Of a stretch of 64,000 bases of DNA, positions 1-64,000 are shown one piece after another. Numbering within the stretch: position 1 is the stretch's first letter; every line of letters starts with the position of its first letter. This stretch comes from Oceaniferula marina. Lineage in GTDB: Bacteria > Verrucomicrobiota > Verrucomicrobiia > Verrucomicrobiales > Akkermansiaceae. The stretch lies in assembly GCF_013391475.1 (NCBI RefSeq), contig NZ_JACBAZ010000004.1, positions 372,001 through 436,000 on the forward strand. The letters run 5' to 3'. Below the pieces are notes generated by a model. It worked only from the letters and a program-made list of their open reading frames with translations. It searched no databases and was not told the origin of the DNA. Both the position numbers and the translations under genes were made by a program.

Positions 1-2
1 GG

Positions 3-227
3 ATAAAACCGAAAGCAAGTAGTGTCTACGACGCACGCGCTATCGCAAAACCTACAAACATGCCTATTCGGTATTCCTACTTTCACCCTCAACACCAGAA
101 ATGGAAACTCCTCAGCGCGTCCACCTGCGTCATCCGCCCCACCCGTCGTGAAATCTGTGTGTTCAGTTGGAACCCTCAATCAAAACGAATTGATTACCAT
201 GGCATCACTTTCAGTGAGAACGGGTGA
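3..227 (+). other. Window-edge stretch without a confident gene (possible ORF tail)
   Basis: One plus-strand frame is open from the window edge to a TGA at 225-227. It could be the last 74 codons of a gene starting outside the window, but I recognise no domain and a stretch this short can be open by chance. Two other overlapping frames are partly open as well. Treat it as unannotated unless the sequence to the left extends the frame. Confidence 0.15.
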
Positions 228-392
228 CCCGTCTCAGCCCGCGCCTCAATTTTTTCGCCTGTAGAGTCATTCCAATCCTTATTGTTCTCCAAACAGCTCG
301 GAAACGAGAGAATTAAAAGGAAAGGGATCTCCCAGCTTGACCAAGTGAAAGGGGGAACCATAAGTGGTCAATAACATATAGCTGTCCTTTCA

Positions 393-491
393 AGAGTAGG
401 ACAGGTTTTCCAACCTGTCATCTAACTTTGAGGTTACGCTGCACTGTCCTACAAGCGGACAGTCGGCAGGTTCGAAAACCTGCCCTACTCT
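393..491. repeat. Cloverleaf-like inverted repeat
   Basis: Outer arms AGAGTAGG (393-400) and CCTACTCT (484-491) are perfect reverse complements. They enclose three perfect hairpins: ACAGGTT/AACCTGT (401-418), ACTGTCC/GGACAGT (443-463) and GGCAGGTT/AACCTGCC (465-484). The whole can fold as a four-way junction on either strand. The hairpin arms share the core CAGGTT, which suggests a built-up REP-like element. It is not a tRNA: the arm lengths and anticodon arm do not fit, although the last hairpin resembles a T-arm. There is no second copy in this window. Confidence 0.6.
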
Positions 492-589
492 GATTTCAAA
501 TGCTCCCTCTTCTCCGGTTTCAACTTGGAATATCGACAAGATACCATACGCACCTCCCCCTCTCCCACCGAAGGGGGGAAAGAGGTATT

Positions 590-795
590 ATACCATTCTC
601 CCAGTTAAATTGTCAGAATGGTTTGAGTTTAAGATGATGAGTCAGTCAGCAAGCTGAATGGCAAGGGGCACTGCATCTTTTAGATTTTACCGTTGTTGCG
701 CGTCGGTTGCATAGCCCGCTATGCGCCTTCCTTGCGCCTAGTTAAAATCGAAAACCTTCAGTGCCATTCAGCCAATTTAACAGATCAAATGGTAT
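590..795. repeat. 206-bp palindromic interspersed repeat, copy 1
   Basis: Nearly identical to 22439-22645 (about six differences by eye). The ends form imperfect terminal inverted repeats of the form ATACCATT-N6-GTTAAATT. The next segment inward (GCTGAATGGCA...) pairs with ...TGCCATTCAGC, and GATTTTA pairs with TAAAATC further in. At the centre is the perfect hairpin GCATAG-CCCG-CTATGC (709-724). The whole element therefore folds into one long imperfect hairpin, as expected of a MITE-like non-autonomous element or a structured repeat. It carries no ORF. It lies downstream of the fucosidase gene, separated from it by about 50 bp. Confidence 0.8.
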
Positions 796-849
796 TAGCC
801 ATAGCGCCGGGGGGGAACAACATCCTACCCTGCCTTGCATCCACCTAGG

Positions 850-2733
850 CTAGTCCTCAGGAATAAGCTCGACGGACTTGATATTCATCAAGCCGGCCGG
901 ATTGATTTTCCGAGCCTTGATCGCAAGCGTTTTTTTTCCAGCTTTGGCAATGTCAATCTCCCCCACCTTGATCCGTTTGTATGACTTCCAGCCGCCTGTC
1001 GACTGAACCCTTAGATCAAGTTTCTGATCTCCCATAGCGATTGATATATCACCTCCCCCTCCGGGAGCTACGGCTTGATCAATGTAGAGTGCATACTTGC
1101 CAGACTGATGTGTCACCTTGCCTCCTGCTTGAATCTTTCCAGGGGTGTGGACATTGAAGGCAAAGGCAACGCTGGCCTCCGGTTTCAACCAATATCCAAT
1201 ATTCGAAAAGTCCTTGTGGAACGCCGCTCCCTCGACTTTGATTTCCGGCCCATGCAAGGTGGCTTGCTCAGGGAGCAGAGTGATACTCCGGTCCCCTGCC
1301 TGCTGTGGGATGTTCAGGGAAGCATCCACTTCAGGAGCCCCTTCGATTTCCAGAACCACTACCGACGAAATCGCACTCGGCGCTGAGTCAGGCAAATCGA
1401 TGGTGAGACTTCCCTTATCCAACTTGTGAGCCAGATCGCCCACCCCACCTAACAAACCCACATGCAGCACCTTGTTTTTTAGTCCGCCAAGCATGATTTT
1501 CTTGTTCTTGGGCCATTCGAACAGGTGAAAGTAAAGATATGACTTTCCGTCTTTTTGCTTGGCTGTACAACGCCCCGTAAATGGGAGTGTTGCAAAGGGG
1601 CTGGCATCCGTTCCGTAAATCGAATCACCGTGGGCCTTGAGCCATTCTCCGGTCTCGCGCAAGACGTTTGCCGACTCTTCCGGAATACGCCCCTCGGCGT
1701 CCGGCCCCACATTCAGTAACAGATTCCCCCCTTTGGAAACAATATCCGTCAACAAATGCACCACATCCTCACAGCTCTTCCATTTGGTGTCGTGATGGGA
1801 GTAACCAAATGATTCATTCATGGTATGGCAAACCTCAAAAAGGCGGCCCGGAAAACCTGTTGCCGGAACATATTTTTCAGGGGTAAAGAAGTCCCCATAG
1901 GGGTTTTGCAAATCGTTCCAAAAACGATTGTTGGTAATGAGTTGTGGCTGTAACTCACGTAGTTCACTGAGCAACGTTTTTGTCTTCCAGGTACTGCCCT
2001 GATGACGGGCGGTGGAGTAATCCACCCAAATGATGTCGCTTTTTCCATAGTCGGTATAAAGCTGCTTCATGTGGGAATGCATGTATTTCACATAAATCGA
2101 GTGATCTGAATCCTTGACGATTGGCCACTTGCGGCTGTTCATATAGGCATGGGGATGTTGCCAATCAATGATGGAATAATAATATCCTACCTTCAGCCCC
2201 TGCCCCCTAACCGAATCCGCATACTCAGCCACCATGTCGCGGCCTTTGGGCGAGATATTGGTGGATCCGGTGATGTCATTTTTTTGTGAATACGGCGCCT
2301 TGGCATTGAACAAGGTGTACCCGTCGTGATGCTTGGTCGTCAGCACCGTATATTGCATGCCTGCATCTTTGGCGAGCTCTGCCCACTGCTCTGTGCATCC
2401 AGCTGCCGGTTGAAAGAGAGGCTTGGTTAACTTGCCATACTCAGGCTCGGGGACACTTGCCCAATAACGAATCCACTCCGAGTAATGCTGGGGATATTTT
2501 TTTCCGGTTTCAGGGTTCGGAGGCCAGTATCCGCCAGCCGGGGCATACAAACCCCAATGAATAAACATCCCAAACTTGGCATCCTTGAACCACTTGGTTC
2601 GTTCAGCCTTGGATTCCTGCCAGCCGGACGCTCCAGCATAGGCCGACACCTCTGGATCAGGTGCAGCCATCGATACGGATAAGCAGGATATGACGAGGCA
2701 GCTGACATGGGGGAATTTCATGAGAACGGACAT
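850..2733 (-). CDS. Secreted alpha-L-fucosidase, GH29 family
   Basis: Retaining glycoside hydrolase that removes alpha-L-fucose from glycans. The 627-aa product begins with a signal peptide (hydrophobic stretch ending ...SVSMA-AP). The GH29 barrel carries FGMFIHWGLYAP (about residue 55), KHHDGYTLF (about 134-142) and IIWVDYS, whose Asp (about 238) is the expected catalytic nucleophile. The C-terminal about 200 residues look like beta-sandwich carbohydrate-binding modules. The start is uncertain: ATG at 2733 or 2721 both fit the signal peptide, and there is no clear Shine-Dalgarno. An upstream TTG at 2772 is less likely. It follows ftsW on the same strand with a gap of about 100 bp, where dcw clusters usually continue with murG/murC. 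Its presence suggests growth on fucosylated algal or mucin polysaccharides (inference). Confidence 0.93.
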   Translation of the reverse strand: MSVLMKFPHVSCLVISCLSVSMAAPDPEVSAYAGASGWQESKAERTKWFKDAKFGMFIHWGLYAPAGGYWPPNPETGKKYPQHYSEWIRYWASVPEPEYGKLTKPLFQPAAGCTEQWAELAKDAGMQYTVLTTKHHDGYTLFNAKAPYSQKNDITGSTNISPKGRDMVAEYADSVRGQGLKVGYYYSIIDWQHPHAYMNSRKWPIVKDSDHSIYVKYMHSHMKQLYTDYGKSDIIWVDYSTARHQGSTWKTKTLLSELRELQPQLITNNRFWNDLQNPYGDFFTPEKYVPATGFPGRLFEVCHTMNESFGYSHHDTKWKSCEDVVHLLTDIVSKGGNLLLNVGPDAEGRIPEESANVLRETGEWLKAHGDSIYGTDASPFATLPFTGRCTAKQKDGKSYLYFHLFEWPKNKKIMLGGLKNKVLHVGLLGGVGDLAHKLDKGSLTIDLPDSAPSAISSVVVLEIEGAPEVDASLNIPQQAGDRSITLLPEQATLHGPEIKVEGAAFHKDFSNIGYWLKPEASVAFAFNVHTPGKIQAGGKVTHQSGKYALYIDQAVAPGGGGDISIAMGDQKLDLRVQSTGGWKSYKRIKVGEIDIAKAGKKTLAIKARKINPAGLMNIKSVELIPED

Positions 2734-2834
2734 AATGCAAAAAAATATGCACACATCCCCCCCGAAGGTCAACGCCCAAGTGATTGTCCCCTTCGGACAT
2801 CAGACCAACGCGAGCGCATCATCCCACGTATGGG

Positions 2835-3980
2835 TCACAGCCTCACACAATGCTTTTTCTCATTGATCACCGGCATTTCTTGCCGGGTCACAAAACTGGT
2901 CTGGCGATGAATCGAAATAAGCAAGCCCACCGCAAGCAGCGTGAAAATCATATTGGTTCCTCCGTAACTGATAAATGGCAATGGCAATCCGGTATTGGGT
3001 AGCACCGCGGTGCATACTCCGATGTTCATCATTGCGGGGACCACAATGATGCTGGTCAAGCCGACAGCCATCAAGCGGCCGAAGATATCTTTGGCATTCA
3101 TCGCGATCGCGATACCGTAAACTACGATCACCACAAAACAAAACACACTTCCGAGAGTGAACCACAAGCCCAACTCTTCGCCGATTGCCGGAAAAATAAA
3201 ATCCGTGTGAGCTTCCGGCAGGTAGCCAAGTTTCTCCACGCCGTTGCCCAGCCCAACACCATCGACCCCGCCGTTGGCAAAAGCGTAGATGCCATGCAAC
3301 TGCTGATATCCATCGCCCAGTCTGTATTTGTCTGATTCCAACTCAAACAAGGCATTTACCCGCCCCATCCGTTCCGGGTTCTTCCACACCACAAAGGCCA
3401 TGCCCGCCAAGGCGGTAATCCCGGAGACCGCAAGATACGGGATGCGGGCTCCCGCAACAAACATCACTAACACCCCGGATGCAGCCAAAGCAACAGCGGT
3501 GCCCATGTCCTTTTCAAAAAAGATCAACAACACTGGAACCCCCAGTAACAAGCAGGGGTAAACAAAGCCTTTAAAAAAGGTTTTACCCTCTGTTTGAAAA
3601 TGAGCATACCAAGCTGCCAGCCCAAGAATAACAATAATTTTCGCCATTTCTGACGGTTGGAACTGAGGTAAGCCGGGCACCTTAATCCAACGCGATTCCC
3701 CTTTGATTTCCTGACCGATTCCCGGAACATAACAAAGCACGAGGAGAACACATACACCGCCAAACAAGTAGGCCCAACCCGGGGCAAACTTGCGGTAGTC
3801 CGTGGCCGCCAACCAGACGGCCCCACCAACCCCGAGGATAATCCAAATCGCCTGTTTTTTCACCAAGGCATAGCCGTCCACCTGATCATCCCAAACACTG
3901 GTACTGGTCAACATGACCAGGCCCAGTGTCACCAGAGCGATGACAGCCAAACAAAGGAAAACGGCATTTTTTCTACCCAT
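2835..3980 (-). CDS. ftsW: SEDS peptidoglycan glycosyltransferase FtsW
   Basis: Polytopic SEDS protein (381 aa, about ten membrane segments) that polymerises lipid II during septation together with the class B PBP FtsI encoded upstream. Family signatures are visible: the periplasmic TDFIFPAIGEELG motif and the C-terminal VLPNTGLPLPFISYGGTN motif. RodA shares these motifs, and the FtsW call rests on the position in the dcw cluster. The ATG at 3980 leaves a short basic N-terminus before the first helix. It is the last recognisable cell-division gene of the block here; murG, murC, ddl, ftsQ, ftsA and ftsZ do not follow. Confidence 0.93.
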   Translation of the reverse strand: MGRKNAVFLCLAVIALVTLGLVMLTSTSVWDDQVDGYALVKKQAIWIILGVGGAVWLAATDYRKFAPGWAYLFGGVCVLLVLCYVPGIGQEIKGESRWIKVPGLPQFQPSEMAKIIVILGLAAWYAHFQTEGKTFFKGFVYPCLLLGVPVLLIFFEKDMGTAVALAASGVLVMFVAGARIPYLAVSGITALAGMAFVVWKNPERMGRVNALFELESDKYRLGDGYQQLHGIYAFANGGVDGVGLGNGVEKLGYLPEAHTDFIFPAIGEELGLWFTLGSVFCFVVIVVYGIAIAMNAKDIFGRLMAVGLTSIIVVPAMMNIGVCTAVLPNTGLPLPFISYGGTNMIFTLLAVGLLISIHRQTSFVTRQEMPVINEKKHCVRL

Positions 3981-4027
3981 CGGAATAAGGTGTTCGAAAT
4001 CGTAACTGGTTTGCGCTCTATTGCGGT

Positions 4028-4945
4028 CTATTGCACCGGAATCTTAATCTCGCGACCTGCAAAAAGTTTGCGTGGGTCGGTGATCCCATTGATTGCGAGT
4101 AGATTTTCTCGCGAAACTTTGTAGCGGCTTGCAATTCTCCAAACCGTGTCACCACTCTTGACCGTGTAACGCTTGCCACTATCGACCACGGTAGTTCCGG
4201 CACCTGCAGAGGAACCGGCGGGACCGACAACAATCGCGCGAGGGGCCGGATCTTCATCCACCACGACGGCACGTGCGTGCTGGGGTTCCACATGGACAGG
4301 AGCTGCGGCTACTTCCGGCGTTTGAGGCATGCGTGCAGGGGGAGCCTGGGCAACACTCACAGGGCGCGGAGACAACTGAGCTGGAAGATCCAGCACCACT
4401 CCGGCTCGCAAAGGCCGATTATCATTCAAAGCTCTCAAAGCGGTTTCATCCACATTCTTATTCTGGGCAATGCGTGCATAATTATCACCGGAAACCACGA
4501 TGTAGCGGCCGGTAGCATAATCAATGGCGGGCTCAGCAGGAGGAGCTACCATCTGCGTAGCAGGCAAACCGGTATGAGCTACCTGGACTCCGGATGTATC
4601 TGCCTGCGCCGTCACCGCTGCGGATCCCACGACAGGGCCTCCAGCAACCGTTAGCTTGGCACTCACTTCACCAGCCGCAGGTGGCTGCTCGACAACGGTC
4701 TCTTCTGCATCCGTCCCGATAAACGTGCTATGCAAATAGATCAGGGCAATGGCGACGACATGGATCACAAGGATAACAATCAATGCGCGGCCGACACCTC
4801 CGTTCGGGATGTCGGATTCAAGGTCAAGGTGAGGATCGGCAACGGCAGTCGTTGCGCGGAGTTTCCGCTTACGGGTGGTGGTCCGGGCATGAAGCTTCCG
4901 GAAGCCATTGTTGGCTCGGCGTTTGGTTTGGATGGTTTTTTTCAT
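4028..4945 (-). CDS. Membrane-anchored protein with two LysM domains
   Basis: A 305-aa protein with a very basic N-terminus (residues 1-32, Lys/Arg rich), one membrane helix (about 52-72) and a periplasmic part. LysM 1 (about 146-190, GRYIVVSGDNYARIA) is degenerate, while LysM 2 (about 258-305, KRYTVKSGDTVWRIASRY) is canonical and ends the protein at IPVQ. They are separated by a Pro/Ala-rich linker. LysM domains bind the glycan chains of peptidoglycan. It lies between murD and ftsW in the same direction, with gaps of 73 and 47 bp, so it is probably co-transcribed and may tether a division factor to the wall (inference). No catalytic domain is visible. Confidence 0.85.
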   Translation of the reverse strand: MKKTIQTKRRANNGFRKLHARTTTRKRKLRATTAVADPHLDLESDIPNGGVGRALIVILVIHVVAIALIYLHSTFIGTDAEETVVEQPPAAGEVSAKLTVAGGPVVGSAAVTAQADTSGVQVAHTGLPATQMVAPPAEPAIDYATGRYIVVSGDNYARIAQNKNVDETALRALNDNRPLRAGVVLDLPAQLSPRPVSVAQAPPARMPQTPEVAAAPVHVEPQHARAVVVDEDPAPRAIVVGPAGSSAGAGTTVVDSGKRYTVKSGDTVWRIASRYKVSRENLLAINGITDPRKLFAGREIKIPVQ

Positions 4946-5018
4946 AACGTATCAGGGTTGGTGCTTAGGGTTGGGGTTATTTGTTTGGCTTGGTTCTGTT
5001 GGTTCAGATGGTTTGAAA

Positions 5019-6326
5019 TTATTTCATGGAGGCGACAATGCTTCGGAATGCATCTCCTCGCTCTTCATATCCGTTGAACATATCAAAGGATGAGGTTCCC
5101 GGAGAAAAAAGAACGGTATCTCCGTAACCGGATAAAGCGGCAGATCGCTCCACAGCATCTTCTAACGACGAAGCGATACACACGGGAACCTGCTCGTTGA
5201 CAGGTGCAAAGGTCTCGGCCAGGCATTCCGCAATTTCGCCAAAAACGACAATCGCTTTGGTGGTTTCTTTCAGCCTCGGAATCAAGGAACTGTAATCCAA
5301 CCCCTTCTGCTTCCCCCCGGCAATTAATACAATCGGCCGTAACTGAGAACGCAGAGCACTATCGAGTGCGTGTAAGTTCGTGGCCTTCGAATCATTGATG
5401 TATTCCACCCCGTCCAAGGTGCGGATCAACTCACAGCGGTGCAAGGGAGGAGCAAACCCACGCAAGGACTCAGTGGCATCGCCCACATTCACTCCGAGAC
5501 ATGAGCAAGCGGCAAAGGCAGCCATGGCATTTTCCGCATTGTGCAATCCTCGCAACCTCGTCACCGACAAATCCAAAACCGGATGACCATGGTGACAAAT
5601 CCATCCATCTTCCAGACGATAGTCGGCAGCGTTTTCTGTCGAAAAGCTATGCTGAGTAGCGGTTTGTTCACCGATCTCTTCACCGGCCCGGACCACAATG
5701 TGGTTTTGAGCATCCAGATTTTCGAAGACCCTCAGTTTGGCCTTTTTGTAGGATGCCAGATCGGGGTAGCGATCCATATGGTCAGCTGAGAAGTTAAGCC
5801 AGATCACGACATCAGGATGAAAGCGGTCAATCGTCTCAAGCTGAAATGAGCTAACCTCCAGAGCTACCGCGGCCGGCACATGCTCCTGCAATACGACTTC
5901 GGCAAAGGGAACGCCGTAATTCCCGCAAGCGACACAGGACAATCCGGCCTGGTCCAAGATTCTCTGGACGAGTTCCGTGGTGGTCGTTTTTCCATTTGTT
6001 CCCGTGATTGCCACGATTCGCCCATCGTAAAATCGATACGCCAACTCAATCTCGCCGATCATTTCACCCGCCTGCCGTGCATAGGCTTGGGCAAAGGCAC
6101 TCTCACCGTCAATGCCCGGGGAAATCACAAGCAAATCACAAGCTGCCGTTGCAGCCGTAGTTTCACTCGCATTCGGCACCGCCTGCACGCCCTCCGGCAA
6201 GCCGTCGATTCGTTCCGATGTATCGTGCACTTCTACCGAGGCCCCTTCGCGCAAGGCCAACGCCGCCGCTGCCCGACCACTTCGGCCGGCACCAAGCACA
6301 ATCACACGTTGATTCAACAGTTTCAT
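5019..6326 (-). CDS. murD: UDP-N-acetylmuramoyl-L-alanine--D-glutamate ligase
   Basis: Cytoplasmic ATP-dependent ligase adding D-Glu to UDP-MurNAc-L-Ala. The 435-aa product has the N-terminal Rossmann-like VIVLGAGRSGRAA, the ATP loop TGTNGKTTTTELV (about 108-120), the Mur ligase HRCE motif and NDSKATN. The ATG at 6326 starts one base after the mraY stop codon (TAG-T-ATG), which indicates translational coupling. A TTG start overlapping mraY is possible but less likely. Fifth Mur/Mra step gene in the run. Confidence 0.96.
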   Translation of the reverse strand: MKLLNQRVIVLGAGRSGRAAAALALREGASVEVHDTSERIDGLPEGVQAVPNASETTAATAACDLLVISPGIDGESAFAQAYARQAGEMIGEIELAYRFYDGRIVAITGTNGKTTTTELVQRILDQAGLSCVACGNYGVPFAEVVLQEHVPAAVALEVSSFQLETIDRFHPDVVIWLNFSADHMDRYPDLASYKKAKLRVFENLDAQNHIVVRAGEEIGEQTATQHSFSTENAADYRLEDGWICHHGHPVLDLSVTRLRGLHNAENAMAAFAACSCLGVNVGDATESLRGFAPPLHRCELIRTLDGVEYINDSKATNLHALDSALRSQLRPIVLIAGGKQKGLDYSSLIPRLKETTKAIVVFGEIAECLAETFAPVNEQVPVCIASSLEDAVERSAALSGYGDTVLFSPGTSSFDMFNGYEERGDAFRSIVASMK

Positions 6327-6327
6327 A

Positions 6328-7485
6328 CTAGACAATTTTTAATAAGGCGATTCCGACCAGACCACAGAAGATCGAGATCGTCCAAAACCGAACAATCACC
6401 TGGGTTTCATGCCAGCCTCGCAATTCAAAATGATGGTGAATGGGAGACATTGCAAAAATCCGTTTCCCTGTCGTTTTAAAGCTGGCTACCTGCAAAATCA
6501 CAGACAAGGCCTCCATCACAAACACCCATCCAATAATAACTAACAACAACTCCTGCTTCGCGCATATTGCCGCCGTTGCAAGTCCGCCACCAATGGCCAG
6601 CGATCCCGTGTCTCCCATGAAGACTTTCGCTGGATGGCAATTATACCATAAAAAACCAAAACCTGCCCCCACCAGGGCAAACAAGAACACTGACAGCTCG
6701 GCAACATGACGGTTGAAAGGAATAAACAAATACTCCTGGGCCATGTAGGCATGCCCTGCGAGGTAAGCAATCGCCGCATAGGCCAAAGCCACCGTGATCG
6801 TACAACCCGTGGCCAGACCGTCCAAACCGTCGGTCAGATTCACCGCATTCGAACAGCCGACGATGATGATGGCAAAGAAGGGGATACACAACCAACCGAT
6901 GTCAATCAACGGCCACTTGAACAATGGAAACGTCAGGGTGCTCACCGACATCTCTTCGCCCATGAAGGTGTAGCCAACGGATTGGGTTTTAAAATACAAA
7001 AACGAAGCCGCAATACCACCAACAAGAAATTGCCAGAACAGCTTGGTTTTACCACTGACCCCGTCGGAACTTTTCAGCTTCACCTTGGTGTAGTCATCGA
7101 CAAAACCAAGCAGCCCCAGAGCCAGCATCACACAGGTTGTTACAACCACAAAGGGGTTGAGCAAACGACCACAAATCAAAACGGCAATGAGGACCGAACC
7201 GAGAATCATGACCCCGCCCATGGTCGGAGTCCCCGCCTTTCCTCCGTGCAGTTCGTTCAGTTTATGAACCTCATCCGCTGAACGGATAGGTTGGCCAACT
7301 TTCAGGGAAATCAATTTACGAATCACCCAGGGACCGAAAAAGACCGATAGGTTAAAGGTAATCAAGCTCGCCAGTCCCGCACGCACCGTAATGTACTGAA
7401 GCAAGTTCAAGACACGCAAATGATGGGCCCATTCGGCCCCGCTCAATTTGGCATCACGCCAAAATTCATAGATCCAATATAACAT
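6328..7485 (-). CDS. mraY: Phospho-N-acetylmuramoyl-pentapeptide-transferase
   Basis: Integral membrane enzyme making lipid I from UDP-MurNAc-pentapeptide and undecaprenyl phosphate. At 385 aa it is slightly longer than the usual 320-360. Conserved features are GKAGTPTMGG near the N-terminus, the catalytic Asp pair FVDDYTK, NLTDGLDGLA, FMGDTGSLAIGG and the cytoplasmic MSPIHHHFEL histidine motif. The ATG shares one base with the murF stop codon (TAATG). Confidence 0.97.
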   Translation of the reverse strand: MLYWIYEFWRDAKLSGAEWAHHLRVLNLLQYITVRAGLASLITFNLSVFFGPWVIRKLISLKVGQPIRSADEVHKLNELHGGKAGTPTMGGVMILGSVLIAVLICGRLLNPFVVVTTCVMLALGLLGFVDDYTKVKLKSSDGVSGKTKLFWQFLVGGIAASFLYFKTQSVGYTFMGEEMSVSTLTFPLFKWPLIDIGWLCIPFFAIIIVGCSNAVNLTDGLDGLATGCTITVALAYAAIAYLAGHAYMAQEYLFIPFNRHVAELSVFLFALVGAGFGFLWYNCHPAKVFMGDTGSLAIGGGLATAAICAKQELLLVIIGWVFVMEALSVILQVASFKTTGKRIFAMSPIHHHFELRGWHETQVIVRFWTISIFCGLVGIALLKIV

Positions 7486-8882
7486 TAGCTTGCTTGAGGT
7501 ATTGATTGTTCCTGAGGAAACGCCTGATGCATCACCTGCTCCATACCGGCCATCCTACTTCCCTTGAACAGGACGCAGTCACCAGACTGAGTGTATTCCT
7601 TTAACCACTGTGCGGCATCATCCCGCTCATCAAAATGTTGGCTTGTTTGGCTGACTTCCTTGGCTCCCAGATTGATTTGCATCGCGGCCTTACCGACACT
7701 CACAACTTGCAGTCCTTTTTCTGCTGCGAGTTCTCCCACCCGACGATGTTCGCGATCCGCGTGCACACCCAACTCTGCCATCATTCCCAGAACGACGATC
7801 CGACGTGATTTTTCATCCACAGGAAGCTCGGACAACGTTTCAATCGCAGCGATCACCGAGTCTGGATTCGCATTATACGTATCGTCGATCACACTGACCC
7901 CGGCACTTTCATAGCGACGCAAACGGCCACTGGTCAATACACAGGCATTCAATCCTCGGGCAATCGTTTCAGCGGACATCCCGAGAGCGTGACCTGCCGC
8001 AGCAGCGAGCAGCGCATTGTTCACCATATGCTTTCCACACACTCCGATTTCTACGGGGACACTGTCTTCCCCATCAATGCTCAGATCAAAGGCCGATCCA
8101 CTATCTGTTAACCTTAACTTTTCAGCCCTCACCGCGCCCCGGCAGTTTCCAGCCACGATCACCTTGGAGTGGGTGCGTTCGATCAGGTAATCCACATAAT
8201 CGCAGCTTGCCGTGACAATCAAGGTTCCTTGATCTGGCAAGGCCCTGGCCAAAGCACTTTTCTCTTCGGCGATTCCCTGTCGTGATCCAAGAAATTCAAT
8301 ATGCGCCGTCCCGATATTGGTAATAATTCCAAACTCGGGTGCACAAATCTCACAAAGGGGAGCAATTTCCCCGGAATGATTCATGCCCATCTCCCACACA
8401 CAAACTTGATCAGCTTCATCCGCCGATAAAACGCTGAGAGGTAATCCAATATGGTTGTTCAGGTTTCCCTTCGTGGCATTCACCCGAAACTGCTGGGAGA
8501 GAACCGAGGCCGTAAAGTCTTTCACGCTGGTTTTTCCATTCGACCCCGTGATCCCGACAACCCGAATATCCAACTGGCGACGATACCAATAGGCCAAGCG
8601 TTGCAGCCCATTCAAGGTGTCCCCAACCACGATGCATGGTAACGCAGCGCTGTCCCACCCCTCCGGTAGATGATCCACCAGCAGGCATGCCGCCCCGGCA
8701 TCTACCGCCGCCTGTAAAAAAGCATGCCCGTCAAAATTATCACCCCGCAAGGCAATGAATAACGCCCCTTGGGTGAGGTGCCTTGAATCGGTCGAAACTT
8801 CATGAACCATGACACCGGTATCTTCACCCACAAGCTCTCCGCCTGTGGCTGATCTGATTTCTTCAATAGTCAATGGTTTCAT
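7485..8882 (-). CDS. murF: UDP-N-acetylmuramoyl-tripeptide--D-alanyl-D-alanine ligase
   Basis: Adds D-Ala-D-Ala to the UDP-MurNAc-tripeptide, completing the cytoplasmic pentapeptide precursor. The 465-aa product shows the Mur ligase ATP loop VVGITGSNGKTSVKD, NHIGLPLS and DDTYNANPDS, which are typical of MurF. A strong Shine-Dalgarno AGGAGA sits 6 nt before the ATG at 8882. It is about 40 bp downstream of murE on the same strand. Confidence 0.97.
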   Translation of the reverse strand: MKPLTIEEIRSATGGELVGEDTGVMVHEVSTDSRHLTQGALFIALRGDNFDGHAFLQAAVDAGAACLLVDHLPEGWDSAALPCIVVGDTLNGLQRLAYWYRRQLDIRVVGITGSNGKTSVKDFTASVLSQQFRVNATKGNLNNHIGLPLSVLSADEADQVCVWEMGMNHSGEIAPLCEICAPEFGIITNIGTAHIEFLGSRQGIAEEKSALARALPDQGTLIVTASCDYVDYLIERTHSKVIVAGNCRGAVRAEKLRLTDSGSAFDLSIDGEDSVPVEIGVCGKHMVNNALLAAAAGHALGMSAETIARGLNACVLTSGRLRRYESAGVSVIDDTYNANPDSVIAAIETLSELPVDEKSRRIVVLGMMAELGVHADREHRRVGELAAEKGLQVVSVGKAAMQINLGAKEVSQTSQHFDERDDAAQWLKEYTQSGDCVLFKGSRMAGMEQVMHQAFPQEQSIPQAS

Positions 8883-8921
8883 GGGGTCTCTCCTGCTTCG
8901 GGGTTATACTTAATTCATGGT

Positions 8922-10403
8922 TTAAACCGATTTGGTTTTCAACGCCTGATAGGCTGCTCGGCGATCATCAAAATCAATCCGTTTACCGTCAATTTCCTGA
9001 TAGGTTTCGTGTCCTTTGCCAGCGATGAGAATAATGTCGCCTTCCTCAGAGACATTCACAGCAACACGGATCGCCAAACTGCGGTCGGGAATGACCTGGT
9101 AACGTTTCCCTTCCATGCCAACCTCAATATGACGGATGATCTCACGGGGGTCTTCCGAGCGTGGGTTGTCCGAGGTCACCACACAGAGGTCACTGGCTTC
9201 AGCCGCAGCTTTACCCATCAACTTACGTTTGCTCTGATCACGGTCACCGCCACATCCGAATACAGTGATCAGACGCTTCGGCTGAAGTTCTCTCAACGCT
9301 GCACAGGCATGCTCAAGTGCGTCCGGTGTGTGTGCATAATCCACAAAAACCGTCGCGCCATCGCGTGATCCAACATTTTCCATTCGTCCCGGCACCTGTG
9401 GTGCGTCGGCCAACGCCCGCACCGCGCTTCGAGCTTTAATCCCGCAAGCAATGGATGCCGCCAAAGCCGCACCACAATTATAAACATTGAAGCGACCGAT
9501 GTAAGGGGTGCGAACCAAATACTCCCTGTCTTTGTATGTTACTTGAAATTCGGTTCCGCGCACCGTCTGAACTTCTCTCCCCAACCTTAAATCCGCATGC
9601 ACACCGTGACCGTAACTCAGGATATGCAGACGTCCTTTAAACTCTTCGATCAAGCGCTGACCATAAGGGTCATCGATGTTAATCACGGCGGTGGTTTTCT
9701 TTTCACCGACTTGAGATTCCATCAAATCAAACAAGCGACGTTTGGCTTCGTAATAAGCCTCCATGGTGCCATGGTAATCAAGGTGGTCTTGGGTGAAGTT
9801 AGAAAAAACGGCAACATCAAACTGGGTACCATCCACCCGCTTCTGCTCAAGGGCATGGGAAGAAACTTCCATCGCCACTCCCCGACAGGCATTGTCATGC
9901 ATCGTCTGGAATTCGGCCTGAAGTTCGAGAGCCCCGGGAGTCGTGTGTGTGGCTGGGCGAACGGCCTCACCATCATCCACTTGCACGGTTCCTAACAAAC
10001 CAGCACGAGTCCACACTTTTTGCATGATGGAATGCACCAAAAACGCGGTGGTGGTTTTACCATTCGTTCCGGTGATCCCGACAATATTCATCTTGGCCGA
10101 GGGGTCCTCATAATAGGCGCAGGCCATGGCGGCAACCGCAGCTCGAGCATCCGGCACATGTGCCCAGCAAACGCGATCCGTCACGCCGGGCTCGGGAGCC
10201 ACCTCCGAAACGATTGCAGCAGCGCCACGTTCGATGGCGTCGGCGACAAACTTCTGGCCATCCAGCTCACTCCCGCGCACAGCCACAAAGACGCCTCCGG
10301 GCTCGATCTGACGTGAATCGGCGAAGACTCCGGTGATTTCCTGATCCTGAGGACCGTCGATGGTCGCCTTGGGCAAAGATTGAATAAGTTGACGTAATTG
10401 CAT
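8922..10403 (-). CDS. murE: UDP-MurNAc-L-Ala-D-Glu--meso-diaminopimelate ligase
   Basis: Adds the third residue of the stem peptide. The 493-aa product has GITGTNGKTTTAFL, a VDYAHTPDAL motif and a DNPRSEDP motif. DNPR is the known signature for meso-diaminopimelate rather than lysine, so the wall is of the A1gamma/DAP type. The ATG at 10403 (MQLRQLIQSL) lies 4 nt after the ftsI stop; an upstream TTG at 10454 would overlap ftsI by about 47 nt and is not needed for the fold. Confidence 0.96.
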   Translation of the reverse strand: MQLRQLIQSLPKATIDGPQDQEITGVFADSRQIEPGGVFVAVRGSELDGQKFVADAIERGAAAIVSEVAPEPGVTDRVCWAHVPDARAAVAAMACAYYEDPSAKMNIVGITGTNGKTTTAFLVHSIMQKVWTRAGLLGTVQVDDGEAVRPATHTTPGALELQAEFQTMHDNACRGVAMEVSSHALEQKRVDGTQFDVAVFSNFTQDHLDYHGTMEAYYEAKRRLFDLMESQVGEKKTTAVINIDDPYGQRLIEEFKGRLHILSYGHGVHADLRLGREVQTVRGTEFQVTYKDREYLVRTPYIGRFNVYNCGAALAASIACGIKARSAVRALADAPQVPGRMENVGSRDGATVFVDYAHTPDALEHACAALRELQPKRLITVFGCGGDRDQSKRKLMGKAAAEASDLCVVTSDNPRSEDPREIIRHIEVGMEGKRYQVIPDRSLAIRVAVNVSEEGDIILIAGKGHETYQEIDGKRIDFDDRRAAYQALKTKSV

Positions 10404-10407
10404 GTTC

Positions 10408-12321
10408 TTAGTGATGGGTTTGAGCCAGAGGCTCGGTGGTTTCCTTGGGTTCAATCGGCTCGGTGGGCTTCAGCCCCATACGATTGGCCACCCGCTTGGC
10501 CACCTTCGCGAAGATGGGTGCGGCAATGGTTCCCCCGTAGCGCTTTACTTCGGTCGTCTGAGGATCGTCAACTACAACCACACAGACAAAGGCAGGTTTT
10601 TCAGCGGGCATCATGCCGGCAAAAGAAACCGTGTAGCGACCGTCCAAATACCCTCCATTTTTAAAATCCAGTTTCTTGGAGGTTCCCGTCTTACCTGCCA
10701 CTTGATATCCTTCCACTTTGGCCCGCTTTGCGGTTCCTTTGATATCCACCACCGTGGCCAATGCCTTGAGCATCTGCATCGCGGTCCGTTCCTTGAGCAC
10801 TCGACGGACGGGCTCCGGCTTATAGTTCATGACAACCGTACCGTCATTGGCCATGATCGACTTCACCAAGAGAGGCCGCATCAACCTTCCCCCGTTGGCA
10901 ATGGCCGAATACGCACATGCCACCTGAAGAGGTGTCACACTCACGGCGTAACCATAGGAAACCCTAGAAAAATCGGTCGGATTGCCAGTATTCCTAACTA
11001 CTCCGGCACTCTCTCCGGCCATCGCAATGTTGGTCTTTTTCCCAAAACCAAAGGCACTGACGTAGTCGTAATAATTTTTGCGACCCAGCAATAAAGCCAG
11101 CTTGTAAGCCCCAGGGTTACTAGATTTTGCCAGAACCTGTTCAACCGTCAAATTGCCATACGGGTGATGGTCCGGAACTCTGACCGAGCCATTGCGGTAA
11201 AGCCCGTAGTGGCAAAAAATCTCAGTTTGCGGAGACACCAATCCTTTATCGAGAGCCCCGGCAGCAGCAATCACCTTGAAGGTCGACCCCGGCTCGTAAA
11301 TCGCCTGAGTGGCAAAATCGAAACCATTTTTTACCACGTCTTCACGGGTGTTCAGGTTGTAGCTCGGATAACTGGCCATCGCCAATACCTCTCCGGTGTG
11401 GGGATTCATCAGGACGATGCTCCCTTTTTCGGCATAAAACTCACGCAGCCCGGCCTCAAGCTCCTCTTCGAGGATCGCCTGCAGCCCCATATCCAAGGTC
11501 AGCTGAATGTTCAGACCGTGCCTAGGCGGACTGATTTCCTGCGGTTTGGCCACGGCCAGAAGATCAAATTTATCCCGGTGGTTTTTGACGTAGCCATCGT
11601 GCCCGGCCATGTAACGGTTCATCCGGCTCTCGATCCCCGCTTTACCCTCCGATTGGTGGTCCGTGTATCCAATAATGTGAGACGCCATCTCCGGCATCAC
11701 ATACCAACGTTTTTGGGACTCCTCATAGTGAAAGGCATGCACAATGCTGTGTTCGCGACCCAACTGCTTCAACTTGTATGCCTCGTCTTCGGAGAGATCT
11801 TTTTTGATCACAACATATTTCTTCTTTTCCTGATCGAGCTGCATACACAAACGTAACTCCTCTCGCGTCATCCCCAAGGGACGGGCAAAGGTGCTAATCA
11901 CATGTTCGATATGCTGCTGCACTATGTCCTCGGCAGGCATCTCGTCCTTCAATCGGGATGCGCGGCTACGAATATTGCGGTCACGGGCTCGAGCATCCCA
12001 CTCATTCCACTCATCGGATCCACGCAATTCGAGGTTCGCCAACGACAGCGAGGCCGGACCGGTATCCATCAACAATTTTTTATCCAAGGCCATCAAGGCC
12101 CGAGGGATATTACGCGCAATCAACTGGTTGTTGGTATCGACAATACAGCCGCGGTTCGCCCGCAAAATCTCCTTCCGAATCGACACCCGATCCGACATTT
12201 TGGCATAGTCGTCCGCCTTGATAACCTGTAAGTAAATCAAACGTGCCGATAACGCACTCAGCCCGACCACGAAGGTCAGGCAGAGAAACAGGCAACGGCG
12301 GCGGAAAGACTTGAGGTTCAT
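10408..12321 (-). CDS. ftsI: Peptidoglycan D,D-transpeptidase FtsI (class B PBP)
   Basis: Septal transpeptidase cross-linking peptidoglycan; partner of FtsW. The 637-aa product has an N-terminal membrane anchor (about 10-30), a PBP dimerisation domain and the transpeptidase domain with all three penicillin-binding motifs: STFK (active-site Ser), SSN and KTGTS. The ATG shares a base with the ftsL-like stop codon (TGATG). Position between ftsL and murE supports ftsI rather than an elongation PBP2. Confidence 0.95.
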   Translation of the reverse strand: MNLKSFRRRCLFLCLTFVVGLSALSARLIYLQVIKADDYAKMSDRVSIRKEILRANRGCIVDTNNQLIARNIPRALMALDKKLLMDTGPASLSLANLELRGSDEWNEWDARARDRNIRSRASRLKDEMPAEDIVQQHIEHVISTFARPLGMTREELRLCMQLDQEKKKYVVIKKDLSEDEAYKLKQLGREHSIVHAFHYEESQKRWYVMPEMASHIIGYTDHQSEGKAGIESRMNRYMAGHDGYVKNHRDKFDLLAVAKPQEISPPRHGLNIQLTLDMGLQAILEEELEAGLREFYAEKGSIVLMNPHTGEVLAMASYPSYNLNTREDVVKNGFDFATQAIYEPGSTFKVIAAAGALDKGLVSPQTEIFCHYGLYRNGSVRVPDHHPYGNLTVEQVLAKSSNPGAYKLALLLGRKNYYDYVSAFGFGKKTNIAMAGESAGVVRNTGNPTDFSRVSYGYAVSVTPLQVACAYSAIANGGRLMRPLLVKSIMANDGTVVMNYKPEPVRRVLKERTAMQMLKALATVVDIKGTAKRAKVEGYQVAGKTGTSKKLDFKNGGYLDGRYTVSFAGMMPAEKPAFVCVVVVDDPQTTEVKRYGGTIAAPIFAKVAKRVANRMGLKPTEPIEPKETTEPLAQTHH

Positions 12322-12701
12322 CAGGGGCTATTTTGAACAAAGGGGGAATCGGCATTCGCTGAGGCTGCAATCGCTCCGGACCTCACATCAGTGGTTTCAT
12401 TGGGCACATTTTCAATGACCTGGGCAGGCAACAGCACCAGCTGCGAATTGGATTTTTCCAAATCGTCACGCAACTGATAAATGTTCAGCTTTTTATCAAT
12501 CTTCACCTGCAGACTATTGATCACATCTTCGTGATCCTGGATTCGCCGCTGGGTCCGGTCCATTTCACGGCCCACTTCCACCTGGCTATTTTTCAACCAG
12601 GCATGCAGAAATCCGGCCGATAGCACAATGGCAACGGAAAAGCAAAGAATGGTCATTTCCAAAAAGTTAAATCCTTTGGTCGTATTCTTATGTTTGTTCA
12701 T
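12321..12701 (-). CDS. FtsL-like cell division protein
   Basis: A 126-aa bitopic protein: short basic cytoplasmic tail, membrane helix (about 15-33), then a heptad-rich region (about 37-80) likely to form a coiled coil, and a polar tail. This architecture and the position between rsmH and ftsI are those of FtsL, which binds FtsB and FtsQ in the divisome; sequence similarity of FtsL is always weak. The ATG at 12701 overlaps the rsmH stop by 4 nt (ATGA) and has the Shine-Dalgarno AAAGGA 8 nt upstream, which rules out longer starts inside rsmH. Confidence 0.8.
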   Translation of the reverse strand: MNKHKNTTKGFNFLEMTILCFSVAIVLSAGFLHAWLKNSQVEVGREMDRTQRRIQDHEDVINSLQVKIDKKLNIYQLRDDLEKSNSQLVLLPAQVIENVPNETTDVRSGAIAASANADSPFVQNSP

Positions 12702-13774
12702 ACTGCAATCCTTTCGTTTTTTTCTGCAGCCCGAAGTTTGGCACTCCGAGCCCTGGGGTTGAGCTCTAGCTCCTGACCGGTCGCAATGACCGGCTTGCGG
12801 GTGAGCAATTGAAATTGGTAATCCGGGTTCGGCCGGGGGGCCGGCCACTCCTTGCGATCGATCTCCGGCGTGGAAACGTGTTTCATAAACCGCTTCACAA
12901 TCCGGTCTTCCAAACTGTGAAAGGTAATAACGACCAAGCGACCACCGGGGCGCAGTAGTTTCACTGCATTTTCGAGAAAACGTTCGAGAACGCCCAACTC
13001 ATCGTTGACCGCAATGCGCAATGCTTGAAACACACGCGTAGCCGGGTGGCTCTTACCACCGCGGGGAATGAACGACGAAATAAACTCCGCCAAGTCCGTT
13101 GTGCTTACGAATGCTTGCTTGGCCCGCCGTTCGACGATGCGCCGGGCGATTCTGCCTGCAGCCCGTTCCTCGCCATAATTACGGAAAATCTGTTTCAGCT
13201 CCTGCTCGGAAGATTCGTTAACCAAATCAGCGGCTGTCTGGCTCTGACTCCGGTCCATGCGCATGTCGAGTGGCCCTTCCTTGGCAAAGGAAAACCCACG
13301 CTCGGCTTCGTCCAACTGCCAGGAAGAAACACCAATATCAACCAGAATGCCGTCAACTTTCGACTCTCCGTGCTGCTCGAGCAACTCCGGCATCTCGGAA
13401 AAATTTCCACGCAAGGCGAGGAAGCGCTCACCAAACCCCTGCAACCGCTCTCCTGCATAGGTCAGAGCCTGATCATCCTGATCAACCCCGATCACCTGAG
13501 CTCCGGCCTGCAACATGGCTTCGGTGTGTCCTCCACCACCAAGGGTACCGTCGACCAATAACTTCCCTTTGCCCGGGGCCATAAAGTGCATCACTTCGGA
13601 CAAGAGCACCGGAACATGATAGCCCGCTGCACCTTCGGATCCATCTGCAGTCACAGCAACACCTTCCCTAGTCTCCGAGTTCTCTGAAAAAAAACAAGCA
13701 GCAGCGCCGGGACGGGACTCCCTCCAAGTCATCCCGACTCCGGCGGCTACTGGTCTTTGGTCATTAAACAACAT
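12698..13774 (-). CDS. rsmH: 16S rRNA (cytosine1402-N4)-methyltransferase
   Basis: SAM-dependent methyltransferase acting on C1402 of 16S rRNA. Conserved parts are YHVPVLLSEVM, the SAM-binding VDGTLGGGGHTEAML, DGILVDIGVSSWQLD, RGFSFAKEGPLDMRMD and VITFHSLEDRIVKRF. At 358 aa it carries about 50 residues before the first conserved motif; these look poorly conserved, so the true start could be further in. The ATG at 13774 is the one used here. Second gene of the dcw block. Confidence 0.94.
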   Translation of the reverse strand: MLFNDQRPVAAGVGMTWRESRPGAAACFFSENSETREGVAVTADGSEGAAGYHVPVLLSEVMHFMAPGKGKLLVDGTLGGGGHTEAMLQAGAQVIGVDQDDQALTYAGERLQGFGERFLALRGNFSEMPELLEQHGESKVDGILVDIGVSSWQLDEAERGFSFAKEGPLDMRMDRSQSQTAADLVNESSEQELKQIFRNYGEERAAGRIARRIVERRAKQAFVSTTDLAEFISSFIPRGGKSHPATRVFQALRIAVNDELGVLERFLENAVKLLRPGGRLVVITFHSLEDRIVKRFMKHVSTPEIDRKEWPAPRPNPDYQFQLLTRKPVIATGQELELNPRARSAKLRAAEKNERIAV

Positions 13775-13797
13775 GAACTCATAAGGGTGAACTACTT

Positions 13798-13949
13798 GTT
13801 CGTATCAGCGTGTTGGCAAAAGTGTGTACTCCCGTGCACCGACATGAATGCCGTGCGGGAATGAAGCTCCCTCCAAGTCGCTTCATCCCCTGCACAGGCG
13901 TCCATCCACTGCCTGGGCAGCGGTGTTGTCAGTTCTGTATCAGCGTGTT
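13798..13949 (-). promoter_or_regulatory. Structured mraZ-rsmH spacer with hairpin and direct repeats
   Basis: The 198-bp gap between mraZ and rsmH contains a long hairpin at 13853-13895: arms GTGCGGGAATGAAGC and GCTTCATCCCCTGCAC give about 15 base pairs with one wobble and one bulge around a 12-nt loop. It is flanked by direct repeats GTTCGTATCAGCGTGTT (13798-13814) and GTTCTGTATCAGCGTGTT (13932-13949), which differ by one inserted base. There is no U-run, so it is not a classical terminator. It could be an RNA processing or stability element, or a degenerate repeat insertion; the function is unknown. Confidence 0.5.
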
Positions 13950-13972
13950 TCACAGGAAAAATCATTGGCTTC

Positions 13973-14437
13973 TTAGAAAATACCAAGCTTCTCATTCAAG
14001 GCTGCCATACGCTCGGTAGAGACAGCCGTGAGTTGCTTGTGATTTTCCAAACTTAAAATTTCGAAATAATTCCCACGTCCACACAGGGCAATCTCTTCAC
14101 CTGTGTTTACTTCCGGATGCTCCAGCAGAGCCTTGGGAATCGACAGCTTTCCTTGTTCATTGATCTGCGTCTTGGTGCAACGCTCAAACAACATGCCGAT
14201 CATCAGACGTCGCTCAGCGGCACTCATGTCCTCGTCCGTGTTGATGTCATGCTGCATCTTCTCGAACTCAGCGACCGTCAACACCTTCAAACAAGGAAGC
14301 TTCTCATTATGGGAAACCAGCAAACGTAAAACACCTCCACCGATTTCCATGCGCCAATCACTAGGAATGGATACGCGACATTTCGCGTCCATTTTGTGGG
14401 CATAATACCCTCCTAGACCATGACTTTGAGTGCTCAT
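13973..14437 (-). CDS. mraZ: Transcriptional regulator MraZ
   Basis: DNA-binding AbrB-like protein that heads most dcw clusters and represses its own promoter in E. coli. The 154-aa product has the two tandem MraZ halves: KMDAKCRVSIPSDWR near residue 17 and the second repeat TKTQINEQGKLSIPKALLEH near residue 95, each with the DXXXR-like element. The ATG at 14437 is preferred over an adjacent TTG at 14440. First gene of the transcription unit, preceded by a good promoter. Confidence 0.95.
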   Translation of the reverse strand: MSTQSHGLGGYYAHKMDAKCRVSIPSDWRMEIGGGVLRLLVSHNEKLPCLKVLTVAEFEKMQHDINTDEDMSAAERRLMIGMLFERCTKTQINEQGKLSIPKALLEHPEVNTGEEIALCGRGNYFEILSLENHKQLTAVSTERMAALNEKLGIF

Positions 14438-14467
14438 CAATACACATAGAAAGCTGTTACGGACACT

Positions 14468-14496
14468 CTAATACACAACGGTACACTTTGAGTCAA
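14468..14496 (-). promoter_or_regulatory. Sigma70-like promoter of the mraZ/dcw operon
   Basis: Read on the minus strand: TTGACT (14496-14491), 17-nt spacer, TATTAG (14473-14468). Transcription would start near 14461, leaving a leader of about 24 nt before the mraZ ATG at 14437. Further upstream the GGG-containing motifs TGGGG, AGGGA and TGGGA occur, but not with the regular 10-bp spacing of E. coli MraZ boxes, so autoregulation cannot be read from the sequence. Confidence 0.6.
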
Positions 14497-14606
14497 TAAG
14501 GAATCGCTGCTTTTTTAAAAAGTTTTCCCAGTAATTTATCCCTCTCAGCAGCATTTCCCCACGCAAGCCTGAGATCAATCTGCTTGATTTACTATTGTGA
14601 AACCAC

Positions 14607-15566
14607 ATGATGGCATGCCCTGCTATGCGTCCCCTATTTCAACACCTCGCAACCACCCTAGCGCTTTTCATCCTCCCCCTCTCAGCCGAAGAAGTAGAGC
14701 TAAAAACCAAGACGGGAACCTTAAAAGGAAGCCTGGAAAGCAGCAAAGACATGCAGGTCGCGGTTTTTATTCACCCCGGCTCGGGCCCCACCGATCGCAA
14801 TGGCAACTCCGCCAGCCTTCCCGGCAAAAACAACAGCCTGAAGCAATTGGCCGAGGGTTTGAAAGCCAAAGGTATCCCTTCGTTGCGTATCGATAAACGA
14901 GGCATCGGAGCCAGCGCCTCCGCAGGCCCCCAGGAGGAAAAGTTACGATTCGAACAATACATCTCCGATACCAAGGCCTGGGTCAGCTTCCTCAAACAAC
15001 AAGGCTATCAGAAAATCATTCTGCTTGGCCACAGCGAGGGTGCCCTGATCACCTTGATCGCCGCCCAGGAAAGCCAGGTCGACGGCTATATCTCACTCTG
15101 TGGCACCGCCAAGTCAGCCGATCAAATCCTGCTCGAACAGCTTCGCCCCAAACTCAAGCAACACCCTGCGCTCCTAGCCGAAACAGAAAGCATCGTCAAA
15201 ACCCTGAAATCAGGAAAAACCACGACGACGACCTCGCCAGCGCTGGCTCCCATTTTCCGCGCAAGCGTGCAACCCTACCTTGTTTCATGGATGAAATACG
15301 ACCCCTGTCAGGAAATCGCCAAACTCAAAATCCCTTGCCTCATTGTTCACGGCAACACTGACATTCAGATCCCGGTTGAGGATGCCACCCGCCTGCACCA
15401 ACACGCTCCAAAGTCAGAACTCCGGGTCATCGAGGGGATGAACCACGTGCTGAAGCCAGTCAAAGGAACGCTGCAGCAGCAGCTGCCAAGCTACTCGGAC
15501 CCCAAACTCCAAATCCCGGAAAAACTCGTACAAACCATCACCACGTTCATCCTGAATACCCCGTAA
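14607..15566 (+). CDS. Secreted alpha/beta-hydrolase
   Basis: A 319-aa protein with an N-terminal signal peptide (cleavage near LPLSAEE) and a complete alpha/beta-hydrolase fold. Visible elements are the oxyanion-side motif HPGSGPTDRNGN, the nucleophile elbow GHSEG, an acid in HGNTDIQIP and the catalytic His in EGMNHVL. Similar proteins are exported esterases or peptidases of the DUF3887/BAAT-like group, and the substrate cannot be read. It starts divergently from mraZ; the second Met (14610) is an equally possible start. No operon partner. Confidence 0.85.
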   Translation: MMACPAMRPLFQHLATTLALFILPLSAEEVELKTKTGTLKGSLESSKDMQVAVFIHPGSGPTDRNGNSASLPGKNNSLKQLAEGLKAKGIPSLRIDKRGIGASASAGPQEEKLRFEQYISDTKAWVSFLKQQGYQKIILLGHSEGALITLIAAQESQVDGYISLCGTAKSADQILLEQLRPKLKQHPALLAETESIVKTLKSGKTTTTTSPALAPIFRASVQPYLVSWMKYDPCQEIAKLKIPCLIVHGNTDIQIPVEDATRLHQHAPKSELRVIEGMNHVLKPVKGTLQQQLPSYSDPKLQIPEKLVQTITTFILNTP

Positions 15567-15958
15567 TTGGAGGCTTTTCACGCTTGCTCCCAAGTTATTC
15601 ACATTGGCCGAATGCCTAGAAAAACGTTTGTTTTCCTCAACCTGTCTTATAGGTAAAACAGGTCACCTCTTTTCCCTCCATTCTTCAAATCTTGAATGTG
15701 AATAACTTGGGAATAAATAACCAAGAATTGGGAAGAAAGCTCGAATCTCCTTGTAATTAAAGGGCTTCCACGAAAACCAAGCAAATAAAAGCGCGGTGCA
15801 CAACCCGCCAGCTTCGGCCTTCAACCCACCTGCCATTTCTGATAGAAAAACTCCATACACCGCATCATTCGGGCATTACGGTGACGACTCCGCCACATCA
15901 AGAAGAAAGAACCATAAAGTTTCTACAACTTCTCCCCAAGTTATTCACATTGGACAAT
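15567..15958. repeat. Intergenic region with three copies of a TTATTCACA-containing repeat
   Basis: This 392-bp convergent gap holds no convincing gene. The 19-mer CCCAAGTTATTCACATTGG occurs at 15589-15607 and 15935-15953 (plus strand), and a 17-nt inverted copy lies at 15696-15712. Each contains TTATTCACA, which fits the DnaA-box consensus TTWTNCACA. Copies one and two bound a 126-bp segment as inverted ends, with an inner hairpin ACCTGT/ACAGGT. Copy three sits directly beyond the lspA stop. The identity extends past nine bases, so a repeat element is more likely than a set of independent DnaA boxes. Confidence 0.5.
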
Positions 15959-16573
15959 TCAAGAATCCTTTTTCTTTTCCTTCCACTCTTTGACCCCCTC
16001 GGTCAGGGCGGTCAAAAAGAGCAAAACGGCAGCAATGCTGATACAGCTGTCAGCGACATTGAAGGCTGGCCAGCGGTAGTTCACGACCGGCAGGAAAAAA
16101 TCCAGGAAATCAACGACGTACCCCTGCCCTAGCCGTTCCCAGAATCCCGCATCCTTGTATCCCTCGAGCCAGAACCCCTGCAGCAAACGATCTGTAAGAT
16201 TGCCGACAATTCCGGCCATCAACAAGGGAGCCGACCACTTGGACGGCCCGGTGAAGGCGCCTTTTTTCCAGAAATAAAGAATCACGAAAATCGCGACGAT
16301 CAAAACGAGTAAAAAGACGACAGGAGCCCAGGTCGTGCCATTACCAATCCCAAAGGCAACCCCTTGGTTATGGCGACGAACCAGATTGAAAAAGCCTTCA
16401 ATGACCGGCCGAGTATCCTCATACCCGTAGAGTTTTCCATCGATTTGAACCACGCTTGGCTCTTTAAAATTGAGGACAATCCACCATTTGGTGATTTGAT
16501 CCAGAATATAAAGCGGCAAGGTCACGACTAAAAGTAGCCGGATCATTGTCGCGTTGCCGAGAGCCGTGGTCAT
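15959..16573 (-). CDS. lspA: Lipoprotein signal peptidase (signal peptidase II)
   Basis: Inner-membrane aspartyl protease that cleaves prolipoproteins before the lipidated Cys. The 204-aa product has four hydrophobic segments, the N-terminal DQITKWWI and the two catalytic aspartates in GIVGNLTDR (about residue 128) and FNVADSCI (about 175). It lies 13 nt after ileS, a gene order common in many bacteria. A TTG at 16594 overlapping ileS is an alternative start. Several substrates lie in this window, including the thioredoxin-like, L,D-transpeptidase, amidase and DUF4349 lipoproteins. Confidence 0.95.
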   Translation of the reverse strand: MTTALGNATMIRLLLVVTLPLYILDQITKWWIVLNFKEPSVVQIDGKLYGYEDTRPVIEGFFNLVRRHNQGVAFGIGNGTTWAPVVFLLVLIVAIFVILYFWKKGAFTGPSKWSAPLLMAGIVGNLTDRLLQGFWLEGYKDAGFWERLGQGYVVDFLDFFLPVVNYRWPAFNVADSCISIAAVLLFLTALTEGVKEWKEKKKDS

Positions 16574-16586
16574 GGAGCCAATGGGA

Positions 16587-19301
16587 TTAAACAACCTCGC
16601 TGCACCGCTGACAAACCTCTGTCACCAGAGGTTCGTATCGACGGCAACGCGGGCACATGGCATGTCCGGTCGCCTTCGCCGTAGCTGAAACCTCTTCACC
16701 CTCAACCACATTGAGGTCGGCAAGAATAAAGAATTCAGTGACAAATTCGCGATCAGCCAACAGGTCGGAACATGGATGGCCCGCAGGCAGAGTCAAAGTA
16801 ACCTCGGCCTCATTGTTCTTATTAAAGAGCTTGGCCTGCACCTCTTTTTCAATGGCGGTCTGAATCACAGCACGGATCTCAAGCAGACTTCCCACTTGGG
16901 CAATGGCCTCACCAGGAGTAAAGGCCTCATCCACAATCGGGAAATCCTGCTCATGCACAGAGCCCTCATGACCCGCATGCTCCCAGGCTTCATCCGCAGT
17001 AAAGACCAGAATCGGAGCAACCAAACGGCAAATGGCGTCAAACACGCGGAACATCACTGTCTGTGCGGCCAAGCGGCGCACCGAATCCGGGGCATCACAG
17101 TACATCCGGTCCTTGGTGATATCAATGTAGAGCGCACTCAACTCGTGGGTGCAGAAATGGTTGATTTGGTTAAATACCTTACGGAATTGATAATGCTCAT
17201 AGGCGTCGCGGCACTCGGCAATCACCTCGTTCAAGCGCTCGAGCACCCAGCGGTCAAGCAGCGTCATATCCTGCTTCGCCACCGACTGACTAGCGGGGTC
17301 AAAACCATGGATATTACCGAGTAAAATCCGGAGCGTGTTCCGGAGTCGGCGGTATGGGTCCGTGACCTGTTTGAACAGCTTGTCAGAAAACGGAACCTCT
17401 GTTTGCCAGTCGACAGACGCGGCCCACAGACGTACGATATCCGATCCAAACTGATCGTAGTAATGCTTGGCATTGATCGGCTTACTGCCGGATTTTGAAA
17501 TTTTCTTACCCGAAGTATCGACGACGAACCCGTGAGTCATCACTGCTTTATATGGTGCCTTACCTCGTGCTGCCACGCTCAGCATCAGAGAGCTCTGGAA
17601 CCAGCCACGGTGCTGGTCGGTTGCCTCAATGATCAAATCCGCGGGAGCCGACAGTTCCGGATGGCGGTCGAGCACCGCAACATGGCTCGAGCCGGAATCG
17701 ATCCAGACATCGAGGGTATCACGGCACTTGCGACATCCTTCCGGCAGACCGAGTCGCTTGGCCAGTTCGGCATCGTCGAGCTCGAACCAGATATTGGTGC
17801 CCTCGGTTTCCACCAAGTCGGCCACCTTGCCAATCAATGCGGGGTCGATGATCGCCTCTCCATCGGCAGAGAAAAACACAGGAAGAGGAACCCCCCAGGT
17901 GCGCTGACGGCTGATGCACCAATCCGGGCGAGCCTCGACGGTTCCGTAAATTCGATTGCGGCCCCACTTGGGAAGCCAGTTCACTTGATCGATCTCTTCA
18001 AGCGCCTTGCCTCGAATGTCTTTGAGCGAAATAAAGAACTGCTCAACAGCCCGGAAAATGATCGGCGTTTTGGAACGCCAGCAATGTGGATACTGGTGGG
18101 CGTAGAGTTCTTGTCCAAGCAGGTTCCCCCCTTCGGCCAACATCTCGGTGATCCGCTTGTTGGTCTTAAACACATGCTGACCAACGAGCTCCTCGAGCCC
18201 GCATTCGTCGGTAAACTTTCCGTCATCATCCACAGGCGACAACAGACCGAGGTCATTCTGCTGGCCGGCGACGTAGTCATCCGCACCATGTCCGGGGGCA
18301 ATATGCACCGCCCCGGTTCCGGTGTCCGTAGTGACAAAATTGGCCAAAATCAACTTGGACGTTCTTGGCAGAAATGGATGCTGGGCATGCAAGCCCTCGA
18401 GCACACCTCCTTTGAATTCGCTGCTGGCAGCCTTCAAAACAAAACCCGTCTTCTCAGCAAAATCACTCAGCAAGTCCTTGGCTAAAACCAACTTAACGGT
18501 CCGGCCATCCTCGTGGCCAAACTCTCCACAGACATAATCAAAGCGTTCGTGCACAGCAATACCGAGGTTGGCAGGCAAGGTCCATGGCGTTGTGGTCCAG
18601 ATCACCATCGAGGCATCGCTCAAATCGCCCTCGGCATCGGCCAGAGGAAAACGAACATAAGCGGCCATGCTCTTTTTATCCATGTATTCCACTTCGGCCT
18701 CGGCCAGAGCCGTACCGGCACCGTAACTCCAGAGCACCGGCTTGCGACTTTGGTAAACGGCGTCCATTTCAACAAGCTTACCAAAAGTCCGGATAATGTC
18801 GGATTCGTATCCGGGGTCAAGCGTCAGATATGGGTTCTCCCAATCACCAAACACACCGAGACGACGAAAACTTTCGCGCTGAATATCAATAAACCCTTTG
18901 GCAAATTCGGTACACCGACGGCGGACCTCGGCAGGCTCCTCATCCCGGGCATCCTGCATCACCTTGTATTCAATCGGCAATCCGTGACAATCCCAACCGG
19001 GAACATAGGGTGTTTCATACCCGGCCATGGTCTTGGATTTTAAAACCAAGTCCTTGAGCACCTTATTCAAGGCGGTTCCCATGTGAACGTCACCATTCGC
19101 AAAAGGCGGGCCGTCATGCAAAATAAACCGCGGAGCGCCCTGATCTTTCCGGCGCTTTTGAATGCGCTGGTACAAGTCCTGGTCAGCCCAGGACTGGAGA
19201 CGCTTGGGTTCATTTTCTACCAGATTCCCCCGCATCGGAAAACTGGTTTCCGGCAGGCTCAGGGTGTCTTTGTAATTCGGCTTGGTTTGATCCGCACTCA
19301 T
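16587..19301 (-). CDS. ileS: Isoleucyl-tRNA synthetase
   Basis: Class I aminoacyl-tRNA synthetase, 904 aa. It has the HIGH-type motif PPFANGDVHMG near residue 67, the editing (CP1) domain with TTTPWTLPANLG, the KMSKS-type motif KISKSG and the C-terminal zinc-binding segment CPRCRR...CQRC, as in the bacterial eubacterial-type enzyme. It lies between the thioredoxin-like gene (89 bp upstream) and lspA. No T-box leader is visible. Confidence 0.97.
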   Translation of the reverse strand: MSADQTKPNYKDTLSLPETSFPMRGNLVENEPKRLQSWADQDLYQRIQKRRKDQGAPRFILHDGPPFANGDVHMGTALNKVLKDLVLKSKTMAGYETPYVPGWDCHGLPIEYKVMQDARDEEPAEVRRRCTEFAKGFIDIQRESFRRLGVFGDWENPYLTLDPGYESDIIRTFGKLVEMDAVYQSRKPVLWSYGAGTALAEAEVEYMDKKSMAAYVRFPLADAEGDLSDASMVIWTTTPWTLPANLGIAVHERFDYVCGEFGHEDGRTVKLVLAKDLLSDFAEKTGFVLKAASSEFKGGVLEGLHAQHPFLPRTSKLILANFVTTDTGTGAVHIAPGHGADDYVAGQQNDLGLLSPVDDDGKFTDECGLEELVGQHVFKTNKRITEMLAEGGNLLGQELYAHQYPHCWRSKTPIIFRAVEQFFISLKDIRGKALEEIDQVNWLPKWGRNRIYGTVEARPDWCISRQRTWGVPLPVFFSADGEAIIDPALIGKVADLVETEGTNIWFELDDAELAKRLGLPEGCRKCRDTLDVWIDSGSSHVAVLDRHPELSAPADLIIEATDQHRGWFQSSLMLSVAARGKAPYKAVMTHGFVVDTSGKKISKSGSKPINAKHYYDQFGSDIVRLWAASVDWQTEVPFSDKLFKQVTDPYRRLRNTLRILLGNIHGFDPASQSVAKQDMTLLDRWVLERLNEVIAECRDAYEHYQFRKVFNQINHFCTHELSALYIDITKDRMYCDAPDSVRRLAAQTVMFRVFDAICRLVAPILVFTADEAWEHAGHEGSVHEQDFPIVDEAFTPGEAIAQVGSLLEIRAVIQTAIEKEVQAKLFNKNNEAEVTLTLPAGHPCSDLLADREFVTEFFILADLNVVEGEEVSATAKATGHAMCPRCRRYEPLVTEVCQRCSEVV

Positions 19302-19390
19302 GGCTAAGGGCGCGGACGCTAGCCACTGGTGCCCAAAGGGTCAACAGCGGACTTGAGCAATCTTGCCATCGCTGATTCACCTCAAACCCG

Positions 19391-20008
19391 CTACTCGGCA
19401 GTCACTCCAGGAGGCAGCCAATCTTTGGGCATGGGCTGGACCGTCGGCTCTTTCGGGGCATCCCCCTCTTTCCCCTCCTTATCCTTGGACGAGGTGGATG
19501 CAGCACTCGCCGTCAACGAGCCCGCATACTTATCAATTTTTTGCTGCATGATTTTCTCGGGGTAGGCACCAGCAAACTGATCCACCAACATCCCGCCACT
19601 ATAGAGTCTGAACGCAGGCACCCCTCTGACATTTTCTTTCGCCGCCCAGGTCCTGTGCTTGTTGGCATCGACCTTCACGATCCGAACCTTCTCGACATTC
19701 TTATCAGCCAAACGCTCCAACACGGGAGCGATCTTACGACAAGGTGGTCATGTATCGGTATAAAACTCAACAATCACCAGACGCCGCTCACTCATAATGA
19801 TGCGTTTCCCCTCCTTCTCATCAACGGCCACCACCTCCTTGACCAAAGCATCACCAGCACCTTCTGATGAATCATCCTGCATCTCTTTAAGCTTGTTGGA
19901 TGCCGATTCGAGCATCTCCTTGGCCTTCTGACAGGAAACCATTCCTCCTCCTGCAAGGAACACCACCACCAAACTCCCAATCGACTTTCTCGCCAAGGCC
20001 CAAGACAT
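19391..20008 (-). CDS. Thioredoxin-like lipoprotein, probable selenoprotein (UPPC active site)
   Basis: Reading on the minus strand from ATG 20008, the frame is open except for one TGA at 19750-19748 and ends at TAG 19391; the product is 205 aa if the TGA is decoded. Residues 1-23 form a lipoprotein signal (lipobox-like MVSC). The thioredoxin domain begins at VIVEFYTDT, then TGA (residue 87), PPC (Cys90), RKIAPVLERLADKN, VRIVKVDANKH, VRGVPAFRLYSGG with the cis-Pro, and DQFAGAYPEKI. The TGA thus replaces the N-terminal Cys of CxxC, the position where selenocysteine is found in UxxC redox proteins. There is no other disruption before or after. A SECIS-like hairpin follows at the right distance. 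The alternative is a Cys-to-stop point mutation in a recent pseudogene. It is probably periplasmic and membrane-tethered, acting in thiol-disulphide or peroxide chemistry, upstream of ileS-lspA. Confidence 0.75.
19713..19750 (-). promoter_or_regulatory. In-frame UGA with bacterial SECIS-like hairpin
   Basis: In the mRNA, UGA (19750-19748) is followed by 17 nt and then CGCUCC (19730-19725), loop CGUGUU (19724-19719), GGAGCG (19718-19713): a perfect 6-bp, GC-rich stem. The apical loop starts 24 nt after the UGA and has G as its second base. Published bacterial SECIS models ask for a small stem-loop with a G in the first two loop positions, about 16-37 nt after UGA, and this fits. The hairpin lies within coding sequence for IAPVLER, so it is built by codon choice. 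Confidence 0.7.
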
Positions 20009-20101
20009 GAGAACGACTATGTCTGGAATCAGCAACGCATCAAGACGATAACTCCAACATTTCGCCTGTATCTTTTCAAAAAAAGCATTAGCATCCGTGC
20101 C

Positions 20102-20950
20102 GTGAACGTCGGAATCATTGCCAACCCCCACAAAAAGGGAGCCCGCACCACCCTCATCAACCTGTGTGAAGCACTCGAGAAAAAAAAGATCACCTGGTCA
20201 CTCGAAACCGAAACCGCCGATATCATCGGTTCGCCGGATGGGGTAGACGCCCGCACCTTCGGAGACAGCTGTGATGTCGTTGCCGTGCTCGGAGGTGACG
20301 GCACCATGCTCAACGCCTCAAGTAAAATAGGATCCGTCGATATCCCGGTCGCCGGTATCAATATCGGCACCTTGGGGTTCCTGACAACCTGCACCGACAC
20401 CGAGCTTGACCTCTTTGCCGATGCTGTGGCCAGCGGCAACTACCAACTGATCAAACGGCTCCAACTCCGGGCCACCATTACCTCGAACGATGGTTCACGC
20501 CAATACTTCAGAGCTCTCAACGAGATCACCCTCACCCGGGGGCATACCGGACGTCTGGTCTCCCTCGACGCCTGGGTGGATGGAGAACTCCTGAACCACT
20601 ACCGGGCAGACGGCCTGATTGTATCGACAGCCACAGGATCCACCGCCTACTCGCTCTCGGCCGGGGGCCCACTGATTGCGCCCAAAGCAGACGTCTATGT
20701 CATCACCCCGATTTGCCCGCACAGCCTGAGTAACCGCTCTCTGGTTGTCTCCGACAGCTCGGTGGTCGAGCTTGCCCCGGCATCCGACTCCAGTTGCCCG
20801 ATGCTCTTTACTGTCGACGGAAGGGATGTGGTTGACATCAAACAAGGCAGTCGAATCACCGTCGAACAAGCTGGCCACGCTCTACCTCTGCTGAGGATTG
20901 CCGACCGCACCTTTTTCAGCACCCTACGCCAAAAACTAGGCTGGGGGTAA
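20102..20950 (+). CDS. nadK: NAD kinase
   Basis: Phosphorylates NAD to NADP. The 282-aa product has the GGDGTML motif (about 64-70), the NE/D motif in ALNEITLTRG, TGSTAYSLSAGGP and the C-terminal DGR motif. It begins with GTG at 20102 (V/M-NVGIIANPHKKG), which matches the usual N-terminus of the family, and no ATG is better placed. It is divergent from the thioredoxin-like gene; the two starts are 93 bp apart and must share the promoter region. Confidence 0.95.
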   Translation: MNVGIIANPHKKGARTTLINLCEALEKKKITWSLETETADIIGSPDGVDARTFGDSCDVVAVLGGDGTMLNASSKIGSVDIPVAGINIGTLGFLTTCTDTELDLFADAVASGNYQLIKRLQLRATITSNDGSRQYFRALNEITLTRGHTGRLVSLDAWVDGELLNHYRADGLIVSTATGSTAYSLSAGGPLIAPKADVYVITPICPHSLSNRSLVVSDSSVVELAPASDSSCPMLFTVDGRDVVDIKQGSRITVEQAGHALPLLRIADRTFFSTLRQKLGWG

Positions 20951-21079
20951 ACACAGGGTTTGAATACCCAAGCCTACGGCACCCCAACATTGATTTCTTG
21001 CGCAGCGGACAAGCCATTCGCTGCATATTTTTCTCTTTGTGATTGCAGCGGAGGCCATCCTTCGCTCCTATCGCAACAT

Positions 21080-22372
21080 ATGAGATACGAACCTGCCGAT
21101 TCCCAACTTTTCGTCCGCAACCGCAGCCGACTCAACAAGCTTCTGAAGTCCAACAGCATCGCCATCCTTCACTCAAACGATGTCATGCCAACCAATGCCG
21201 ATGGAACCATGGCATTGAAACAAAATACCGACATCTATTACCTCAGTGGCATTGACCAGGAGGAGAGCATCCTCTTAATCTACCCGGATGCCCGCGAAGA
21301 AAAAGATCGCGAAATCCTCTTTGTGCGAGAGACCAATGAACACATCGCCATTTGGGAGGGAGCCAAACTCACCAAGGAAAAGGCAAGCCATCTCTCAGGC
21401 ATCCAAAACGTCCAGTGGACCAACCAATTCGAGAACACATTGCACCGCCTGATTCAACAGGCCGAGCATGTCTATCTCAACACCAATGAGCACCTCCGTG
21501 CTGCCAGCTCGGTCGAAACCCGGGACGCCCGCTTCATCAAAAAGTGCCAAAACGAATACCCGCTGCACAACTACGAGCGCCTCGCCCCTCTGATGCACCG
21601 ACTCCGAATCATCAAAGACGCAGAAGAAATCAAAAAACTCCAGGAGGCTTGCAATATCACTGAGGCAGGGTTCCGGCGCATCCTTTCTTTCGTCAAACCC
21701 GGTGTCGGGGAATGGGAAATCGAAGCCGAATACGCCCATGAATTCCTACGCAGCAAGTCGATGGGCTTCTCTTATCTCCCAATCATCGCCAGCGGCAAAA
21801 ATGCCTGCGTCCTCCACTATCTCGACAATAACCAACTTTGCCAGGACGGCGACCTCCTGCTGATGGATGTCGGCGCAGAATACGCAAACTGGAATGCCGA
21901 CATGACCCGAACCATCCCGGTGAACGGAAAATTCACTCCCCGCCAACGCGAAGTCTACGATGCCGTCCTCAGAGTCATGCGCCGCGCCAATGGCATTCTC
22001 CGCCCCGGCATCCTGCCATCCGAATACCAAAAACGGGTGATGGAATTTGTCGAAGAAGAACTCATCAACCTCGGCCTCATTACGGCTGACGAAGCCGCCA
22101 AACAACCCGCGGACAAACCGCTGGTGCGCAAATACTTCATGCACGGAACCTCCCACCACCTCGGCTTGGATGTGCACGATGTCTGCCCACCCAACGAACC
22201 CGTCGCCGAAGGCATGGTCTTCACCATCGAACCGGGCATCTACATTCCAGATGAAAACCTCGGCATCCGACTCGAAAACGATGTGGTCATCGGCAAAGAT
22301 GACAATTTCGACCTGATGGCCAACATCCCACTCGAAGCCGATGATATCGAAGCCCTGATGGCAAAGAGCTAA
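21080..22372 (+). CDS. pepP: Xaa-Pro aminopeptidase (aminopeptidase P, M24B)
   Basis: Metallopeptidase releasing N-terminal residues before proline. The 430-aa product has the creatinase-like N-terminal domain (YYLSGIDQEESILLIYP) and the pita-bread catalytic domain. The five dinuclear metal ligands are visible: Asp in LLMDVGAEY, Asp in NADMTRTIPV, His in HGTSHHLGLDVHD, Glu in TIEPGIYI and Glu in GIRLENDVVI. The ATG at 21080 (MRYEPADSQLF) matches the family start; a TTG at 20960 would add 40 unlikely residues. It is followed by a GC hairpin. Confidence 0.93.
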   Translation: MRYEPADSQLFVRNRSRLNKLLKSNSIAILHSNDVMPTNADGTMALKQNTDIYYLSGIDQEESILLIYPDAREEKDREILFVRETNEHIAIWEGAKLTKEKASHLSGIQNVQWTNQFENTLHRLIQQAEHVYLNTNEHLRAASSVETRDARFIKKCQNEYPLHNYERLAPLMHRLRIIKDAEEIKKLQEACNITEAGFRRILSFVKPGVGEWEIEAEYAHEFLRSKSMGFSYLPIIASGKNACVLHYLDNNQLCQDGDLLLMDVGAEYANWNADMTRTIPVNGKFTPRQREVYDAVLRVMRRANGILRPGILPSEYQKRVMEFVEEELINLGLITADEAAKQPADKPLVRKYFMHGTSHHLGLDVHDVCPPNEPVAEGMVFTIEPGIYIPDENLGIRLENDVVIGKDDNFDLMANIPLEADDIEALMAKS

Positions 22373-22412
22373 ATCTCCATCACCACCCTTCGGGCCGTCC
22401 CATCCCACCCTT

Positions 22413-22433
22413 CGGGCCGTGGCTCACGGCCCG
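22413..22433 (+). terminator. GC-rich hairpin after pepP
   Basis: CGGGCCGTG-GCT-CACGGCCCG forms a perfect 9-bp stem 40 nt after the pepP stop. There is no U-tract directly after it, so factor-independent termination would be weak. The preceding bases contain the 15-mer CACCCTTCGGGCCGT (22384-22398, 22406-22420) as a direct repeat. Confidence 0.4.
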
Positions 22434-22438
22434 GCGTT

Positions 22439-22645
22439 ATACCATCCTCCCAGTTAAATTAGCAGAATGGTTTGAGTTTAAGATGATGAGTCAGTCAGCA
22501 AGCTGAATGGCAAGGGGGCACTGAATCTTTTAGATTTTACCGTTGTTGCGCGTCGGTTGCATAGCCCGCTATGCGCCTTCCTTGCGCCTAGTTAAAATCG
22601 AAAACCTTCAGTGCCATTCAGCCAATTTAACTGATCAAATGGTAT
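22439..22645. repeat. 206-bp palindromic interspersed repeat, copy 2
   Basis: Same element as 590-795, in the same orientation and about 97 percent identical by eye. The terminal inverted repeats ATACCAT...ATGGTAT define the ends. It fills the convergent gap between pepP and recO, and its right end overlaps the last codons and stop codon of recO. Near-identity of two copies 22 kb apart points to recent spread or gene conversion. Confidence 0.8.
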
Positions 22646-23174
22646 TATCCAACACATCCAGACACTGCTTACGCCCACGCGGCATAGCCCCAAAAGCCCG
22701 CTCCAATGACATCAGCGGGCTCATCTTTTGATGCTGCACCCCCAGCATCCTGGCCAGTTCACGCTCATAATGCAGGAGTCCCCGCATGTCTGCGCCCTCG
22801 TCCCTAAGGTAATCCAACGCCCGCTGCAACAAATCATAAAGCTCTGGAACCGGAAGCCCGGGTTCCACGACCGTTGCCAACACATCGACAAAATAAGAGG
22901 CCGTGACCATGTCCCGGTAGCGGTGCCTCAAGGGCTCACGAAAATCTGAAACCACAAGCTCGCGCAAGGTGTGCAGTTCACTCTTCCGGCTCTTGACCCA
23001 ACTCATTTCAGCCTGAAAAAACAAATCTAGTTTTCCCGCAAAGGGGCTTTTGGCACGGCGTCCGCCCTTGGCCACGGTTTTGAGTAAGCCCTCTTCCTGG
23101 GTACACCAGTGCACGATCAGACTGGTCTCCGTCAGTTTGGTCAGACGTATGATAATCCCCTGGGACTTTTCCAT
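22635..23174 (-). CDS. recO: DNA repair protein RecO, C-terminus within a repeat
   Basis: Recombination mediator that helps RecA replace SSB. The N-terminal OB-fold is recognisable: GIIIRLTKLTETSLIVHWCTQEEG and VAKGGRRAKSPFAGKLDLF. A helical part follows. At 179 aa it is short (E. coli RecO has 242), lacks the cysteine cluster some RecO proteins have, and its last residues (NTI) and TGA stop lie inside the inverted repeat at 22439-22645. Either the family is short here or the repeat has cut off the tail. Confidence 0.8.
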   Translation of the reverse strand: MEKSQGIIIRLTKLTETSLIVHWCTQEEGLLKTVAKGGRRAKSPFAGKLDLFFQAEMSWVKSRKSELHTLRELVVSDFREPLRHRYRDMVTASYFVDVLATVVEPGLPVPELYDLLQRALDYLRDEGADMRGLLHYERELARMLGVQHQKMSPLMSLERAFGAMPRGRKQCLDVLDNTI

Positions 23175-23320
23175 GGCGAAGCAAAACTAGTCACAATCCA
23201 CAAGCCGTGTGAAGTCTTCTCTCGAATCCACAGAAAGTATAAACCCTCAGCTCGAAGCTTCCTCACTATTCGGGAATAACGACTTCCCTTTTCATCAATT
23301 CCCGCTATCACTCGGCGCGT

Positions 23321-24440
23321 ATGAGTGAACACAATATCGCTGACCTCCTGGCGCTGGACACCGGGGCTCTGAAGAGCCGCCTGTCCGAACTCAGGAGGTA
23401 CCTTTGACGTCCCAAACCTGGAACAACAGCTCACCGAGCTCGACCACGCCATGGCTGACCCGGAATTCTGGAACGATCAGGAAAACGCCCAGCGCACGGT
23501 CAGTCAATCCAATCTGATCAAAGGCAAACTCAACCCCTTTCTCGAACTGGAACAGCGGGCAGCGAACCTCGACGAAGTCATCGAACTCGCCAAAGAAGCC
23601 GACGATCTGGATTTCGCCAAAGAAGCCAATGACGACTACAAGGACATCATCTCTGAACTCGATAAGTTCGAGCTGATCACCCTGCTCGACAAACCCACCG
23701 ACGTCACCAATGCCTACCTCACGATTCAGGCCGGAGCTGGAGGCACCGAGGCCTGCGATTGGGCGGAAATGCTGCTGCGCATGTACATCCGATGGGCTGA
23801 GGACAAGGGCTTCACGGTCACCAAACTCGACTACCAGGATGGAGACGGCGCAGGATGCCGTACGGCTTCCCTGAAAATCGACGGCCCCTACGCATACGGC
23901 TATCTCAAAAACGAGCGAGGCGTCCACCGCCTGGTCCGTATTTCCCCCTTCGACGCCGCAGGCAAACGACACACCTCGTTTTCTGCAATCGACGTCACTC
24001 CTGAAATTTCCACCGATATCAACATCGAAATTCCGGAATCCGACGTCGAAATCACCACCGCTCGTTCAGGCGGCGCAGGTGGACAAAACGTCAACAAGGT
24101 GGAAACCGCCGTGATCATCAAACACAAACCCACCGGTATTCTGATCCGCTCCACCCAAGAACGGTCACAGCTCCGCAACCGTGAAAACGCATGGGCCATC
24201 CTGCGAGCCAAGCTCTATCAAATTGAGGAGGATAAACAGAAAGCCGAAGCGGATCGCGAATATTCAGCCAAGGGAGAAATCGGCTGGGGATCCCAGATCC
24301 GCTCCTATGTCTTCCAACCATACCAAATGGTTAAGGACCTACGAACAGGCGAAGAAACCGGCAACATCTCCGCCGTCATGGACGGACGCCTCGACCCGTT
24401 TATCGAGGCCAAACTCAAGGGTAAATCCAGAGAAAAATAA
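23321..24440 (+). CDS. prfB: Peptide chain release factor 2 with programmed +1 frameshift
   Basis: Release factor recognising UGA and UAA. It is made from join(23321..23404, 23406..24440): 28 codons from ATG 23321 end at CTT TGA, and a +1 slip on CTT-T gives ...[13 protein letters not shown] and continues for 344 codons, 372 aa in total. Signatures are [12 protein letters not shown] (the SPF tripeptide that reads UGA) and [14 protein letters not shown] (GGQ, peptide release). Without the frameshift a caller would wrongly start at the internal ATG 23451. Low RF2 stalls the ribosome at UGA and favours the shift, so the protein regulates its own synthesis, as known in E. coli. Confidence 0.95.
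23393..23408 (+). promoter_or_regulatory. RF2 programmed frameshift site
   Basis: AGGAGG (23393-23398), 3 nt, then CTTTGAC (23402-23408). This has the same geometry as the E. coli prfB site (SD-like hexamer, UAU, CUU UGA C), with UAC as the spacer codon. The SD-like hexamer pairs with 16S rRNA and pulls the ribosome forward at the UGA. Confidence 0.95.
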
Positions 24441-24475
24441 TCTCAAGCAAGACCACCACACACACATCAAGCTTC

Positions 24476-25084
24476 ATGTATGTAAAGCAGCAACAACGAC
24501 AAGGCATCATCTATCTGGTCTCCGGCCCGTCCGGCTCCGGCAAATCCACCCTTTGCCGCCGCCTCGCCGGTGAAGGTGAAGTCGCCTACTCGATCTCCTG
24601 CACCACCCGCCCACCACGCGGGGCAGAGCAAGACGGCATCGACTACCATTTCCTCAGCCGGGAAGCCTTTGAAAGCCGAATCCAATCCGGTGACTTTCTG
24701 GAATATGCCGAAGTCCACGGCAACTTCTATGGAACGCTTAAATCCGAAGTCATCGAACGCATCAACCAAGGAACCGACGTCGTCATGGATATCGATGTTC
24801 AGGGAGCCGACCTCGTCCGCAGCTGTGAGGACCCCATCATTCAGACATCTCTGCTCGATCTCTTTGTCATGCCGCCCAGCGAAGAAGAATTGCACAGTCG
24901 ACTGACCGGCCGGGGAACCGACAGCGAAGAGATCATCGCCCTACGAATGAAAAATGCACTGGACGAAATCGCTGCCGCACCGAAATATACTTACCTCCTG
25001 CTCTCCGGAACCCACGAAGAAGACTACCCCCGCTTCAAAGCACTCCTGATCGGAGAGAGACTCAGGGCATCTCGCCTTTCCTGA
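24476..25084 (+). CDS. gmk: Guanylate kinase
   Basis: Converts GMP to GDP with ATP. The 202-aa product has the P-loop SGPSGSGKST (about 16-25), CTTRPPRGAEQDGIDYHFL, the GMP-binding YAEVHGNFYGT and the lid region LTGRGTDSEE. It ends in TGA, which shows that TGA is used as an ordinary stop here. It lies between prfB and coaC in the same direction; the common gmk-rpoZ-coaBC order is kept except that rpoZ is absent. Confidence 0.95.
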   Translation: MYVKQQQRQGIIYLVSGPSGSGKSTLCRRLAGEGEVAYSISCTTRPPRGAEQDGIDYHFLSREAFESRIQSGDFLEYAEVHGNFYGTLKSEVIERINQGTDVVMDIDVQGADLVRSCEDPIIQTSLLDLFVMPPSEEELHSRLTGRGTDSEEIIALRMKNALDEIAAAPKYTYLLLSGTHEEDYPRFKALLIGERLRASRLS

Positions 25085-25104
25085 ATCATACCACCCCAAT
25101 TGCC

Positions 25105-25653
25105 ATGAAAACCATCATCCTCGGCATCACTGGATCGATTGCAGCATACAAAGCCGCAGGCATCGCCTCACAACTTGTCAAAAACGGTCACGATGTTCAT
25201 TGCGTCATGACCCACGCCGCAACCGAGTTTATCACTCCGCTTACCCTGCAAGTGATCTCACGCAACCCGGTGCTCGTCTCGCTGGAAGATGAAAAACAAT
25301 CATGGAAACCCGGCCACATCGATCTGGCAGATCGGGCCGACCTCTTTCTCGTTGCCCCAGCCACAGCCAACACCCTCGCCAATTTCGCCAATGGCCTCGC
25401 CCCTGATCCACTCAGCAGCATCTACCTCGCCACCCGGGCACCTGCACTCTTCGCTCCTGCCATGAATGGTAAAATGTGGCTCCACCCCGCTACCCAGCGC
25501 AACGTCGACCAACTTGAAAAAGACGGCTGCCAATTCATCGGCCCCGCCGAGGAAGGCATGCTCGCCTGCGGATACTCCGGCCCTGGCCGACTGATCGAAG
25601 AAGAAACGATTATTGCCAAGGCGGAGGAAATCCTGGCCACAAAAGACACATAA
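25105..25653 (+). CDS. coaC: Phosphopantothenoylcysteine decarboxylase (stand-alone CoaC)
   Basis: Flavoprotein of the HFCD family that decarboxylates 4'-phosphopantothenoylcysteine in CoA synthesis. The 182-aa product shows GITGSIAAYKA, the active-site His in GHIDLADRADLFLVAPATANTLA, FAPAMNGKMW and the substrate-flap ACGYSGPGRL. In most bacteria this is the N-terminal half of a fused CoaBC; here it ends after about 180 aa and the ligase is a separate gene. The last four codons lie in an inverted-repeat arm. Confidence 0.9.
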   Translation: MKTIILGITGSIAAYKAAGIASQLVKNGHDVHCVMTHAATEFITPLTLQVISRNPVLVSLEDEKQSWKPGHIDLADRADLFLVAPATANTLANFANGLAPDPLSSIYLATRAPALFAPAMNGKMWLHPATQRNVDQLEKDGCQFIGPAEEGMLACGYSGPGRLIEEETIIAKAEEILATKDT

Positions 25654-25794
25654 GACACAAAGAGGCTCCCGGTCTTTTTATGTGCCAGCCATATAAAGCA
25701 CGGAACCCTTGTCAATTTCGGTGTTCCAAAACTGGAAATCAAGAAACTCATTCTCTAGCAAAAACCACTTGTGCCCTTCTGTACCTTGTGTGGC
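25636..25794. repeat. Imperfect inverted repeat between coaC and coaB
   Basis: Arms of 30 nt at 25636-25665 and 25765-25794 match in 20 of 30 positions as reverse complements, with a CACAAAG-rich character. The first arm includes the end of coaC. The 99-bp centre has no gene. It resembles a degraded small mobile or REP-like element. Confidence 0.45.
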
Positions 25795-25807
25795 TAATCC
25801 TCAGATC

Positions 25808-26446
25808 ATGACCATCCTCATCACCGCCGGCCCGACACGTGAAGCTATCGACCCCGTTCGCTACCTAAGCAATCGGTCATCAGGAAAGATGGGATACGCA
25901 CTGGCGGAAACCGCAGTGAAGGCTGGCCACCGCGTGATCCTCATTTCCGGACCGACCCAACTCGACCTCCCTGACCGGGTGGATTACATCCCGGTAGAAA
26001 GTGCAGCCGAGATGTTTAGCACGGTCGAACACTGGATAGGCAAAGCTGATATCGCCATCTTTGCAGCCGCCGTCGCCGACTATCGACCGGCAAAGGTGCC
26101 CGAGCAAAAAATCAAAAAAAACAACGAGCACATGACGCTCGAACTCGTCAAAAATCCGGACATTCTCGGGTCTGCCCGCAGTCAATTCAACTACGAGGGC
26201 GTCTTGATCGGCTTTGCTGCGGAAACTGAAAACCTCGAAACCAATGCCCGAGGAAAACTGGAACGCAAAGGCTGCGACCTTGTCGTCGCCAATGATGTCT
26301 CACGTAAGGACATCGGATTTGACAGCAACGAGAATGAAGTCTTGTTCGTATTCAAGGACCGAACAGAGGCTCCGCCCAAAGACTCCAAGCAACACCTCGC
26401 CCACCTGATCATCGAACAGGCATTTGAGCTCGCAGAGAACAGGTAG
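25808..26446 (+). CDS. coaB: Phosphopantothenate--cysteine ligase (stand-alone CoaB)
   Basis: Joins cysteine to 4'-phosphopantothenate. The 212-aa product starts MTILITAGPTREAIDPVRYLSN, followed by SSGKMGYALAE, AAAVADYRP, the KIKK loop and GFAAET, all typical of the ligase half of CoaBC. The ATG at 25808 is chosen over an upstream in-frame ATG at 25709, which adds 33 residues unlike the family. It is 154 bp after coaC, with an inverted repeat in between. Confidence 0.9.
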   Translation: MTILITAGPTREAIDPVRYLSNRSSGKMGYALAETAVKAGHRVILISGPTQLDLPDRVDYIPVESAAEMFSTVEHWIGKADIAIFAAAVADYRPAKVPEQKIKKNNEHMTLELVKNPDILGSARSQFNYEGVLIGFAAETENLETNARGKLERKGCDLVVANDVSRKDIGFDSNENEVLFVFKDRTEAPPKDSKQHLAHLIIEQAFELAENR

Positions 26447-26496
26447 CTACTGCTTTGAGATCACCAGCAATCATCACATCACAGGATGCCGACTCT

Positions 26497-28179
26497 CTAT
26501 CCGCGCCCGGCGATGTGAATCAACTCCGTGAGCCTCTGGCACTCCGACTGAATAGGCCCGGGCATTTCCTCCAACTTCCACGGGAGTCGATAGCGCCAGT
26601 TTTCACCACCCACCGTGCCGGGGATGTTGATTCTTTTTTCACTATCGATCACATCCGTAATCATGACTGCGGCATAGTCGGCATTGGACTTAAGCAAAGA
26701 CCCTAACAGCGACCATTTAACCACCGATCCATAACGTGCATAATCATGCATGGTTTTACCCTTGGGCAGTCCGGCAAAATCGCTCAGCAAGGCCAGCCCC
26801 CGCATCGCGCCTTCATGCTCAAGCCCGCCTAACATACCAACCAATGTATTCCACAACGCGGGGATCGGGTCGTGATCATGGGTAGCATACGTGGCAAAGG
26901 AGCACTGCGGGTAATCCGAGCCCTTCACGGCTCGACCATCCCCCATGGATTCCCAATGGCAAACTTTGAATCCGGCAATACCAAGACGCTCCAGATGGGG
27001 CCTTACATAATCGGGAACACAGCCCAAATCCTCACCAACGACTTCGCCATCACCTGCGGCGTCGAGCACCATTTTCAGGTAGCGATCACCATCCGAAAGA
27101 TTAGCATCCCGGTTTTTCTGGGTGTCATCCGGCCTCGGTGAAAAACCTGGCAACGAACCTCCAGTCAACGCTTTTGCTTCCTCTTCACTGAGCCCAAGAT
27201 AGGTAGCATTGTCATCCGGGCGCCAAGGAAAGCTGTAAATTCGATAAAACCCAAGGATGTGATCAATCCTGAAAATATGAAACACGTCGGTCAATTTTTC
27301 AATTCTACGCCGCCACCAGCGGTAGTCGTCCTGGGCCAAACGCTCCCAATCGTAAAGCGGGATCCCCCAGTTTTGCCCCCATTGACAAGCAAAGGCGTCA
27401 TCTTTAAAGACCGTCTCGGGTGGAGAACCTCCTGACAGGCTGAGATCAAACCACTGAGGCTCAAAAAACACATCGGCACTGGCGTAAGACACTCCGATCG
27501 GAATGTCCCCCATTAATTTGACATCCTGACTTTCAGCATAAGCTCGAAGTTCACGCCACTGGTTGAAGGCATGCCACTGCACCCAGGCATAAAATTCCAA
27601 CCGCTCCTCCAACTCATCTTGGTCCACGCTGGCCAGATACACTTCTGCCTTTTCTGCTGTATTGTAATTCTCAGGCCACTCGTTCCATCGTTCGGTGCCA
27701 GCTAATTCCATCAAATAACGGAACTTGCAATAGGGAAGCAGCCAGTCCTTCTCATCACGCTGAAACAATTCCAAAGCATCCCGACCATTACCATGGAGAA
27801 GAAAGTGACGGAACCCTTGCTCCAATACATCCCATTTGGCGGCATTGGATGAATCGTAATCGACCAACTCATCACTCTTCGTTTGGTGCTTTTTCTCAGC
27901 TGCCCGAATCTGCCGTTTAGTCATTCCGGGGAGCTCTTCCATGTTCAACAGCACCGGATCCAAGGCTACAGAGCTAATCGCGTTGTACGGACTGTTGTCC
28001 ACACCCGTTTCATTGATCGGCAGCAACTGCAGAAACCCAACCCGGTGCTGGGAAGCCCAATCCACCATCTCACGCAACGCCCTGGTATCTCCGATGCCAA
28101 GATCATCATCACGGCGCAACGAAAATACCGGGACCAATACGCCCAAACGCCTCAACCTCTTCATGTCGGGTAATGCCAT
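26497..28179 (-). CDS. malQ: 4-alpha-glucanotransferase (amylomaltase, GH77)
   Basis: Disproportionates alpha-1,4-glucans in maltodextrin or glycogen metabolism. The 560-aa product has the GH77 pattern: GVLVPVFSLRRDDDLGIGD, LQLLPINETGVDNSPYN, MGDIPIGVSYASADVF, the nucleophile Asp in FRIDHILGFYR, the acid/base Glu in VVGEDLGCVPDYV and the third Asp in ATHDHDP. It lies downstream of the kinase/regulator pair on the same strand, 154 bp away, and need not be functionally linked. Confidence 0.93.
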   Translation of the reverse strand: MALPDMKRLRRLGVLVPVFSLRRDDDLGIGDTRALREMVDWASQHRVGFLQLLPINETGVDNSPYNAISSVALDPVLLNMEELPGMTKRQIRAAEKKHQTKSDELVDYDSSNAAKWDVLEQGFRHFLLHGNGRDALELFQRDEKDWLLPYCKFRYLMELAGTERWNEWPENYNTAEKAEVYLASVDQDELEERLEFYAWVQWHAFNQWRELRAYAESQDVKLMGDIPIGVSYASADVFFEPQWFDLSLSGGSPPETVFKDDAFACQWGQNWGIPLYDWERLAQDDYRWWRRRIEKLTDVFHIFRIDHILGFYRIYSFPWRPDDNATYLGLSEEEAKALTGGSLPGFSPRPDDTQKNRDANLSDGDRYLKMVLDAAGDGEVVGEDLGCVPDYVRPHLERLGIAGFKVCHWESMGDGRAVKGSDYPQCSFATYATHDHDPIPALWNTLVGMLGGLEHEGAMRGLALLSDFAGLPKGKTMHDYARYGSVVKWSLLGSLLKSNADYAAVMITDVIDSEKRINIPGTVGGENWRYRLPWKLEEMPGPIQSECQRLTELIHIAGRG

Positions 28180-28221
28180 GCCGAAACTCTGGAGGCAAGG
28201 CCCAAGCCACGCAACCTCAAA

Positions 28222-28328
28222 GCGTGTCCCCTGACACGTTTCTCAACAAGCGATACCTGCTACCGGTGCAGAGCACCGGCCCTGCGGGGATCGTCTCCCC
28301 CGCACCCTGCCCAATCACGCTGACACGC
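28222..28328. repeat. Hairpin-rich spacer between response regulator and malQ
   Basis: Outer arms GCGTGTC (28222-28228) and GACACGC (28322-28328) enclose CCGGTGC-AGA-GCACCGG (28263-28279) and TGCGGGG/CCCCGCA (28283-28304). A local hairpin CGTGTC-CCCT-GACACG (28223-28238) competes with the outer pair. There is no U-run. It may be a second, unrelated cloverleaf-like repeat or a structured 3' end of the regulator mRNA. Confidence 0.45.
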
Positions 28329-28333
28329 CCGAA

Positions 28334-29521
28334 TCAAGCCCCGAACTGCGACCAAAAGACGTCATTGCCAGATAAGGCCGCATCGAGAGAGTCCCATCCA
28401 GATTGGGCTGAATCAACGGTCTTGGTTGGGTCAAAGGTCACACTCAGGCGAACCATCCCCCGTTTTTCCTCAGGCACGACTTGGAAATAAGCACCTGCGT
28501 GGGACAAACGGAATAGTGCCGCAGCCAAAGCCAAACAATCGCTTGATGGTGGCTCCTTGGTTGCCGAACGGAAGGATTCCAGATTTTTCGCCAACAAACG
28601 CGAAGACAAACGCAGCTCAATTCCACCCTGCACCTCGGAAACCAGAAGAACGCCAGCATCCTTCATAATCGACTCCACCGCATCCATCAGCAGCTTAATC
28701 TCAGCTTGCATCGCTTCCTTGCTGCCCGGCCAACCGGTCGTCGACGTCTCTCCACCAGACCACTCAAAATAACTCTCACCTCCTACCAAATCATTCATCA
28801 CCTCTCGAACCGACACCAAGCTACTGTAGTCCAAGGAACCTGGGCTAAGCGCCTGCTCGGTCAGGCCACCACGCAAAGAACGAAGAAAGACCAAATGCCT
28901 GCGATAAAGCTCCCGCCAGTTCAAGGAGTCATCAATCAACTCACGTCCATCTCCTTCGTCTGCTCCAATTTCGGCGAGTTGCACCAGAACTTGCAAGGCT
29001 TCACCGACACGACGTAATTCCTCATTCCTGAAAACAGCAATGGAAGCTATCGACAAAACCCTGTCGGAAGATGCCAACATCTCAACCGAAGAAAACTTCT
29101 GCCGCAACATTGAATCGCGTTCCTTCTGCAACAAGTAATGTTCCATGGCACGTCTCAGGGTAACCTCCAAATCGCTTACCTCCCAAGGCTTGGTTACATA
29201 ACGGTAAATCCCCCCTCGGTTGACCGAGTCCACTGCAGCATCAATGTCAGCATAAGCGGTGGATAGAATCCTAACACAAAGAGGTTTCAACTCCGCCACC
29301 TTTTCCAACAACTCGGACCCCGTCATGTTAGGCATCTTCTGATCCGTAACAACCAAGCCAATTTCATCAAGATGCTCCTGAAACAATTCAAGCGCCTCTG
29401 CACCATCCTTGGCTAATAAAATCTGAAATGCGTGCCCAAACAAGCGGGCAAAATATTTTCTTGTTTTCTCTTCGTCATCGACAAAAAGGATCACATGGTC
29501 TTTGTATGTTTCTTCGCTCAT
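28334..29521 (-). CDS. Response regulator with receiver domain and degenerate C-terminal domain
   Basis: A 395-aa protein. Residues 9-125 form a CheY-like receiver: acidic pair FVDDEE, phospho-acceptor Asp60 in VVTDQKMPNM, Thr in ILSTAYAD and Lys in YVTKPW. The remaining 270 residues contain a helical part and a region that looks like a degenerate histidine-kinase ATPase fold without clear N or G boxes. No DNA-binding domain is visible. It follows the hybrid kinase gene by 93 bp and is probably its partner in one phosphorelay. Confidence 0.85.
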   Translation of the reverse strand: MSEETYKDHVILFVDDEEKTRKYFARLFGHAFQILLAKDGAEALELFQEHLDEIGLVVTDQKMPNMTGSELLEKVAELKPLCVRILSTAYADIDAAVDSVNRGGIYRYVTKPWEVSDLEVTLRRAMEHYLLQKERDSMLRQKFSSVEMLASSDRVLSIASIAVFRNEELRRVGEALQVLVQLAEIGADEGDGRELIDDSLNWRELYRRHLVFLRSLRGGLTEQALSPGSLDYSSLVSVREVMNDLVGGESYFEWSGGETSTTGWPGSKEAMQAEIKLLMDAVESIMKDAGVLLVSEVQGGIELRLSSRLLAKNLESFRSATKEPPSSDCLALAAALFRLSHAGAYFQVVPEEKRGMVRLSVTFDPTKTVDSAQSGWDSLDAALSGNDVFWSQFGA

Positions 29522-29614
29522 AATCGCTGCTCCTTGCGATAAAATGACGCCTCAGCTAAATAAATCAAGAACGGATTGCTTCTGTAGCCGGACAATACGA
29601 AAGCCCGGGGCTTA

Positions 29615-32227
29615 TTATATTTTTTTAGGGAAATAGAGACTAAATTCTGTAAACTCACCCAACTCGGAATCAACTTCAATTCGAGCACCATGTTGGTCGA
29701 TAATCCGATAGGTGATACTCAGCCCCAGCCCCATCCCTTCACCTACATCATTTTTGGTGAAAAAGGGATCAAAGATCCGTTTGATATCCTCCTTACTAAT
29801 CCCGCAACCATTGTCTCGTATCTTGATCAGAAGCTCATCACTATCGGTGAGATCTGCGCTCACCAGAATTCGCGGACAACTTTCCGAGTCCTCTTTTACT
29901 TGAATCGCACGCGAAGCATTTTGGAACATGTTGACAAACAATTGACACAACTGGATCTCGTTTCCTTCCATCTCCAATTCGGGATCAATGTCCGACTGAA
30001 ACTCAATCCCACTCATCGCATGGCTACAGAGTTTACGTGCGCTCTCCACCACATCAGCAACCCCTACTTCAGCCATGGTGGCTACGTCTCCACGGGTGAA
30101 AGACCTCAGACCGTGCACAATACCAACCACGCGATCCACCCCCTCACGAGCATCAGCCAAAACCTCAAGAAAGTCTTCCCGTTCATCTTCCTCCAACTGT
30201 CGTTCAAAACTCTTCAACGCATACAGTGCGGTTTGAGTGTAGTTCAATGGGTTGTTGATTTCATGAACAATACCCGCACTCATACGACCCAAGGATGAAA
30301 GCTTCTCTGTTTGGACCAAAATTGTTTCCTGTTCTTTTAGCTGACCATAAGCTGCTTGTAGATAGACGTTATTCTCTGCCAAGCGGGTTTCAAACTCACT
30401 ACTGGAAAGCAAATTCCTCGTCCGGGCTAACAATTCAACCGATGAAAACGGCTTGGTTAAAAAATCATTTACCCCAGCTTCCAACGCATCCAATCTGGCA
30501 GACTCGCCAGCTTGAGCTGTGACCAGGATGATTGGAATCCGCGCCGTTCCAGCCCCATCTCTCAGCCTAGTCGTCACCTCCACTCCATCATATTCAGGCA
30601 TCATGAAGTCCAGGATACACAAATCCGGATTTTCCTTCTGTGCAAGACGTATGGCCTCAGCCCCGTCTCTGGCCTCAATAACATCATACCCCTCCAACTG
30701 CCTGACAATAAATGCCCGCATCGCATCCTCATCCTCGGCGATCAGTATGCGTTTTCTTTCTTCAGCCGGAACCCCCACCTCGGAGGTTTCACCCTCTTGA
30801 GGACTGAGCCCGACATTGGCACCACTGGCACGGATCACACCACGAAGTCGAGCCTTCTCATTAAACTGCTCCAGAACGTCATGGGTATGAATTTCATCAT
30901 CCATCGAAACATCCGCATCAGGCTCAGGTGCTGGGATCACAATGGTAAAGGTGGTTCCTATATGCAATTCAGATTCCACTGAAATCTCACCTTCCATGCT
31001 ATCCGTCAAACTCTTAACCAAGGCCAAGCCGATTCCGGCTCCTCGATGTTTACGCTTCGCTGACATGTCAGCCTGCCAAAACCGCACAAACACATTGGAC
31101 AAGGTATCCGAATCCATCCCCTCTCCATTGTCCCGCACCACGATCGTCATCTGCCCCCCTTCGATACTCACTGAAATCGTAATCTCGCCTCCGGGAGAGG
31201 TAAACTTCACAGCATTAACGGCCAAATTTAAAATGATTTTTTCAAGCCGGTCCCGGTCCAACCACACGTGGGGCTGCCCTTGGGTTTGACTTCGCCCATA
31301 GAGCTGAATGTTTTTCAGCTGGGCGATGGGTTTCAGGTCGCGAGTCAGGCTATTGACAAAGTCATCCACGTCGACGATTTCCGGTCGGGGGGCCGCTTCA
31401 TCGCTATCCAGTTTGACCAGGTCGAGAATGTCATTGATCAACCGGAGCAAGCGCATGGCATTATCCTCGATCATGTCCAAATGCTCAATGACCAGCGTGT
31501 CCTTGCGATACTTTTTGTGAAGCCTCAGGTTTTCCAAGGGGCCCAGAATCAAGGTAAGCGGCGTTCTTAATTCATGACTGATATTGGCAAAAAAGCGGGC
31601 CTTTGTTTCATCCATCGCCCTTAACTGACGGTTCGTTTCCCGAATTTCCTTCACCAGGGAAAATTCACGAAAGCGGCTCGCCGAGTAGAAATACGTGGCC
31701 AGCACCGCAATAACCGCCGTCACCAAAACAAAATAGCTCGGAATCAAACCTCCCCGGTAGGTAAGCCCCATCGAATACATCACCCCAAAAAAACTGCACA
31801 CACAAACCAGTGCATTAAAAATGCTGTCTTTCAGGTCCCAACGCAACAACAAGGCCACCCCAACAAGCACGATATTGACTCCCCCGTAATACGAAGAGGC
31901 CGGATCCCGGGCATCATAAATCATCAACTCAATCGCCGCCACCGGAACCAATACCAAAACATGGCTCAGAACCGTCATGACCCACTGGTGCCGCACCCGC
32001 GTCATCACCAGCCAGCCAACTAACAAAACCCCGGTGGAATACATCCGATACACAAAAAAACGCTCGGCAAGGTACGGGTACACCATCAAATCAATACCAG
32101 CACCAATCAGCATAAATCCTGCAGCCAATAATAAAAACCCCTTAATACTTTTCTTACGAGGGGCAAATTCAGCCTCCTCGAACAAGACCCGCATCGACTT
32201 ATCCTGTGATGTGTTGTTCTTTTCCAT
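29615..32227 (-). CDS. Hybrid sensor histidine kinase with two kinase cores
   Basis: An 870-aa membrane protein. In order: about six membrane segments (30-180), HisKA with His218 in FFANISHELRTPL, HATPase (NAVKF, DNGEGM, GAGIGLALV), receiver with Asp540 in CILDFMMPEYDG and Lys592, then a second HisKA with His656 in GIVHEINNPLNY and a second HATPase (DNGCGIS, MGLGLSI). The second core is of the NtrB/ArcB-unlike HEINNP class. Both kinase cores and the receiver keep their key residues, so the protein could run an internal relay. The start is uncertain: ATG 32227 or ATG 32257. The signal sensed is unknown; no extracytoplasmic domain of size is present. Confidence 0.9.
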   Translation of the reverse strand: MEKNNTSQDKSMRVLFEEAEFAPRKKSIKGFLLLAAGFMLIGAGIDLMVYPYLAERFFVYRMYSTGVLLVGWLVMTRVRHQWVMTVLSHVLVLVPVAAIELMIYDARDPASSYYGGVNIVLVGVALLLRWDLKDSIFNALVCVCSFFGVMYSMGLTYRGGLIPSYFVLVTAVIAVLATYFYSASRFREFSLVKEIRETNRQLRAMDETKARFFANISHELRTPLTLILGPLENLRLHKKYRKDTLVIEHLDMIEDNAMRLLRLINDILDLVKLDSDEAAPRPEIVDVDDFVNSLTRDLKPIAQLKNIQLYGRSQTQGQPHVWLDRDRLEKIILNLAVNAVKFTSPGGEITISVSIEGGQMTIVVRDNGEGMDSDTLSNVFVRFWQADMSAKRKHRGAGIGLALVKSLTDSMEGEISVESELHIGTTFTIVIPAPEPDADVSMDDEIHTHDVLEQFNEKARLRGVIRASGANVGLSPQEGETSEVGVPAEERKRILIAEDEDAMRAFIVRQLEGYDVIEARDGAEAIRLAQKENPDLCILDFMMPEYDGVEVTTRLRDGAGTARIPIILVTAQAGESARLDALEAGVNDFLTKPFSSVELLARTRNLLSSSEFETRLAENNVYLQAAYGQLKEQETILVQTEKLSSLGRMSAGIVHEINNPLNYTQTALYALKSFERQLEEDEREDFLEVLADAREGVDRVVGIVHGLRSFTRGDVATMAEVGVADVVESARKLCSHAMSGIEFQSDIDPELEMEGNEIQLCQLFVNMFQNASRAIQVKEDSESCPRILVSADLTDSDELLIKIRDNGCGISKEDIKRIFDPFFTKNDVGEGMGLGLSITYRIIDQHGARIEVDSELGEFTEFSLYFPKKI

Positions 32228-32485
32228 ACCTCGTATCGTTTCTCTGGAATCACGCATCAAAAGCAAGGTCGAACCCCTCGCCGAATTTTCGATTCATCAT
32301 CCCGAAGCGAGGCTACTCTACCCGAAGCCAATAGATTTGTATCTCTCAAAATCGACCGATTTCCTTCGTTTCACCGAAGTTTTTCAGGCAGCTCCCCCCA
32401 GCAAATCACAAGAGGACAAAAAAAGAGCATGTCATTCGGATCATCCTAGGCTAAACTTCGGCAGCAAGTAGCTAATTGATCCATT

Positions 32486-32854
32486 ATGAGCAGACCTGTT
32501 ACACCCACTCCGTTCTATCGCAAAGGCGATCGCGTGTATGATAAATCCGGCACCGACCTCCTAACCCTTGCCGAGCAAAACGCTTTCAACGTCAAAAAGG
32601 TTGCCTCTGCATTGGGATACACGTCCATTCAGTTTCAACGACACGTCGAAGCGGCCATCGGCCTCAAACCCAAAGACCTGTTTTGCAATCACCGCGCTCT
32701 GCTTGCAAAACGCATGATCTCCGACGGCATGAACCTCCACGAGGTCAGTAAAAAGCTCGACTATCTCTATTACAGCCACTTTTGCACCGACATCAAAAAA
32801 TTCTATGGCATCCCGCCAAAGCAGCTCGAGAAAAAACTGCGCCCACAAAAATAA
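32486..32854 (+). CDS. Small AraC-type DNA-binding protein
   Basis: A 122-aa protein that is essentially one AraC/XylS DNA-binding domain: LAEQNAFNVKKVASALGYTS as the first helix-turn-helix and LHEVSKKLDYLYYSHFCTD with FYGIPPKQL as the second, matching the family end pattern. There is no effector-binding domain. It is divergent from the histidine kinase gene across 258 bp and could regulate it (inference). The family is usually about 280 aa, so this is a domain-only member rather than a truncated gene; start and stop look clean. Confidence 0.75.
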   Translation: MSRPVTPTPFYRKGDRVYDKSGTDLLTLAEQNAFNVKKVASALGYTSIQFQRHVEAAIGLKPKDLFCNHRALLAKRMISDGMNLHEVSKKLDYLYYSHFCTDIKKFYGIPPKQLEKKLRPQK

Positions 32855-32987
32855 GCGTCGCCTCACCGCTTGGTCAGGACTGCGGGCGCTTCGTATTCAG
32901 GAGGCTGCCTTCACCTCCCTTCCCTCGGATACTGACTGGAAATCAAATTGACATCGGCATGTGCGGGTTGCTACTAAACGGCCTGCT

Positions 32988-33425
32988 ATGAAATTCTTGC
33001 TCCCCCCTCGACTCGCTGTCTGCGCCATCACCATGGCCGCAATGCTTGCTCCAGTGCAGGCAACCACTTCGGAAGCCAAAGCCCGGGCCTACAAAATTGC
33101 CAAAGTTCTCAAGGACAACGGCATCAGCTTTCGCAACGACTACTGGCACGGACTACTCAAACGAAAGGGTAGCACAACCATTAAAACCACCCTCAAAAAA
33201 GACACCCAGTACATTCTTGTAGGTGGAGGGTGCAATGACGCCTATGACGTCGACATCACCGTTTACGACGAGAACTGGAAGCAGGTCGGCAAAGATTCCA
33301 AAGTCGATGCCAACCCCGTCGTCAAAGTCACCCCCAAATGGTCCGGCACCTTCCATGTTAAAGTGACCATGGCCAACAGCACATCCAACGGGGCCCACTA
33401 CGCTCTGATCGTCGGCTACAAATAA
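32988..33425 (+). CDS. Secreted protein of unknown function
   Basis: A 145-aa protein with a clear signal peptide (MKFLLPPRLAV... cleaved near PVQA-TTS). The mature part has a short helical segment followed by a probable beta-sandwich: QYILVGGGCNDAYDVDITVYDENW and GTFHVKVTMANSTSNGAHYALIVGY. The pattern resembles pre-peptidase C-terminal (PPC-like) domains, but I do not recognise a family firmly. The start at ATG 32988 is set by the signal peptide. Confidence 0.7.
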   Translation: MKFLLPPRLAVCAITMAAMLAPVQATTSEAKARAYKIAKVLKDNGISFRNDYWHGLLKRKGSTTIKTTLKKDTQYILVGGGCNDAYDVDITVYDENWKQVGKDSKVDANPVVKVTPKWSGTFHVKVTMANSTSNGAHYALIVGYK

Positions 33426-33509
33426 ACGCAGCCCCATCACCTTTCTTCAGTGGGCTTCCAGCACGGAATTTTCTTTGCAAGCAGGAGGTGATATGCGATT
33501 TCCAACCGC

Positions 33510-34355
33510 ATGCTTCCAGATATTCAGCTCAATCATCGCGACTGCAAAGAGGGCATGGCCAGCCAGCCTGCTGAAAGTTTCGATCTGGTTGTTACCTCCC
33601 CACCATACAATCTAGGTATCAAATACGATACCTATGAGGACCGGAGTGAGCGCAGCGATTTCATTACCTGGTGTCTCGAATGGGCTGCGGAAATCAACCG
33701 CGTAATGAGTGAGGAGGCTTCGTTTTTCCTTAACTTGGGAGCCTCTCCGAAAAACCCTCTCTTGCCACACCAATTGCTTCTGGCGTTAACCGAAGCCCGT
33801 GAGGGAGAGTCCCCGATGTTTGTCCTGCAAAATACCTTTCACTGGATCAAGTCGATCTCCGTGGAAACCAAGGATAAGGGAATGGTGAGCGCTGGGCATT
33901 TCAAACCGATCAACAGCAAACGCTACGTCAACGACTGCCACGAATATGTGTTTCACCTGACCAAATCCGGTGAAGTTCCCTTGGATCGACGGGCGGCAGG
34001 CGTCCCCTACGTCTATAAATCCAATATCGCACGCTGGGGCCACACCCAAGGAGAAGACAAACGCTGCCGCGGTAACACCTGGTTCATCCCCTACGACACC
34101 ATTCAGCAGCGAGATAAAGACCGCCCTCACCCCGCAACCTTCCCTGTCGCTCTGGTCGAACAATGCATCAAGATTCATGGCCTTGCAGAAAGCACACGCA
34201 TGCTCGACCCATTCAATGGCATCGGCAGCTCGGCCATCGCAGCGATGCGGCAAAACATCGCCAGCTACACCGGCTACGATATCGATGAAGGCTATCTGGC
34301 CGTCACCCGTCAACGGATTGAAGCCGAACAACAACAGACCCCCGAACTCCTCTAA
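33510..34355 (+). CDS. Solitary site-specific DNA methyltransferase
   Basis: A 281-aa SAM-dependent DNA amino-methyltransferase of the class with the catalytic motif first: VVTSPPYNLG (SPPY at 30-33, motif IV) and, near the C-terminus, the SAM site MLDPFNGIGSSAIAA (motif I). SPPY favours N4-cytosine methylation, though N6-adenine enzymes of this subgroup exist. There is no restriction endonuclease gene beside it; neighbours are a secreted protein and dus. The start at ATG 33510 follows an AGGAGGTGA-like sequence about 20 bp upstream. Codon use looks like that of its neighbours. Confidence 0.85.
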   Translation: MLPDIQLNHRDCKEGMASQPAESFDLVVTSPPYNLGIKYDTYEDRSERSDFITWCLEWAAEINRVMSEEASFFLNLGASPKNPLLPHQLLLALTEAREGESPMFVLQNTFHWIKSISVETKDKGMVSAGHFKPINSKRYVNDCHEYVFHLTKSGEVPLDRRAAGVPYVYKSNIARWGHTQGEDKRCRGNTWFIPYDTIQQRDKDRPHPATFPVALVEQCIKIHGLAESTRMLDPFNGIGSSAIAAMRQNIASYTGYDIDEGYLAVTRQRIEAEQQQTPELL

Positions 34356-34358
34356 ACC

Positions 34359-35369
34359 GTGCCTCCGTGCCCGACACTCGTGCTTGCCCCGATGCAAGCA
34401 ATCACCCACCTGCCTTTTATGCGTGTTATGCACGCTTTTGGTGGGCCGGATTACTTTGTCACCGAGTATTTTCGCGTCTATGAAGGCTACGTCCTGGATA
34501 AAAACATCCTGCGTAGCATCACAGAGAACGCTACCGGTCGGCCGGTGGATGCCCAACTGATAGGCCAACACATCCCTTCTCTGGTCCGCATCAGCAAAGA
34601 ACTGCTGGAATTCCCAACCTCTGGAATCGACCTCAACCTCGGATGCCCCGCCCCGGTTGTCTGCCGTAAAGATGCCGGAGGAGGGCTTCTACGCAAACCG
34701 GACCACCTCAACCGCATTCTTGAAGCCCTGCGCAAAAGCATCCCCGGCCGCTTCACCGTCAAAACCCGGCTGGGATACGAATCGCCGGAAGAGTTTACCC
34801 GCTTGATAGAAATCTTCAGCCAGCACGGGCTGGACGCCCTGACGATTCACGCCCGCACGGTTCGGGAGCGATATCAAACCCCCATCCATCCGGAGCAGAT
34901 TCGCTTCGCCGTCCAAACCATGCCATGTCCGGTCATCGCCAACGGTAACGTGGTTGACGTCAGTACAGGTCAAAACCTCATCGCACAAACCATGGCCGAC
35001 GGCCTTATGATCGGCCGGGGAGCCATTCGTTCCCCCTGGATATTCAAGCAACTACGCAATGCCTATGCCGGCGAACCGGTTCAAACCATCACCCGGGCCG
35101 ACCTCCTTGAATACATCAACCTGCTCTATGATACCATCGCTGATGATTTACCTGTTTTTGACGAGCAAAAACACGTCAACCACATGAAGAAGTATCTCGT
35201 CTATATCGTTCAGGGGCTTGATACCGAGTTTGAGCATCAAATCCGTCGGGCCACCACCGGGAAAAACTTCAAACAAACGTGCCTGACGTTTTTGGATAGC
35301 CGGGAACCCGTACCCGTCTTCCCCCCCAACCATTCCAAACTTTTCTGCGGATTCGATACATTGCGGTAA
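34359..35369 (+). CDS. tRNA-dihydrouridine synthase family protein
   Basis: FMN-dependent reductase of uridines in the D-loop of tRNA. The 336-aa TIM-barrel protein has APMQAITHLPFMR, DLNLGCPAPVVCRKDAGGGLL with the catalytic Cys (in place of the usual GCPxxxV), TVKTRLGYE, TIHARTV and GLMIGRGAIRSPW. The pattern is nearest to DusC-like members, but the subgroup is not certain. GTG start at 34359, 3 nt after the methyltransferase stop. Confidence 0.88.
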   Translation: MPPCPTLVLAPMQAITHLPFMRVMHAFGGPDYFVTEYFRVYEGYVLDKNILRSITENATGRPVDAQLIGQHIPSLVRISKELLEFPTSGIDLNLGCPAPVVCRKDAGGGLLRKPDHLNRILEALRKSIPGRFTVKTRLGYESPEEFTRLIEIFSQHGLDALTIHARTVRERYQTPIHPEQIRFAVQTMPCPVIANGNVVDVSTGQNLIAQTMADGLMIGRGAIRSPWIFKQLRNAYAGEPVQTITRADLLEYINLLYDTIADDLPVFDEQKHVNHMKKYLVYIVQGLDTEFEHQIRRATTGKNFKQTCLTFLDSREPVPVFPPNHSKLFCGFDTLR

Positions 35370-35384
35370 CCACGGCTTCATGTT

Positions 35385-36185
35385 ATGACTTCATCCGTGC
35401 CCCAGCCCTCAACATCTAAAGAAAGCGTCGAACAATCCTCAACCGATCGCGACCTTCCGCTCATCCGGGTTCGGGGGCTCCATCAGTATTTCGGGGAAAA
35501 CCACGTCCTCCGCGGTATCGACCTCGATGTCTACCGGGGCGAAACCCTCTGCCTGCTCGGAACCTCTGGTGGTGGCAAAACCGTCCTGACCAAACACATG
35601 CTCGGCCTGATGCAACCAGCCGAAGGGAGCATTGAAATCGACGGCATCGAAATCGCCCATATGCGCGAGCGCCACCTTGGCCCGGTGCGAAAAAAGCTAG
35701 GAGTCATGTTTCAAAATGGTGCCTTGTTCGACTCCATGAGCGTGGCCCAGAACATTGCCTTTCCCTTGATCGAATCCGGAGTCAAAGACAGTCAGGAACT
35801 GGACCGACGAATCGCCGAGGTGCTCGAGATCGTCCACCTTTCGGGACAGGAGGAAAAAATGCCGTCCTCCCTCTCCGGTGGCATGAAAAAGCGGGTGGCC
35901 CTCGCCCGGGCCATCGTCGACCACCCCGCCTGCGTGTGTTACGACGAGCCACATGCTGGGCTCGACCCCATCACCGCAGCCTCGATTGACAGCCTGATCA
36001 AGTGCCTGCAAACCGACTACGGGATCACCAACATCGTCATTACCCACGAAATGCGCAGCGTCTTCCGGATCGCTGACCGTATCATCTTCATGAAAGATGG
36101 ACAAATCCACTGGCAAGGGAAGCCTGACGCCTTCCGGGCCTGTGACGACCCCACCATTCAGGCGTTTATTCAGGACACGGATTGA
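35385..36185 (+). CDS. mlaF: ABC transporter ATP-binding protein, MlaF type
   Basis: ATPase of the MCE-type phospholipid transporter. The 266-aa protein has Walker A LLGTSGGGKT, the signature LSGGMKKRVALARA, Walker B ACVCYDEPHAGLD and the H-loop ITHEM. The serine-rich first 20 residues are not part of the fold. It is followed by the MCE protein, whose partner it is. The permease MlaE, normally beside it, is not found upstream or downstream. Confidence 0.9.
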   Translation: MTSSVPQPSTSKESVEQSSTDRDLPLIRVRGLHQYFGENHVLRGIDLDVYRGETLCLLGTSGGGKTVLTKHMLGLMQPAEGSIEIDGIEIAHMRERHLGPVRKKLGVMFQNGALFDSMSVAQNIAFPLIESGVKDSQELDRRIAEVLEIVHLSGQEEKMPSSLSGGMKKRVALARAIVDHPACVCYDEPHAGLDPITAASIDSLIKCLQTDYGITNIVITHEMRSVFRIADRIIFMKDGQIHWQGKPDAFRACDDPTIQAFIQDTD

Positions 36186-36295
36186 GTTCCGCCCCCGGAT
36201 TCCGGCACCCACCATGGCCAATGGCTGGGTCAACTGACCGGAGCGATCCGAGATTACCACTTGCATGCTATCAAAAACCAAGGAAAACTACCGCT

Positions 36296-37330
36296 GTGCC
36301 AGCTCGTGAAAAACGCCGAGAGACCACCGCAGGATTTTTTGTCCTGATCGGTCTGCTTCTGCTTGGTGTGCTGATTGTTGAATTCGGGCGCTTCGGTGAT
36401 CGCTTCAGCAACCACTACCCGCTCTTTGTCGAATTCTCTGACACTTCCGGCATTATCAAAGGTAGCGAGGTCCGCCTCCGGGGCGCCCGCGTCGGTCGCG
36501 TCGCCACCCACCCTGAACTGGTCACCGACACCCTCGCCGGCAGCATTGTCCGCATGGAGCTGCGGATCCGGGACGACATCAAAATTCCGCACGATTCCAC
36601 CGTGAAGATCGGCACCTCCGGTATCATGGGCGATACCTTTGTCCAAATCGTCCCCCCCGAAAAGGAAACCGGAGCCTATTATAAGGCTGGCGACACCATC
36701 ATGGGTGTGGGAGCCGGAGGATTCGATTCCATTCGATCAGATGCGGAAACCATCGCCCGGGAAGCCAGCAAACGCCTCAAGGATACGGAAGCGACCTTGA
36801 AAAAAATGGACGAGGCCCTCGTCGAACTTCGCGGCGTCGGCAAAAACTTGAACATCACGATCCACAAGGTGAACACCCACCTGCTGTCGGAACCTAACCT
36901 CGAAAAAGTGGACCAAGCCCTGAGTAACCTGGAAGCTTCAAGTAAAGACATCCACGCCGCAACCAAGGAGCTCCAACCCACTATCCAGGATGCCAAACGA
37001 ACGCTGGCAAGCATCCGCAAAGCCGCCGACTCGGCGGACCGCTTGATCGCAGCAGCCGAAAAAGAAATCCAGCACATCGAACCGGCACTGCGCGATGTCC
37101 CCAAAGCCGTGCGCAGTATCACCAAGGCTGCGGAAAAAGCAGAAGCCACCATGACCGCCTTGCAAGACGAAAAAACGCTGGCTGGCACCCTCGCATACGA
37201 TCAGGAAACCGGCAGCAATGCCAAGGACTTCATGCGCAATCTGAAGCGCTATGGCATCCTTCGCTACCGCGATGACGACTCACCCGACGAAAACGATCCT
37301 CGCAAGCATTTCCGGGGATCCCGTCGATAA
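36296..37330 (+). CDS. mlaD: MCE-domain protein, MlaD type
   Basis: Periplasmic substrate-binding part of a phospholipid or lipid transporter. The 344-aa protein has a short basic N-terminus, one membrane helix (GFFVLIGLLLLGVLIVEF), the MCE domain (about 45-130, IIKGSEVRLRGARVGRV and GIMGDTFVQIVPP), then a long helical, coiled-coil-like region. The GTG at 36296 is chosen because it puts the helix near the N-terminus and has AAGGA upstream; ATG 36221 is an alternative. Same strand and just after mlaF. Confidence 0.87.
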   Translation: MPAREKRRETTAGFFVLIGLLLLGVLIVEFGRFGDRFSNHYPLFVEFSDTSGIIKGSEVRLRGARVGRVATHPELVTDTLAGSIVRMELRIRDDIKIPHDSTVKIGTSGIMGDTFVQIVPPEKETGAYYKAGDTIMGVGAGGFDSIRSDAETIAREASKRLKDTEATLKKMDEALVELRGVGKNLNITIHKVNTHLLSEPNLEKVDQALSNLEASSKDIHAATKELQPTIQDAKRTLASIRKAADSADRLIAAAEKEIQHIEPALRDVPKAVRSITKAAEKAEATMTALQDEKTLAGTLAYDQETGSNAKDFMRNLKRYGILRYRDDDSPDENDPRKHFRGSRR

Positions 37331-37363
37331 ACAAGATCCTGTGTCTTCCACCATTTTTCATCC

Positions 37364-38182
37364 ATGTCTCAAAACGAACCACGCATTTACCTCCTGCCCA
37401 ACCTGATGACCGCCGGCAACCTTTGTTGCGGATTTTTTGCGGTGCTAACCATCTTCAAAGGCATGGAGCTCAAGGACTTTTCCTCGGCCTACCCCTACTA
37501 TCAACAGGCCATCCTGCTCATCTTCGGCTCATGCATCTTTGACCTCCTCGACGGTCGACTGGCTCGGATGGGGGGGAAGGAATCCCCCTTTGGCCAAGAA
37601 TTCGACTCCCTCGCCGATGTCGTTTCCTTCGGTATGGCCCCGGCCCTGCTCGTCTCCAAGGCCGTGCTCTTCAATATCGAAGGTCGTGCCGGGTGGGCGA
37701 TTGCCTTTATCTACCTTCTTTGTGGCGCTATTCGCCTGGCCCGCTTCAACTGCTTGGCCAACATGCCCAAGCAAGAGGGAGAATCAAGCAACTTCCGAGG
37801 TATCCCGATCCCGATGGCCGCCGGCTTTATCGCCTCCGTCACCTTCCTCCTGATCAATTTCGGCAAGCAAAACGACTGGGGCCACGACCTCGGCTGGTGG
37901 AACTACGTCCTTGCCGCCGCCATGCTCGGCCTCTCATTCCTGATGATCAGCAATATCGAATACCCCAGCTTCAAAAAAATTGACTTCCAAACCAAGGGAA
38001 CCGTCTGGGGACTCTTGTCAGGAGCCATCATTTTTGTGCTGCTTCTCAACGAAAATACCCGCTGGTATACCCCCACCGTCATCTTTTCACTCTACCTCAT
38101 CTATGGCCTGATCCGCCCCCTGCTCTCGAAAAGCTGGCGCCGCAATATCGAAAAAGCCCTGGATGGTGAAGATGATGTGTGA
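37364..38182 (+). CDS. pssA: CDP-diacylglycerol--serine O-phosphatidyltransferase
   Basis: Membrane enzyme forming phosphatidylserine, the precursor of phosphatidylethanolamine. The 272-aa polytopic protein has the CDP-alcohol phosphotransferase motif LLDGRLARMGGKESPFGQEFDSLADVV (positions about 62-88), with its DG, AR, G, D, D pattern intact. LPNLMTAGNLCCGFFAV at the N-terminus is typical of PssA. It follows mlaD by 33 bp, placing lipid synthesis beside lipid transport. Confidence 0.93.
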   Translation: MSQNEPRIYLLPNLMTAGNLCCGFFAVLTIFKGMELKDFSSAYPYYQQAILLIFGSCIFDLLDGRLARMGGKESPFGQEFDSLADVVSFGMAPALLVSKAVLFNIEGRAGWAIAFIYLLCGAIRLARFNCLANMPKQEGESSNFRGIPIPMAAGFIASVTFLLINFGKQNDWGHDLGWWNYVLAAAMLGLSFLMISNIEYPSFKKIDFQTKGTVWGLLSGAIIFVLLLNENTRWYTPTVIFSLYLIYGLIRPLLSKSWRRNIEKALDGEDDV

Positions 38183-38226
38183 TCCGGGCTCAAAGGTAAG
38201 TCCTTAACTAAGGTAAAGTAATCACG

Positions 38227-38254
38227 TTGACTCGTCGGAAAAACTGCCTATTTT
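38227..38254 (+). promoter_or_regulatory. Sigma70-like promoter before the amidase gene
   Basis: TTGACT (38227-38232), 16-nt spacer, TATTTT (38249-38254), about 26 bp before the TTG start of the amidase. It marks the break between the mlaFD-pssA unit and the wall-enzyme genes. Confidence 0.5.
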
Positions 38255-38279
38255 AACGAGAAATCCCCTTACACTCGTT

Positions 38280-38912
38280 TTGCATCAACGCCCGTCAATT
38301 GTAGCCCAGACCCTTCGAGCTGGCTTTCTGGTTCTGCTATCTGCATGTCTCGTCCCCATACACGCTGACGCCCGCCCGGTCTCACGTGTGGTCATCGATC
38401 CAGGCCACGGAGGGAAAGACAAGGGAACCCACCGCGGCAGCGTCTATGAAAAGAACCTCGCCCTACAGGTAGGGCTCAAAGTCGAGGCCTTACTCAAGGC
38501 CAAGGGCATGCCCGTCACCATGACCCGCCGAACCGACACCTTTCTTTCTCTCGAAAAACGGGCAGCCATCGCCAACCGGTACAAGGATGCCGTCTTTGTG
38601 AGCATTCATTTCAACGGCCACAGCAACTACCGCTACCACGGTGTGGAAACCTACTATTATGGTGCTCAGGGGCAAAAACTTGCAGCCCACATCCACCTCC
38701 GATTACTCAGCCGATTGAAAATCAAGAACCGGGACACCCGCCAGCGCAAGGACCTTGCCGTGCTTCGACTGACCCGCTGTCCAGCCGTTCTGGTGGAATG
38801 CGCTTACCTCAGCAACCCATACGAACGCAAGCGCGCCCAAAAAGGCTCTTACCAAGATGCCTGCGCCCAAGCCATCGTCGATGGTATTTTCGCCTACAAA
38901 ACCTACCGCTAA
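38280..38912 (+). CDS. N-acetylmuramoyl-L-alanine amidase (Amidase_3)
   Basis: Zinc enzyme cleaving the bond between MurNAc and the stem peptide. The 210-aa protein has a signal peptide (to about HADA) and the Amidase_3 core: VVIDPGHGGKDKG (zinc His), SVYEKNLAL (zinc Glu), SIHFNGH (zinc His) and VLVECAYLSNP (catalytic Glu). The start is TTG at 38280, since no in-frame ATG or GTG stands before the signal peptide. It may work with the L,D-transpeptidase encoded next. Confidence 0.88.
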   Translation: MHQRPSIVAQTLRAGFLVLLSACLVPIHADARPVSRVVIDPGHGGKDKGTHRGSVYEKNLALQVGLKVEALLKAKGMPVTMTRRTDTFLSLEKRAAIANRYKDAVFVSIHFNGHSNYRYHGVETYYYGAQGQKLAAHIHLRLLSRLKIKNRDTRQRKDLAVLRLTRCPAVLVECAYLSNPYERKRAQKGSYQDACAQAIVDGIFAYKTYR

Positions 38913-38990
38913 GCACCCAGGCGAAAAAAGGTAGGTCATCGTAACACTTTCGTTCTTGCGCTCGATCTTCCATCTCTTCATGTTGGCGGT

Positions 38991-39680
38991 ATGACATTTA
39001 GCAAATTGATCCCCATTGCGTCAGTGGCTGCCATCGCCTGCCTCGGTTTGAATTCATGCTCCAACAGCTCAGCTCCTCGAGGACGAGGTATGGCGGCATA
39101 TAACGCCTATGACCGACCGGCAACCCTCCCCAGCAATCCGTCAGCCGTCCGAGTTAAAATTTCAACCAGCAACCAGATGGTCTATGTCATGGAAGGCTCG
39201 AAACCATTGCTCGTTACCCCATGTTCCGTGGGAACCTCCAGCACCCCCACCCCCAAAGGAAGTTTCCGCATCTTCAAAAAAGACCACTACCACCGCGCCA
39301 ACAGCCATGGCTTTGCTTACAATGGCAGCCAAATCAAAAAATGCTACCTGAGCAGCAAACCTGCCGGATGGAAGTTCAAAGGCACGCCTATGCCCTACTG
39401 GTGTGAATTCAAAACACACTACGGCATTCATGCCGGCTGGATTAAAGACCACCCGTGCACCCACGGATGTGTCCGCCTCCATGTCAACGTAGCCCCCAAA
39501 TTCTATCGTCTCGTGAAAGTCGGCACTCCGGTATACATCGCCCATTCACAGCCGGAAGATGCCACCATCGGACGCAACGTCCCTCGCCCACCTGATGCCG
39601 GCCCGCTTCCCGATTACCCGGGATCGCTGATGCTCGACAGCAAAATCTTCACCATGCACAAAAAGCCGACCTACCAATAG
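38991..39680 (+). CDS. L,D-transpeptidase (YkuD) lipoprotein
   Basis: A 229-aa lipoprotein: signal peptide with lipobox LNSC (Cys23), then a YkuD domain with HAGWIKDHPCTHGCVRLH, containing the catalytic His158-Gly-Cys160 core. Such enzymes make 3-3 cross-links or attach proteins to the wall. A mid-domain insertion with Cys118 and Cys138 is visible. It is followed by a strong terminator at 39705. Confidence 0.9.
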   Translation: MTFSKLIPIASVAAIACLGLNSCSNSSAPRGRGMAAYNAYDRPATLPSNPSAVRVKISTSNQMVYVMEGSKPLLVTPCSVGTSSTPTPKGSFRIFKKDHYHRANSHGFAYNGSQIKKCYLSSKPAGWKFKGTPMPYWCEFKTHYGIHAGWIKDHPCTHGCVRLHVNVAPKFYRLVKVGTPVYIAHSQPEDATIGRNVPRPPDAGPLPDYPGSLMLDSKIFTMHKKPTYQ

Positions 39681-39704
39681 GCCCGGCAGACTGCCATCTT
39701 CTCT

Positions 39705-39737
39705 ACCGTCGTCCCTCCGGGGTCGACGGTTTTTTTT
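39705..39737 (+). terminator. Rho-independent terminator after the L,D-transpeptidase
   Basis: ACCGTCG, 12-nt loop, CGACGGT followed by eight T. It ends the plus-strand unit and lies just beyond the stop of the convergent folP gene. Confidence 0.85.
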
Positions 39738-39748
39738 GCATCGGGCGG

Positions 39749-40606
39749 CTATTCACTCCGGGGCATGACAGCCTCAGCCAATGCCAACGCCTGTCGGTTT
39801 CCTTCAACATCATGAACACGGTGCAATCGGATTCCCTGCTGTCCCGCCATCGCGGTCAACACAGCCGTGCCCAAATCCCTCTTCCCCGGGTCTTCCACTC
39901 CGGTGATCATACCAATCATCGATTTCCGTGAAACCCCAAGCAACAAAGGCCGCCCGACTCTGGCCTGCAGCCCACCCAAGTTCCGCATTAACTCAAGATT
40001 GTGTTCCAGTGTTTTGCCAAATCCAATACCTGGGTCAAAACACAAACTCGCAGGGTCCAAACCCAGCGCGGTGAGCGTCTGCATCCGTTCATCAAAATAC
40101 GCACTCATCACACTCAGGACACCATTTTCGTAACTTGGGTTCTGCTGCATCGTGCGCGGGCTCCCCTGCATGTGCATAACCACCACGCCTGCGGCATGGC
40201 GGCGGCAGACCTCAACCATTGGCTCTCCACTGAACGGCCCCGTCAGGCCGGTTACGTCATTCACGATGTCAGCCCCGGCACGCAATGCCGCGTCGGCAAC
40301 CTCGGCTTTTGAAGTATCCACCGAGATCAACACATCCGAAACTTGTCTCAGGCGCTCGACAACCGGAACGACCCTCTGCCGTTCTTCTTCCGCACTCACG
40401 GCCGGAGCCCCGGGTCGAGTAGATTCTCCCCCGATATCAATGATCCCCGCCCCCTGAGACTCCATCTGACAGGCATGCCGGACCGCAAGCTCTGTCGAAC
40501 CATGGGCACCGCCATCAGAAAAGGAATCCGGTGTGGCATTCAATATCCCCATCACGACAGGAGACTGCGCAAGGTCCAGGGTAAGCCGTCGGGTCTTCCA
40601 GAGCAT
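39749..40606 (-). CDS. folP: Dihydropteroate synthase
   Basis: Folate synthesis: couples p-aminobenzoate to dihydropterin pyrophosphate. The 285-aa TIM-barrel protein has VVMGILNATPDSFSDGG near residue 17, IDIGGESTRPGA, ISVDTSKAEVA, INDVTG and DPGIGFGKT, all typical. It is a single gene between convergent and divergent neighbours, apparently without operon partners. Confidence 0.95.
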   Translation of the reverse strand: MLWKTRRLTLDLAQSPVVMGILNATPDSFSDGGAHGSTELAVRHACQMESQGAGIIDIGGESTRPGAPAVSAEEERQRVVPVVERLRQVSDVLISVDTSKAEVADAALRAGADIVNDVTGLTGPFSGEPMVEVCRRHAAGVVVMHMQGSPRTMQQNPSYENGVLSVMSAYFDERMQTLTALGLDPASLCFDPGIGFGKTLEHNLELMRNLGGLQARVGRPLLLGVSRKSMIGMITGVEDPGKRDLGTAVLTAMAGQQGIRLHRVHDVEGNRQALALAEAVMPRSE

Positions 40607-40657
40607 AATTGATAGGTTGTATTATTGAGAAGGCTCGCTATTGTTTCCGCCACACCT

Positions 40658-41269
40658 ATGAACACAATCCAAAAAGTCACCCTTTTGTTTGGATCCCTTG
40701 CGATTGCCCTTCCCGGGTTCGCCCAAGCATCAAACAAGAGCGTCTTACATAATAAAAGACACAACGTGCGCATCATGCGCAACGACGATGGCTCATTTAC
40801 CGAATTTCGAAAAAGCTCGGATGAAAGAGTCATCGAACGCCGCAACTACCACGACCGGCAAGGTGGCAACGGCGACCGGGTGCTCCGGATGAGCATCATC
40901 TACCGCAAGGACGTGCACGGTAAACTGCGCAGCGGCCGGATCCACGATGGCACCGGTAAAATTCTCTATCGCGTCGTCTATGGCTACCACAAAACCACCG
41001 GCCAGTTGGTGGCCGAAAACATGTACGATGCCCGGGTGAAACGAACGGAAGTGGTGACCGACCCTCAATCCGGGGAAGCCAAAGAAGTGGAAGTCCCAGT
41101 CAGAAAACTCTACCATCGCTACGATGCCCAAGGCCGCCGGGCCAAACCCATCGTGTTTTGCCTTCCCGCCGGAAAACGAGCCGAGGAACTCTTCGGCCCG
41201 GATGGATCCAGCCACATCGAAGACCCCTGGAAAAAAACGGCCAACCCAAACGCCCGACCAACCCGGTAA
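40658..41269 (+). CDS. Secreted protein of unknown function
   Basis: A 203-aa protein with a signal peptide (MNTIQKVTLLFGSLAIALPGFAQA). The mature part is strongly basic, with beta-strand-like repeats such as GDRVLRMSIIYRKD, GKLRSGRIHDGTGKILYRVVYGYHK and GQLVAENMYDARVKR, recalling YD/MORN-like antitoxin-type strands, but I do not recognise a family. The ATG at 40658 is set by the signal peptide. It starts divergently from folP. Confidence 0.65.
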   Translation: MNTIQKVTLLFGSLAIALPGFAQASNKSVLHNKRHNVRIMRNDDGSFTEFRKSSDERVIERRNYHDRQGGNGDRVLRMSIIYRKDVHGKLRSGRIHDGTGKILYRVVYGYHKTTGQLVAENMYDARVKRTEVVTDPQSGEAKEVEVPVRKLYHRYDAQGRRAKPIVFCLPAGKRAEELFGPDGSSHIEDPWKKTANPNARPTR

Positions 41270-41389
41270 ACGCGTAAGTCCGACTCGCTCACAGCTAAAC
41301 GGCCAAGCCCCTAGCTCAGCATTCCCATACTGGTTGCATCCTGAAGTATGGGCCAGAGGCCTGATTACCAGGTGATAAAAAATCAAGAC

Positions 41390-42682
41390 CTAAGGAAGGA
41401 GCTTGTTATCCTTGAGGATTTTCCGGAATGTCCTGTGGCCATCTTGATTGTGGTGTAGGATCACTGTCCCGTCGGCCGCGATGTAGTTCGCAAAGGTTTC
41501 CTCGGGAAAACTCATGCCGTGGAGCGTCAGAAGTTCCTGGCAGGAAAGGTAGCTCTTGGTTGGTGATTTTTTACCAAGTATGCGCATGAATGATGGGCTG
41601 ATGGCATATGTGACGGAGGATTTGCCAGAAGGCAATGTGGATACATCAGGCGGAGAAGGGATCTTGGTTGAACCTTCCTGCACTCTTGGTGTCAGGATAA
41701 GAAACAGTGCGGATTTGCTTTTTTTCGGAGATGTTGAAGGCTCAAGAAGCAGGCTCTGGTTGGCTGGTATGGTCTCAGCTAAAGTAAATTTATAATCAGG
41801 GGCCTCCTTAAAAACCTTTGGGTCCTGCCACTCGGCGTTGATTTTAAAATCGACTTTATCCTTATTAGGCCAAATGAGAGGTTCGCATTCGATGAGAAAG
41901 CCAAGGTATGCCGTATCCCATCCATTTTTATTGTGGAGACATTGTAGTTGATCTTGATGAACCGATTTCTCACCTGAGTGTGTTGTCACTGTGGTCCCTG
42001 ACAACAACCTGGACCGACCCCTCAACCAGGTCAGAGCTTTGGCCCGGGTAGCGGGCGTGGATTTGCTGAATTTTGCGAGATCAAACGGAGAGACCTCCCT
42101 GAGTTCGACGTCGGTGTGGACGGCCCTGTCGTGTTCGGGTGTTTCTAGTGCTGTCGGTTTTATCGAGGATTGCATCCGAACTAGCAGAATGGTGCTTTCT
42201 GATGAGTTTTTCCAATGGTGCAACACACTCCAGCCTCGGTCGGTGATCGTGGTAGCCGACATGATATTTTTCGAATAATACCTGCGCTTATTCAACTCTT
42301 CACGAAAATCGAGACTGTAACGAAGGTGAACGGCATGACCGTTCTCCATGGCTGTGGCTTCAGCTTCGAGAAAGATGCCCATGGGGATAGTTTCGTTGAT
42401 CTCCCGGATCCTGATCCCCCCCGCAGGCTTTTCCATATTTTTCGTTTTGAATCCAAGCTTACATTTAAATCTGGCAAGCTCGGTCAATTTACGCTGTTTG
42501 ACAAGTTGGGAGACGCGATCGTCAAAGGCATCGGAGGCGATCTTCTTTTCATCAACAACCTTGAACAACGCGTCCGACATTTTGTGATTCGTGCGCAAAA
42601 GCCAGAAGTCCCCGTCAACCTCCTGAGCTATCAGATCCAAGATCGGGAAACAGAAGGCTAAAAAGAGGAGGCCCGCTTTCAT
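41390..42682 (-). CDS. Secreted protein of unknown function
   Basis: A 430-aa protein with a signal peptide (cleaved near LIAQ-EVDG). I recognise no domain with confidence. The segment LLLEPSTSPKKSKSALFLILTPRVQ resembles the final strands of secretin C-domains (LLVFLTPRI), and the beta-rich stretches before it would fit a distant secretin relative, but the length and missing N-domains speak against a functional secretin. Base composition is lower in GC than in the flanking genes, and codon use looks looser. Confidence 0.6.
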   Translation of the reverse strand: MKAGLLFLAFCFPILDLIAQEVDGDFWLLRTNHKMSDALFKVVDEKKIASDAFDDRVSQLVKQRKLTELARFKCKLGFKTKNMEKPAGGIRIREINETIPMGIFLEAEATAMENGHAVHLRYSLDFREELNKRRYYSKNIMSATTITDRGWSVLHHWKNSSESTILLVRMQSSIKPTALETPEHDRAVHTDVELREVSPFDLAKFSKSTPATRAKALTWLRGRSRLLSGTTVTTHSGEKSVHQDQLQCLHNKNGWDTAYLGFLIECEPLIWPNKDKVDFKINAEWQDPKVFKEAPDYKFTLAETIPANQSLLLEPSTSPKKSKSALFLILTPRVQEGSTKIPSPPDVSTLPSGKSSVTYAISPSFMRILGKKSPTKSYLSCQELLTLHGMSFPEETFANYIAADGTVILHHNQDGHRTFRKILKDNKLLP

Positions 42683-42821
42683 ATTGCTATATCACAACAC
42701 CTTCCCACACTATGCCAAGTCGAAACAACAGTAGAGATAATTTCTACTAGAAAAGGCACTCAATGATCGCGTCAATCTGGGGCGAAAACGAGCCCGAAAA
42801 CGCCCCCCGCTTCTACAAATG

Positions 42822-45173
42822 CTACTTCTTCAAGTAGTCGGGAAACTCCTTGTTCAGCGTGTTGAGATACACCTTGGCTTCGGTGGCTTTGCCACTTTTA
42901 TTCAAAGCTTGGTAAAGCTTATACAAGGCATCGGCGCGGACTTTTTTATCCGCCTCGTGCACTTCCACCACTACGACGTAGGATTTGGCGGCCGTTTCAT
43001 AATCCTGTGAGCTAAAGGCAATATCGCCGAGCACCAAGCGCAGCGCGGTATTCACATCACCCTTCGGCCGTAAAGCCAATCCGTCTTCGGCCGAGGTTTT
43101 GGCCTCATCGAGTTTACCGACTCCGAGATAAGCTTTTGCTTGGTCGAGCAATGCCTCAGCTTTCCAAAACGGCTCCTCGACGACATCGAGGAAATGGCCG
43201 AGGGCAACCAAAGCCTCCTCGTTTTTGCCAATTTCCACCCGGGCGTGTCCCAGCATCTTCCAAAATGCCTTGGGCGTCTGGCGGGGATCTTCCGGCGTGG
43301 ATCCCAAGCCGAGAAAGCGTTCGGCATCCTTGAGCTCACCACCATTAAAACATTGCACGCCAAGCCAACGGTAAATCTGTGGCTGGATCTGGTGACCTTG
43401 ATCTTTTTTGCGCACAGCATTCACCGCCGATTGAAGTCGGGCCTTATCCTTCTGGGCATAGCTGCAGTAAATCAATAGCATCTGGGAGTTGAACCCGTAT
43501 TCTTCAGGCATCATTTCACTCGCCTGCTCCAATGCAGGAATCGCCTTTTCGTAGTCCTTGATCTGATAATTTCCCCAGCCAATCCAGTACTGGGCATTTG
43601 CCTCGGTCGCCTTACCCAATTTCGGAAAACTAATCAGCATCGATTCATAGCGACGAATCATTTCCGGGTAATCCTGAGCCTCTTTTTTAATGCGGGCACT
43701 GTTCTGCCAGGCCAGTGCTGCCAACTTGTTCTGCGGAAAACGCTTGATCAACTCGTCAAAATCTCTCAGCGCTGATGCTCGATCACCCAATGACAAATAG
43801 GACTTACCCCGTCTGGCAATCACGCTCGGCGAGCGTTCATCATCAGGATAAAGCTTCAAAAAGTCCGTAAAACTACGGATGGCCCCATTGTGGTCACCCG
43901 ATTCTGACAAGCACCAACCGCGTTTAAACAAAAGATTCGCAAGATTGTCCTCGCCGACCAATTCCGGAGTGATCTGGTTATAAGCCGAGGCGGCTTCGCG
44001 AAATTTGTTTTCGTCGAATAAGGTTTCCGCCTTCATCAACAGCGCCTTGTGGATTTTCGGCTGTCGAGGGAATCGGGGTTGGTAAACCTCCAAAAAGGCA
44101 TCCACCTGCTTCGGAATGTTCGATCCCTTAATATTGAAAAAACAGAGTAAACGGTAGTAGCCGGCTTCAAATGCCTCCTTTGACAGTGGGATCTGACGTT
44201 CGGCCTCGGCAAAGTACTTGATCGCCAAATCGTAACGTTTCAGTTGGTAGGCGCTGCGACCGGCTAGTGTAAACTTGATCGCCTCGGTCGCCGGCTTGCC
44301 AGGGTAGTTCCCCCGTTTCATCGTATCAAAGACAGCCTGATAATCCTTGCTGGCATAAAGGCTGTTCATCATGGCTGCTTGCGCTCTCGACTTGAATTTC
44401 TCTTCTTTCGACAGCATCACCATCTTAAAATAGCTAACCGCATCATCCCCCTTTTTCATCTGCTGGGAGATCAAGCCGGCATTCAAAGCCGCATCCACCC
44501 GGATATTGGCCGCAATCCCAGGCTTCACCAATGAGGCAAACTTATCCAAAGCCCTCTGAAGCTCCTTCTTTGAAAAATACAAATAACCAAGCCGCAAGGT
44601 CGCATTCTCACGATAAACCACGGGCGCGTCCTGAGCAGCCTCGATCAAGGAGTACGATTTGATCGCTTGATCGGTTTGTCCGGAATACCGGTAACAAGAC
44701 GCTTCCTGATAACGACCGCGATAACGTTCCTTTGCAGTATCCGACATCGTCGCCACCTTTTCGAAGTAAATGGCGGCCTGATTGTAACGTTTATTGACAA
44801 AGGCATCGTATCCCAGACGATTCGCCGACAAAGCGACATAGCGCCCGGTTTTGTATCGATTAATCACACCGTGCAGCACCTGCCGCGCAGAATCCAGGTA
44901 ACCGCTCTGATAGTAACACTCCCCCAGATAGTAGCTCGCGGCCGGGGCATTGGCATGCCTGGGGAAACGGTTGATGTATTGCTCGAGTCGTGGTGCCAGT
45001 TGCTGATATGCCCGGACCCGCTCCTGCTCGACCTGCATGGCATTCGCCTGCCGATAGAGCTGTTTACAAAACTCAAACTGGTCGTGACCGGGATCTGCAA
45101 CCAAGGGGGCATCCTGGGCTGAAGCCAAAGTAACTGTGGCAATCAGTGCCAACAACAGTGATAAAAATCGCAT
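42822..45173 (-). CDS. Large periplasmic TPR-repeat protein
   Basis: A 783-aa protein with a signal peptide (to about TLASAQ) and TPR repeats along its whole length. Clear ones include the runs near residues 60-90 (APAASYYLGECYYQSGYLD), 110-145, 415-520 (LFKRGWCLSESGDHNGAIRSF, then RGKSYLSLGDRASALRDFDE) and 700-780. It is the last gene of exbB-exbD-small protein-TPR on the minus strand, 32 bp after the small gene. Similar TPR proteins accompany Tol or Exb systems and may scaffold envelope complexes; the exact role is unknown. Confidence 0.85.
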   Translation of the reverse strand: MRFLSLLLALIATVTLASAQDAPLVADPGHDQFEFCKQLYRQANAMQVEQERVRAYQQLAPRLEQYINRFPRHANAPAASYYLGECYYQSGYLDSARQVLHGVINRYKTGRYVALSANRLGYDAFVNKRYNQAAIYFEKVATMSDTAKERYRGRYQEASCYRYSGQTDQAIKSYSLIEAAQDAPVVYRENATLRLGYLYFSKKELQRALDKFASLVKPGIAANIRVDAALNAGLISQQMKKGDDAVSYFKMVMLSKEEKFKSRAQAAMMNSLYASKDYQAVFDTMKRGNYPGKPATEAIKFTLAGRSAYQLKRYDLAIKYFAEAERQIPLSKEAFEAGYYRLLCFFNIKGSNIPKQVDAFLEVYQPRFPRQPKIHKALLMKAETLFDENKFREAASAYNQITPELVGEDNLANLLFKRGWCLSESGDHNGAIRSFTDFLKLYPDDERSPSVIARRGKSYLSLGDRASALRDFDELIKRFPQNKLAALAWQNSARIKKEAQDYPEMIRRYESMLISFPKLGKATEANAQYWIGWGNYQIKDYEKAIPALEQASEMMPEEYGFNSQMLLIYCSYAQKDKARLQSAVNAVRKKDQGHQIQPQIYRWLGVQCFNGGELKDAERFLGLGSTPEDPRQTPKAFWKMLGHARVEIGKNEEALVALGHFLDVVEEPFWKAEALLDQAKAYLGVGKLDEAKTSAEDGLALRPKGDVNTALRLVLGDIAFSSQDYETAAKSYVVVVEVHEADKKVRADALYKLYQALNKSGKATEAKVYLNTLNKEFPDYLKK

Positions 45174-45205
45174 AAAATCAAAAAAGGATAACTGAAAAAG
45201 GTGGA

Positions 45206-45406
45206 TTACTCCTCATTACCAGGCTCTTCGGCTTCATCTTCGGGGGCGACCTCGAGTAGCTCCCCCTGGACCTCAATGGCAACCGGCTGTTCATGAACCT
45301 CCACTTTTGCGGTAAAAAACAATCCTCCGATCAAAAGGAATCCCACTTTTACTGGCGCGGGCAACATCAGCATAATAGGCAGAAAAAAAGAAGTCGAGAG
45401 CATCAT
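45206..45406 (-). CDS. Small membrane protein in the exbBD-TPR unit
   Basis: A 66-aa ORF with a hydrophobic first half (about 5-32) and an acidic tail rich in Glu (VAPEDEAEEPGNEE). It lies between exbD (143 bp away) and the TPR gene (32 bp away), same strand. I do not recognise a family. Its composition and place suggest a real small single-span or two-span protein, but coding evidence is limited. Start at one of the two adjacent ATG codons (45406 or 45403). Confidence 0.5.
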   Translation of the reverse strand: MMLSTSFFLPIMLMLPAPVKVGFLLIGGLFFTAKVEVHEQPVAIEVQGELLEVAPEDEAEEPGNEE

Positions 45407-45549
45407 TCGTATACAGCTTGGGTTGATGAAAAATGGATTCCGGCATGCCGGCTGGGTCAGGATACTACAACGGAAACCATCAACAAGCTATCCCGAAATC
45501 CAGCCACTTCAATAAAGCGATGGAGAGCAGCCAAGGAGGGTTCCGGATC

Positions 45550-45969
45550 TTACGGTTTCTTACGCTGCACTTGCGTGGCGAAGGAGATATTGGGAATGCC
45601 AGCCTTTTGACAAACATCGATCACCTCGACAATTTTCTGGTATTCCACCTTGCCATCACCCCGGATGCGAATCGCCTGATTCTTATGAACGGCGGCAATT
45701 CTCTGCAATTTATCAAAGAGCTGCGCTTTATTCATCACCATTTTATCAATGACCACTTCACCATTTTCGCGGACATTCACAATAATCTCCCCCACCGTCT
45801 GGCGCGCATCAGCCCCTTCTTCAGCGACAGGAACCGAAACGTTCAGCTCCCGCTCACTCTGGCTGTATTGCATTGTCGCAATAAAAAAGATCAGCAACAA
45901 AAACACAACATCGACCATCGGAGCCAACGGAAAATCGGCTTTTTCAGGTTGTCGGGTTTGAAATTTCAT
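45550..45969 (-). CDS. exbD: Biopolymer transport protein ExbD/TolR
   Basis: A 139-aa bitopic protein: short cytoplasmic part, membrane helix with the essential Asp in PLAPMVDVVFLLLIFFIATMQ, then a periplasmic domain (ELNVSVPVAEEG, VNVRENGEVVIDK, IRGDGKVEYQKIVEVID). With ExbB it uses the proton gradient to energise outer-membrane or envelope processes. The ATG at 45969 is preferred over an upstream in-frame start; it is 45 bp after exbB. Confidence 0.92.
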   Translation of the reverse strand: MKFQTRQPEKADFPLAPMVDVVFLLLIFFIATMQYSQSERELNVSVPVAEEGADARQTVGEIIVNVRENGEVVIDKMVMNKAQLFDKLQRIAAVHKNQAIRIRGDGKVEYQKIVEVIDVCQKAGIPNISFATQVQRKKP

Positions 45970-46014
45970 AGGTCTTGATGAGCTGGGGCCCCACAAATGG
46001 AGCGCACGTTACTG

Positions 46015-46827
46015 CTAAATTCCGTAGGTATCCGGCTGATCGTTGGCGGCATGGGAAAACTCCTCCTCCGTCTCGGCATAGACCGGCTTGGGTGCTGCCC
46101 CTCCGCGGCGGTTATACTGGGCGGCCAAGAGTGCCATCAAATGGGTGCTGGCGGCCTCCAACTCGGCAATGTATTTCTGCACCCTTCCACGGAACAGGGA
46201 ATAAAAAATCACGGCCGTAATGCCAATCACAAGCCCGGCAGCCGTCGTCACCAAGGCTTGGTACACGCCCTCTGCCAATTTATTGGCATGCACCCCCTCG
46301 TAGTTACCGCTGGAAATCTCCATAAACGCCCGAATCATACCAATCACAGTTCCCAGCAGCCCTCCCATCGGAGCAATCGTTCCAACATCCGAAAGGTAGC
46401 TGATCCGCTGAGTCAAAATTCCAGCCTGACGCGAGCCTTCAGCTTCGGCAACCTCGCGCACCTCCTTAAAGGTGACCCCGGTATTTTTGGTCATAAAATC
46501 CAAGGTTTTTTCCGTAATTCTGGCAACACTCTGGTTCTGCCGGTTACAATGAGCAATAAGACCCAGATAATCCCGCTTGCGAATCAACGCCTCGGCAGCA
46601 TTCATAAATTTATCGCTGACCACAGAATTCCGGCGAATCGTAAAAGTGTAGAATAAAATCAACACCACTGCGATCACTGATAAAACAGCCAGAGGATACA
46701 TCATAAACCCTCCCATCGAGAGGATTTCCAACACATCCTTCGACTCGGTCGCCGTGTCAGCAGGCGCTGCAATCAGACCAGAAGCCATGGCCATCAACAG
46801 GCCAAGTGTGAGAATCTTTGATTTCAT
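46015..46827 (-). CDS. exbB: MotA/TolQ/ExbB proton channel family protein
   Basis: A 270-aa inner-membrane protein with a signal-like N-terminus (MKSKILTLGLLMAMASGLIAA), a first helix (about 37-58) and the two conserved C-terminal helices including IAPMGGLLGTVIGMIRAF and EGVYQALVTTAAGLVIGI. Subunit of the ExbBD motor. The ATG at 46827 is chosen because the signal peptide starts there; a longer frame upstream is not needed. First gene of the exbB-exbD-small-TPR unit. Confidence 0.92.
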   Translation of the reverse strand: MKSKILTLGLLMAMASGLIAAPADTATESKDVLEILSMGGFMMYPLAVLSVIAVVLILFYTFTIRRNSVVSDKFMNAAEALIRKRDYLGLIAHCNRQNQSVARITEKTLDFMTKNTGVTFKEVREVAEAEGSRQAGILTQRISYLSDVGTIAPMGGLLGTVIGMIRAFMEISSGNYEGVHANKLAEGVYQALVTTAAGLVIGITAVIFYSLFRGRVQKYIAELEAASTHLMALLAAQYNRRGGAAPKPVYAETEEEFSHAANDQPDTYGI

Positions 46828-47026
46828 AAATGATAAGGGCGCGGGCAGCATAGCCTGATTTTCCAGAGGTGCAAGTGCAGGAAACAAAGGATCGGAATGA
46901 GTCACCCCTTCCCAAAACAAGGCGGTGACGCCTTCCTTCAAACAAGTTCTGCTTCTGTACCCTTTTATCTACGACAACAGCCGGGGAAATCTTTCCTACC
47001 CACTCTGTCATCACGGAAATTCCGAC

Positions 47027-48952
47027 CTACAAAGGAAGATCGTAGCTCCGGCCGTCGGCACCCTCAAACCACTTGACGTAGGCAAGGTTCACCGTGGCAA
47101 AGCCACCAGGGGTCGGATAGTCACCGGTAAAATACCAATCCCCGCAGGGACCTTTGATACAGGCGTGCAGGTTCTCAATAGTCTGAAACATCACATCCAC
47201 CTCCCCGGACCACTCCAGATCCTCGGGGTAGACCATGCGGCTGATCTCAGCTGAAATTTCATCATCGGTAAAACCTTCATAGATACGCTTCACCTGATTC
47301 ACCCGTTCTTCACCCGGTTTTTTCAGTTCGGCCTTACAGGCGTCATACACTTCATCCAGCACGGATCTACGGCCACTGCGTTTCAACAAATTCACCGCAG
47401 CTTGGAAAGCGATGAACTTTCCTAGCTCAGACATATCAATACCATAACAATCAGGGTATCGAATCTGGGGAGCTGTAGAACAAACGACAATCTTGCGCGG
47501 GTTGGTTCTAGCCAGAATCTTAAGGATCGATTCCTTCAAGGTGGTCCCTCGGACAATCGAGTCGTCCAATGCGACCAGAGCATCCCCCGGATTGACCAGG
47601 TCATAGGTAATATCGTAGACGTGGGACACCAACTGGGCGCGACCTTTTTCCTGGGCAATGAAGGTCCGCATCTTGATGTCTTTGTGCACGGCCTTTTCAC
47701 CTCGCGGCCAATTGCGCATGATCAGATTATCCAGCACCTCTTCGGTCAGCAAGCCTTCTTCACAAGCACTCATGATGCTCGCCCTGACTTGCTGGCGCCG
47801 CAACAACCGCAACCCGTCCATCAAGCCATAATACGCCGTTTCCGCCGTGTTGGGGATGAAAGAAAAGACGGTTTTATCAAAGGTTTCTCCGATCGAACGA
47901 TACACCTGGTCGGCCAGTGCCGCGCCCATTGCCTTCCGCTCGCGGTAAATAACAGGATCATTTCCGCGCGAGAAATAAATACGCTCAAACGAGCACGGCT
48001 TGTGCTCGCGTGGATCGTGGAAACTGGATGTGCTTTGGCTGCCATCCCGGCGAACGATAGTGACCGAACCCGGCTCCATTTCCTCCACCTGGTCTTTTTC
48101 CACTTCAAAGACGGTCATCAATGGGACTCTCTCAGAGGCAAAGGCAATCACCTCATCATCCTGGTATACATGGCAGGGGCGAATGCCCCTCGGATCACGC
48201 ATGACAAACATATCACCGTTACCCACCACACCACTAATGGCGTAGCCTCCGTCCCATGGTTCTGCAGACTCACTGATGATGGAGTGCAGATCGATCTGTT
48301 CTGAAATCAACTTGGGAATTTCACGACCATCGATCCCCTGGTCACGCATTTCATGATACAGGTTGGTGTGGTGTTCATCGAGATGAAATCCCATCTCCTC
48401 CAGAACCGTCTGGGTGTCTGTTCCAAAAACCGGATGCTGACCACGCTCGATCAACTTCTGGTTGAGCGCCCCGGCATTGGTCATGTTAAAATTGCCCATC
48501 ACCATCAAGGTGCGGGTCGGCCAGTTGCTCCGCCGCAGATACGGGTGGCAGGAACCGGAATCAAACTGTCCGGACGTTCCGTACCTCAGGTGCCCCATCA
48601 ACACCTCGCCACCGAAATCGAAGCGGTTTTTCACTTCGCTCGGGACTTCCGGGTCGATGATACCCTTACGCACCAACTTATTGAATTTCTTCATTTCACC
48701 GCGAAACACAGAACCCATGGAATCACGGGTCGCATCACGTTTGCGGAAAATATACGGCTGCCCCAGGGGCATATCCAACTTACAGCACCCAATTCCGATT
48801 CCGTCCTGGCCCCGGTTGTGCTGCTTTTCCATCAATAGGAATAGCTTGTTCAGGCCCCACAAAGGAGTGCCATACTTATCCTGATAATAAGAAAGGGGCT
48901 TGCGCAGACGGACCACGGCAATGCCACACTCATGCTTGAGAAAGTCACTCAT
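47027..48952 (-). CDS. purF: Amidophosphoribosyltransferase, long Bacteroidetes-like type
   Basis: First committed step of purine synthesis: PRPP and glutamine to phosphoribosylamine. The 641-aa protein starts MSDFLKHECGIAVVRL, with the glutaminase Cys at position 9, so a short propeptide must be removed or tolerated. Further motifs are EKQHNRGQDGIGI, GHLRYGTSG, GNFNMTNA and the PRPP site VALDDSIVRGTTLK. It is about 140 aa longer than E. coli PurF, the form I know from Bacteroidetes. It follows purM by 46 bp. Confidence 0.9.
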   Translation of the reverse strand: MSDFLKHECGIAVVRLRKPLSYYQDKYGTPLWGLNKLFLLMEKQHNRGQDGIGIGCCKLDMPLGQPYIFRKRDATRDSMGSVFRGEMKKFNKLVRKGIIDPEVPSEVKNRFDFGGEVLMGHLRYGTSGQFDSGSCHPYLRRSNWPTRTLMVMGNFNMTNAGALNQKLIERGQHPVFGTDTQTVLEEMGFHLDEHHTNLYHEMRDQGIDGREIPKLISEQIDLHSIISESAEPWDGGYAISGVVGNGDMFVMRDPRGIRPCHVYQDDEVIAFASERVPLMTVFEVEKDQVEEMEPGSVTIVRRDGSQSTSSFHDPREHKPCSFERIYFSRGNDPVIYRERKAMGAALADQVYRSIGETFDKTVFSFIPNTAETAYYGLMDGLRLLRRQQVRASIMSACEEGLLTEEVLDNLIMRNWPRGEKAVHKDIKMRTFIAQEKGRAQLVSHVYDITYDLVNPGDALVALDDSIVRGTTLKESILKILARTNPRKIVVCSTAPQIRYPDCYGIDMSELGKFIAFQAAVNLLKRSGRRSVLDEVYDACKAELKKPGEERVNQVKRIYEGFTDDEISAEISRMVYPEDLEWSGEVDVMFQTIENLHACIKGPCGDWYFTGDYPTPGGFATVNLAYVKWFEGADGRSYDLPL

Positions 48953-48998
48953 GGATGATGGTTCTCCAGTTAATAATACAGATTAGGATCTTGTCAAA

Positions 48999-49991
48999 TC
49001 AGGCGTCCATGGCAACACGCACACCTGAGGCATCCGTGATCGTTCCGATCTTCACCCCGCCAGGTCCGGAACCCAGAACAGCGTCCACCTGATCAGGGGA
49101 AACAATCACAACCCAGCCAAAGCCCATATTGAAGGTATGGAATTTATCGTCAGCGTCTACGAATTCAAAAACTTTCTGCATCGCTGCATTCTCCCAGTTG
49201 GGGATCTGAATGTCCGCACCATGGTTTGGCAGCAAGCGCTCCAAATTCTCAGGAAGGCCACCACCGGTGATATGAGCCATCGCCTTGGGCTTAACCCCGG
49301 CAAGCTTGATGTCCCTGACCACGTCATCATATAGACGGGTAGGTGCAAGCAGTTCCACAATCTCTTCACGGCTAAAGGCGTCACCATGCTCGGCAAGCAC
49401 CCTGCGAATCAAACTCCAACCGTTGGCATGAGGACCGTCCGATTCATAACCAATCAATACATCACCGGTCTGAATCTGGGTGGGATCGATCAAGTCTGGT
49501 TTTTCACAGCAGCCGATGCAAAACCCGGAAAGCTCCACCACATCCTCAGGCACGATCCCTGGCATTTCGGCGGTTTCACCTCCGGCCAAAATACAGCCGC
49601 AAGATTCCAAATAATCGCACATGCCTGCAATCAGACGAGTGATCAAAGGCTTATCCAAGGCTGCAATCCCGATGTAATCCAGGAAAAGCAATGGGTCGCC
49701 CCCCGTGGTCAGGATGTCGTTGACGCTCATGGCGACCAAGTCCTTTCCCGCAGCCTCAAGCAAATCGTGCTCGAGCAAAAGCTCCAGCTTGGTGCCGACA
49801 CCGTCACAGCCTGTCACCATTACCGGTTCCTTGTAATCGCTCAAATCATAGGCTGCGGCAAATAAGCCAAAAGCACCGAATAGTTGACGTTGAGCCTGCG
49901 TTCTGCGGACATGGGTGCCGATATCGCCAACGAGGGCAGCGGCTTCCCGAGTATCCACACCTGATTCCTTGTAGGTAAGTTTTCCGGACAT
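48999..49991 (-). CDS. purM: Phosphoribosylformylglycinamidine cyclo-ligase
   Basis: ATP-dependent ring closure giving AIR in purine synthesis. The 330-aa protein has LTYKESGVD at the N-terminus, MVTGCDGVGTKLELL, MSVNDILTTGGDPLLFLDYIG, LAGGETAEMPG, SDGPHANGWSL and HITGGGLPENL, all characteristic of PurM. Start ATG 49991. Co-directional with purF and probably one operon. Confidence 0.95.
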   Translation of the reverse strand: MSGKLTYKESGVDTREAAALVGDIGTHVRRTQAQRQLFGAFGLFAAAYDLSDYKEPVMVTGCDGVGTKLELLLEHDLLEAAGKDLVAMSVNDILTTGGDPLLFLDYIGIAALDKPLITRLIAGMCDYLESCGCILAGGETAEMPGIVPEDVVELSGFCIGCCEKPDLIDPTQIQTGDVLIGYESDGPHANGWSLIRRVLAEHGDAFSREEIVELLAPTRLYDDVVRDIKLAGVKPKAMAHITGGGLPENLERLLPNHGADIQIPNWENAAMQKVFEFVDADDKFHTFNMGFGWVVIVSPDQVDAVLGSGPGGVKIGTITDASGVRVAMDA

Positions 49992-50138
49992 AGCTGGTGA
50001 GAGAGGCTTTTTAGCAGCCCGCCGCCAAGAGGCAATGGTTTTCTGATTCGATCAACACTTATCGACACTTTTTTTCATTCTTTATTCTCCATCCCCTACT
50101 CCCTCGACAAACCACGCCAGCCCTTCTAATCTCTCTCC

Positions 50139-51122
50139 GTGCCTCTCACCCTCCACCCCGAATTTCTCAGCATGCCACGAGACCAACGCTACCTGCTGGC
50201 GATTTCCGGAGGTCGGGACTCCGTAGCCATGCTTCACGCCATATGGCATGCAGGCTACCACAAGCTGGTGCTCTGCCACCTCAATCACGGCCTGAGGGGT
50301 GACGAATCAGATGATGATGCACACCTTGTTCGCCAACTCGCCGAGGCCTTTGATCTCCCATTCGAGCTCGGGCATACCGATGTTCCTGCGCGGATGAAAG
50401 AGAAAAAAGAATCGATGGAGCTGGCCGCTCGAAGGTCACGGCACACCTTTTTTGCCAAGTGCTCCAACATCCACAACTGCTCCAGGGTCCTACTCGCACA
50501 TCATGCCGACGATCAGGCCGAAACCATCCTCCACAATCTACTAAGAGGATCCGCCGGGCTCAGCGGCATGCCATTTTCAAACCAACTCCAAATCCCACCC
50601 GCCCCCGGCGCACCAGAACAGCCGCTGCAATTACTCAGACCCCTGCTCCACATCAGACGCAGCGAAATCAACCTCTACCTCGACCACCACAAGCTGAACT
50701 ACCGTGAAGATTCCAGCAATCGCGAAGCCATCACAACTCGAAACCGCCTGCGACTCAAGGCCATCCCCATGCTCAACGATATCATGGACCGCGACATTGC
50801 GGTTTCCATCCTCAGAGCCCACGAAATTTCGAACGCGCAGCAACAGGCCATCCACGCCATCCTCAACGAACAAAACCTATTCGACCCCCAAGGACGGATC
50901 TTTTTACCCAAACTGAGACAACTCCCAGAGGCCCTCCAACTGAGCGCCATTCATCAGTATCTTAAAAATAAAAAAGTCCCGGACCTCAGCCAAGACGTCA
51001 TCGCCCGCTGCCACAGTCTCATCAACGATCCAAACACAGCCAAGGTCAACCTGCCAGGAGGCTACCACTTCCAACGCAAAGAAAAACGGCTCTTTGTCAC
51101 CCCCTCCCAGCCAAGCCACTGA
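50139..51122 (+). CDS. tilS: tRNA(Ile)-lysidine synthase
   Basis: Modifies C34 of the CAU-anticodon tRNA-Ile to lysidine, allowing AUA decoding. The 327-aa protein has the PP-loop SGGRDS (23-28), HLNHGLRGDESD, AHHADDQAETIL and DSSNREAITTRNRLR. The start is GTG at 50139, which puts the PP-loop at the usual distance. It is divergent from purM. The C-terminal domain is short compared with E. coli (432 aa), as in many bacteria. Confidence 0.93.
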   Translation: MPLTLHPEFLSMPRDQRYLLAISGGRDSVAMLHAIWHAGYHKLVLCHLNHGLRGDESDDDAHLVRQLAEAFDLPFELGHTDVPARMKEKKESMELAARRSRHTFFAKCSNIHNCSRVLLAHHADDQAETILHNLLRGSAGLSGMPFSNQLQIPPAPGAPEQPLQLLRPLLHIRRSEINLYLDHHKLNYREDSSNREAITTRNRLRLKAIPMLNDIMDRDIAVSILRAHEISNAQQQAIHAILNEQNLFDPQGRIFLPKLRQLPEALQLSAIHQYLKNKKVPDLSQDVIARCHSLINDPNTAKVNLPGGYHFQRKEKRLFVTPSQPSH

Positions 51123-51142
51123 TCAACCAACCCACCCCACTC

Positions 51143-51595
51143 ATGCGCGTCATCATTCAGCGAGTTTCCCAAGCAAGTGTCAGCATCAATCATGCGACCT
51201 CCGGAACCATTGGGCAAGGGCTGCTCATCCTGCTCGGAATCGTCGAAGGCGACAGTAAGGAAGACATCGATTGGCTGGTTGGCAAAATCTGCAAAATGCG
51301 TATTTTTCCAGACGAGCATGGTAAAATGAACCGCAGCTTGCTGGACATCGATGGTGAACTCCTCGTGGTAAGTCAGTTCACCCTGCACGCCAGCACCAAA
51401 AAAGGCAATCGACCCTCGTTTATTCAAGCCGCCCGACCGGAAACCGCCATCCCTCTCTACGAAGCCTTCCTGGATACCTGCACCCAATACAACCACAAAC
51501 CTTGTGCCAGTGGTGAATTTGGAGCTGATATGCAGGTCTCCCTCACCAACGATGGCCCGGTAACCATCATCATTGACTCCAAAAACCGGGAGTAA
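51143..51595 (+). CDS. dtd: D-aminoacyl-tRNA deacylase
   Basis: Removes D-amino acids from mischarged tRNA. The 150-aa protein has MRVIIQRVSQASVSI, LVVSQFTLHAST with the SQFTL motif, KGNRPSF and the C-terminal GEFGADMQVSLTNDGPVT with the GP-containing motif. It is 20 bp after tilS, same strand. Confidence 0.95.
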   Translation: MRVIIQRVSQASVSINHATSGTIGQGLLILLGIVEGDSKEDIDWLVGKICKMRIFPDEHGKMNRSLLDIDGELLVVSQFTLHASTKKGNRPSFIQAARPETAIPLYEAFLDTCTQYNHKPCASGEFGADMQVSLTNDGPVTIIIDSKNRE

Positions 51596-51618
51596 GCTCT
51601 GCAAAGACGACCTCTGGC

Positions 51619-52737
51619 CTATCGCTTCAAACGCACCGCCGTACCACAATACGTGCAATAAAACCACTTGTAGAACATAGCATGCAAGGCAGTCGGGAAA
51701 ATATACCCAATCAAAGGAATGTGATGAGCCTTACGGTTTTTAAGGCACTTTTTCGGAGCAAACTGACGCTGTCCACACACACGGCAACGAGCGACAATCC
51801 CCCAGAACAGGTAACAAAGAGCTGACAGGGCAAGAGCTGAAACCAGACCGATGGTCCACCACACCGCCTGAGGCCAGTCATACATCTGATCCACAAAAAT
51901 CATCACCGGGACACCAAACACGGTGAGCACGAGAAGCAACTGGACCAAGACCGAGAAAAAAGCCGCTGTTCGAACCCGCCAGGGTTCAGGGTGCAAGACG
52001 CCGCGAACAAACCGTCTCGATTCCGGACTAATCCCGGCATTCAACCCGGCACTGACGGACACCACATCCCGCTGAGCCCCTTTGTCCAAGGGCTTCACAT
52101 GGTGATCATCACTTTCCGCCTGGTTAAAATCCCGTATCCTCGAGGTCATCAAGCCCGTTCGTTTGACCTCGTTAATGCGCCGTTGTTGCTGTTTTCGCAC
52201 TTTAGGCGTCACCACCTTCATCTCCACATCCCCTTGACAATCCGTCAACAACACCCCTTCTGCAATATCACTCACTGCCAAATTGTGTCGTTTGATTAAT
52301 TCCGCCGGAACCGGCTCGGCCTCGGGAGAAACGTCCAGCATCGATTGCACCTCAAGATCATCTTCAAAGTTCACCGGCGATTCGGATTTTCGGCGATTCA
52401 GGTCAACTGGCACCTCGGCCACGGCAGCCAAAAAGGCCTCTCGTTCATCAGGTTGTTCTCCCGAATCAACAGAGGGAGCGACCCTCGCTGCACCCGCTTG
52501 CGCTCCTGCGACATAAGCATCACCAAGCGCCTTTTTCGCTTCTCCCTTCCAGTGATCCAACAATTCAGCCGTCGGTTCATGTGGGATCAACTCAAGCGTT
52601 CGGTTCGCCTTGATCAACTCATCAAGCAGCTCAACCGGGTTGGCCTCACACAACTCCTGAGCATCCAGATAGCCCACCGCCTCCAGTAAATCGAGCTCAT
52701 CAGCGGGCAGGGATGCAATAGATTGTAATCGAGGCAT
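51619..52737 (-). CDS. DUF4332-like protein with membrane and zinc-ribbon-like C-terminus
   Basis: A 372-aa protein. The N-terminus (1-70, LPADELDLLEAVGYLDAQEL...) resembles DUF4332 or helix-hairpin-helix segments. A polar linker follows, then two membrane helices (about 255-300), then two CxxC pairs, CRVCGQRQ and CTYCG, separated by a hydrophobic stretch (IPLIGYIFPTALHAMFYKWF). The pairs could join into one zinc site. I do not recognise the whole protein. It is convergent with dtd. Confidence 0.7.
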   Translation of the reverse strand: MPRLQSIASLPADELDLLEAVGYLDAQELCEANPVELLDELIKANRTLELIPHEPTAELLDHWKGEAKKALGDAYVAGAQAGAARVAPSVDSGEQPDEREAFLAAVAEVPVDLNRRKSESPVNFEDDLEVQSMLDVSPEAEPVPAELIKRHNLAVSDIAEGVLLTDCQGDVEMKVVTPKVRKQQQRRINEVKRTGLMTSRIRDFNQAESDDHHVKPLDKGAQRDVVSVSAGLNAGISPESRRFVRGVLHPEPWRVRTAAFFSVLVQLLLVLTVFGVPVMIFVDQMYDWPQAVWWTIGLVSALALSALCYLFWGIVARCRVCGQRQFAPKKCLKNRKAHHIPLIGYIFPTALHAMFYKWFYCTYCGTAVRLKR

Positions 52738-52814
52738 AAGGATCAGAATAGAAAAAGACGTTGGCTAAACTAACCAACAAGTCGATGGTGGCAAGCTTCA
52801 AGTAAGGCAATAAC

Positions 52815-55496
52815 CTAGACCAATGCCGCACGCATTTCCTCTAGCTGATCAAGCTTTTGTTGCCACTCGGCTAAACGTTCTTTTTCGCGCTCAACCAAGG
52901 CCGGAGGGGCCTTGTCAACAAAAGCCGCATTACCGAGCTTGGATGCGCATTTCTGCACTTCCTTACCCACTTTGGCAATCTCCTTGTCGAGACGTGATTT
53001 CTCAGCCTCAACATCGATCAAGCCTTCAAGTGGCATGTAAACTTCACCCAGATCAGACACCGCTGCCGGCGTCCCCTTCGGTGCCTCATAATCGGACTGG
53101 AGATCAATCACTCCGGCCCCGGCAAGCAAGGCCAAGGTTTCCGTTTCCCCTGCAACCCAGTCAGCAGCTGGCTTGATCACAAAACGCACATCCTTACGGT
53201 TGGCGACGTTGTATTCCGCCTTGAGATTGCGCAAGCGTCCAGCCGACTCATAAACAGCTGCCGCAATGGCCGCTGCGCGGGTCGATTCATCTTCGCTGAG
53301 CGAAGCCAATACCGGCTCGGATGGAACCTCCTGGTTCATCAAAAACTCACCCTCGGGAACAAATCCGAGACGATGCGACAGTTCCTCGGTGATATGAGGC
53401 ATGTACGGGTGCAAATAGGCCAAATAGCGCTGCATCACCGTATCCATCACCGCCAAGGTGCGGGATTTCACCTGTTCATCATCGGAGCGCATATCTCCTT
53501 TTACGGCTTCCAGGAACTTGTCACAGTATTCACTCCAGAAAAAATCATAAAGCAATTGCCCAACCTCATTGAAGCGGTAATCAGCGTATGCTTTTTCCAA
53601 GTTAACAGCCAAGGTGTCGAGCTTCGCCAAAATATCCAAATGATACGCTGGCAAATCGGCAGAAACCTCAAAGCCATTCGTGGACAGCTCGGATCGCCCT
53701 CCGCTCATCTGGCGGAACCGGCAGGCGTTATATAACTTGTTGGCAAAGTTCCGACCTTCGGCCACCAGCGCGACATCAAATCGTACATCCGATCCAACCG
53801 GAGCGGTACGCAACAGACCGAAGCGCAAGCCATCTGCACCATATTCGTCCATCAAATCGATTGGATCAGGAGAGTTGCCGAGCGACTTGCTCATCTTCCG
53901 TCCCTTGATATCGCGAATGATGGAGGTGAAAAAGACATTCTTAAACGGCAGACCATCTGCAAAGCGGTAGCCCGCCATGATCATGCGAGCGACCCAGAAA
54001 AAGAGAATATCCGGCCCGGTCACCAAATCAGAGGTCGGGTAGAATTTAGCACGTTCATCATCCTGCATCGTGGCAAAAGGCCAGAGCCAGGAACTGAACC
54101 AAGTGTCCATCACATCCTCATCACGCACCCAGTTGTCCGGGTCGGATGGAGGCTCGGCACCCACATAGATATCACCGGCCTGCATGTCACTCACGTCGAG
54201 CGACTCCGCAGACTGCAAATCCTGAACCTTTTCCTTTTTATACCACACCGGAATCTGGTGCCCCCACCAGAGTTGTCGGCTGATGCACCAGTCCTGAATG
54301 TTTTCGAGCCAGTGGGCGTAGGTTTTACTCCAGCGTGCCGGACGGAAACTGATATCTCCCTGAGCAACCGCATCCGCAGCCTCCTGCACGCAGGGGTATT
54401 TCAAAAACCACTGCATCGAAATCCGCGGTTCGATCGGCACATCGGCACGTTCGGAAAAACCGACGTTATTGTCGTATTCTTCAACCCGGATCAGCAGTCC
54501 CAGTTCCTCAAGCTTGGCCGCTGCCTTCTTACGGGCGACAAAGCGATCCAATCCGTCCAGATCCGGGCACCCCGGGCAATTGACGGTACCATCCGGATGC
54601 AGCACATCGATGATTTCCAAATCGTGGCGCTCTCCGATTTCGAAGTCAGCCTTGTCGTGGGCAGGAGTGATTTTTAATGCTCCGGTTCCAAACTCAATGT
54701 CCACGTGCTCGTCAGCGATGATTTCGATCTCAGCCTCGGGGAATGGTCGGCGCACCTTGCGGCCGATGTATTGGCCATATCGCTCATCCTTCGGGTTCAC
54801 AGCCACCGCGGTGTCCCCCATCAACGTTTCTGGTCGGGTGGTCGAAATCTCGAGATATTCGCCCGGGGAATCCACCAGCTCGTATTTCATGTAGTAAAGT
54901 TTCGACTTCTGAGGCTTCATGATCACCTCTTCATCCGAAAGTGCCGTCAGGGAAACCGGGCACCAGTTCACCATCCGTTTCCCGCGGTAAATCAAACCAT
55001 CGTTGAAAAGCTCGGTAAAAACCTTCGCAACCCAAGCCGAGTAGTCATCATCCATGGTAAAGCGCTCCCGCTCCCAATCACAAGAGCAGCCAAGCCGCTT
55101 CAACTGCTGAATGATAATGCCGCCATGCTTTTCCTTCCAATCCCACACTCGATCCAAAAAGGCCTCGCGACCAAGGTCTCGTCGGCTTTTTCCTTCCTCA
55201 TCTCGCAACTGCCTCTCCACCTTGGTCTGGGTGGCGATACCCGCGTGGTCCGTACCTGGCAACCATAGCACCTCCTTCCCCTGTTGCCGAGCTCGGCGAG
55301 CCAGGATATCCTGCATGGTATTATTAAGAACGTGCCCAAGGTGCAGAATACCTGTCACATTCGGAGGAGGAATCACGATCGAATATCCCTCTTTCTCGGA
55401 AGATTCATCAGCATGGAAACAACCGTGCTCAAGCCACGCGGAATACCAATTTTTTTCCACGGCTTGAGGTTCATAGGCTTTGGGCAGCTCGGACAT
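52815..55496 (-). CDS. valS: Valyl-tRNA synthetase
   Basis: Class I synthetase, 893 aa: HIGH-type motif PPNVTGILHLGH near residue 44, editing domain with TTRPETLMGDTAVAVNP, KMSKSLGNSPDP, anticodon-binding domain and a C-terminal coiled coil (about 830-890, EKSRLDKEIAKVGKEVQK...). The length matches the bacterial family. The 5' end faces tsaD; the 198 bp between the two starts hold a tandem heptamer repeat. Confidence 0.97.
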   Translation of the reverse strand: MSELPKAYEPQAVEKNWYSAWLEHGCFHADESSEKEGYSIVIPPPNVTGILHLGHVLNNTMQDILARRARQQGKEVLWLPGTDHAGIATQTKVERQLRDEEGKSRRDLGREAFLDRVWDWKEKHGGIIIQQLKRLGCSCDWERERFTMDDDYSAWVAKVFTELFNDGLIYRGKRMVNWCPVSLTALSDEEVIMKPQKSKLYYMKYELVDSPGEYLEISTTRPETLMGDTAVAVNPKDERYGQYIGRKVRRPFPEAEIEIIADEHVDIEFGTGALKITPAHDKADFEIGERHDLEIIDVLHPDGTVNCPGCPDLDGLDRFVARKKAAAKLEELGLLIRVEEYDNNVGFSERADVPIEPRISMQWFLKYPCVQEAADAVAQGDISFRPARWSKTYAHWLENIQDWCISRQLWWGHQIPVWYKKEKVQDLQSAESLDVSDMQAGDIYVGAEPPSDPDNWVRDEDVMDTWFSSWLWPFATMQDDERAKFYPTSDLVTGPDILFFWVARMIMAGYRFADGLPFKNVFFTSIIRDIKGRKMSKSLGNSPDPIDLMDEYGADGLRFGLLRTAPVGSDVRFDVALVAEGRNFANKLYNACRFRQMSGGRSELSTNGFEVSADLPAYHLDILAKLDTLAVNLEKAYADYRFNEVGQLLYDFFWSEYCDKFLEAVKGDMRSDDEQVKSRTLAVMDTVMQRYLAYLHPYMPHITEELSHRLGFVPEGEFLMNQEVPSEPVLASLSEDESTRAAAIAAAVYESAGRLRNLKAEYNVANRKDVRFVIKPAADWVAGETETLALLAGAGVIDLQSDYEAPKGTPAAVSDLGEVYMPLEGLIDVEAEKSRLDKEIAKVGKEVQKCASKLGNAAFVDKAPPALVEREKERLAEWQQKLDQLEEMRAALV

Positions 55497-55580
55497 GGCG
55501 CGGTTTCTGCCAAAGTCCCCCGGATTTGTAAAGGATGAACCCGCACACCATCCGAGATCCCCCCCAAGGGCAATTCACCA

Positions 55581-55643
55581 CCATCTCCCATCTCCCATCT
55601 CCCATCTCCCATCTCCCATCTCCCATCTCCCATCTTCCATCTT
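55581..55643. repeat. Tandem heptanucleotide repeat (9 x CCATCTC)
   Basis: Nine units of CCATCTC; the last two have CCATCTT. The minus strand reads GGGAGAT repeated, with seven GGG runs spaced by four bases, which meets the G-quadruplex pattern. It lies in the shared upstream region of valS (minus) and tsaD (plus), 85 bp before the valS start and 52 bp before the tsaD start. The number of copies is likely to vary by slippage. Confidence 0.9.
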
Positions 55644-55694
55644 CTTATCCCACTTGAAACTTGAATCTTTAATCTTGAATCTTAACGTCAGTCC

Positions 55695-56729
55695 ATGCCA
55701 ACAACCATCCTCGCCATCGAGTCAAGCTGCGATGAAACTGCCGTAGCGGTCCTCCGACACACCGACACCAAGGAAGGCTCGCAGGTCGAGGTTCTGGCAT
55801 CCGAGATTTCCTCCCAGATCGATATCCACCGCGAGTTCGGAGGAGTTGTCCCGGAGCTCGCCAGCCGTAACCACTCACTCCATCTACGGCCACTGATCGA
55901 ATGCGCCATGGAAGATGCCGGGGTGAACATCGAAGAGATCGACGCCTTTGGAGCCACCGCCGGACCAGGTCTGGCATCCTCATTGCTGGTCGGCAACACC
56001 ACCGCCAAATCGCTGGCTCTGGCCACCGGCAAACCCTTCATCTCAGTCAACCACATGGAGGGCCACCTGCTGTCCCCCTTTCTTCACGAACCCGCACTAC
56101 GCTCCAACCTCGCCCTGATCGTCTCAGGAGGCCACACCCTGCTCATCCAGATGAAGGCATTCGGCAACTACCAACGGCTCGGAAGCACACGGGATGATGC
56201 CGCGGGCGAAGCCTACGACAAGGTCGGTAAAATGCTCGGCCTCCCCTACCCCGGCGGCCCCGAAATCGAAAAACAGGCCCGATCAGGGTCAGCCGAAGCC
56301 TTTCAATTTCCTCGATCCATGATGAAAGATGGTCTCGATTTTTCTTTCTCCGGGCTCAAAACCGCCGTGCTTTACCAGCTGGAAAAACTCGACCCCGAAA
56401 GCGGACGGGCACCCGCCGACTCCATCCCCGACCTCTGTGCCTCTTTCCAAGCTGCCGTCATCGATGTTCTGGTCAGCAAAACCATCCGAGCCGCCCGGGC
56501 ATGCGGAGAAACCACCATTTCTCTCTCCGGAGGCGTCTCCTGCAATCTTGCCTTACGTGAAGCGATGCAACGAGCCTGCGATCAGCATGGCATCACCCTT
56601 CTGATCGCCCCGCCCGCGCTATCCACAGACAATGCCGCCATGATCGCCTTTGTCGCCCTGCACCATCATCTTCAGGGGCAATCGTCAAGCCTACACCTCG
56701 ATATCAACCCGAACCTCAAACTCACGTGA
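55695..56729 (+). CDS. tsaD: tRNA N6-threonylcarbamoyladenosine biosynthesis protein TsaD
   Basis: Catalytic subunit of the t6A37 transferase. The 344-aa ASKHA-fold protein has ILAIESSCDETAVAV, the metal-binding NHMEGHLLSP, ALIVSGGHTLLI, GEAYDKVGKMLGLPYPGGP and the C-terminal LSGGVSCN and DNAAMIAF motifs. Start ATG 55695. It overlaps the next gene by 4 nt (GTGA). Confidence 0.96.
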   Translation: MPTTILAIESSCDETAVAVLRHTDTKEGSQVEVLASEISSQIDIHREFGGVVPELASRNHSLHLRPLIECAMEDAGVNIEEIDAFGATAGPGLASSLLVGNTTAKSLALATGKPFISVNHMEGHLLSPFLHEPALRSNLALIVSGGHTLLIQMKAFGNYQRLGSTRDDAAGEAYDKVGKMLGLPYPGGPEIEKQARSGSAEAFQFPRSMMKDGLDFSFSGLKTAVLYQLEKLDPESGRAPADSIPDLCASFQAAVIDVLVSKTIRAARACGETTISLSGGVSCNLALREAMQRACDQHGITLLIAPPALSTDNAAMIAFVALHHHLQGQSSSLHLDINPNLKLT

Positions 56730-57706
56730 TCACCCGTTCCTGCATCCTCGCCCTCGGCCTTTTTCTTGTCTGTAGCTTCCACCGGGCCCTTGCAGAAAAC
56801 AACGATCCTCTCCGGGTTCTGGTCTGGAACGTCTGGCACGGAACCAACGATGTCGAACAAGGCCCTGAAAAAGCCCTGGCACTGATCAAACAAAGCAAAG
56901 CCGATATCTGCCTACTTCAGGAAAGCTATGACATCAACGGCGAGCGCCCACGCTTCGGGCCTTGGGCGGCCTCCCAGCTCAAATGGAACCACTGGCAAAG
57001 CAAAAGCCCCCACCTCTGTGTGCTCACCCGGTTTACCATCAAAAAAACTTTCTTCCACCACCCGTGGCACGCCGTCGGCACGGAACTCGAAGACGATCAC
57101 GGCCGAACACTCCATGCCTTAAGTATCTGGCTCGATTACCGCAGCAATATCGCAACCTACCTCAAAGACCACCCCGACGCCTCCGACAAAGACCTCCTTC
57201 TCTCGGAGTCCTCACGGTCGAAACGGCTCAAGCAATGTCAGGAGATCATCAAATTCCTGGAGTCCTCATCCTTGACCAAGCTCAACACCCCGCTGCTCGT
57301 CGGTGGTGACTGGAATTGCCCGTCCCACCTCGACTGGACAACACAGACAACCGCCGCATTCAAGACCAGACGTCCATTGCAACTCCCCGTTAGCATCGCC
57401 ATGCATGAGGCCGGTTTTTCTGACACTTACCGTAGCGTTCACCCCAACCCCGTCAGCCACCCGGGAAATACCTGGTCCCCATTGTTTCGACAGGACAAAG
57501 AAGGCAACCCGCTGCCCATGAACCGCATCGATCGACTCTACTACAAATCCAACGCCACCCGGCCCTTACTCAAACCGATTCGCGCCACTGTCTTCCCTGA
57601 ACAACTCGAAGACAATGCCACCCCGATCAAAAAACGACTCTTCCCGAGCGACCACGCTGCCGTGCTCATCGAATTTGAATGGCAACCCGCCACCACAAAA
57701 AAATAA
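56726..57706 (+). CDS. Secreted endonuclease/exonuclease/phosphatase family protein
   Basis: A 326-aa protein with a signal peptide (cleaved near HRALA-ENN) and an EEP fold: LVWNVWHG, the metal Glu in ADICLLQESYD, VGGDWNCPSHLDW with the Asp/Asn pair, and the final SDHAAVLIEFEW with the catalytic His. The substrate may be a phosphodiester or a sphingomyelinase-like lipid, and cannot be read. The GTG start overlaps the tsaD stop, so the two are translationally coupled, though their roles seem unrelated. Confidence 0.85.
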   Translation: MITRSCILALGLFLVCSFHRALAENNDPLRVLVWNVWHGTNDVEQGPEKALALIKQSKADICLLQESYDINGERPRFGPWAASQLKWNHWQSKSPHLCVLTRFTIKKTFFHHPWHAVGTELEDDHGRTLHALSIWLDYRSNIATYLKDHPDASDKDLLLSESSRSKRLKQCQEIIKFLESSSLTKLNTPLLVGGDWNCPSHLDWTTQTTAAFKTRRPLQLPVSIAMHEAGFSDTYRSVHPNPVSHPGNTWSPLFRQDKEGNPLPMNRIDRLYYKSNATRPLLKPIRATVFPEQLEDNATPIKKRLFPSDHAAVLIEFEWQPATTKK

Positions 57707-57730
57707 GACCTGAATTTGCGAACACACGTT

Positions 57731-57758
57731 TTGACAAACGGACCAATCCACGTAATAT
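57731..57758 (+). promoter_or_regulatory. Sigma70-like promoter of the DUF3127 gene
   Basis: TTGACA (57731-57736), 16-nt spacer, TAATAT (57753-57758), 30 bp before the ATG at 57788. A near-consensus -35 box; it is one of the strongest-looking promoters in the window and makes this gene a one-gene unit with the terminator at 58191. Confidence 0.65.
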
Positions 57759-57787
57759 CCCCCTCATCATCATCATTACTTACTAAC

Positions 57788-58159
57788 ATGTACGAAGCTA
57801 CAGGAAAACTCAAAGTCATTTTCGACACCCAAACCTTCCCAAGCGGATTCACCAAACGTGAATTTGTCGTCACCATCGGTGACCAAAACTACCCGCAGGA
57901 TGTCAAATTCGAACTCATTAAAGACAAGTGCTCATGGTTGGATAATTTTCAACAAGACCAGGAAGTCACCATCAGCTTCGATATCCGGGGCAACGAATAC
58001 AAAGGCAAGTACTACGTCAACCTCAACTGCTGGAAAATCGTCGGGGCCAATGCAGGAGGCGGCACCCAAGCCCCCCCCCAACAAACACCGGCAGGCAATG
58101 TGGCCAGCTCGGGGGAACCCTCGGCAGACGACCTACGGAGCGACGACATTCCGTTCTAA
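57788..58159 (+). CDS. DUF3127 protein with SSB-like acidic tail
   Basis: A 123-aa protein. The first about 85 residues form the DUF3127 domain, a predicted OB-fold (MYEATGKLKVIFDTQTFPSG, FVVTIGDQNYPQDVKFEL, VTISFDIRGNEYKGKYYVNL). A Gly/Pro/Gln-rich linker follows and the protein ends in DLRSDDIPF, very similar to the DDDIPF tip of bacterial SSB, which recruits repair and replication proteins. The start at ATG 57788 fits the domain and promoter. Its function is not established; an ssDNA-related role is inference. Confidence 0.88.
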   Translation: MYEATGKLKVIFDTQTFPSGFTKREFVVTIGDQNYPQDVKFELIKDKCSWLDNFQQDQEVTISFDIRGNEYKGKYYVNLNCWKIVGANAGGGTQAPPQQTPAGNVASSGEPSADDLRSDDIPF

Positions 58160-58190
58160 CCAAACACAGTTCTAGACCTTCAATTATCTC

Positions 58191-58224
58191 AAACCTCGCG
58201 TATTCAACTACGCGAGGTTTTTTT
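58191..58224 (+). terminator. Rho-independent terminator after the DUF3127 gene
   Basis: AAACCTCGCGTA, loop TTCAAC, TACGCGAGGTTT, followed by TTTT: a perfect 12-bp stem. It lies 31 nt after the DUF3127 stop and, with its A-rich 5' side, could also act on the minus strand. Confidence 0.9.
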
Positions 58225-58306
58225 GTTATACCAATGAGGCATTTGGCGGAGTGGTATGAGCATTCATCATCAAAGCCTCGCGAAACAAACCCGATCCACA
58301 AAAAGA

Positions 58307-59101
58307 TCAAGACCCCGGAGGATCCGAAGCTTTGGATAGCGGCTTATAAATAGGGCGCGGTAAACGTCCCGTCCCAGTATCGCCGTGAGCACGCTGCTCG
58401 GAGATGGCCTTCGCAAGGGCTGAGGCAAGACGATCCCTGTATCCCGCACTCCGGCACAAGCGGGCCTCACTCGCATGGGTCAAATACCCAAGCTCGACAA
58501 GAACCGATGGAATCCGGGTATTGCGGGTAAGCCGCAATCGACGCCTAACCAAACCCCGGCTTCGATATTCCGAAGGGCTGACTTTGGCCAACTCGCGCTG
58601 AATACGCCACGCAAGACTATAACTATCCACCCGCCAATAATACGTTTCCGGTCCACGTGTGCTTCGTGACCTCGATGAGTTGTAGTGCAAACTGACCAAG
58701 ATTGCCGAATCATAGCGATTCGCTTTAGCTACCCGGTCATCCAAATCCACAAATTGATCCGAGCTGCGTATCATCACCACCTTGAACTTGCCCGCCAGCT
58801 TCCGTTTGAGTCTCTTGGCCGTATCCAGAGCCAAATCCTTCTCCACCGCCCCATGCCCACGAGCCCCCGAATCCTTGCCTCCATGTCCGGCATCAATGAT
58901 CACGGTCCGAAACCCTTTCGGACCCGGACGGTGCCCCCAATAATCCCGCTTCAAACTTTGTTTGCCAGCAGATGGGGTGTCCCCACCTCCGGAGTGCGCA
59001 CATGCCGCCAAAAAAATCGAGATACACACAAGCGATCCCGCAGCAAATCTCTTGCAGCGACAAACGCCCACCCGGTGAATCAATAATGGCATCCCGAACA
59101 T
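58307..59101 (-). CDS. N-acetylmuramoyl-L-alanine amidase lipoprotein (Amidase_3)
   Basis: Second amidase of the window, 264 aa, with a lipoprotein signal (lipobox LAAC near residue 34) and the Amidase_3 core: VIIDAGHGGKDSG (zinc His), GAVEKDLAL (zinc Glu), VSLHYNSS (zinc His) and VLVELGYLTH (catalytic Glu). Unlike the soluble enzyme at 38280, this one would be membrane-anchored. An insertion between 150 and 190 is Arg-rich. Confidence 0.88.
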   Translation of the reverse strand: MFGMPLLIHRVGVCRCKRFAAGSLVCISIFLAACAHSGGGDTPSAGKQSLKRDYWGHRPGPKGFRTVIIDAGHGGKDSGARGHGAVEKDLALDTAKRLKRKLAGKFKVVMIRSSDQFVDLDDRVAKANRYDSAILVSLHYNSSRSRSTRGPETYYWRVDSYSLAWRIQRELAKVSPSEYRSRGLVRRRLRLTRNTRIPSVLVELGYLTHASEARLCRSAGYRDRLASALAKAISEQRAHGDTGTGRLPRPIYKPLSKASDPPGS

Positions 59102-59135
59102 TAGTCACAAGATTGCAGATTTGCACATAAAAAGA

Positions 59136-60593
59136 TCATTCCGCCACCATGGCATCTAGCAACTCCCGTAAATCAACCGTGCAGACGGTCGTCAAGGTGT
59201 CACTTTTTGCGTATGGCAAAATCAAGCGGTCGCCATGAATCATCGCTCCGCAACTATACACGACATTGGGAACATAGCCCTCCCTTCCATCACCTTCAGG
59301 TTTGAGCAATGGCTCCTTCAAGGCACCGATCACTTTTGTCGGGTTGTTCAAATCAAGCAACAAGGCCCCCAGACAATACTGCCGCATCGGCCCAACCCCA
59401 TGCGTAATGACAAGCCATCCTTCGGGCGTTTCCAAGGGGGATCCACAATTGCCAATTTTAATAAACTCCCAAGGATATACTGGCTCACGGATCAAAATCG
59501 GATCCGACCAGTAATGTAAATCATCGGCATACATTAAAAACAAATTTTCATCGTCCAAGCGCGACAACATCGCGTAACAATTGCAGATTTTACGAGGGAA
59601 CAGTGCCATACCTTTGTTTTTCACCGCAGGCCCGTGAAGCACTCTGGCTCTGAAATAAAGAAAATCCTGGGTTTCCATCAACTGGGGCAAAATCATTCGC
59701 CCATTATACGCAGTATAAGTGCCAAAGTAGGTCACCGTTCCATCATCGTCGACAAAACGCACAAAGCGGGCGTCTTCGATACCATTGCTTTCATTCACCG
59801 AAACAGGAAAGACAATACGCTCGGAAATCGGAATCTCTTCGGAAAATTCAATATCATAGTTCGCCTCAGCCAACCAATGAATCCGGTTAATCACATGATC
59901 TTCATCGTCAGCAACATCTCCATGACAGGTTAGCGTCGACTTGATTGCCTCTCGAAGGTCATCGATGGTAATCAACGGGCCCAATTTATCCAATACCGGC
60001 TGCAAGCAGGATTCGTCCATCTTTAAGGCACGGAGCTTATGCATGAACATCGCCTTGCGAAACACTGGATTCGTCACACGTTCCGGAGTGGTCACAAACT
60101 CCGAGGCATCATCAAGTTTCACCTCGTAATCCGCACCTACCACTCCAGTCCTGAATGCGATCGAGGAAATATGTCCTTCCCCGGTCGCCCTTAAACTCAT
60201 GATGAAGCGAACTTCTCCCGGGCTCAAGCCACTCTGATCAGGATGGGCTACAATCGAAGGATTGAAGAGCGCGGCAGCCTCTAACGAGTATTCATGTGAA
60301 AACAAAGCTCCGATGTAGAGCTTCCTATTCTCTGACAAGGATTCGGGATCTGGAATATGATCGACTATTTGCTCATAACGCTTGGCCCACACCTTTCGGA
60401 TACCTTTGTGACGTGTTCCAAAATCCTCCCGGGTTCGGGCCAGATCGTCAGACACTTCTTGCTCGGACATCGCCAATGTCCGTTTGATAATATGTTCCCA
60501 GCGAGCGGGATCGGGGTTAAAGGGTCTCACGAGGACCCGGGTGTCATCAGGTAACAACTCGATGCCCGTCGGATGTATATGGGGGGGGTGCAT
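59136..60593 (-). CDS. GH130 family glycosidase/phosphorylase-like protein
   Basis: A 485-aa protein of the GH130 five-bladed propeller family, known for beta-mannoside phosphorylases and mannosidases. The signature NGIEDARFVRF contains the proton-donor Asp (about 274), and FNPSIVAHP, TYFGTYTAYNG, GNCGSPLETPEGWLVITHGVG and YVPNVVYSCGAMI follow in the usual order. It has an extra about 100-residue N-terminal part (1-95). No signal peptide, so cytoplasmic. It overlaps the end of the glycosyltransferase gene by 47 nt; the two form one unit. Confidence 0.85.
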   Translation of the reverse strand: MHPPHIHPTGIELLPDDTRVLVRPFNPDPARWEHIIKRTLAMSEQEVSDDLARTREDFGTRHKGIRKVWAKRYEQIVDHIPDPESLSENRKLYIGALFSHEYSLEAAALFNPSIVAHPDQSGLSPGEVRFIMSLRATGEGHISSIAFRTGVVGADYEVKLDDASEFVTTPERVTNPVFRKAMFMHKLRALKMDESCLQPVLDKLGPLITIDDLREAIKSTLTCHGDVADDEDHVINRIHWLAEANYDIEFSEEIPISERIVFPVSVNESNGIEDARFVRFVDDDGTVTYFGTYTAYNGRMILPQLMETQDFLYFRARVLHGPAVKNKGMALFPRKICNCYAMLSRLDDENLFLMYADDLHYWSDPILIREPVYPWEFIKIGNCGSPLETPEGWLVITHGVGPMRQYCLGALLLDLNNPTKVIGALKEPLLKPEGDGREGYVPNVVYSCGAMIHGDRLILPYAKSDTLTTVCTVDLRELLDAMVAE

Positions 60594-62853
60594 GCCTATT
60601 TCCTTTCTGTCTTTGTTGCCGCGCCAGCATAAGCTCTACCAGAGCCAGATGGAACACGATCGTTGATTCAGCTCCTTGATTTGAATTGAGGCGGTCTGCT
60701 TGCAAGGCATCATGGCAGCCACCGGTCGTTTCATCGTAAAGTTTCAAACCGAGATCATTATGGCCGGTAAACCACGCCAGACAAAAATCAGCCTGGGCCT
60801 GCCAAAACGGATCCCCGGTTGCAGCTTCCGCCTGAAGGCAAGCCGACACCATCGCACTGGCCTCGAGCGGTTGTTGGTCGAACTGCGCTCTTTCCCCACC
60901 CTTTTGCCAGAATCCATAACAACCCACTGGAGAAAACCATCCACCTTCCGCCGTCTGAACCTCCACTAGCCAGCGCAAACTATCCAGACCCACTTGCAGA
61001 CACCGCTCACTGCCCATCCGCTGCCCACTTTGAATCAAGGCCTGGGATAAACGAGCGTTGTCATATGCTACAACAGATTCAAACCAAGCCCAAGTATCCC
61101 CCGTATGGTGTTGATACAAATCCAGAAGGCGGTCCACCAGAAGCTGCCGCATCCGAAGAACTTCCCGGTCTCCGGGGCAGCTCTCCAAATACGCATTGAT
61201 CGCCAACAAACCAAAAGCCCACGCCCGTGGTGATGTCACTTTAGCCAATTGGGCCAATCCCCTGTGAAAAAGCATCGCACACACTTCACGGTGTCCCAAA
61301 TCACCGGTCCACGCCACCCCGACACCGACCGCCCACATCGCCCGGGCATGACTGTCATCTGACCCCTCCAACTCCATCCACTCCAAGCCACGACTCATAA
61401 AGTTGCGGAACTTTCTGGTCCGGGGTTCAAACGCGTCCCACAAAAAAGCAAGATAGGTTCCGGCCAAAGAACAAAACGCATCCTTTCCCTTACCGTCACA
61501 TTCTAACTGACCAGCCAACACAGTCAAAATATACGCCCGTGCATTATCGTCCGAACAGCATCCTTCGGCATTGTTCGGCACATTGTGAACCGCATGCTGA
61601 AACATGCCCAAATGACTCGTCATCTCCACCATATGCTGAAAGTTCAATGGAGGAAGATCCCGCTGCACAGGCACCCGATTCACCACTCTGCCACTCCGCT
61701 GTGCCCGTGCCCGCTCAAAACTCGCCATGTAATTCCGGGCGGCGTGAGGCCAGGTCATCGTCCTCCCCATTTCATAGGCGCGCTTCCTTACTGCGGTCAT
61801 CAAACATGGATCCCCAAGGTAACGGTTCACAGCTTCCGTGATCGCTTCATGATCAGAAAACGGAACCAAAATCCCCCGCTCATCACTGAGCAACTCCTGT
61901 GCATGCCAATAAGGAGTTGAAACCACCGCCTTCCCCGCACCAAACGCATAGGATAAAGCACCCGATGTAATCTGGGCCTCATTCAAGTAGGGCGTCACAT
62001 AGATGTCTGCAGCTTCAATCATCGCGGTCAGTTCATCCAAATCCATAAACCGATTTTCAAACTTCACATGTTCGGCTACTCCAAGATCTTCTGCCAGCTT
62101 TTGTAACATCCCCCGGTAAGCCTCCCCCTCGTGCGCCCGCAAATGAGGGTGCGTCACGCCGGCAATCACATACACCACTTCCGGGTTCTCTCTTATAATT
62201 CCAGGCAATGCCCGAATCGCACACTCCAACCCTTTGTTAGGAGATAATAAACCAAAGGTTAACAATACGGTATTTCCTAACACACCAAACCGTTCCTTGT
62301 TATATTCCGGGTCAAGGAAAGGCACATCAATCACTCCATGATGAACCACATCCACTTTTTGTTCTGGCACTCCGTATACTTCAGCCAACATCTCCCGCCC
62401 ATGGTCCGCCATCACCACAAACCGATCACACAAGCGATGAAGCCCCATCATCACTCGACGTTGTTGTTCATTAGGCTCCCGCAAAATCGTATGCAGGGTA
62501 GCGACAACCGGCATTGTCACCCGCTCCAATAGCTCCAATAAATACACCCCGCAATCACCACCAAAAATACCAAACTCGTGCTGCACCGACAGCACTTCAA
62601 CCCCTCTCAAATTCAAAAAATCAGCGGCCTGTGCATAGGCCGCTTCATCCTCCTGATCGATCTCATACATCACACAATTCGGATACGCGTGTGACTGCCC
62701 GGGGTCCGTCATTGCCACAACCTGACACGCCGCCTCCGGGTACTCCGTCGCTAGCGCCCTGCGCAAATCCGTCGTAAATGTTGCAATCCCACACTGCCTG
62801 GGCACATGCCCTCCTATCCATGCTATGTTTCGAATTCGCGGCTCCTTAATCAT
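60547..62853 (-). CDS. GT4-family glycosyltransferase fused to an alpha/alpha-toroid-like domain
   Basis: A 768-aa two-part protein. Residues 1-385 form a GT-B fold of family GT4: GGHVPRQCGIATFTTDL at the N-terminus, VLLTFGLLSPNKGLE and the donor-site DIYVTPYLNEAQITSGALSYAFGAGKAVVSTPYW. Residues about 400-768 are helical with paired motifs (SDDNARAY, DDSHARAMWAVG, WFESVVAYDNARLSQAL, GGWFSPVGCYGFW, NSNQGAESTIVFHLAL) that look like an (alpha/alpha)6 toroid. No signal peptide. Together with the GH130 gene it suggests synthesis and turnover of a mannan- or glycan-like polymer (inference). Confidence 0.85.
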   Translation of the reverse strand: MIKEPRIRNIAWIGGHVPRQCGIATFTTDLRRALATEYPEAACQVVAMTDPGQSHAYPNCVMYEIDQEDEAAYAQAADFLNLRGVEVLSVQHEFGIFGGDCGVYLLELLERVTMPVVATLHTILREPNEQQRRVMMGLHRLCDRFVVMADHGREMLAEVYGVPEQKVDVVHHGVIDVPFLDPEYNKERFGVLGNTVLLTFGLLSPNKGLECAIRALPGIIRENPEVVYVIAGVTHPHLRAHEGEAYRGMLQKLAEDLGVAEHVKFENRFMDLDELTAMIEAADIYVTPYLNEAQITSGALSYAFGAGKAVVSTPYWHAQELLSDERGILVPFSDHEAITEAVNRYLGDPCLMTAVRKRAYEMGRTMTWPHAARNYMASFERARAQRSGRVVNRVPVQRDLPPLNFQHMVEMTSHLGMFQHAVHNVPNNAEGCCSDDNARAYILTVLAGQLECDGKGKDAFCSLAGTYLAFLWDAFEPRTRKFRNFMSRGLEWMELEGSDDSHARAMWAVGVGVAWTGDLGHREVCAMLFHRGLAQLAKVTSPRAWAFGLLAINAYLESCPGDREVLRMRQLLVDRLLDLYQHHTGDTWAWFESVVAYDNARLSQALIQSGQRMGSERCLQVGLDSLRWLVEVQTAEGGWFSPVGCYGFWQKGGERAQFDQQPLEASAMVSACLQAEAATGDPFWQAQADFCLAWFTGHNDLGLKLYDETTGGCHDALQADRLNSNQGAESTIVFHLALVELMLARQQRQKGNRHAPPPYTSDGHRVVT

Positions 62854-63027
62854 CGTTCATCGATCCCGGATTCATCAGGATACGACACGGACTCAGAACC
62901 CAGAACAAGCCACACGCCGGAAACAAATAACGCATTATTCCATTAACATCCTGCCCAAACCAACACCACCGTCAAGAGCTTTCTCATTCCCTAACTTAAG
63001 CTAACTATTTACTCGAGTGCTAAAATT

Positions 63028-63070
63028 ACAGCATTTAAACTTGACCACCCACGCTTTAAATGCTGTTTTT
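63028..63070 (+). promoter_or_regulatory. Perfect 12-bp inverted repeat before the DUF4349 gene
   Basis: ACAGCATTTAAA (63028-63039), 15-nt loop containing TTGACC, TTTAAATGCTGT (63055-63066), then TTTT. It ends 8 bp before the ATG. As RNA it would look like a terminator placed inside the leader; as DNA it could be an operator around a -35 box. Not distinguishable from sequence. Confidence 0.5.
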
Positions 63071-63078
63071 CCAGCACC

Positions 63079-63765
63079 ATGAATTCATCTTTCCTTTTGT
63101 ATCTGATTCCTTTAACCCTCGGTCTCTGCTCCTGCAGCAGCCACTTGTTACCCTCTGACCTTGCATACGCCTCCGCTCGTGAAGCTGGCTCCAGCCCATC
63201 CAGCAAATCGAATCCATCCAGTCGTCGGGTGCTACTAAAATCAGGAAGCATGAGTTTGGAGGTCGAGGATGTAGCCGCAGGCACCCGGCAAGTCACCAAC
63301 CTGGTGAAGCAAGGTCGCGGGCAAGTACTCACGATGGACAGCGACAAAAACGACCGTGGAGCCACCCATCTTGAACTGACGATCCCCAGCGACCAACTAG
63401 AAAAAACCATGGATCAGATTGGTAAACTCGGAAAAATCACCTCCCGGCGTGTCCACACGAGAGATGTCACAGATCAGTGGATCGACCTTCAGGCAAAGAT
63501 CAACAACACCCGGGCATTGCGCAACCGGCTGAGGGAACTGCTTCAAGCTTCGACCTCGGTTGAGGACACCTTGAAGGTGGAACGTGAGCTTGCACGTGTG
63601 CAAGCCGAACTCGACACCCTCGAAGGCACAATAAAGGCCATAACCAATCACAAGGCCTACAGCAAGCTGAGTGTGAGCATCACAAAAAAATCGATCCCCG
63701 GCCCGGTCGGCTTCGCCGTTAAAGGCACTTGGTGGGGGGTGAAAAAACTCTTTGTCATCCAGTAA
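63079..63765 (+). CDS. DUF4349 lipoprotein
   Basis: A 228-aa protein with a lipoprotein signal (LCSC, Cys19) and a DUF4349 domain: RRVLLKSGSMSLEVEDV, RGATHLELTIPSDQLEKTM, ITSRRVHTRDVTDQWIDLQAKINN, then a coiled-coil pair of helices (about 145-190), and a final SKLSVSITKKS strand. The family usually ends in a membrane helix, whereas here the C-terminus (GPVGFAVKGTWWGVKKLFVIQ) is only weakly hydrophobic. The role is unknown. Confidence 0.85.
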   Translation: MNSSFLLYLIPLTLGLCSCSSHLLPSDLAYASAREAGSSPSSKSNPSSRRVLLKSGSMSLEVEDVAAGTRQVTNLVKQGRGQVLTMDSDKNDRGATHLELTIPSDQLEKTMDQIGKLGKITSRRVHTRDVTDQWIDLQAKINNTRALRNRLRELLQASTSVEDTLKVERELARVQAELDTLEGTIKAITNHKAYSKLSVSITKKSIPGPVGFAVKGTWWGVKKLFVIQ

Positions 63766-63870
63766 GGACAAGCTCAACGGCCCAAACCTCGATTTTCAAC
63801 ATTCACACACACTTTCCACTGCCTAAACCCAAGCTGGACATGGTGCCGCAAGCCACTAGGATGTCCGCCC

Positions 63871-64000
63871 ATGAATTGCGACTTTCTTGTCATCGGCAGC
63901 GGGATTGCCGGACTTTCTTTTGCCATTCGGGCAGCAGAGCACGGTCAGGTCATCCTCATTTCGAAAGGCCAGGCAACCGAAACCAACACCTGGCGGGCCC
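63871..64000 (+). CDS. nadB: L-aspartate oxidase, N-terminal part (cut by window end)
   Basis: Only the first 43 codons are visible: MNCDFLVIGSGIAGLSFAIR, with the FAD-binding GxGxxG motif, and the following ISKGQATETNTWRA, which matches the start of NadB (where NTxxAQGG is usual). NadB begins the quinolinate route to NAD. Fumarate reductase/succinate dehydrogenase flavoproteins are a less likely alternative. The gene continues beyond the window. Confidence 0.8.
   Translation, partial: MNCDFLVIGSGIAGLSFAIRAAEHGQVILISKGQATETNTWRA

Follow-up and report, generated by a model that had tools for sequence, protein, structure and literature searches.

An in-frame TGA almost certainly read as selenocysteine in a thioredoxin-domain, predicted lipoprotein gene of Oceaniferula marina

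Does the TGA that interrupts a thioredoxin-like gene of Oceaniferula marina terminate translation, betray a broken gene, or encode selenocysteine (Sec)? The gene lies in a 64-kb stretch of DNA, called the window hereafter. Reading positions 20008-19391 on the minus strand confirmed the preliminary description of a 206-codon frame (205 residues followed by TAG) whose sole internal TGA, at 19750-19748, falls at the first Cys of the thioredoxin CxxC motif. Mechanical ORF calling yields two pieces, 19748-20131 and 19391-19723, as had been predicted for standard pipelines. It had also been stated that TGA is an ordinary stop in this DNA, and indeed it ends 11 of the 36 mechanical, non-overlapping ORFs of at least 250 amino acids in the window, and lspA, recO and gmk are each terminated by it. 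A reassigned TGA was rejected because the triplet is a normal stop in the window. We conclude from the evidence below that the interrupted gene is almost certainly a single selenoprotein gene in which TGA is read as Sec. Its features and neighbors are listed in Table 1.

Table 1. Coordinates of the selenothioredoxin gene, its predicted elements and its neighbors in the window
Feature	Positions	Strand	Basis or remarks
Selenothioredoxin gene, predicted lipoprotein	19391..20008	-	205 residues, Sec at 87, stop TAG; PF00085 E=1.3e-22
Sec codon 87 (TGA in frame), first residue of the UPPC site	19748..19750	-	12 genomes have TGA here
Predicted signal peptide with a lipobox (MVSC) whose last residue is Cys26	19931..20008	-	Assigned by eye; Ser-Cys invariant in a 12-row alignment
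Thioredoxin domain, residues 59-159; UPPC at 87-90, Pro131 at the cis-Pro place	19532..19834	-	Pfam, alignment, predicted structure
bSECIS-like hairpin, stem CGCTCC/GGAGCG, loop CGTGTT	19713..19730	-	Starts 17 nt after TGA, loop 23 nt after
Conserved C-terminal tail PMPKDWLPPGV, residues 192-202	19403..19435	-	Alignments; similar tails in other lipoproteins
nadK, divergent neighbor, conserved in most of the genus	20102..20950	+	
ileS, downstream neighbor	16587..19301	-	
lspA (lipoprotein signal peptidase), further downstream	15959..16594	-	

The read-through product matches the Pfam profile Thioredoxin over its cut-off (Table 1), and this match, together with a fold that has a CxxC-type site and a proline at the cis-Pro place, assigns it to PF00085. 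The NCBIfam thioredoxin equivalog, TIGR01068, stayed below its curated cut-off (71.5 vs 96.8 bits), and none of the 17 NCBIfam models with matches listed reached its own cut-off on the selenothioredoxin. AlphaFold2, run with 12 sequences, predicted the thioredoxin domain confidently (block mean pLDDT of 93-95 for residues 61-160) and the N terminus, linker and tail with low confidence (overall mean pLDDT 72.9, pTM 0.55). A Foldseek search with the predicted model returned thioredoxins as the best PDB matches (E=2e-11). In the N-terminal region, the invariant Ser25-Cys26 of the lipobox assigned by eye suggests that the protein is a lipoprotein, exported and lipidated.

The frame 3′ of the TGA is under purifying selection. 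In 12 comparisons, pN ranged from 0.08 to 0.35 and pS from 0.25 to 0.86, with pN the lower every time; dS was often saturated in these comparisons. The fold, the cis-Pro and the C-terminal tail are retained as well, so that the random decay envisaged as a refutation was not seen.

Strong full-length matches in 58 genomes, including that of O. marina itself, came from a single genus plus a small number of relatives. Of the 14 genomes of the genus, 13 carry the gene, with TGA at the column in 11, Cys (TGT) in G013 and Ser (TCT) in G004; two of the TGA copies run off the end of their contigs (G001 and G002). G026, which belongs to a different genus, also has TGA, and all five further relatives read (G019, G022, G024, G025 and G031) have Cys. 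In a family search of 260 genomes, the best 56 rows listed (E of 1.5e-30 or better) comprised 11 with one TGA, 44 with no stop and 1 with TAA. The 11 TGA rows among these matches came from 10 members of the genus and G026; the partial gene of G001, the twelfth TGA carrier, scored lower. Among the best 30 rows of this search the column held TGA in 11, Cys in 18 and Ser in 1, and the 18 rows from outside the genus had Cys in 17 cases and TGA in G026. The alignment of homologues proposed in the preliminary description thus returned Cys (once Ser) or TGA at this column, and the gene has what marks a bacterial selenoprotein, namely, an in-frame UGA at a catalytic Cys position for which Cys homologues exist. 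The residues before the active site also differ between the forms: DTU in the Sec forms vs WC (mostly DWC) in 17 of 17 distant Cys forms, Thr standing for Trp in the Sec branch.

A tree was built without the partial sequences of G001 and G002; 2 of its 14 forks are well supported and most are weak. In it, G013 groups with G026 (95/90), and this pair lies inside a 12-row group (91/95) that consists of the 10 TGA rows used, G013 and G004. A Sec-to-Cys change in G013 is likely.

The gene adjoins ileS-lspA, as originally noted. In the 12 further loci of the genus that were read, nadK is divergent upstream in 11 and ileS is downstream in 10; the contig edge is reached before ileS in G001 and G002, and G004 has ileS, with no nadK found in the short remainder of its contig. 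Neither nadK nor ileS was found in the 3.5-kb stretches read in G026, G019 and G025. Elsewhere in the window, prfB (RF2; 23299-24440, plus strand) has an AGGAGG followed by CTTTGAC, where the zero frame ends in LRRYL-stop and the +1 frame continues with DVPNLEQQL, a motif that we take to be the classic autoregulatory +1 frameshift.

A hairpin 17 nt 3′ of the TGA, with a 6-bp stem and a 6-nt loop whose second base is G, had been said to fit published rules. The bSECIS model, in the portion of PMC13188914 consulted, has a loop of 3-9 nt, a stem of 4-16 bp, a G in the first two loop bases, a UGA-to-loop distance of 16-37 nt and an MFE of at most -7.5. The hairpin, with stem halves at 19730-19725 and 19718-19713 and the loop at 19724-19719, agrees with all of these rules (6 nt, 6 bp, G second, 23 nt and -9.0 kcal/mol for the isolated hairpin), and the description held up. 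Chance level was gauged on 600 TGA triplets sampled out of the 2488 in the window (both strands, all frames): 4 passed the rules with at least six Watson-Crick pairs, and 19 passed when G-U pairs were allowed. The hairpin of codon 87, entered in this test with its spacing off by one base, passed as well. An Rfam gathering search of the 64-kb window gave no match, which we did not count against a SECIS.

The hairpin is conserved among the TGA genes. In 11 distinct TGA rows (G005 was left out, as its stretch is identical to that of G010), 95.5% of the cells are paired and the covariation score is 0.212 vs 0.117 in shuffled alignments, values reached by 0 of 500 shuffles in each case; versions of the hairpin slid along the alignment scored 0.158 or less. 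Five covariation measures were used, two of which were not beyond the shuffles: both-side changes occur in two stem pairs, with as many in 74 of 500 shuffles (not beyond chance), and further pair types in the stem were not in excess (398 of 500 shuffles reached the observed level). RNAalifold recovered the same helix unprompted. At the codon level, excess synonymous identity in the hairpin codons, +7 to +11, was 0.52 vs 0.04 in the rest, ranking first of 78 five-codon windows, and all 11 rows share the codons CCC and GTG. Folded as isolated 20-nt hairpins, six of eight TGA orthologues stayed within the MFE rule, G007 (-5.2) and G008 (-2.6 kcal/mol) being the two that missed it; in 50-nt folds of the 12 TGA rows, the MFE structures of G007 and G009 lacked the hairpin and that of G008 had it broken. 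The Cys species G013 has an intact stem and a loop, CACGCT, without an early G, and no hairpin forms in G004, the species with Ser. These two states are what a relaxed need for a SECIS would give.

All four components of the Sec machinery named as a check in the preliminary description, selA, selB, selC and selD, are present in the O. marina genome, which is 97% complete. SelB (306.6 bits), SelA (514.6 bits) and SelD (375.3 bits) are each over their cut-offs, tRNA-Sec is over the gathering score (51.7 bits), and ARAGORN calls a tRNA-SeC with anticodon tca. SelD of this genome contains one in-frame TGA, and in nine of nine genomes read, this one (G000) included, the SelD TGA is followed by a short hairpin with a GTT loop. 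In this genome selD (L121; G000:C1:756478-757398) is itself a selenoprotein gene. Among the 12 TGA carriers, many of whose genomes are incomplete, and with stricter filters in one of the searches, SelB was over its cut-off in 11, SelA in 9, SelD in 11 and tRNA-Sec in 8.

Species without Sec at this site showed both situations. G013 keeps SelA, SelB, SelD and tRNA-Sec, G004 keeps the three proteins with tRNA-Sec not over the cut-off, and G022 and G024 have SelA, SelB and SelD yet Cys at the column. Since the machinery is kept in such Cys and Ser species, Sec can be lost at the site with no need for loss of the machinery. In G019, G025 and G031, which have Cys, SelA was not found and neither SelB nor SelD passed the cut-off. 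RF01852 was nevertheless weakly over its cut-off in G019 and G031, so that this score by itself is no proof of a tRNA-Sec. The Sec interpretation of the TGA at codon 87 is very well supported.

The C-terminal tail is a further conserved element. It is of the PMPKxWLPPGV type throughout the genus, and in all 17 Cys relatives read the match ends in WLPP or WMPP, the G that comes next being missing from two of them. Scanning the DNA with a pattern for this tail gave 16 places in 12 of the 14 genomes of the genus, and the reversed control pattern gave 1 place. Eleven of the 16 lie in the thioredoxin gene (in G002, a fragment of it); the other five belong to a second lipoprotein in G008, G012 and G000 and to thioredoxin-like paralogues in G007 and G009. 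The tail may serve in docking or localization.

In G008, the second, non-thioredoxin lipoprotein is encoded between the thioredoxin gene and ileS and ends in WLPQGVTRE. The same slot holds a second lipoprotein with a diverged tail, WMPLGLSEE, in G013, and the second lipoprotein stands alone there in G012, with no thioredoxin gene; a homologue in G000, at C1:450697, ends in WLPPGVTQG. The four are mutually homologous (27-38% identity, E about 1e-23 or better), and the one tested had no significant Pfam match. Their loci (L226, about 1300-2000; L147, 4480-5345; L022, 2000-2825; and L228, G000:C1:450697) show a similar lipobox. The idea that G012 had swapped its thioredoxin domain for another was dropped because the second lipoprotein is a separate neighboring gene in G008 and G013.

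The thioredoxin-like paralogues of G007 and G009 keep the tail without the Cys pair, that of G009 retaining the second Cys. Four paralogue loci have lost the pair (L138, which keeps the second Cys, L134, L136 and L132), and the WLPPG-type tail is kept in L138, L134 and L132 and diverged in L136. A further thioredoxin-like paralogue, L131 (G026:C45:96000-97600), has a TGA a few codons past the CxxC place, as in a decayed gene or another case of recoding.

These observations bear on a more specific proposal, that the selenoprotein has a dedicated role in an envelope complex with the neighboring helical lipoprotein of similar tail, the tail serving to dock or localize it. The second lipoprotein in the slot of G008 and G013, alone in G012 and with a homologue in G000, its similar tails, and the tail kept by paralogues that lack the Cys pair all fit such a complex. 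However, in the window the thioredoxin gene has no partner gene next to it, the gap between the thioredoxin gene and ileS is too small for it in most loci read, the partner tested had no significant Pfam match, and its helical nature is a guess from sequence; we regard the complex as possible but doubtful. The same tentative standing goes to the wider picture of a lineage-specific envelope selenium redox module, in which the selenothioredoxin, anchored by its lipid, would have a WLPPGV-type docking tail in common with a helical lipoprotein as its partner, and the Cys species G013, recently reverted, would still have the former SECIS stem minus the loop G.

Explanations without Sec fare far worse. 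Bacteria show low-level UGA read-through, and the codon might be read by a near-cognate tRNA (for example as Trp) or serve in regulated termination. Against this, the column is Cys in G013 and in all but one of the out-of-genus rows among the best 30, the genome has the Sec machinery and the gene a SECIS-like hairpin, and TGA terminates long ORFs in the window; we consider such a reading very improbable. A pseudogene or assembly error, in which a Cys codon was mutated to or misread as TGA, would look just like this in a single genome and would account for the two pieces from ORF calling. Yet the equivalent codon is TGA in 12 genomes, which makes a sequencing error, named at the outset as a possible refutation, very unlikely, and the selection 3′ of the TGA and the conservation of the hairpin codons beyond coding need leave a broken or misread gene next to no likelihood. 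Finally, the gene might make two functional proteins, one a short lipoprotein that stops at the TGA and the other encoded separately from GTG 19723. Both exist mechanically as ORFs, but they would split one thioredoxin domain between its catalytic residues, and the protein is continuous in G013 and the Cys relatives; this reading is hardly credible.

A selenoprotein made by SelB recoding, with a lipid-anchored redox role in the envelope, is therefore the best explanation, and taken as one claim we hold it to be highly probable. The computation supports the frame, the TGA at the catalytic position, the Sec machinery, the conserved SECIS-like hairpin, the purifying selection and the thioredoxin fold. 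SelB on the hairpin would deliver Sec-tRNA(UCA) to the UGA at codon 87, and this recoding would yield the thioredoxin at full length, its active site being UPPC. The signal peptide and its lipobox would export the protein, Cys26 would be lipidated and the signal cleaved by LspA, which would position the thioredoxin domain on the outer face of a membrane. There, the pair of the selenolate and Cys90 could reduce or isomerize disulfides, or related oxidized residues, of envelope proteins, so that we infer a role as an envelope reductant or isomerase. A genome-encoded DsbD-family membrane protein is a plausible electron source: DsbD_TM is over its cut-off in 12 of the 14 genomes of the genus, G000 included, and its link to the selenothioredoxin is putative, as are the membrane side and the substrates.

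The gene adds a well-supported selenoprotein to the Akkermansiaceae, in a place where standard ORF calling cuts it in two; the bacteria concerned are for the most part uncultured. As Sec, Cys and Ser versions occur within one genus, with hairpins that are kept, altered in the loop or absent, the gain and loss of Sec can be tested directly here. The recurring C-terminal tail points to an envelope lipoprotein group named by none of the family models searched.

The preliminary description knew of no characterized example from this phylum. Searches of open-licence literature, judged by titles and opening lines, agree: they yielded no paper on a lipoprotein selenothioredoxin or on an Akkermansiaceae selenothioredoxin. 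PMC12013277 gave no hit, and PMC5029168 had nothing on this phylum in the passages searched; PMC4807772, in the part available, treats planctomycete selenoproteins. UxxC had also been called a recurrent selenoprotein active site, in line with the tables available from PMC9312934 and PMC13188914, which place Sec-containing Trx (PF00085, UxxC) ahead of a "predicted" group. Trx or Trx-like UxxC proteins are likewise reported from ocean metagenomes in the extracts available of PMC2398784 and PMC1088965.

Like the Sec-containing Trx of those tables (PMC9312934, PMC13188914), as far as their available portions describe it, the present protein belongs to PF00085, has Sec first in UxxC and combines an in-frame UGA with a downstream SECIS. 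It differs in its predicted lipoprotein nature, its N-terminal linker, its conserved tail (WLPPGV) and a score below the TIGR01068 cut-off. The "Trx-like 1" protein of ocean metagenomes (COG0526; PMC2398784) resembles it as a thioredoxin-like UxxC protein predicted in silico; the comparison is by description, and the available extract does not mention a lipoprotein architecture. The Cys-form lipoprotein thioredoxins of the family (for example G019, G025, G133 and G137) share the thioredoxin domain and the WLPP-type C-terminal tail but have Cys at the column. UxxC thioredoxins are thus already known as a kind, and what is new here is an Akkermansiaceae branch of predicted lipoproteins whose C-terminal tail is conserved.
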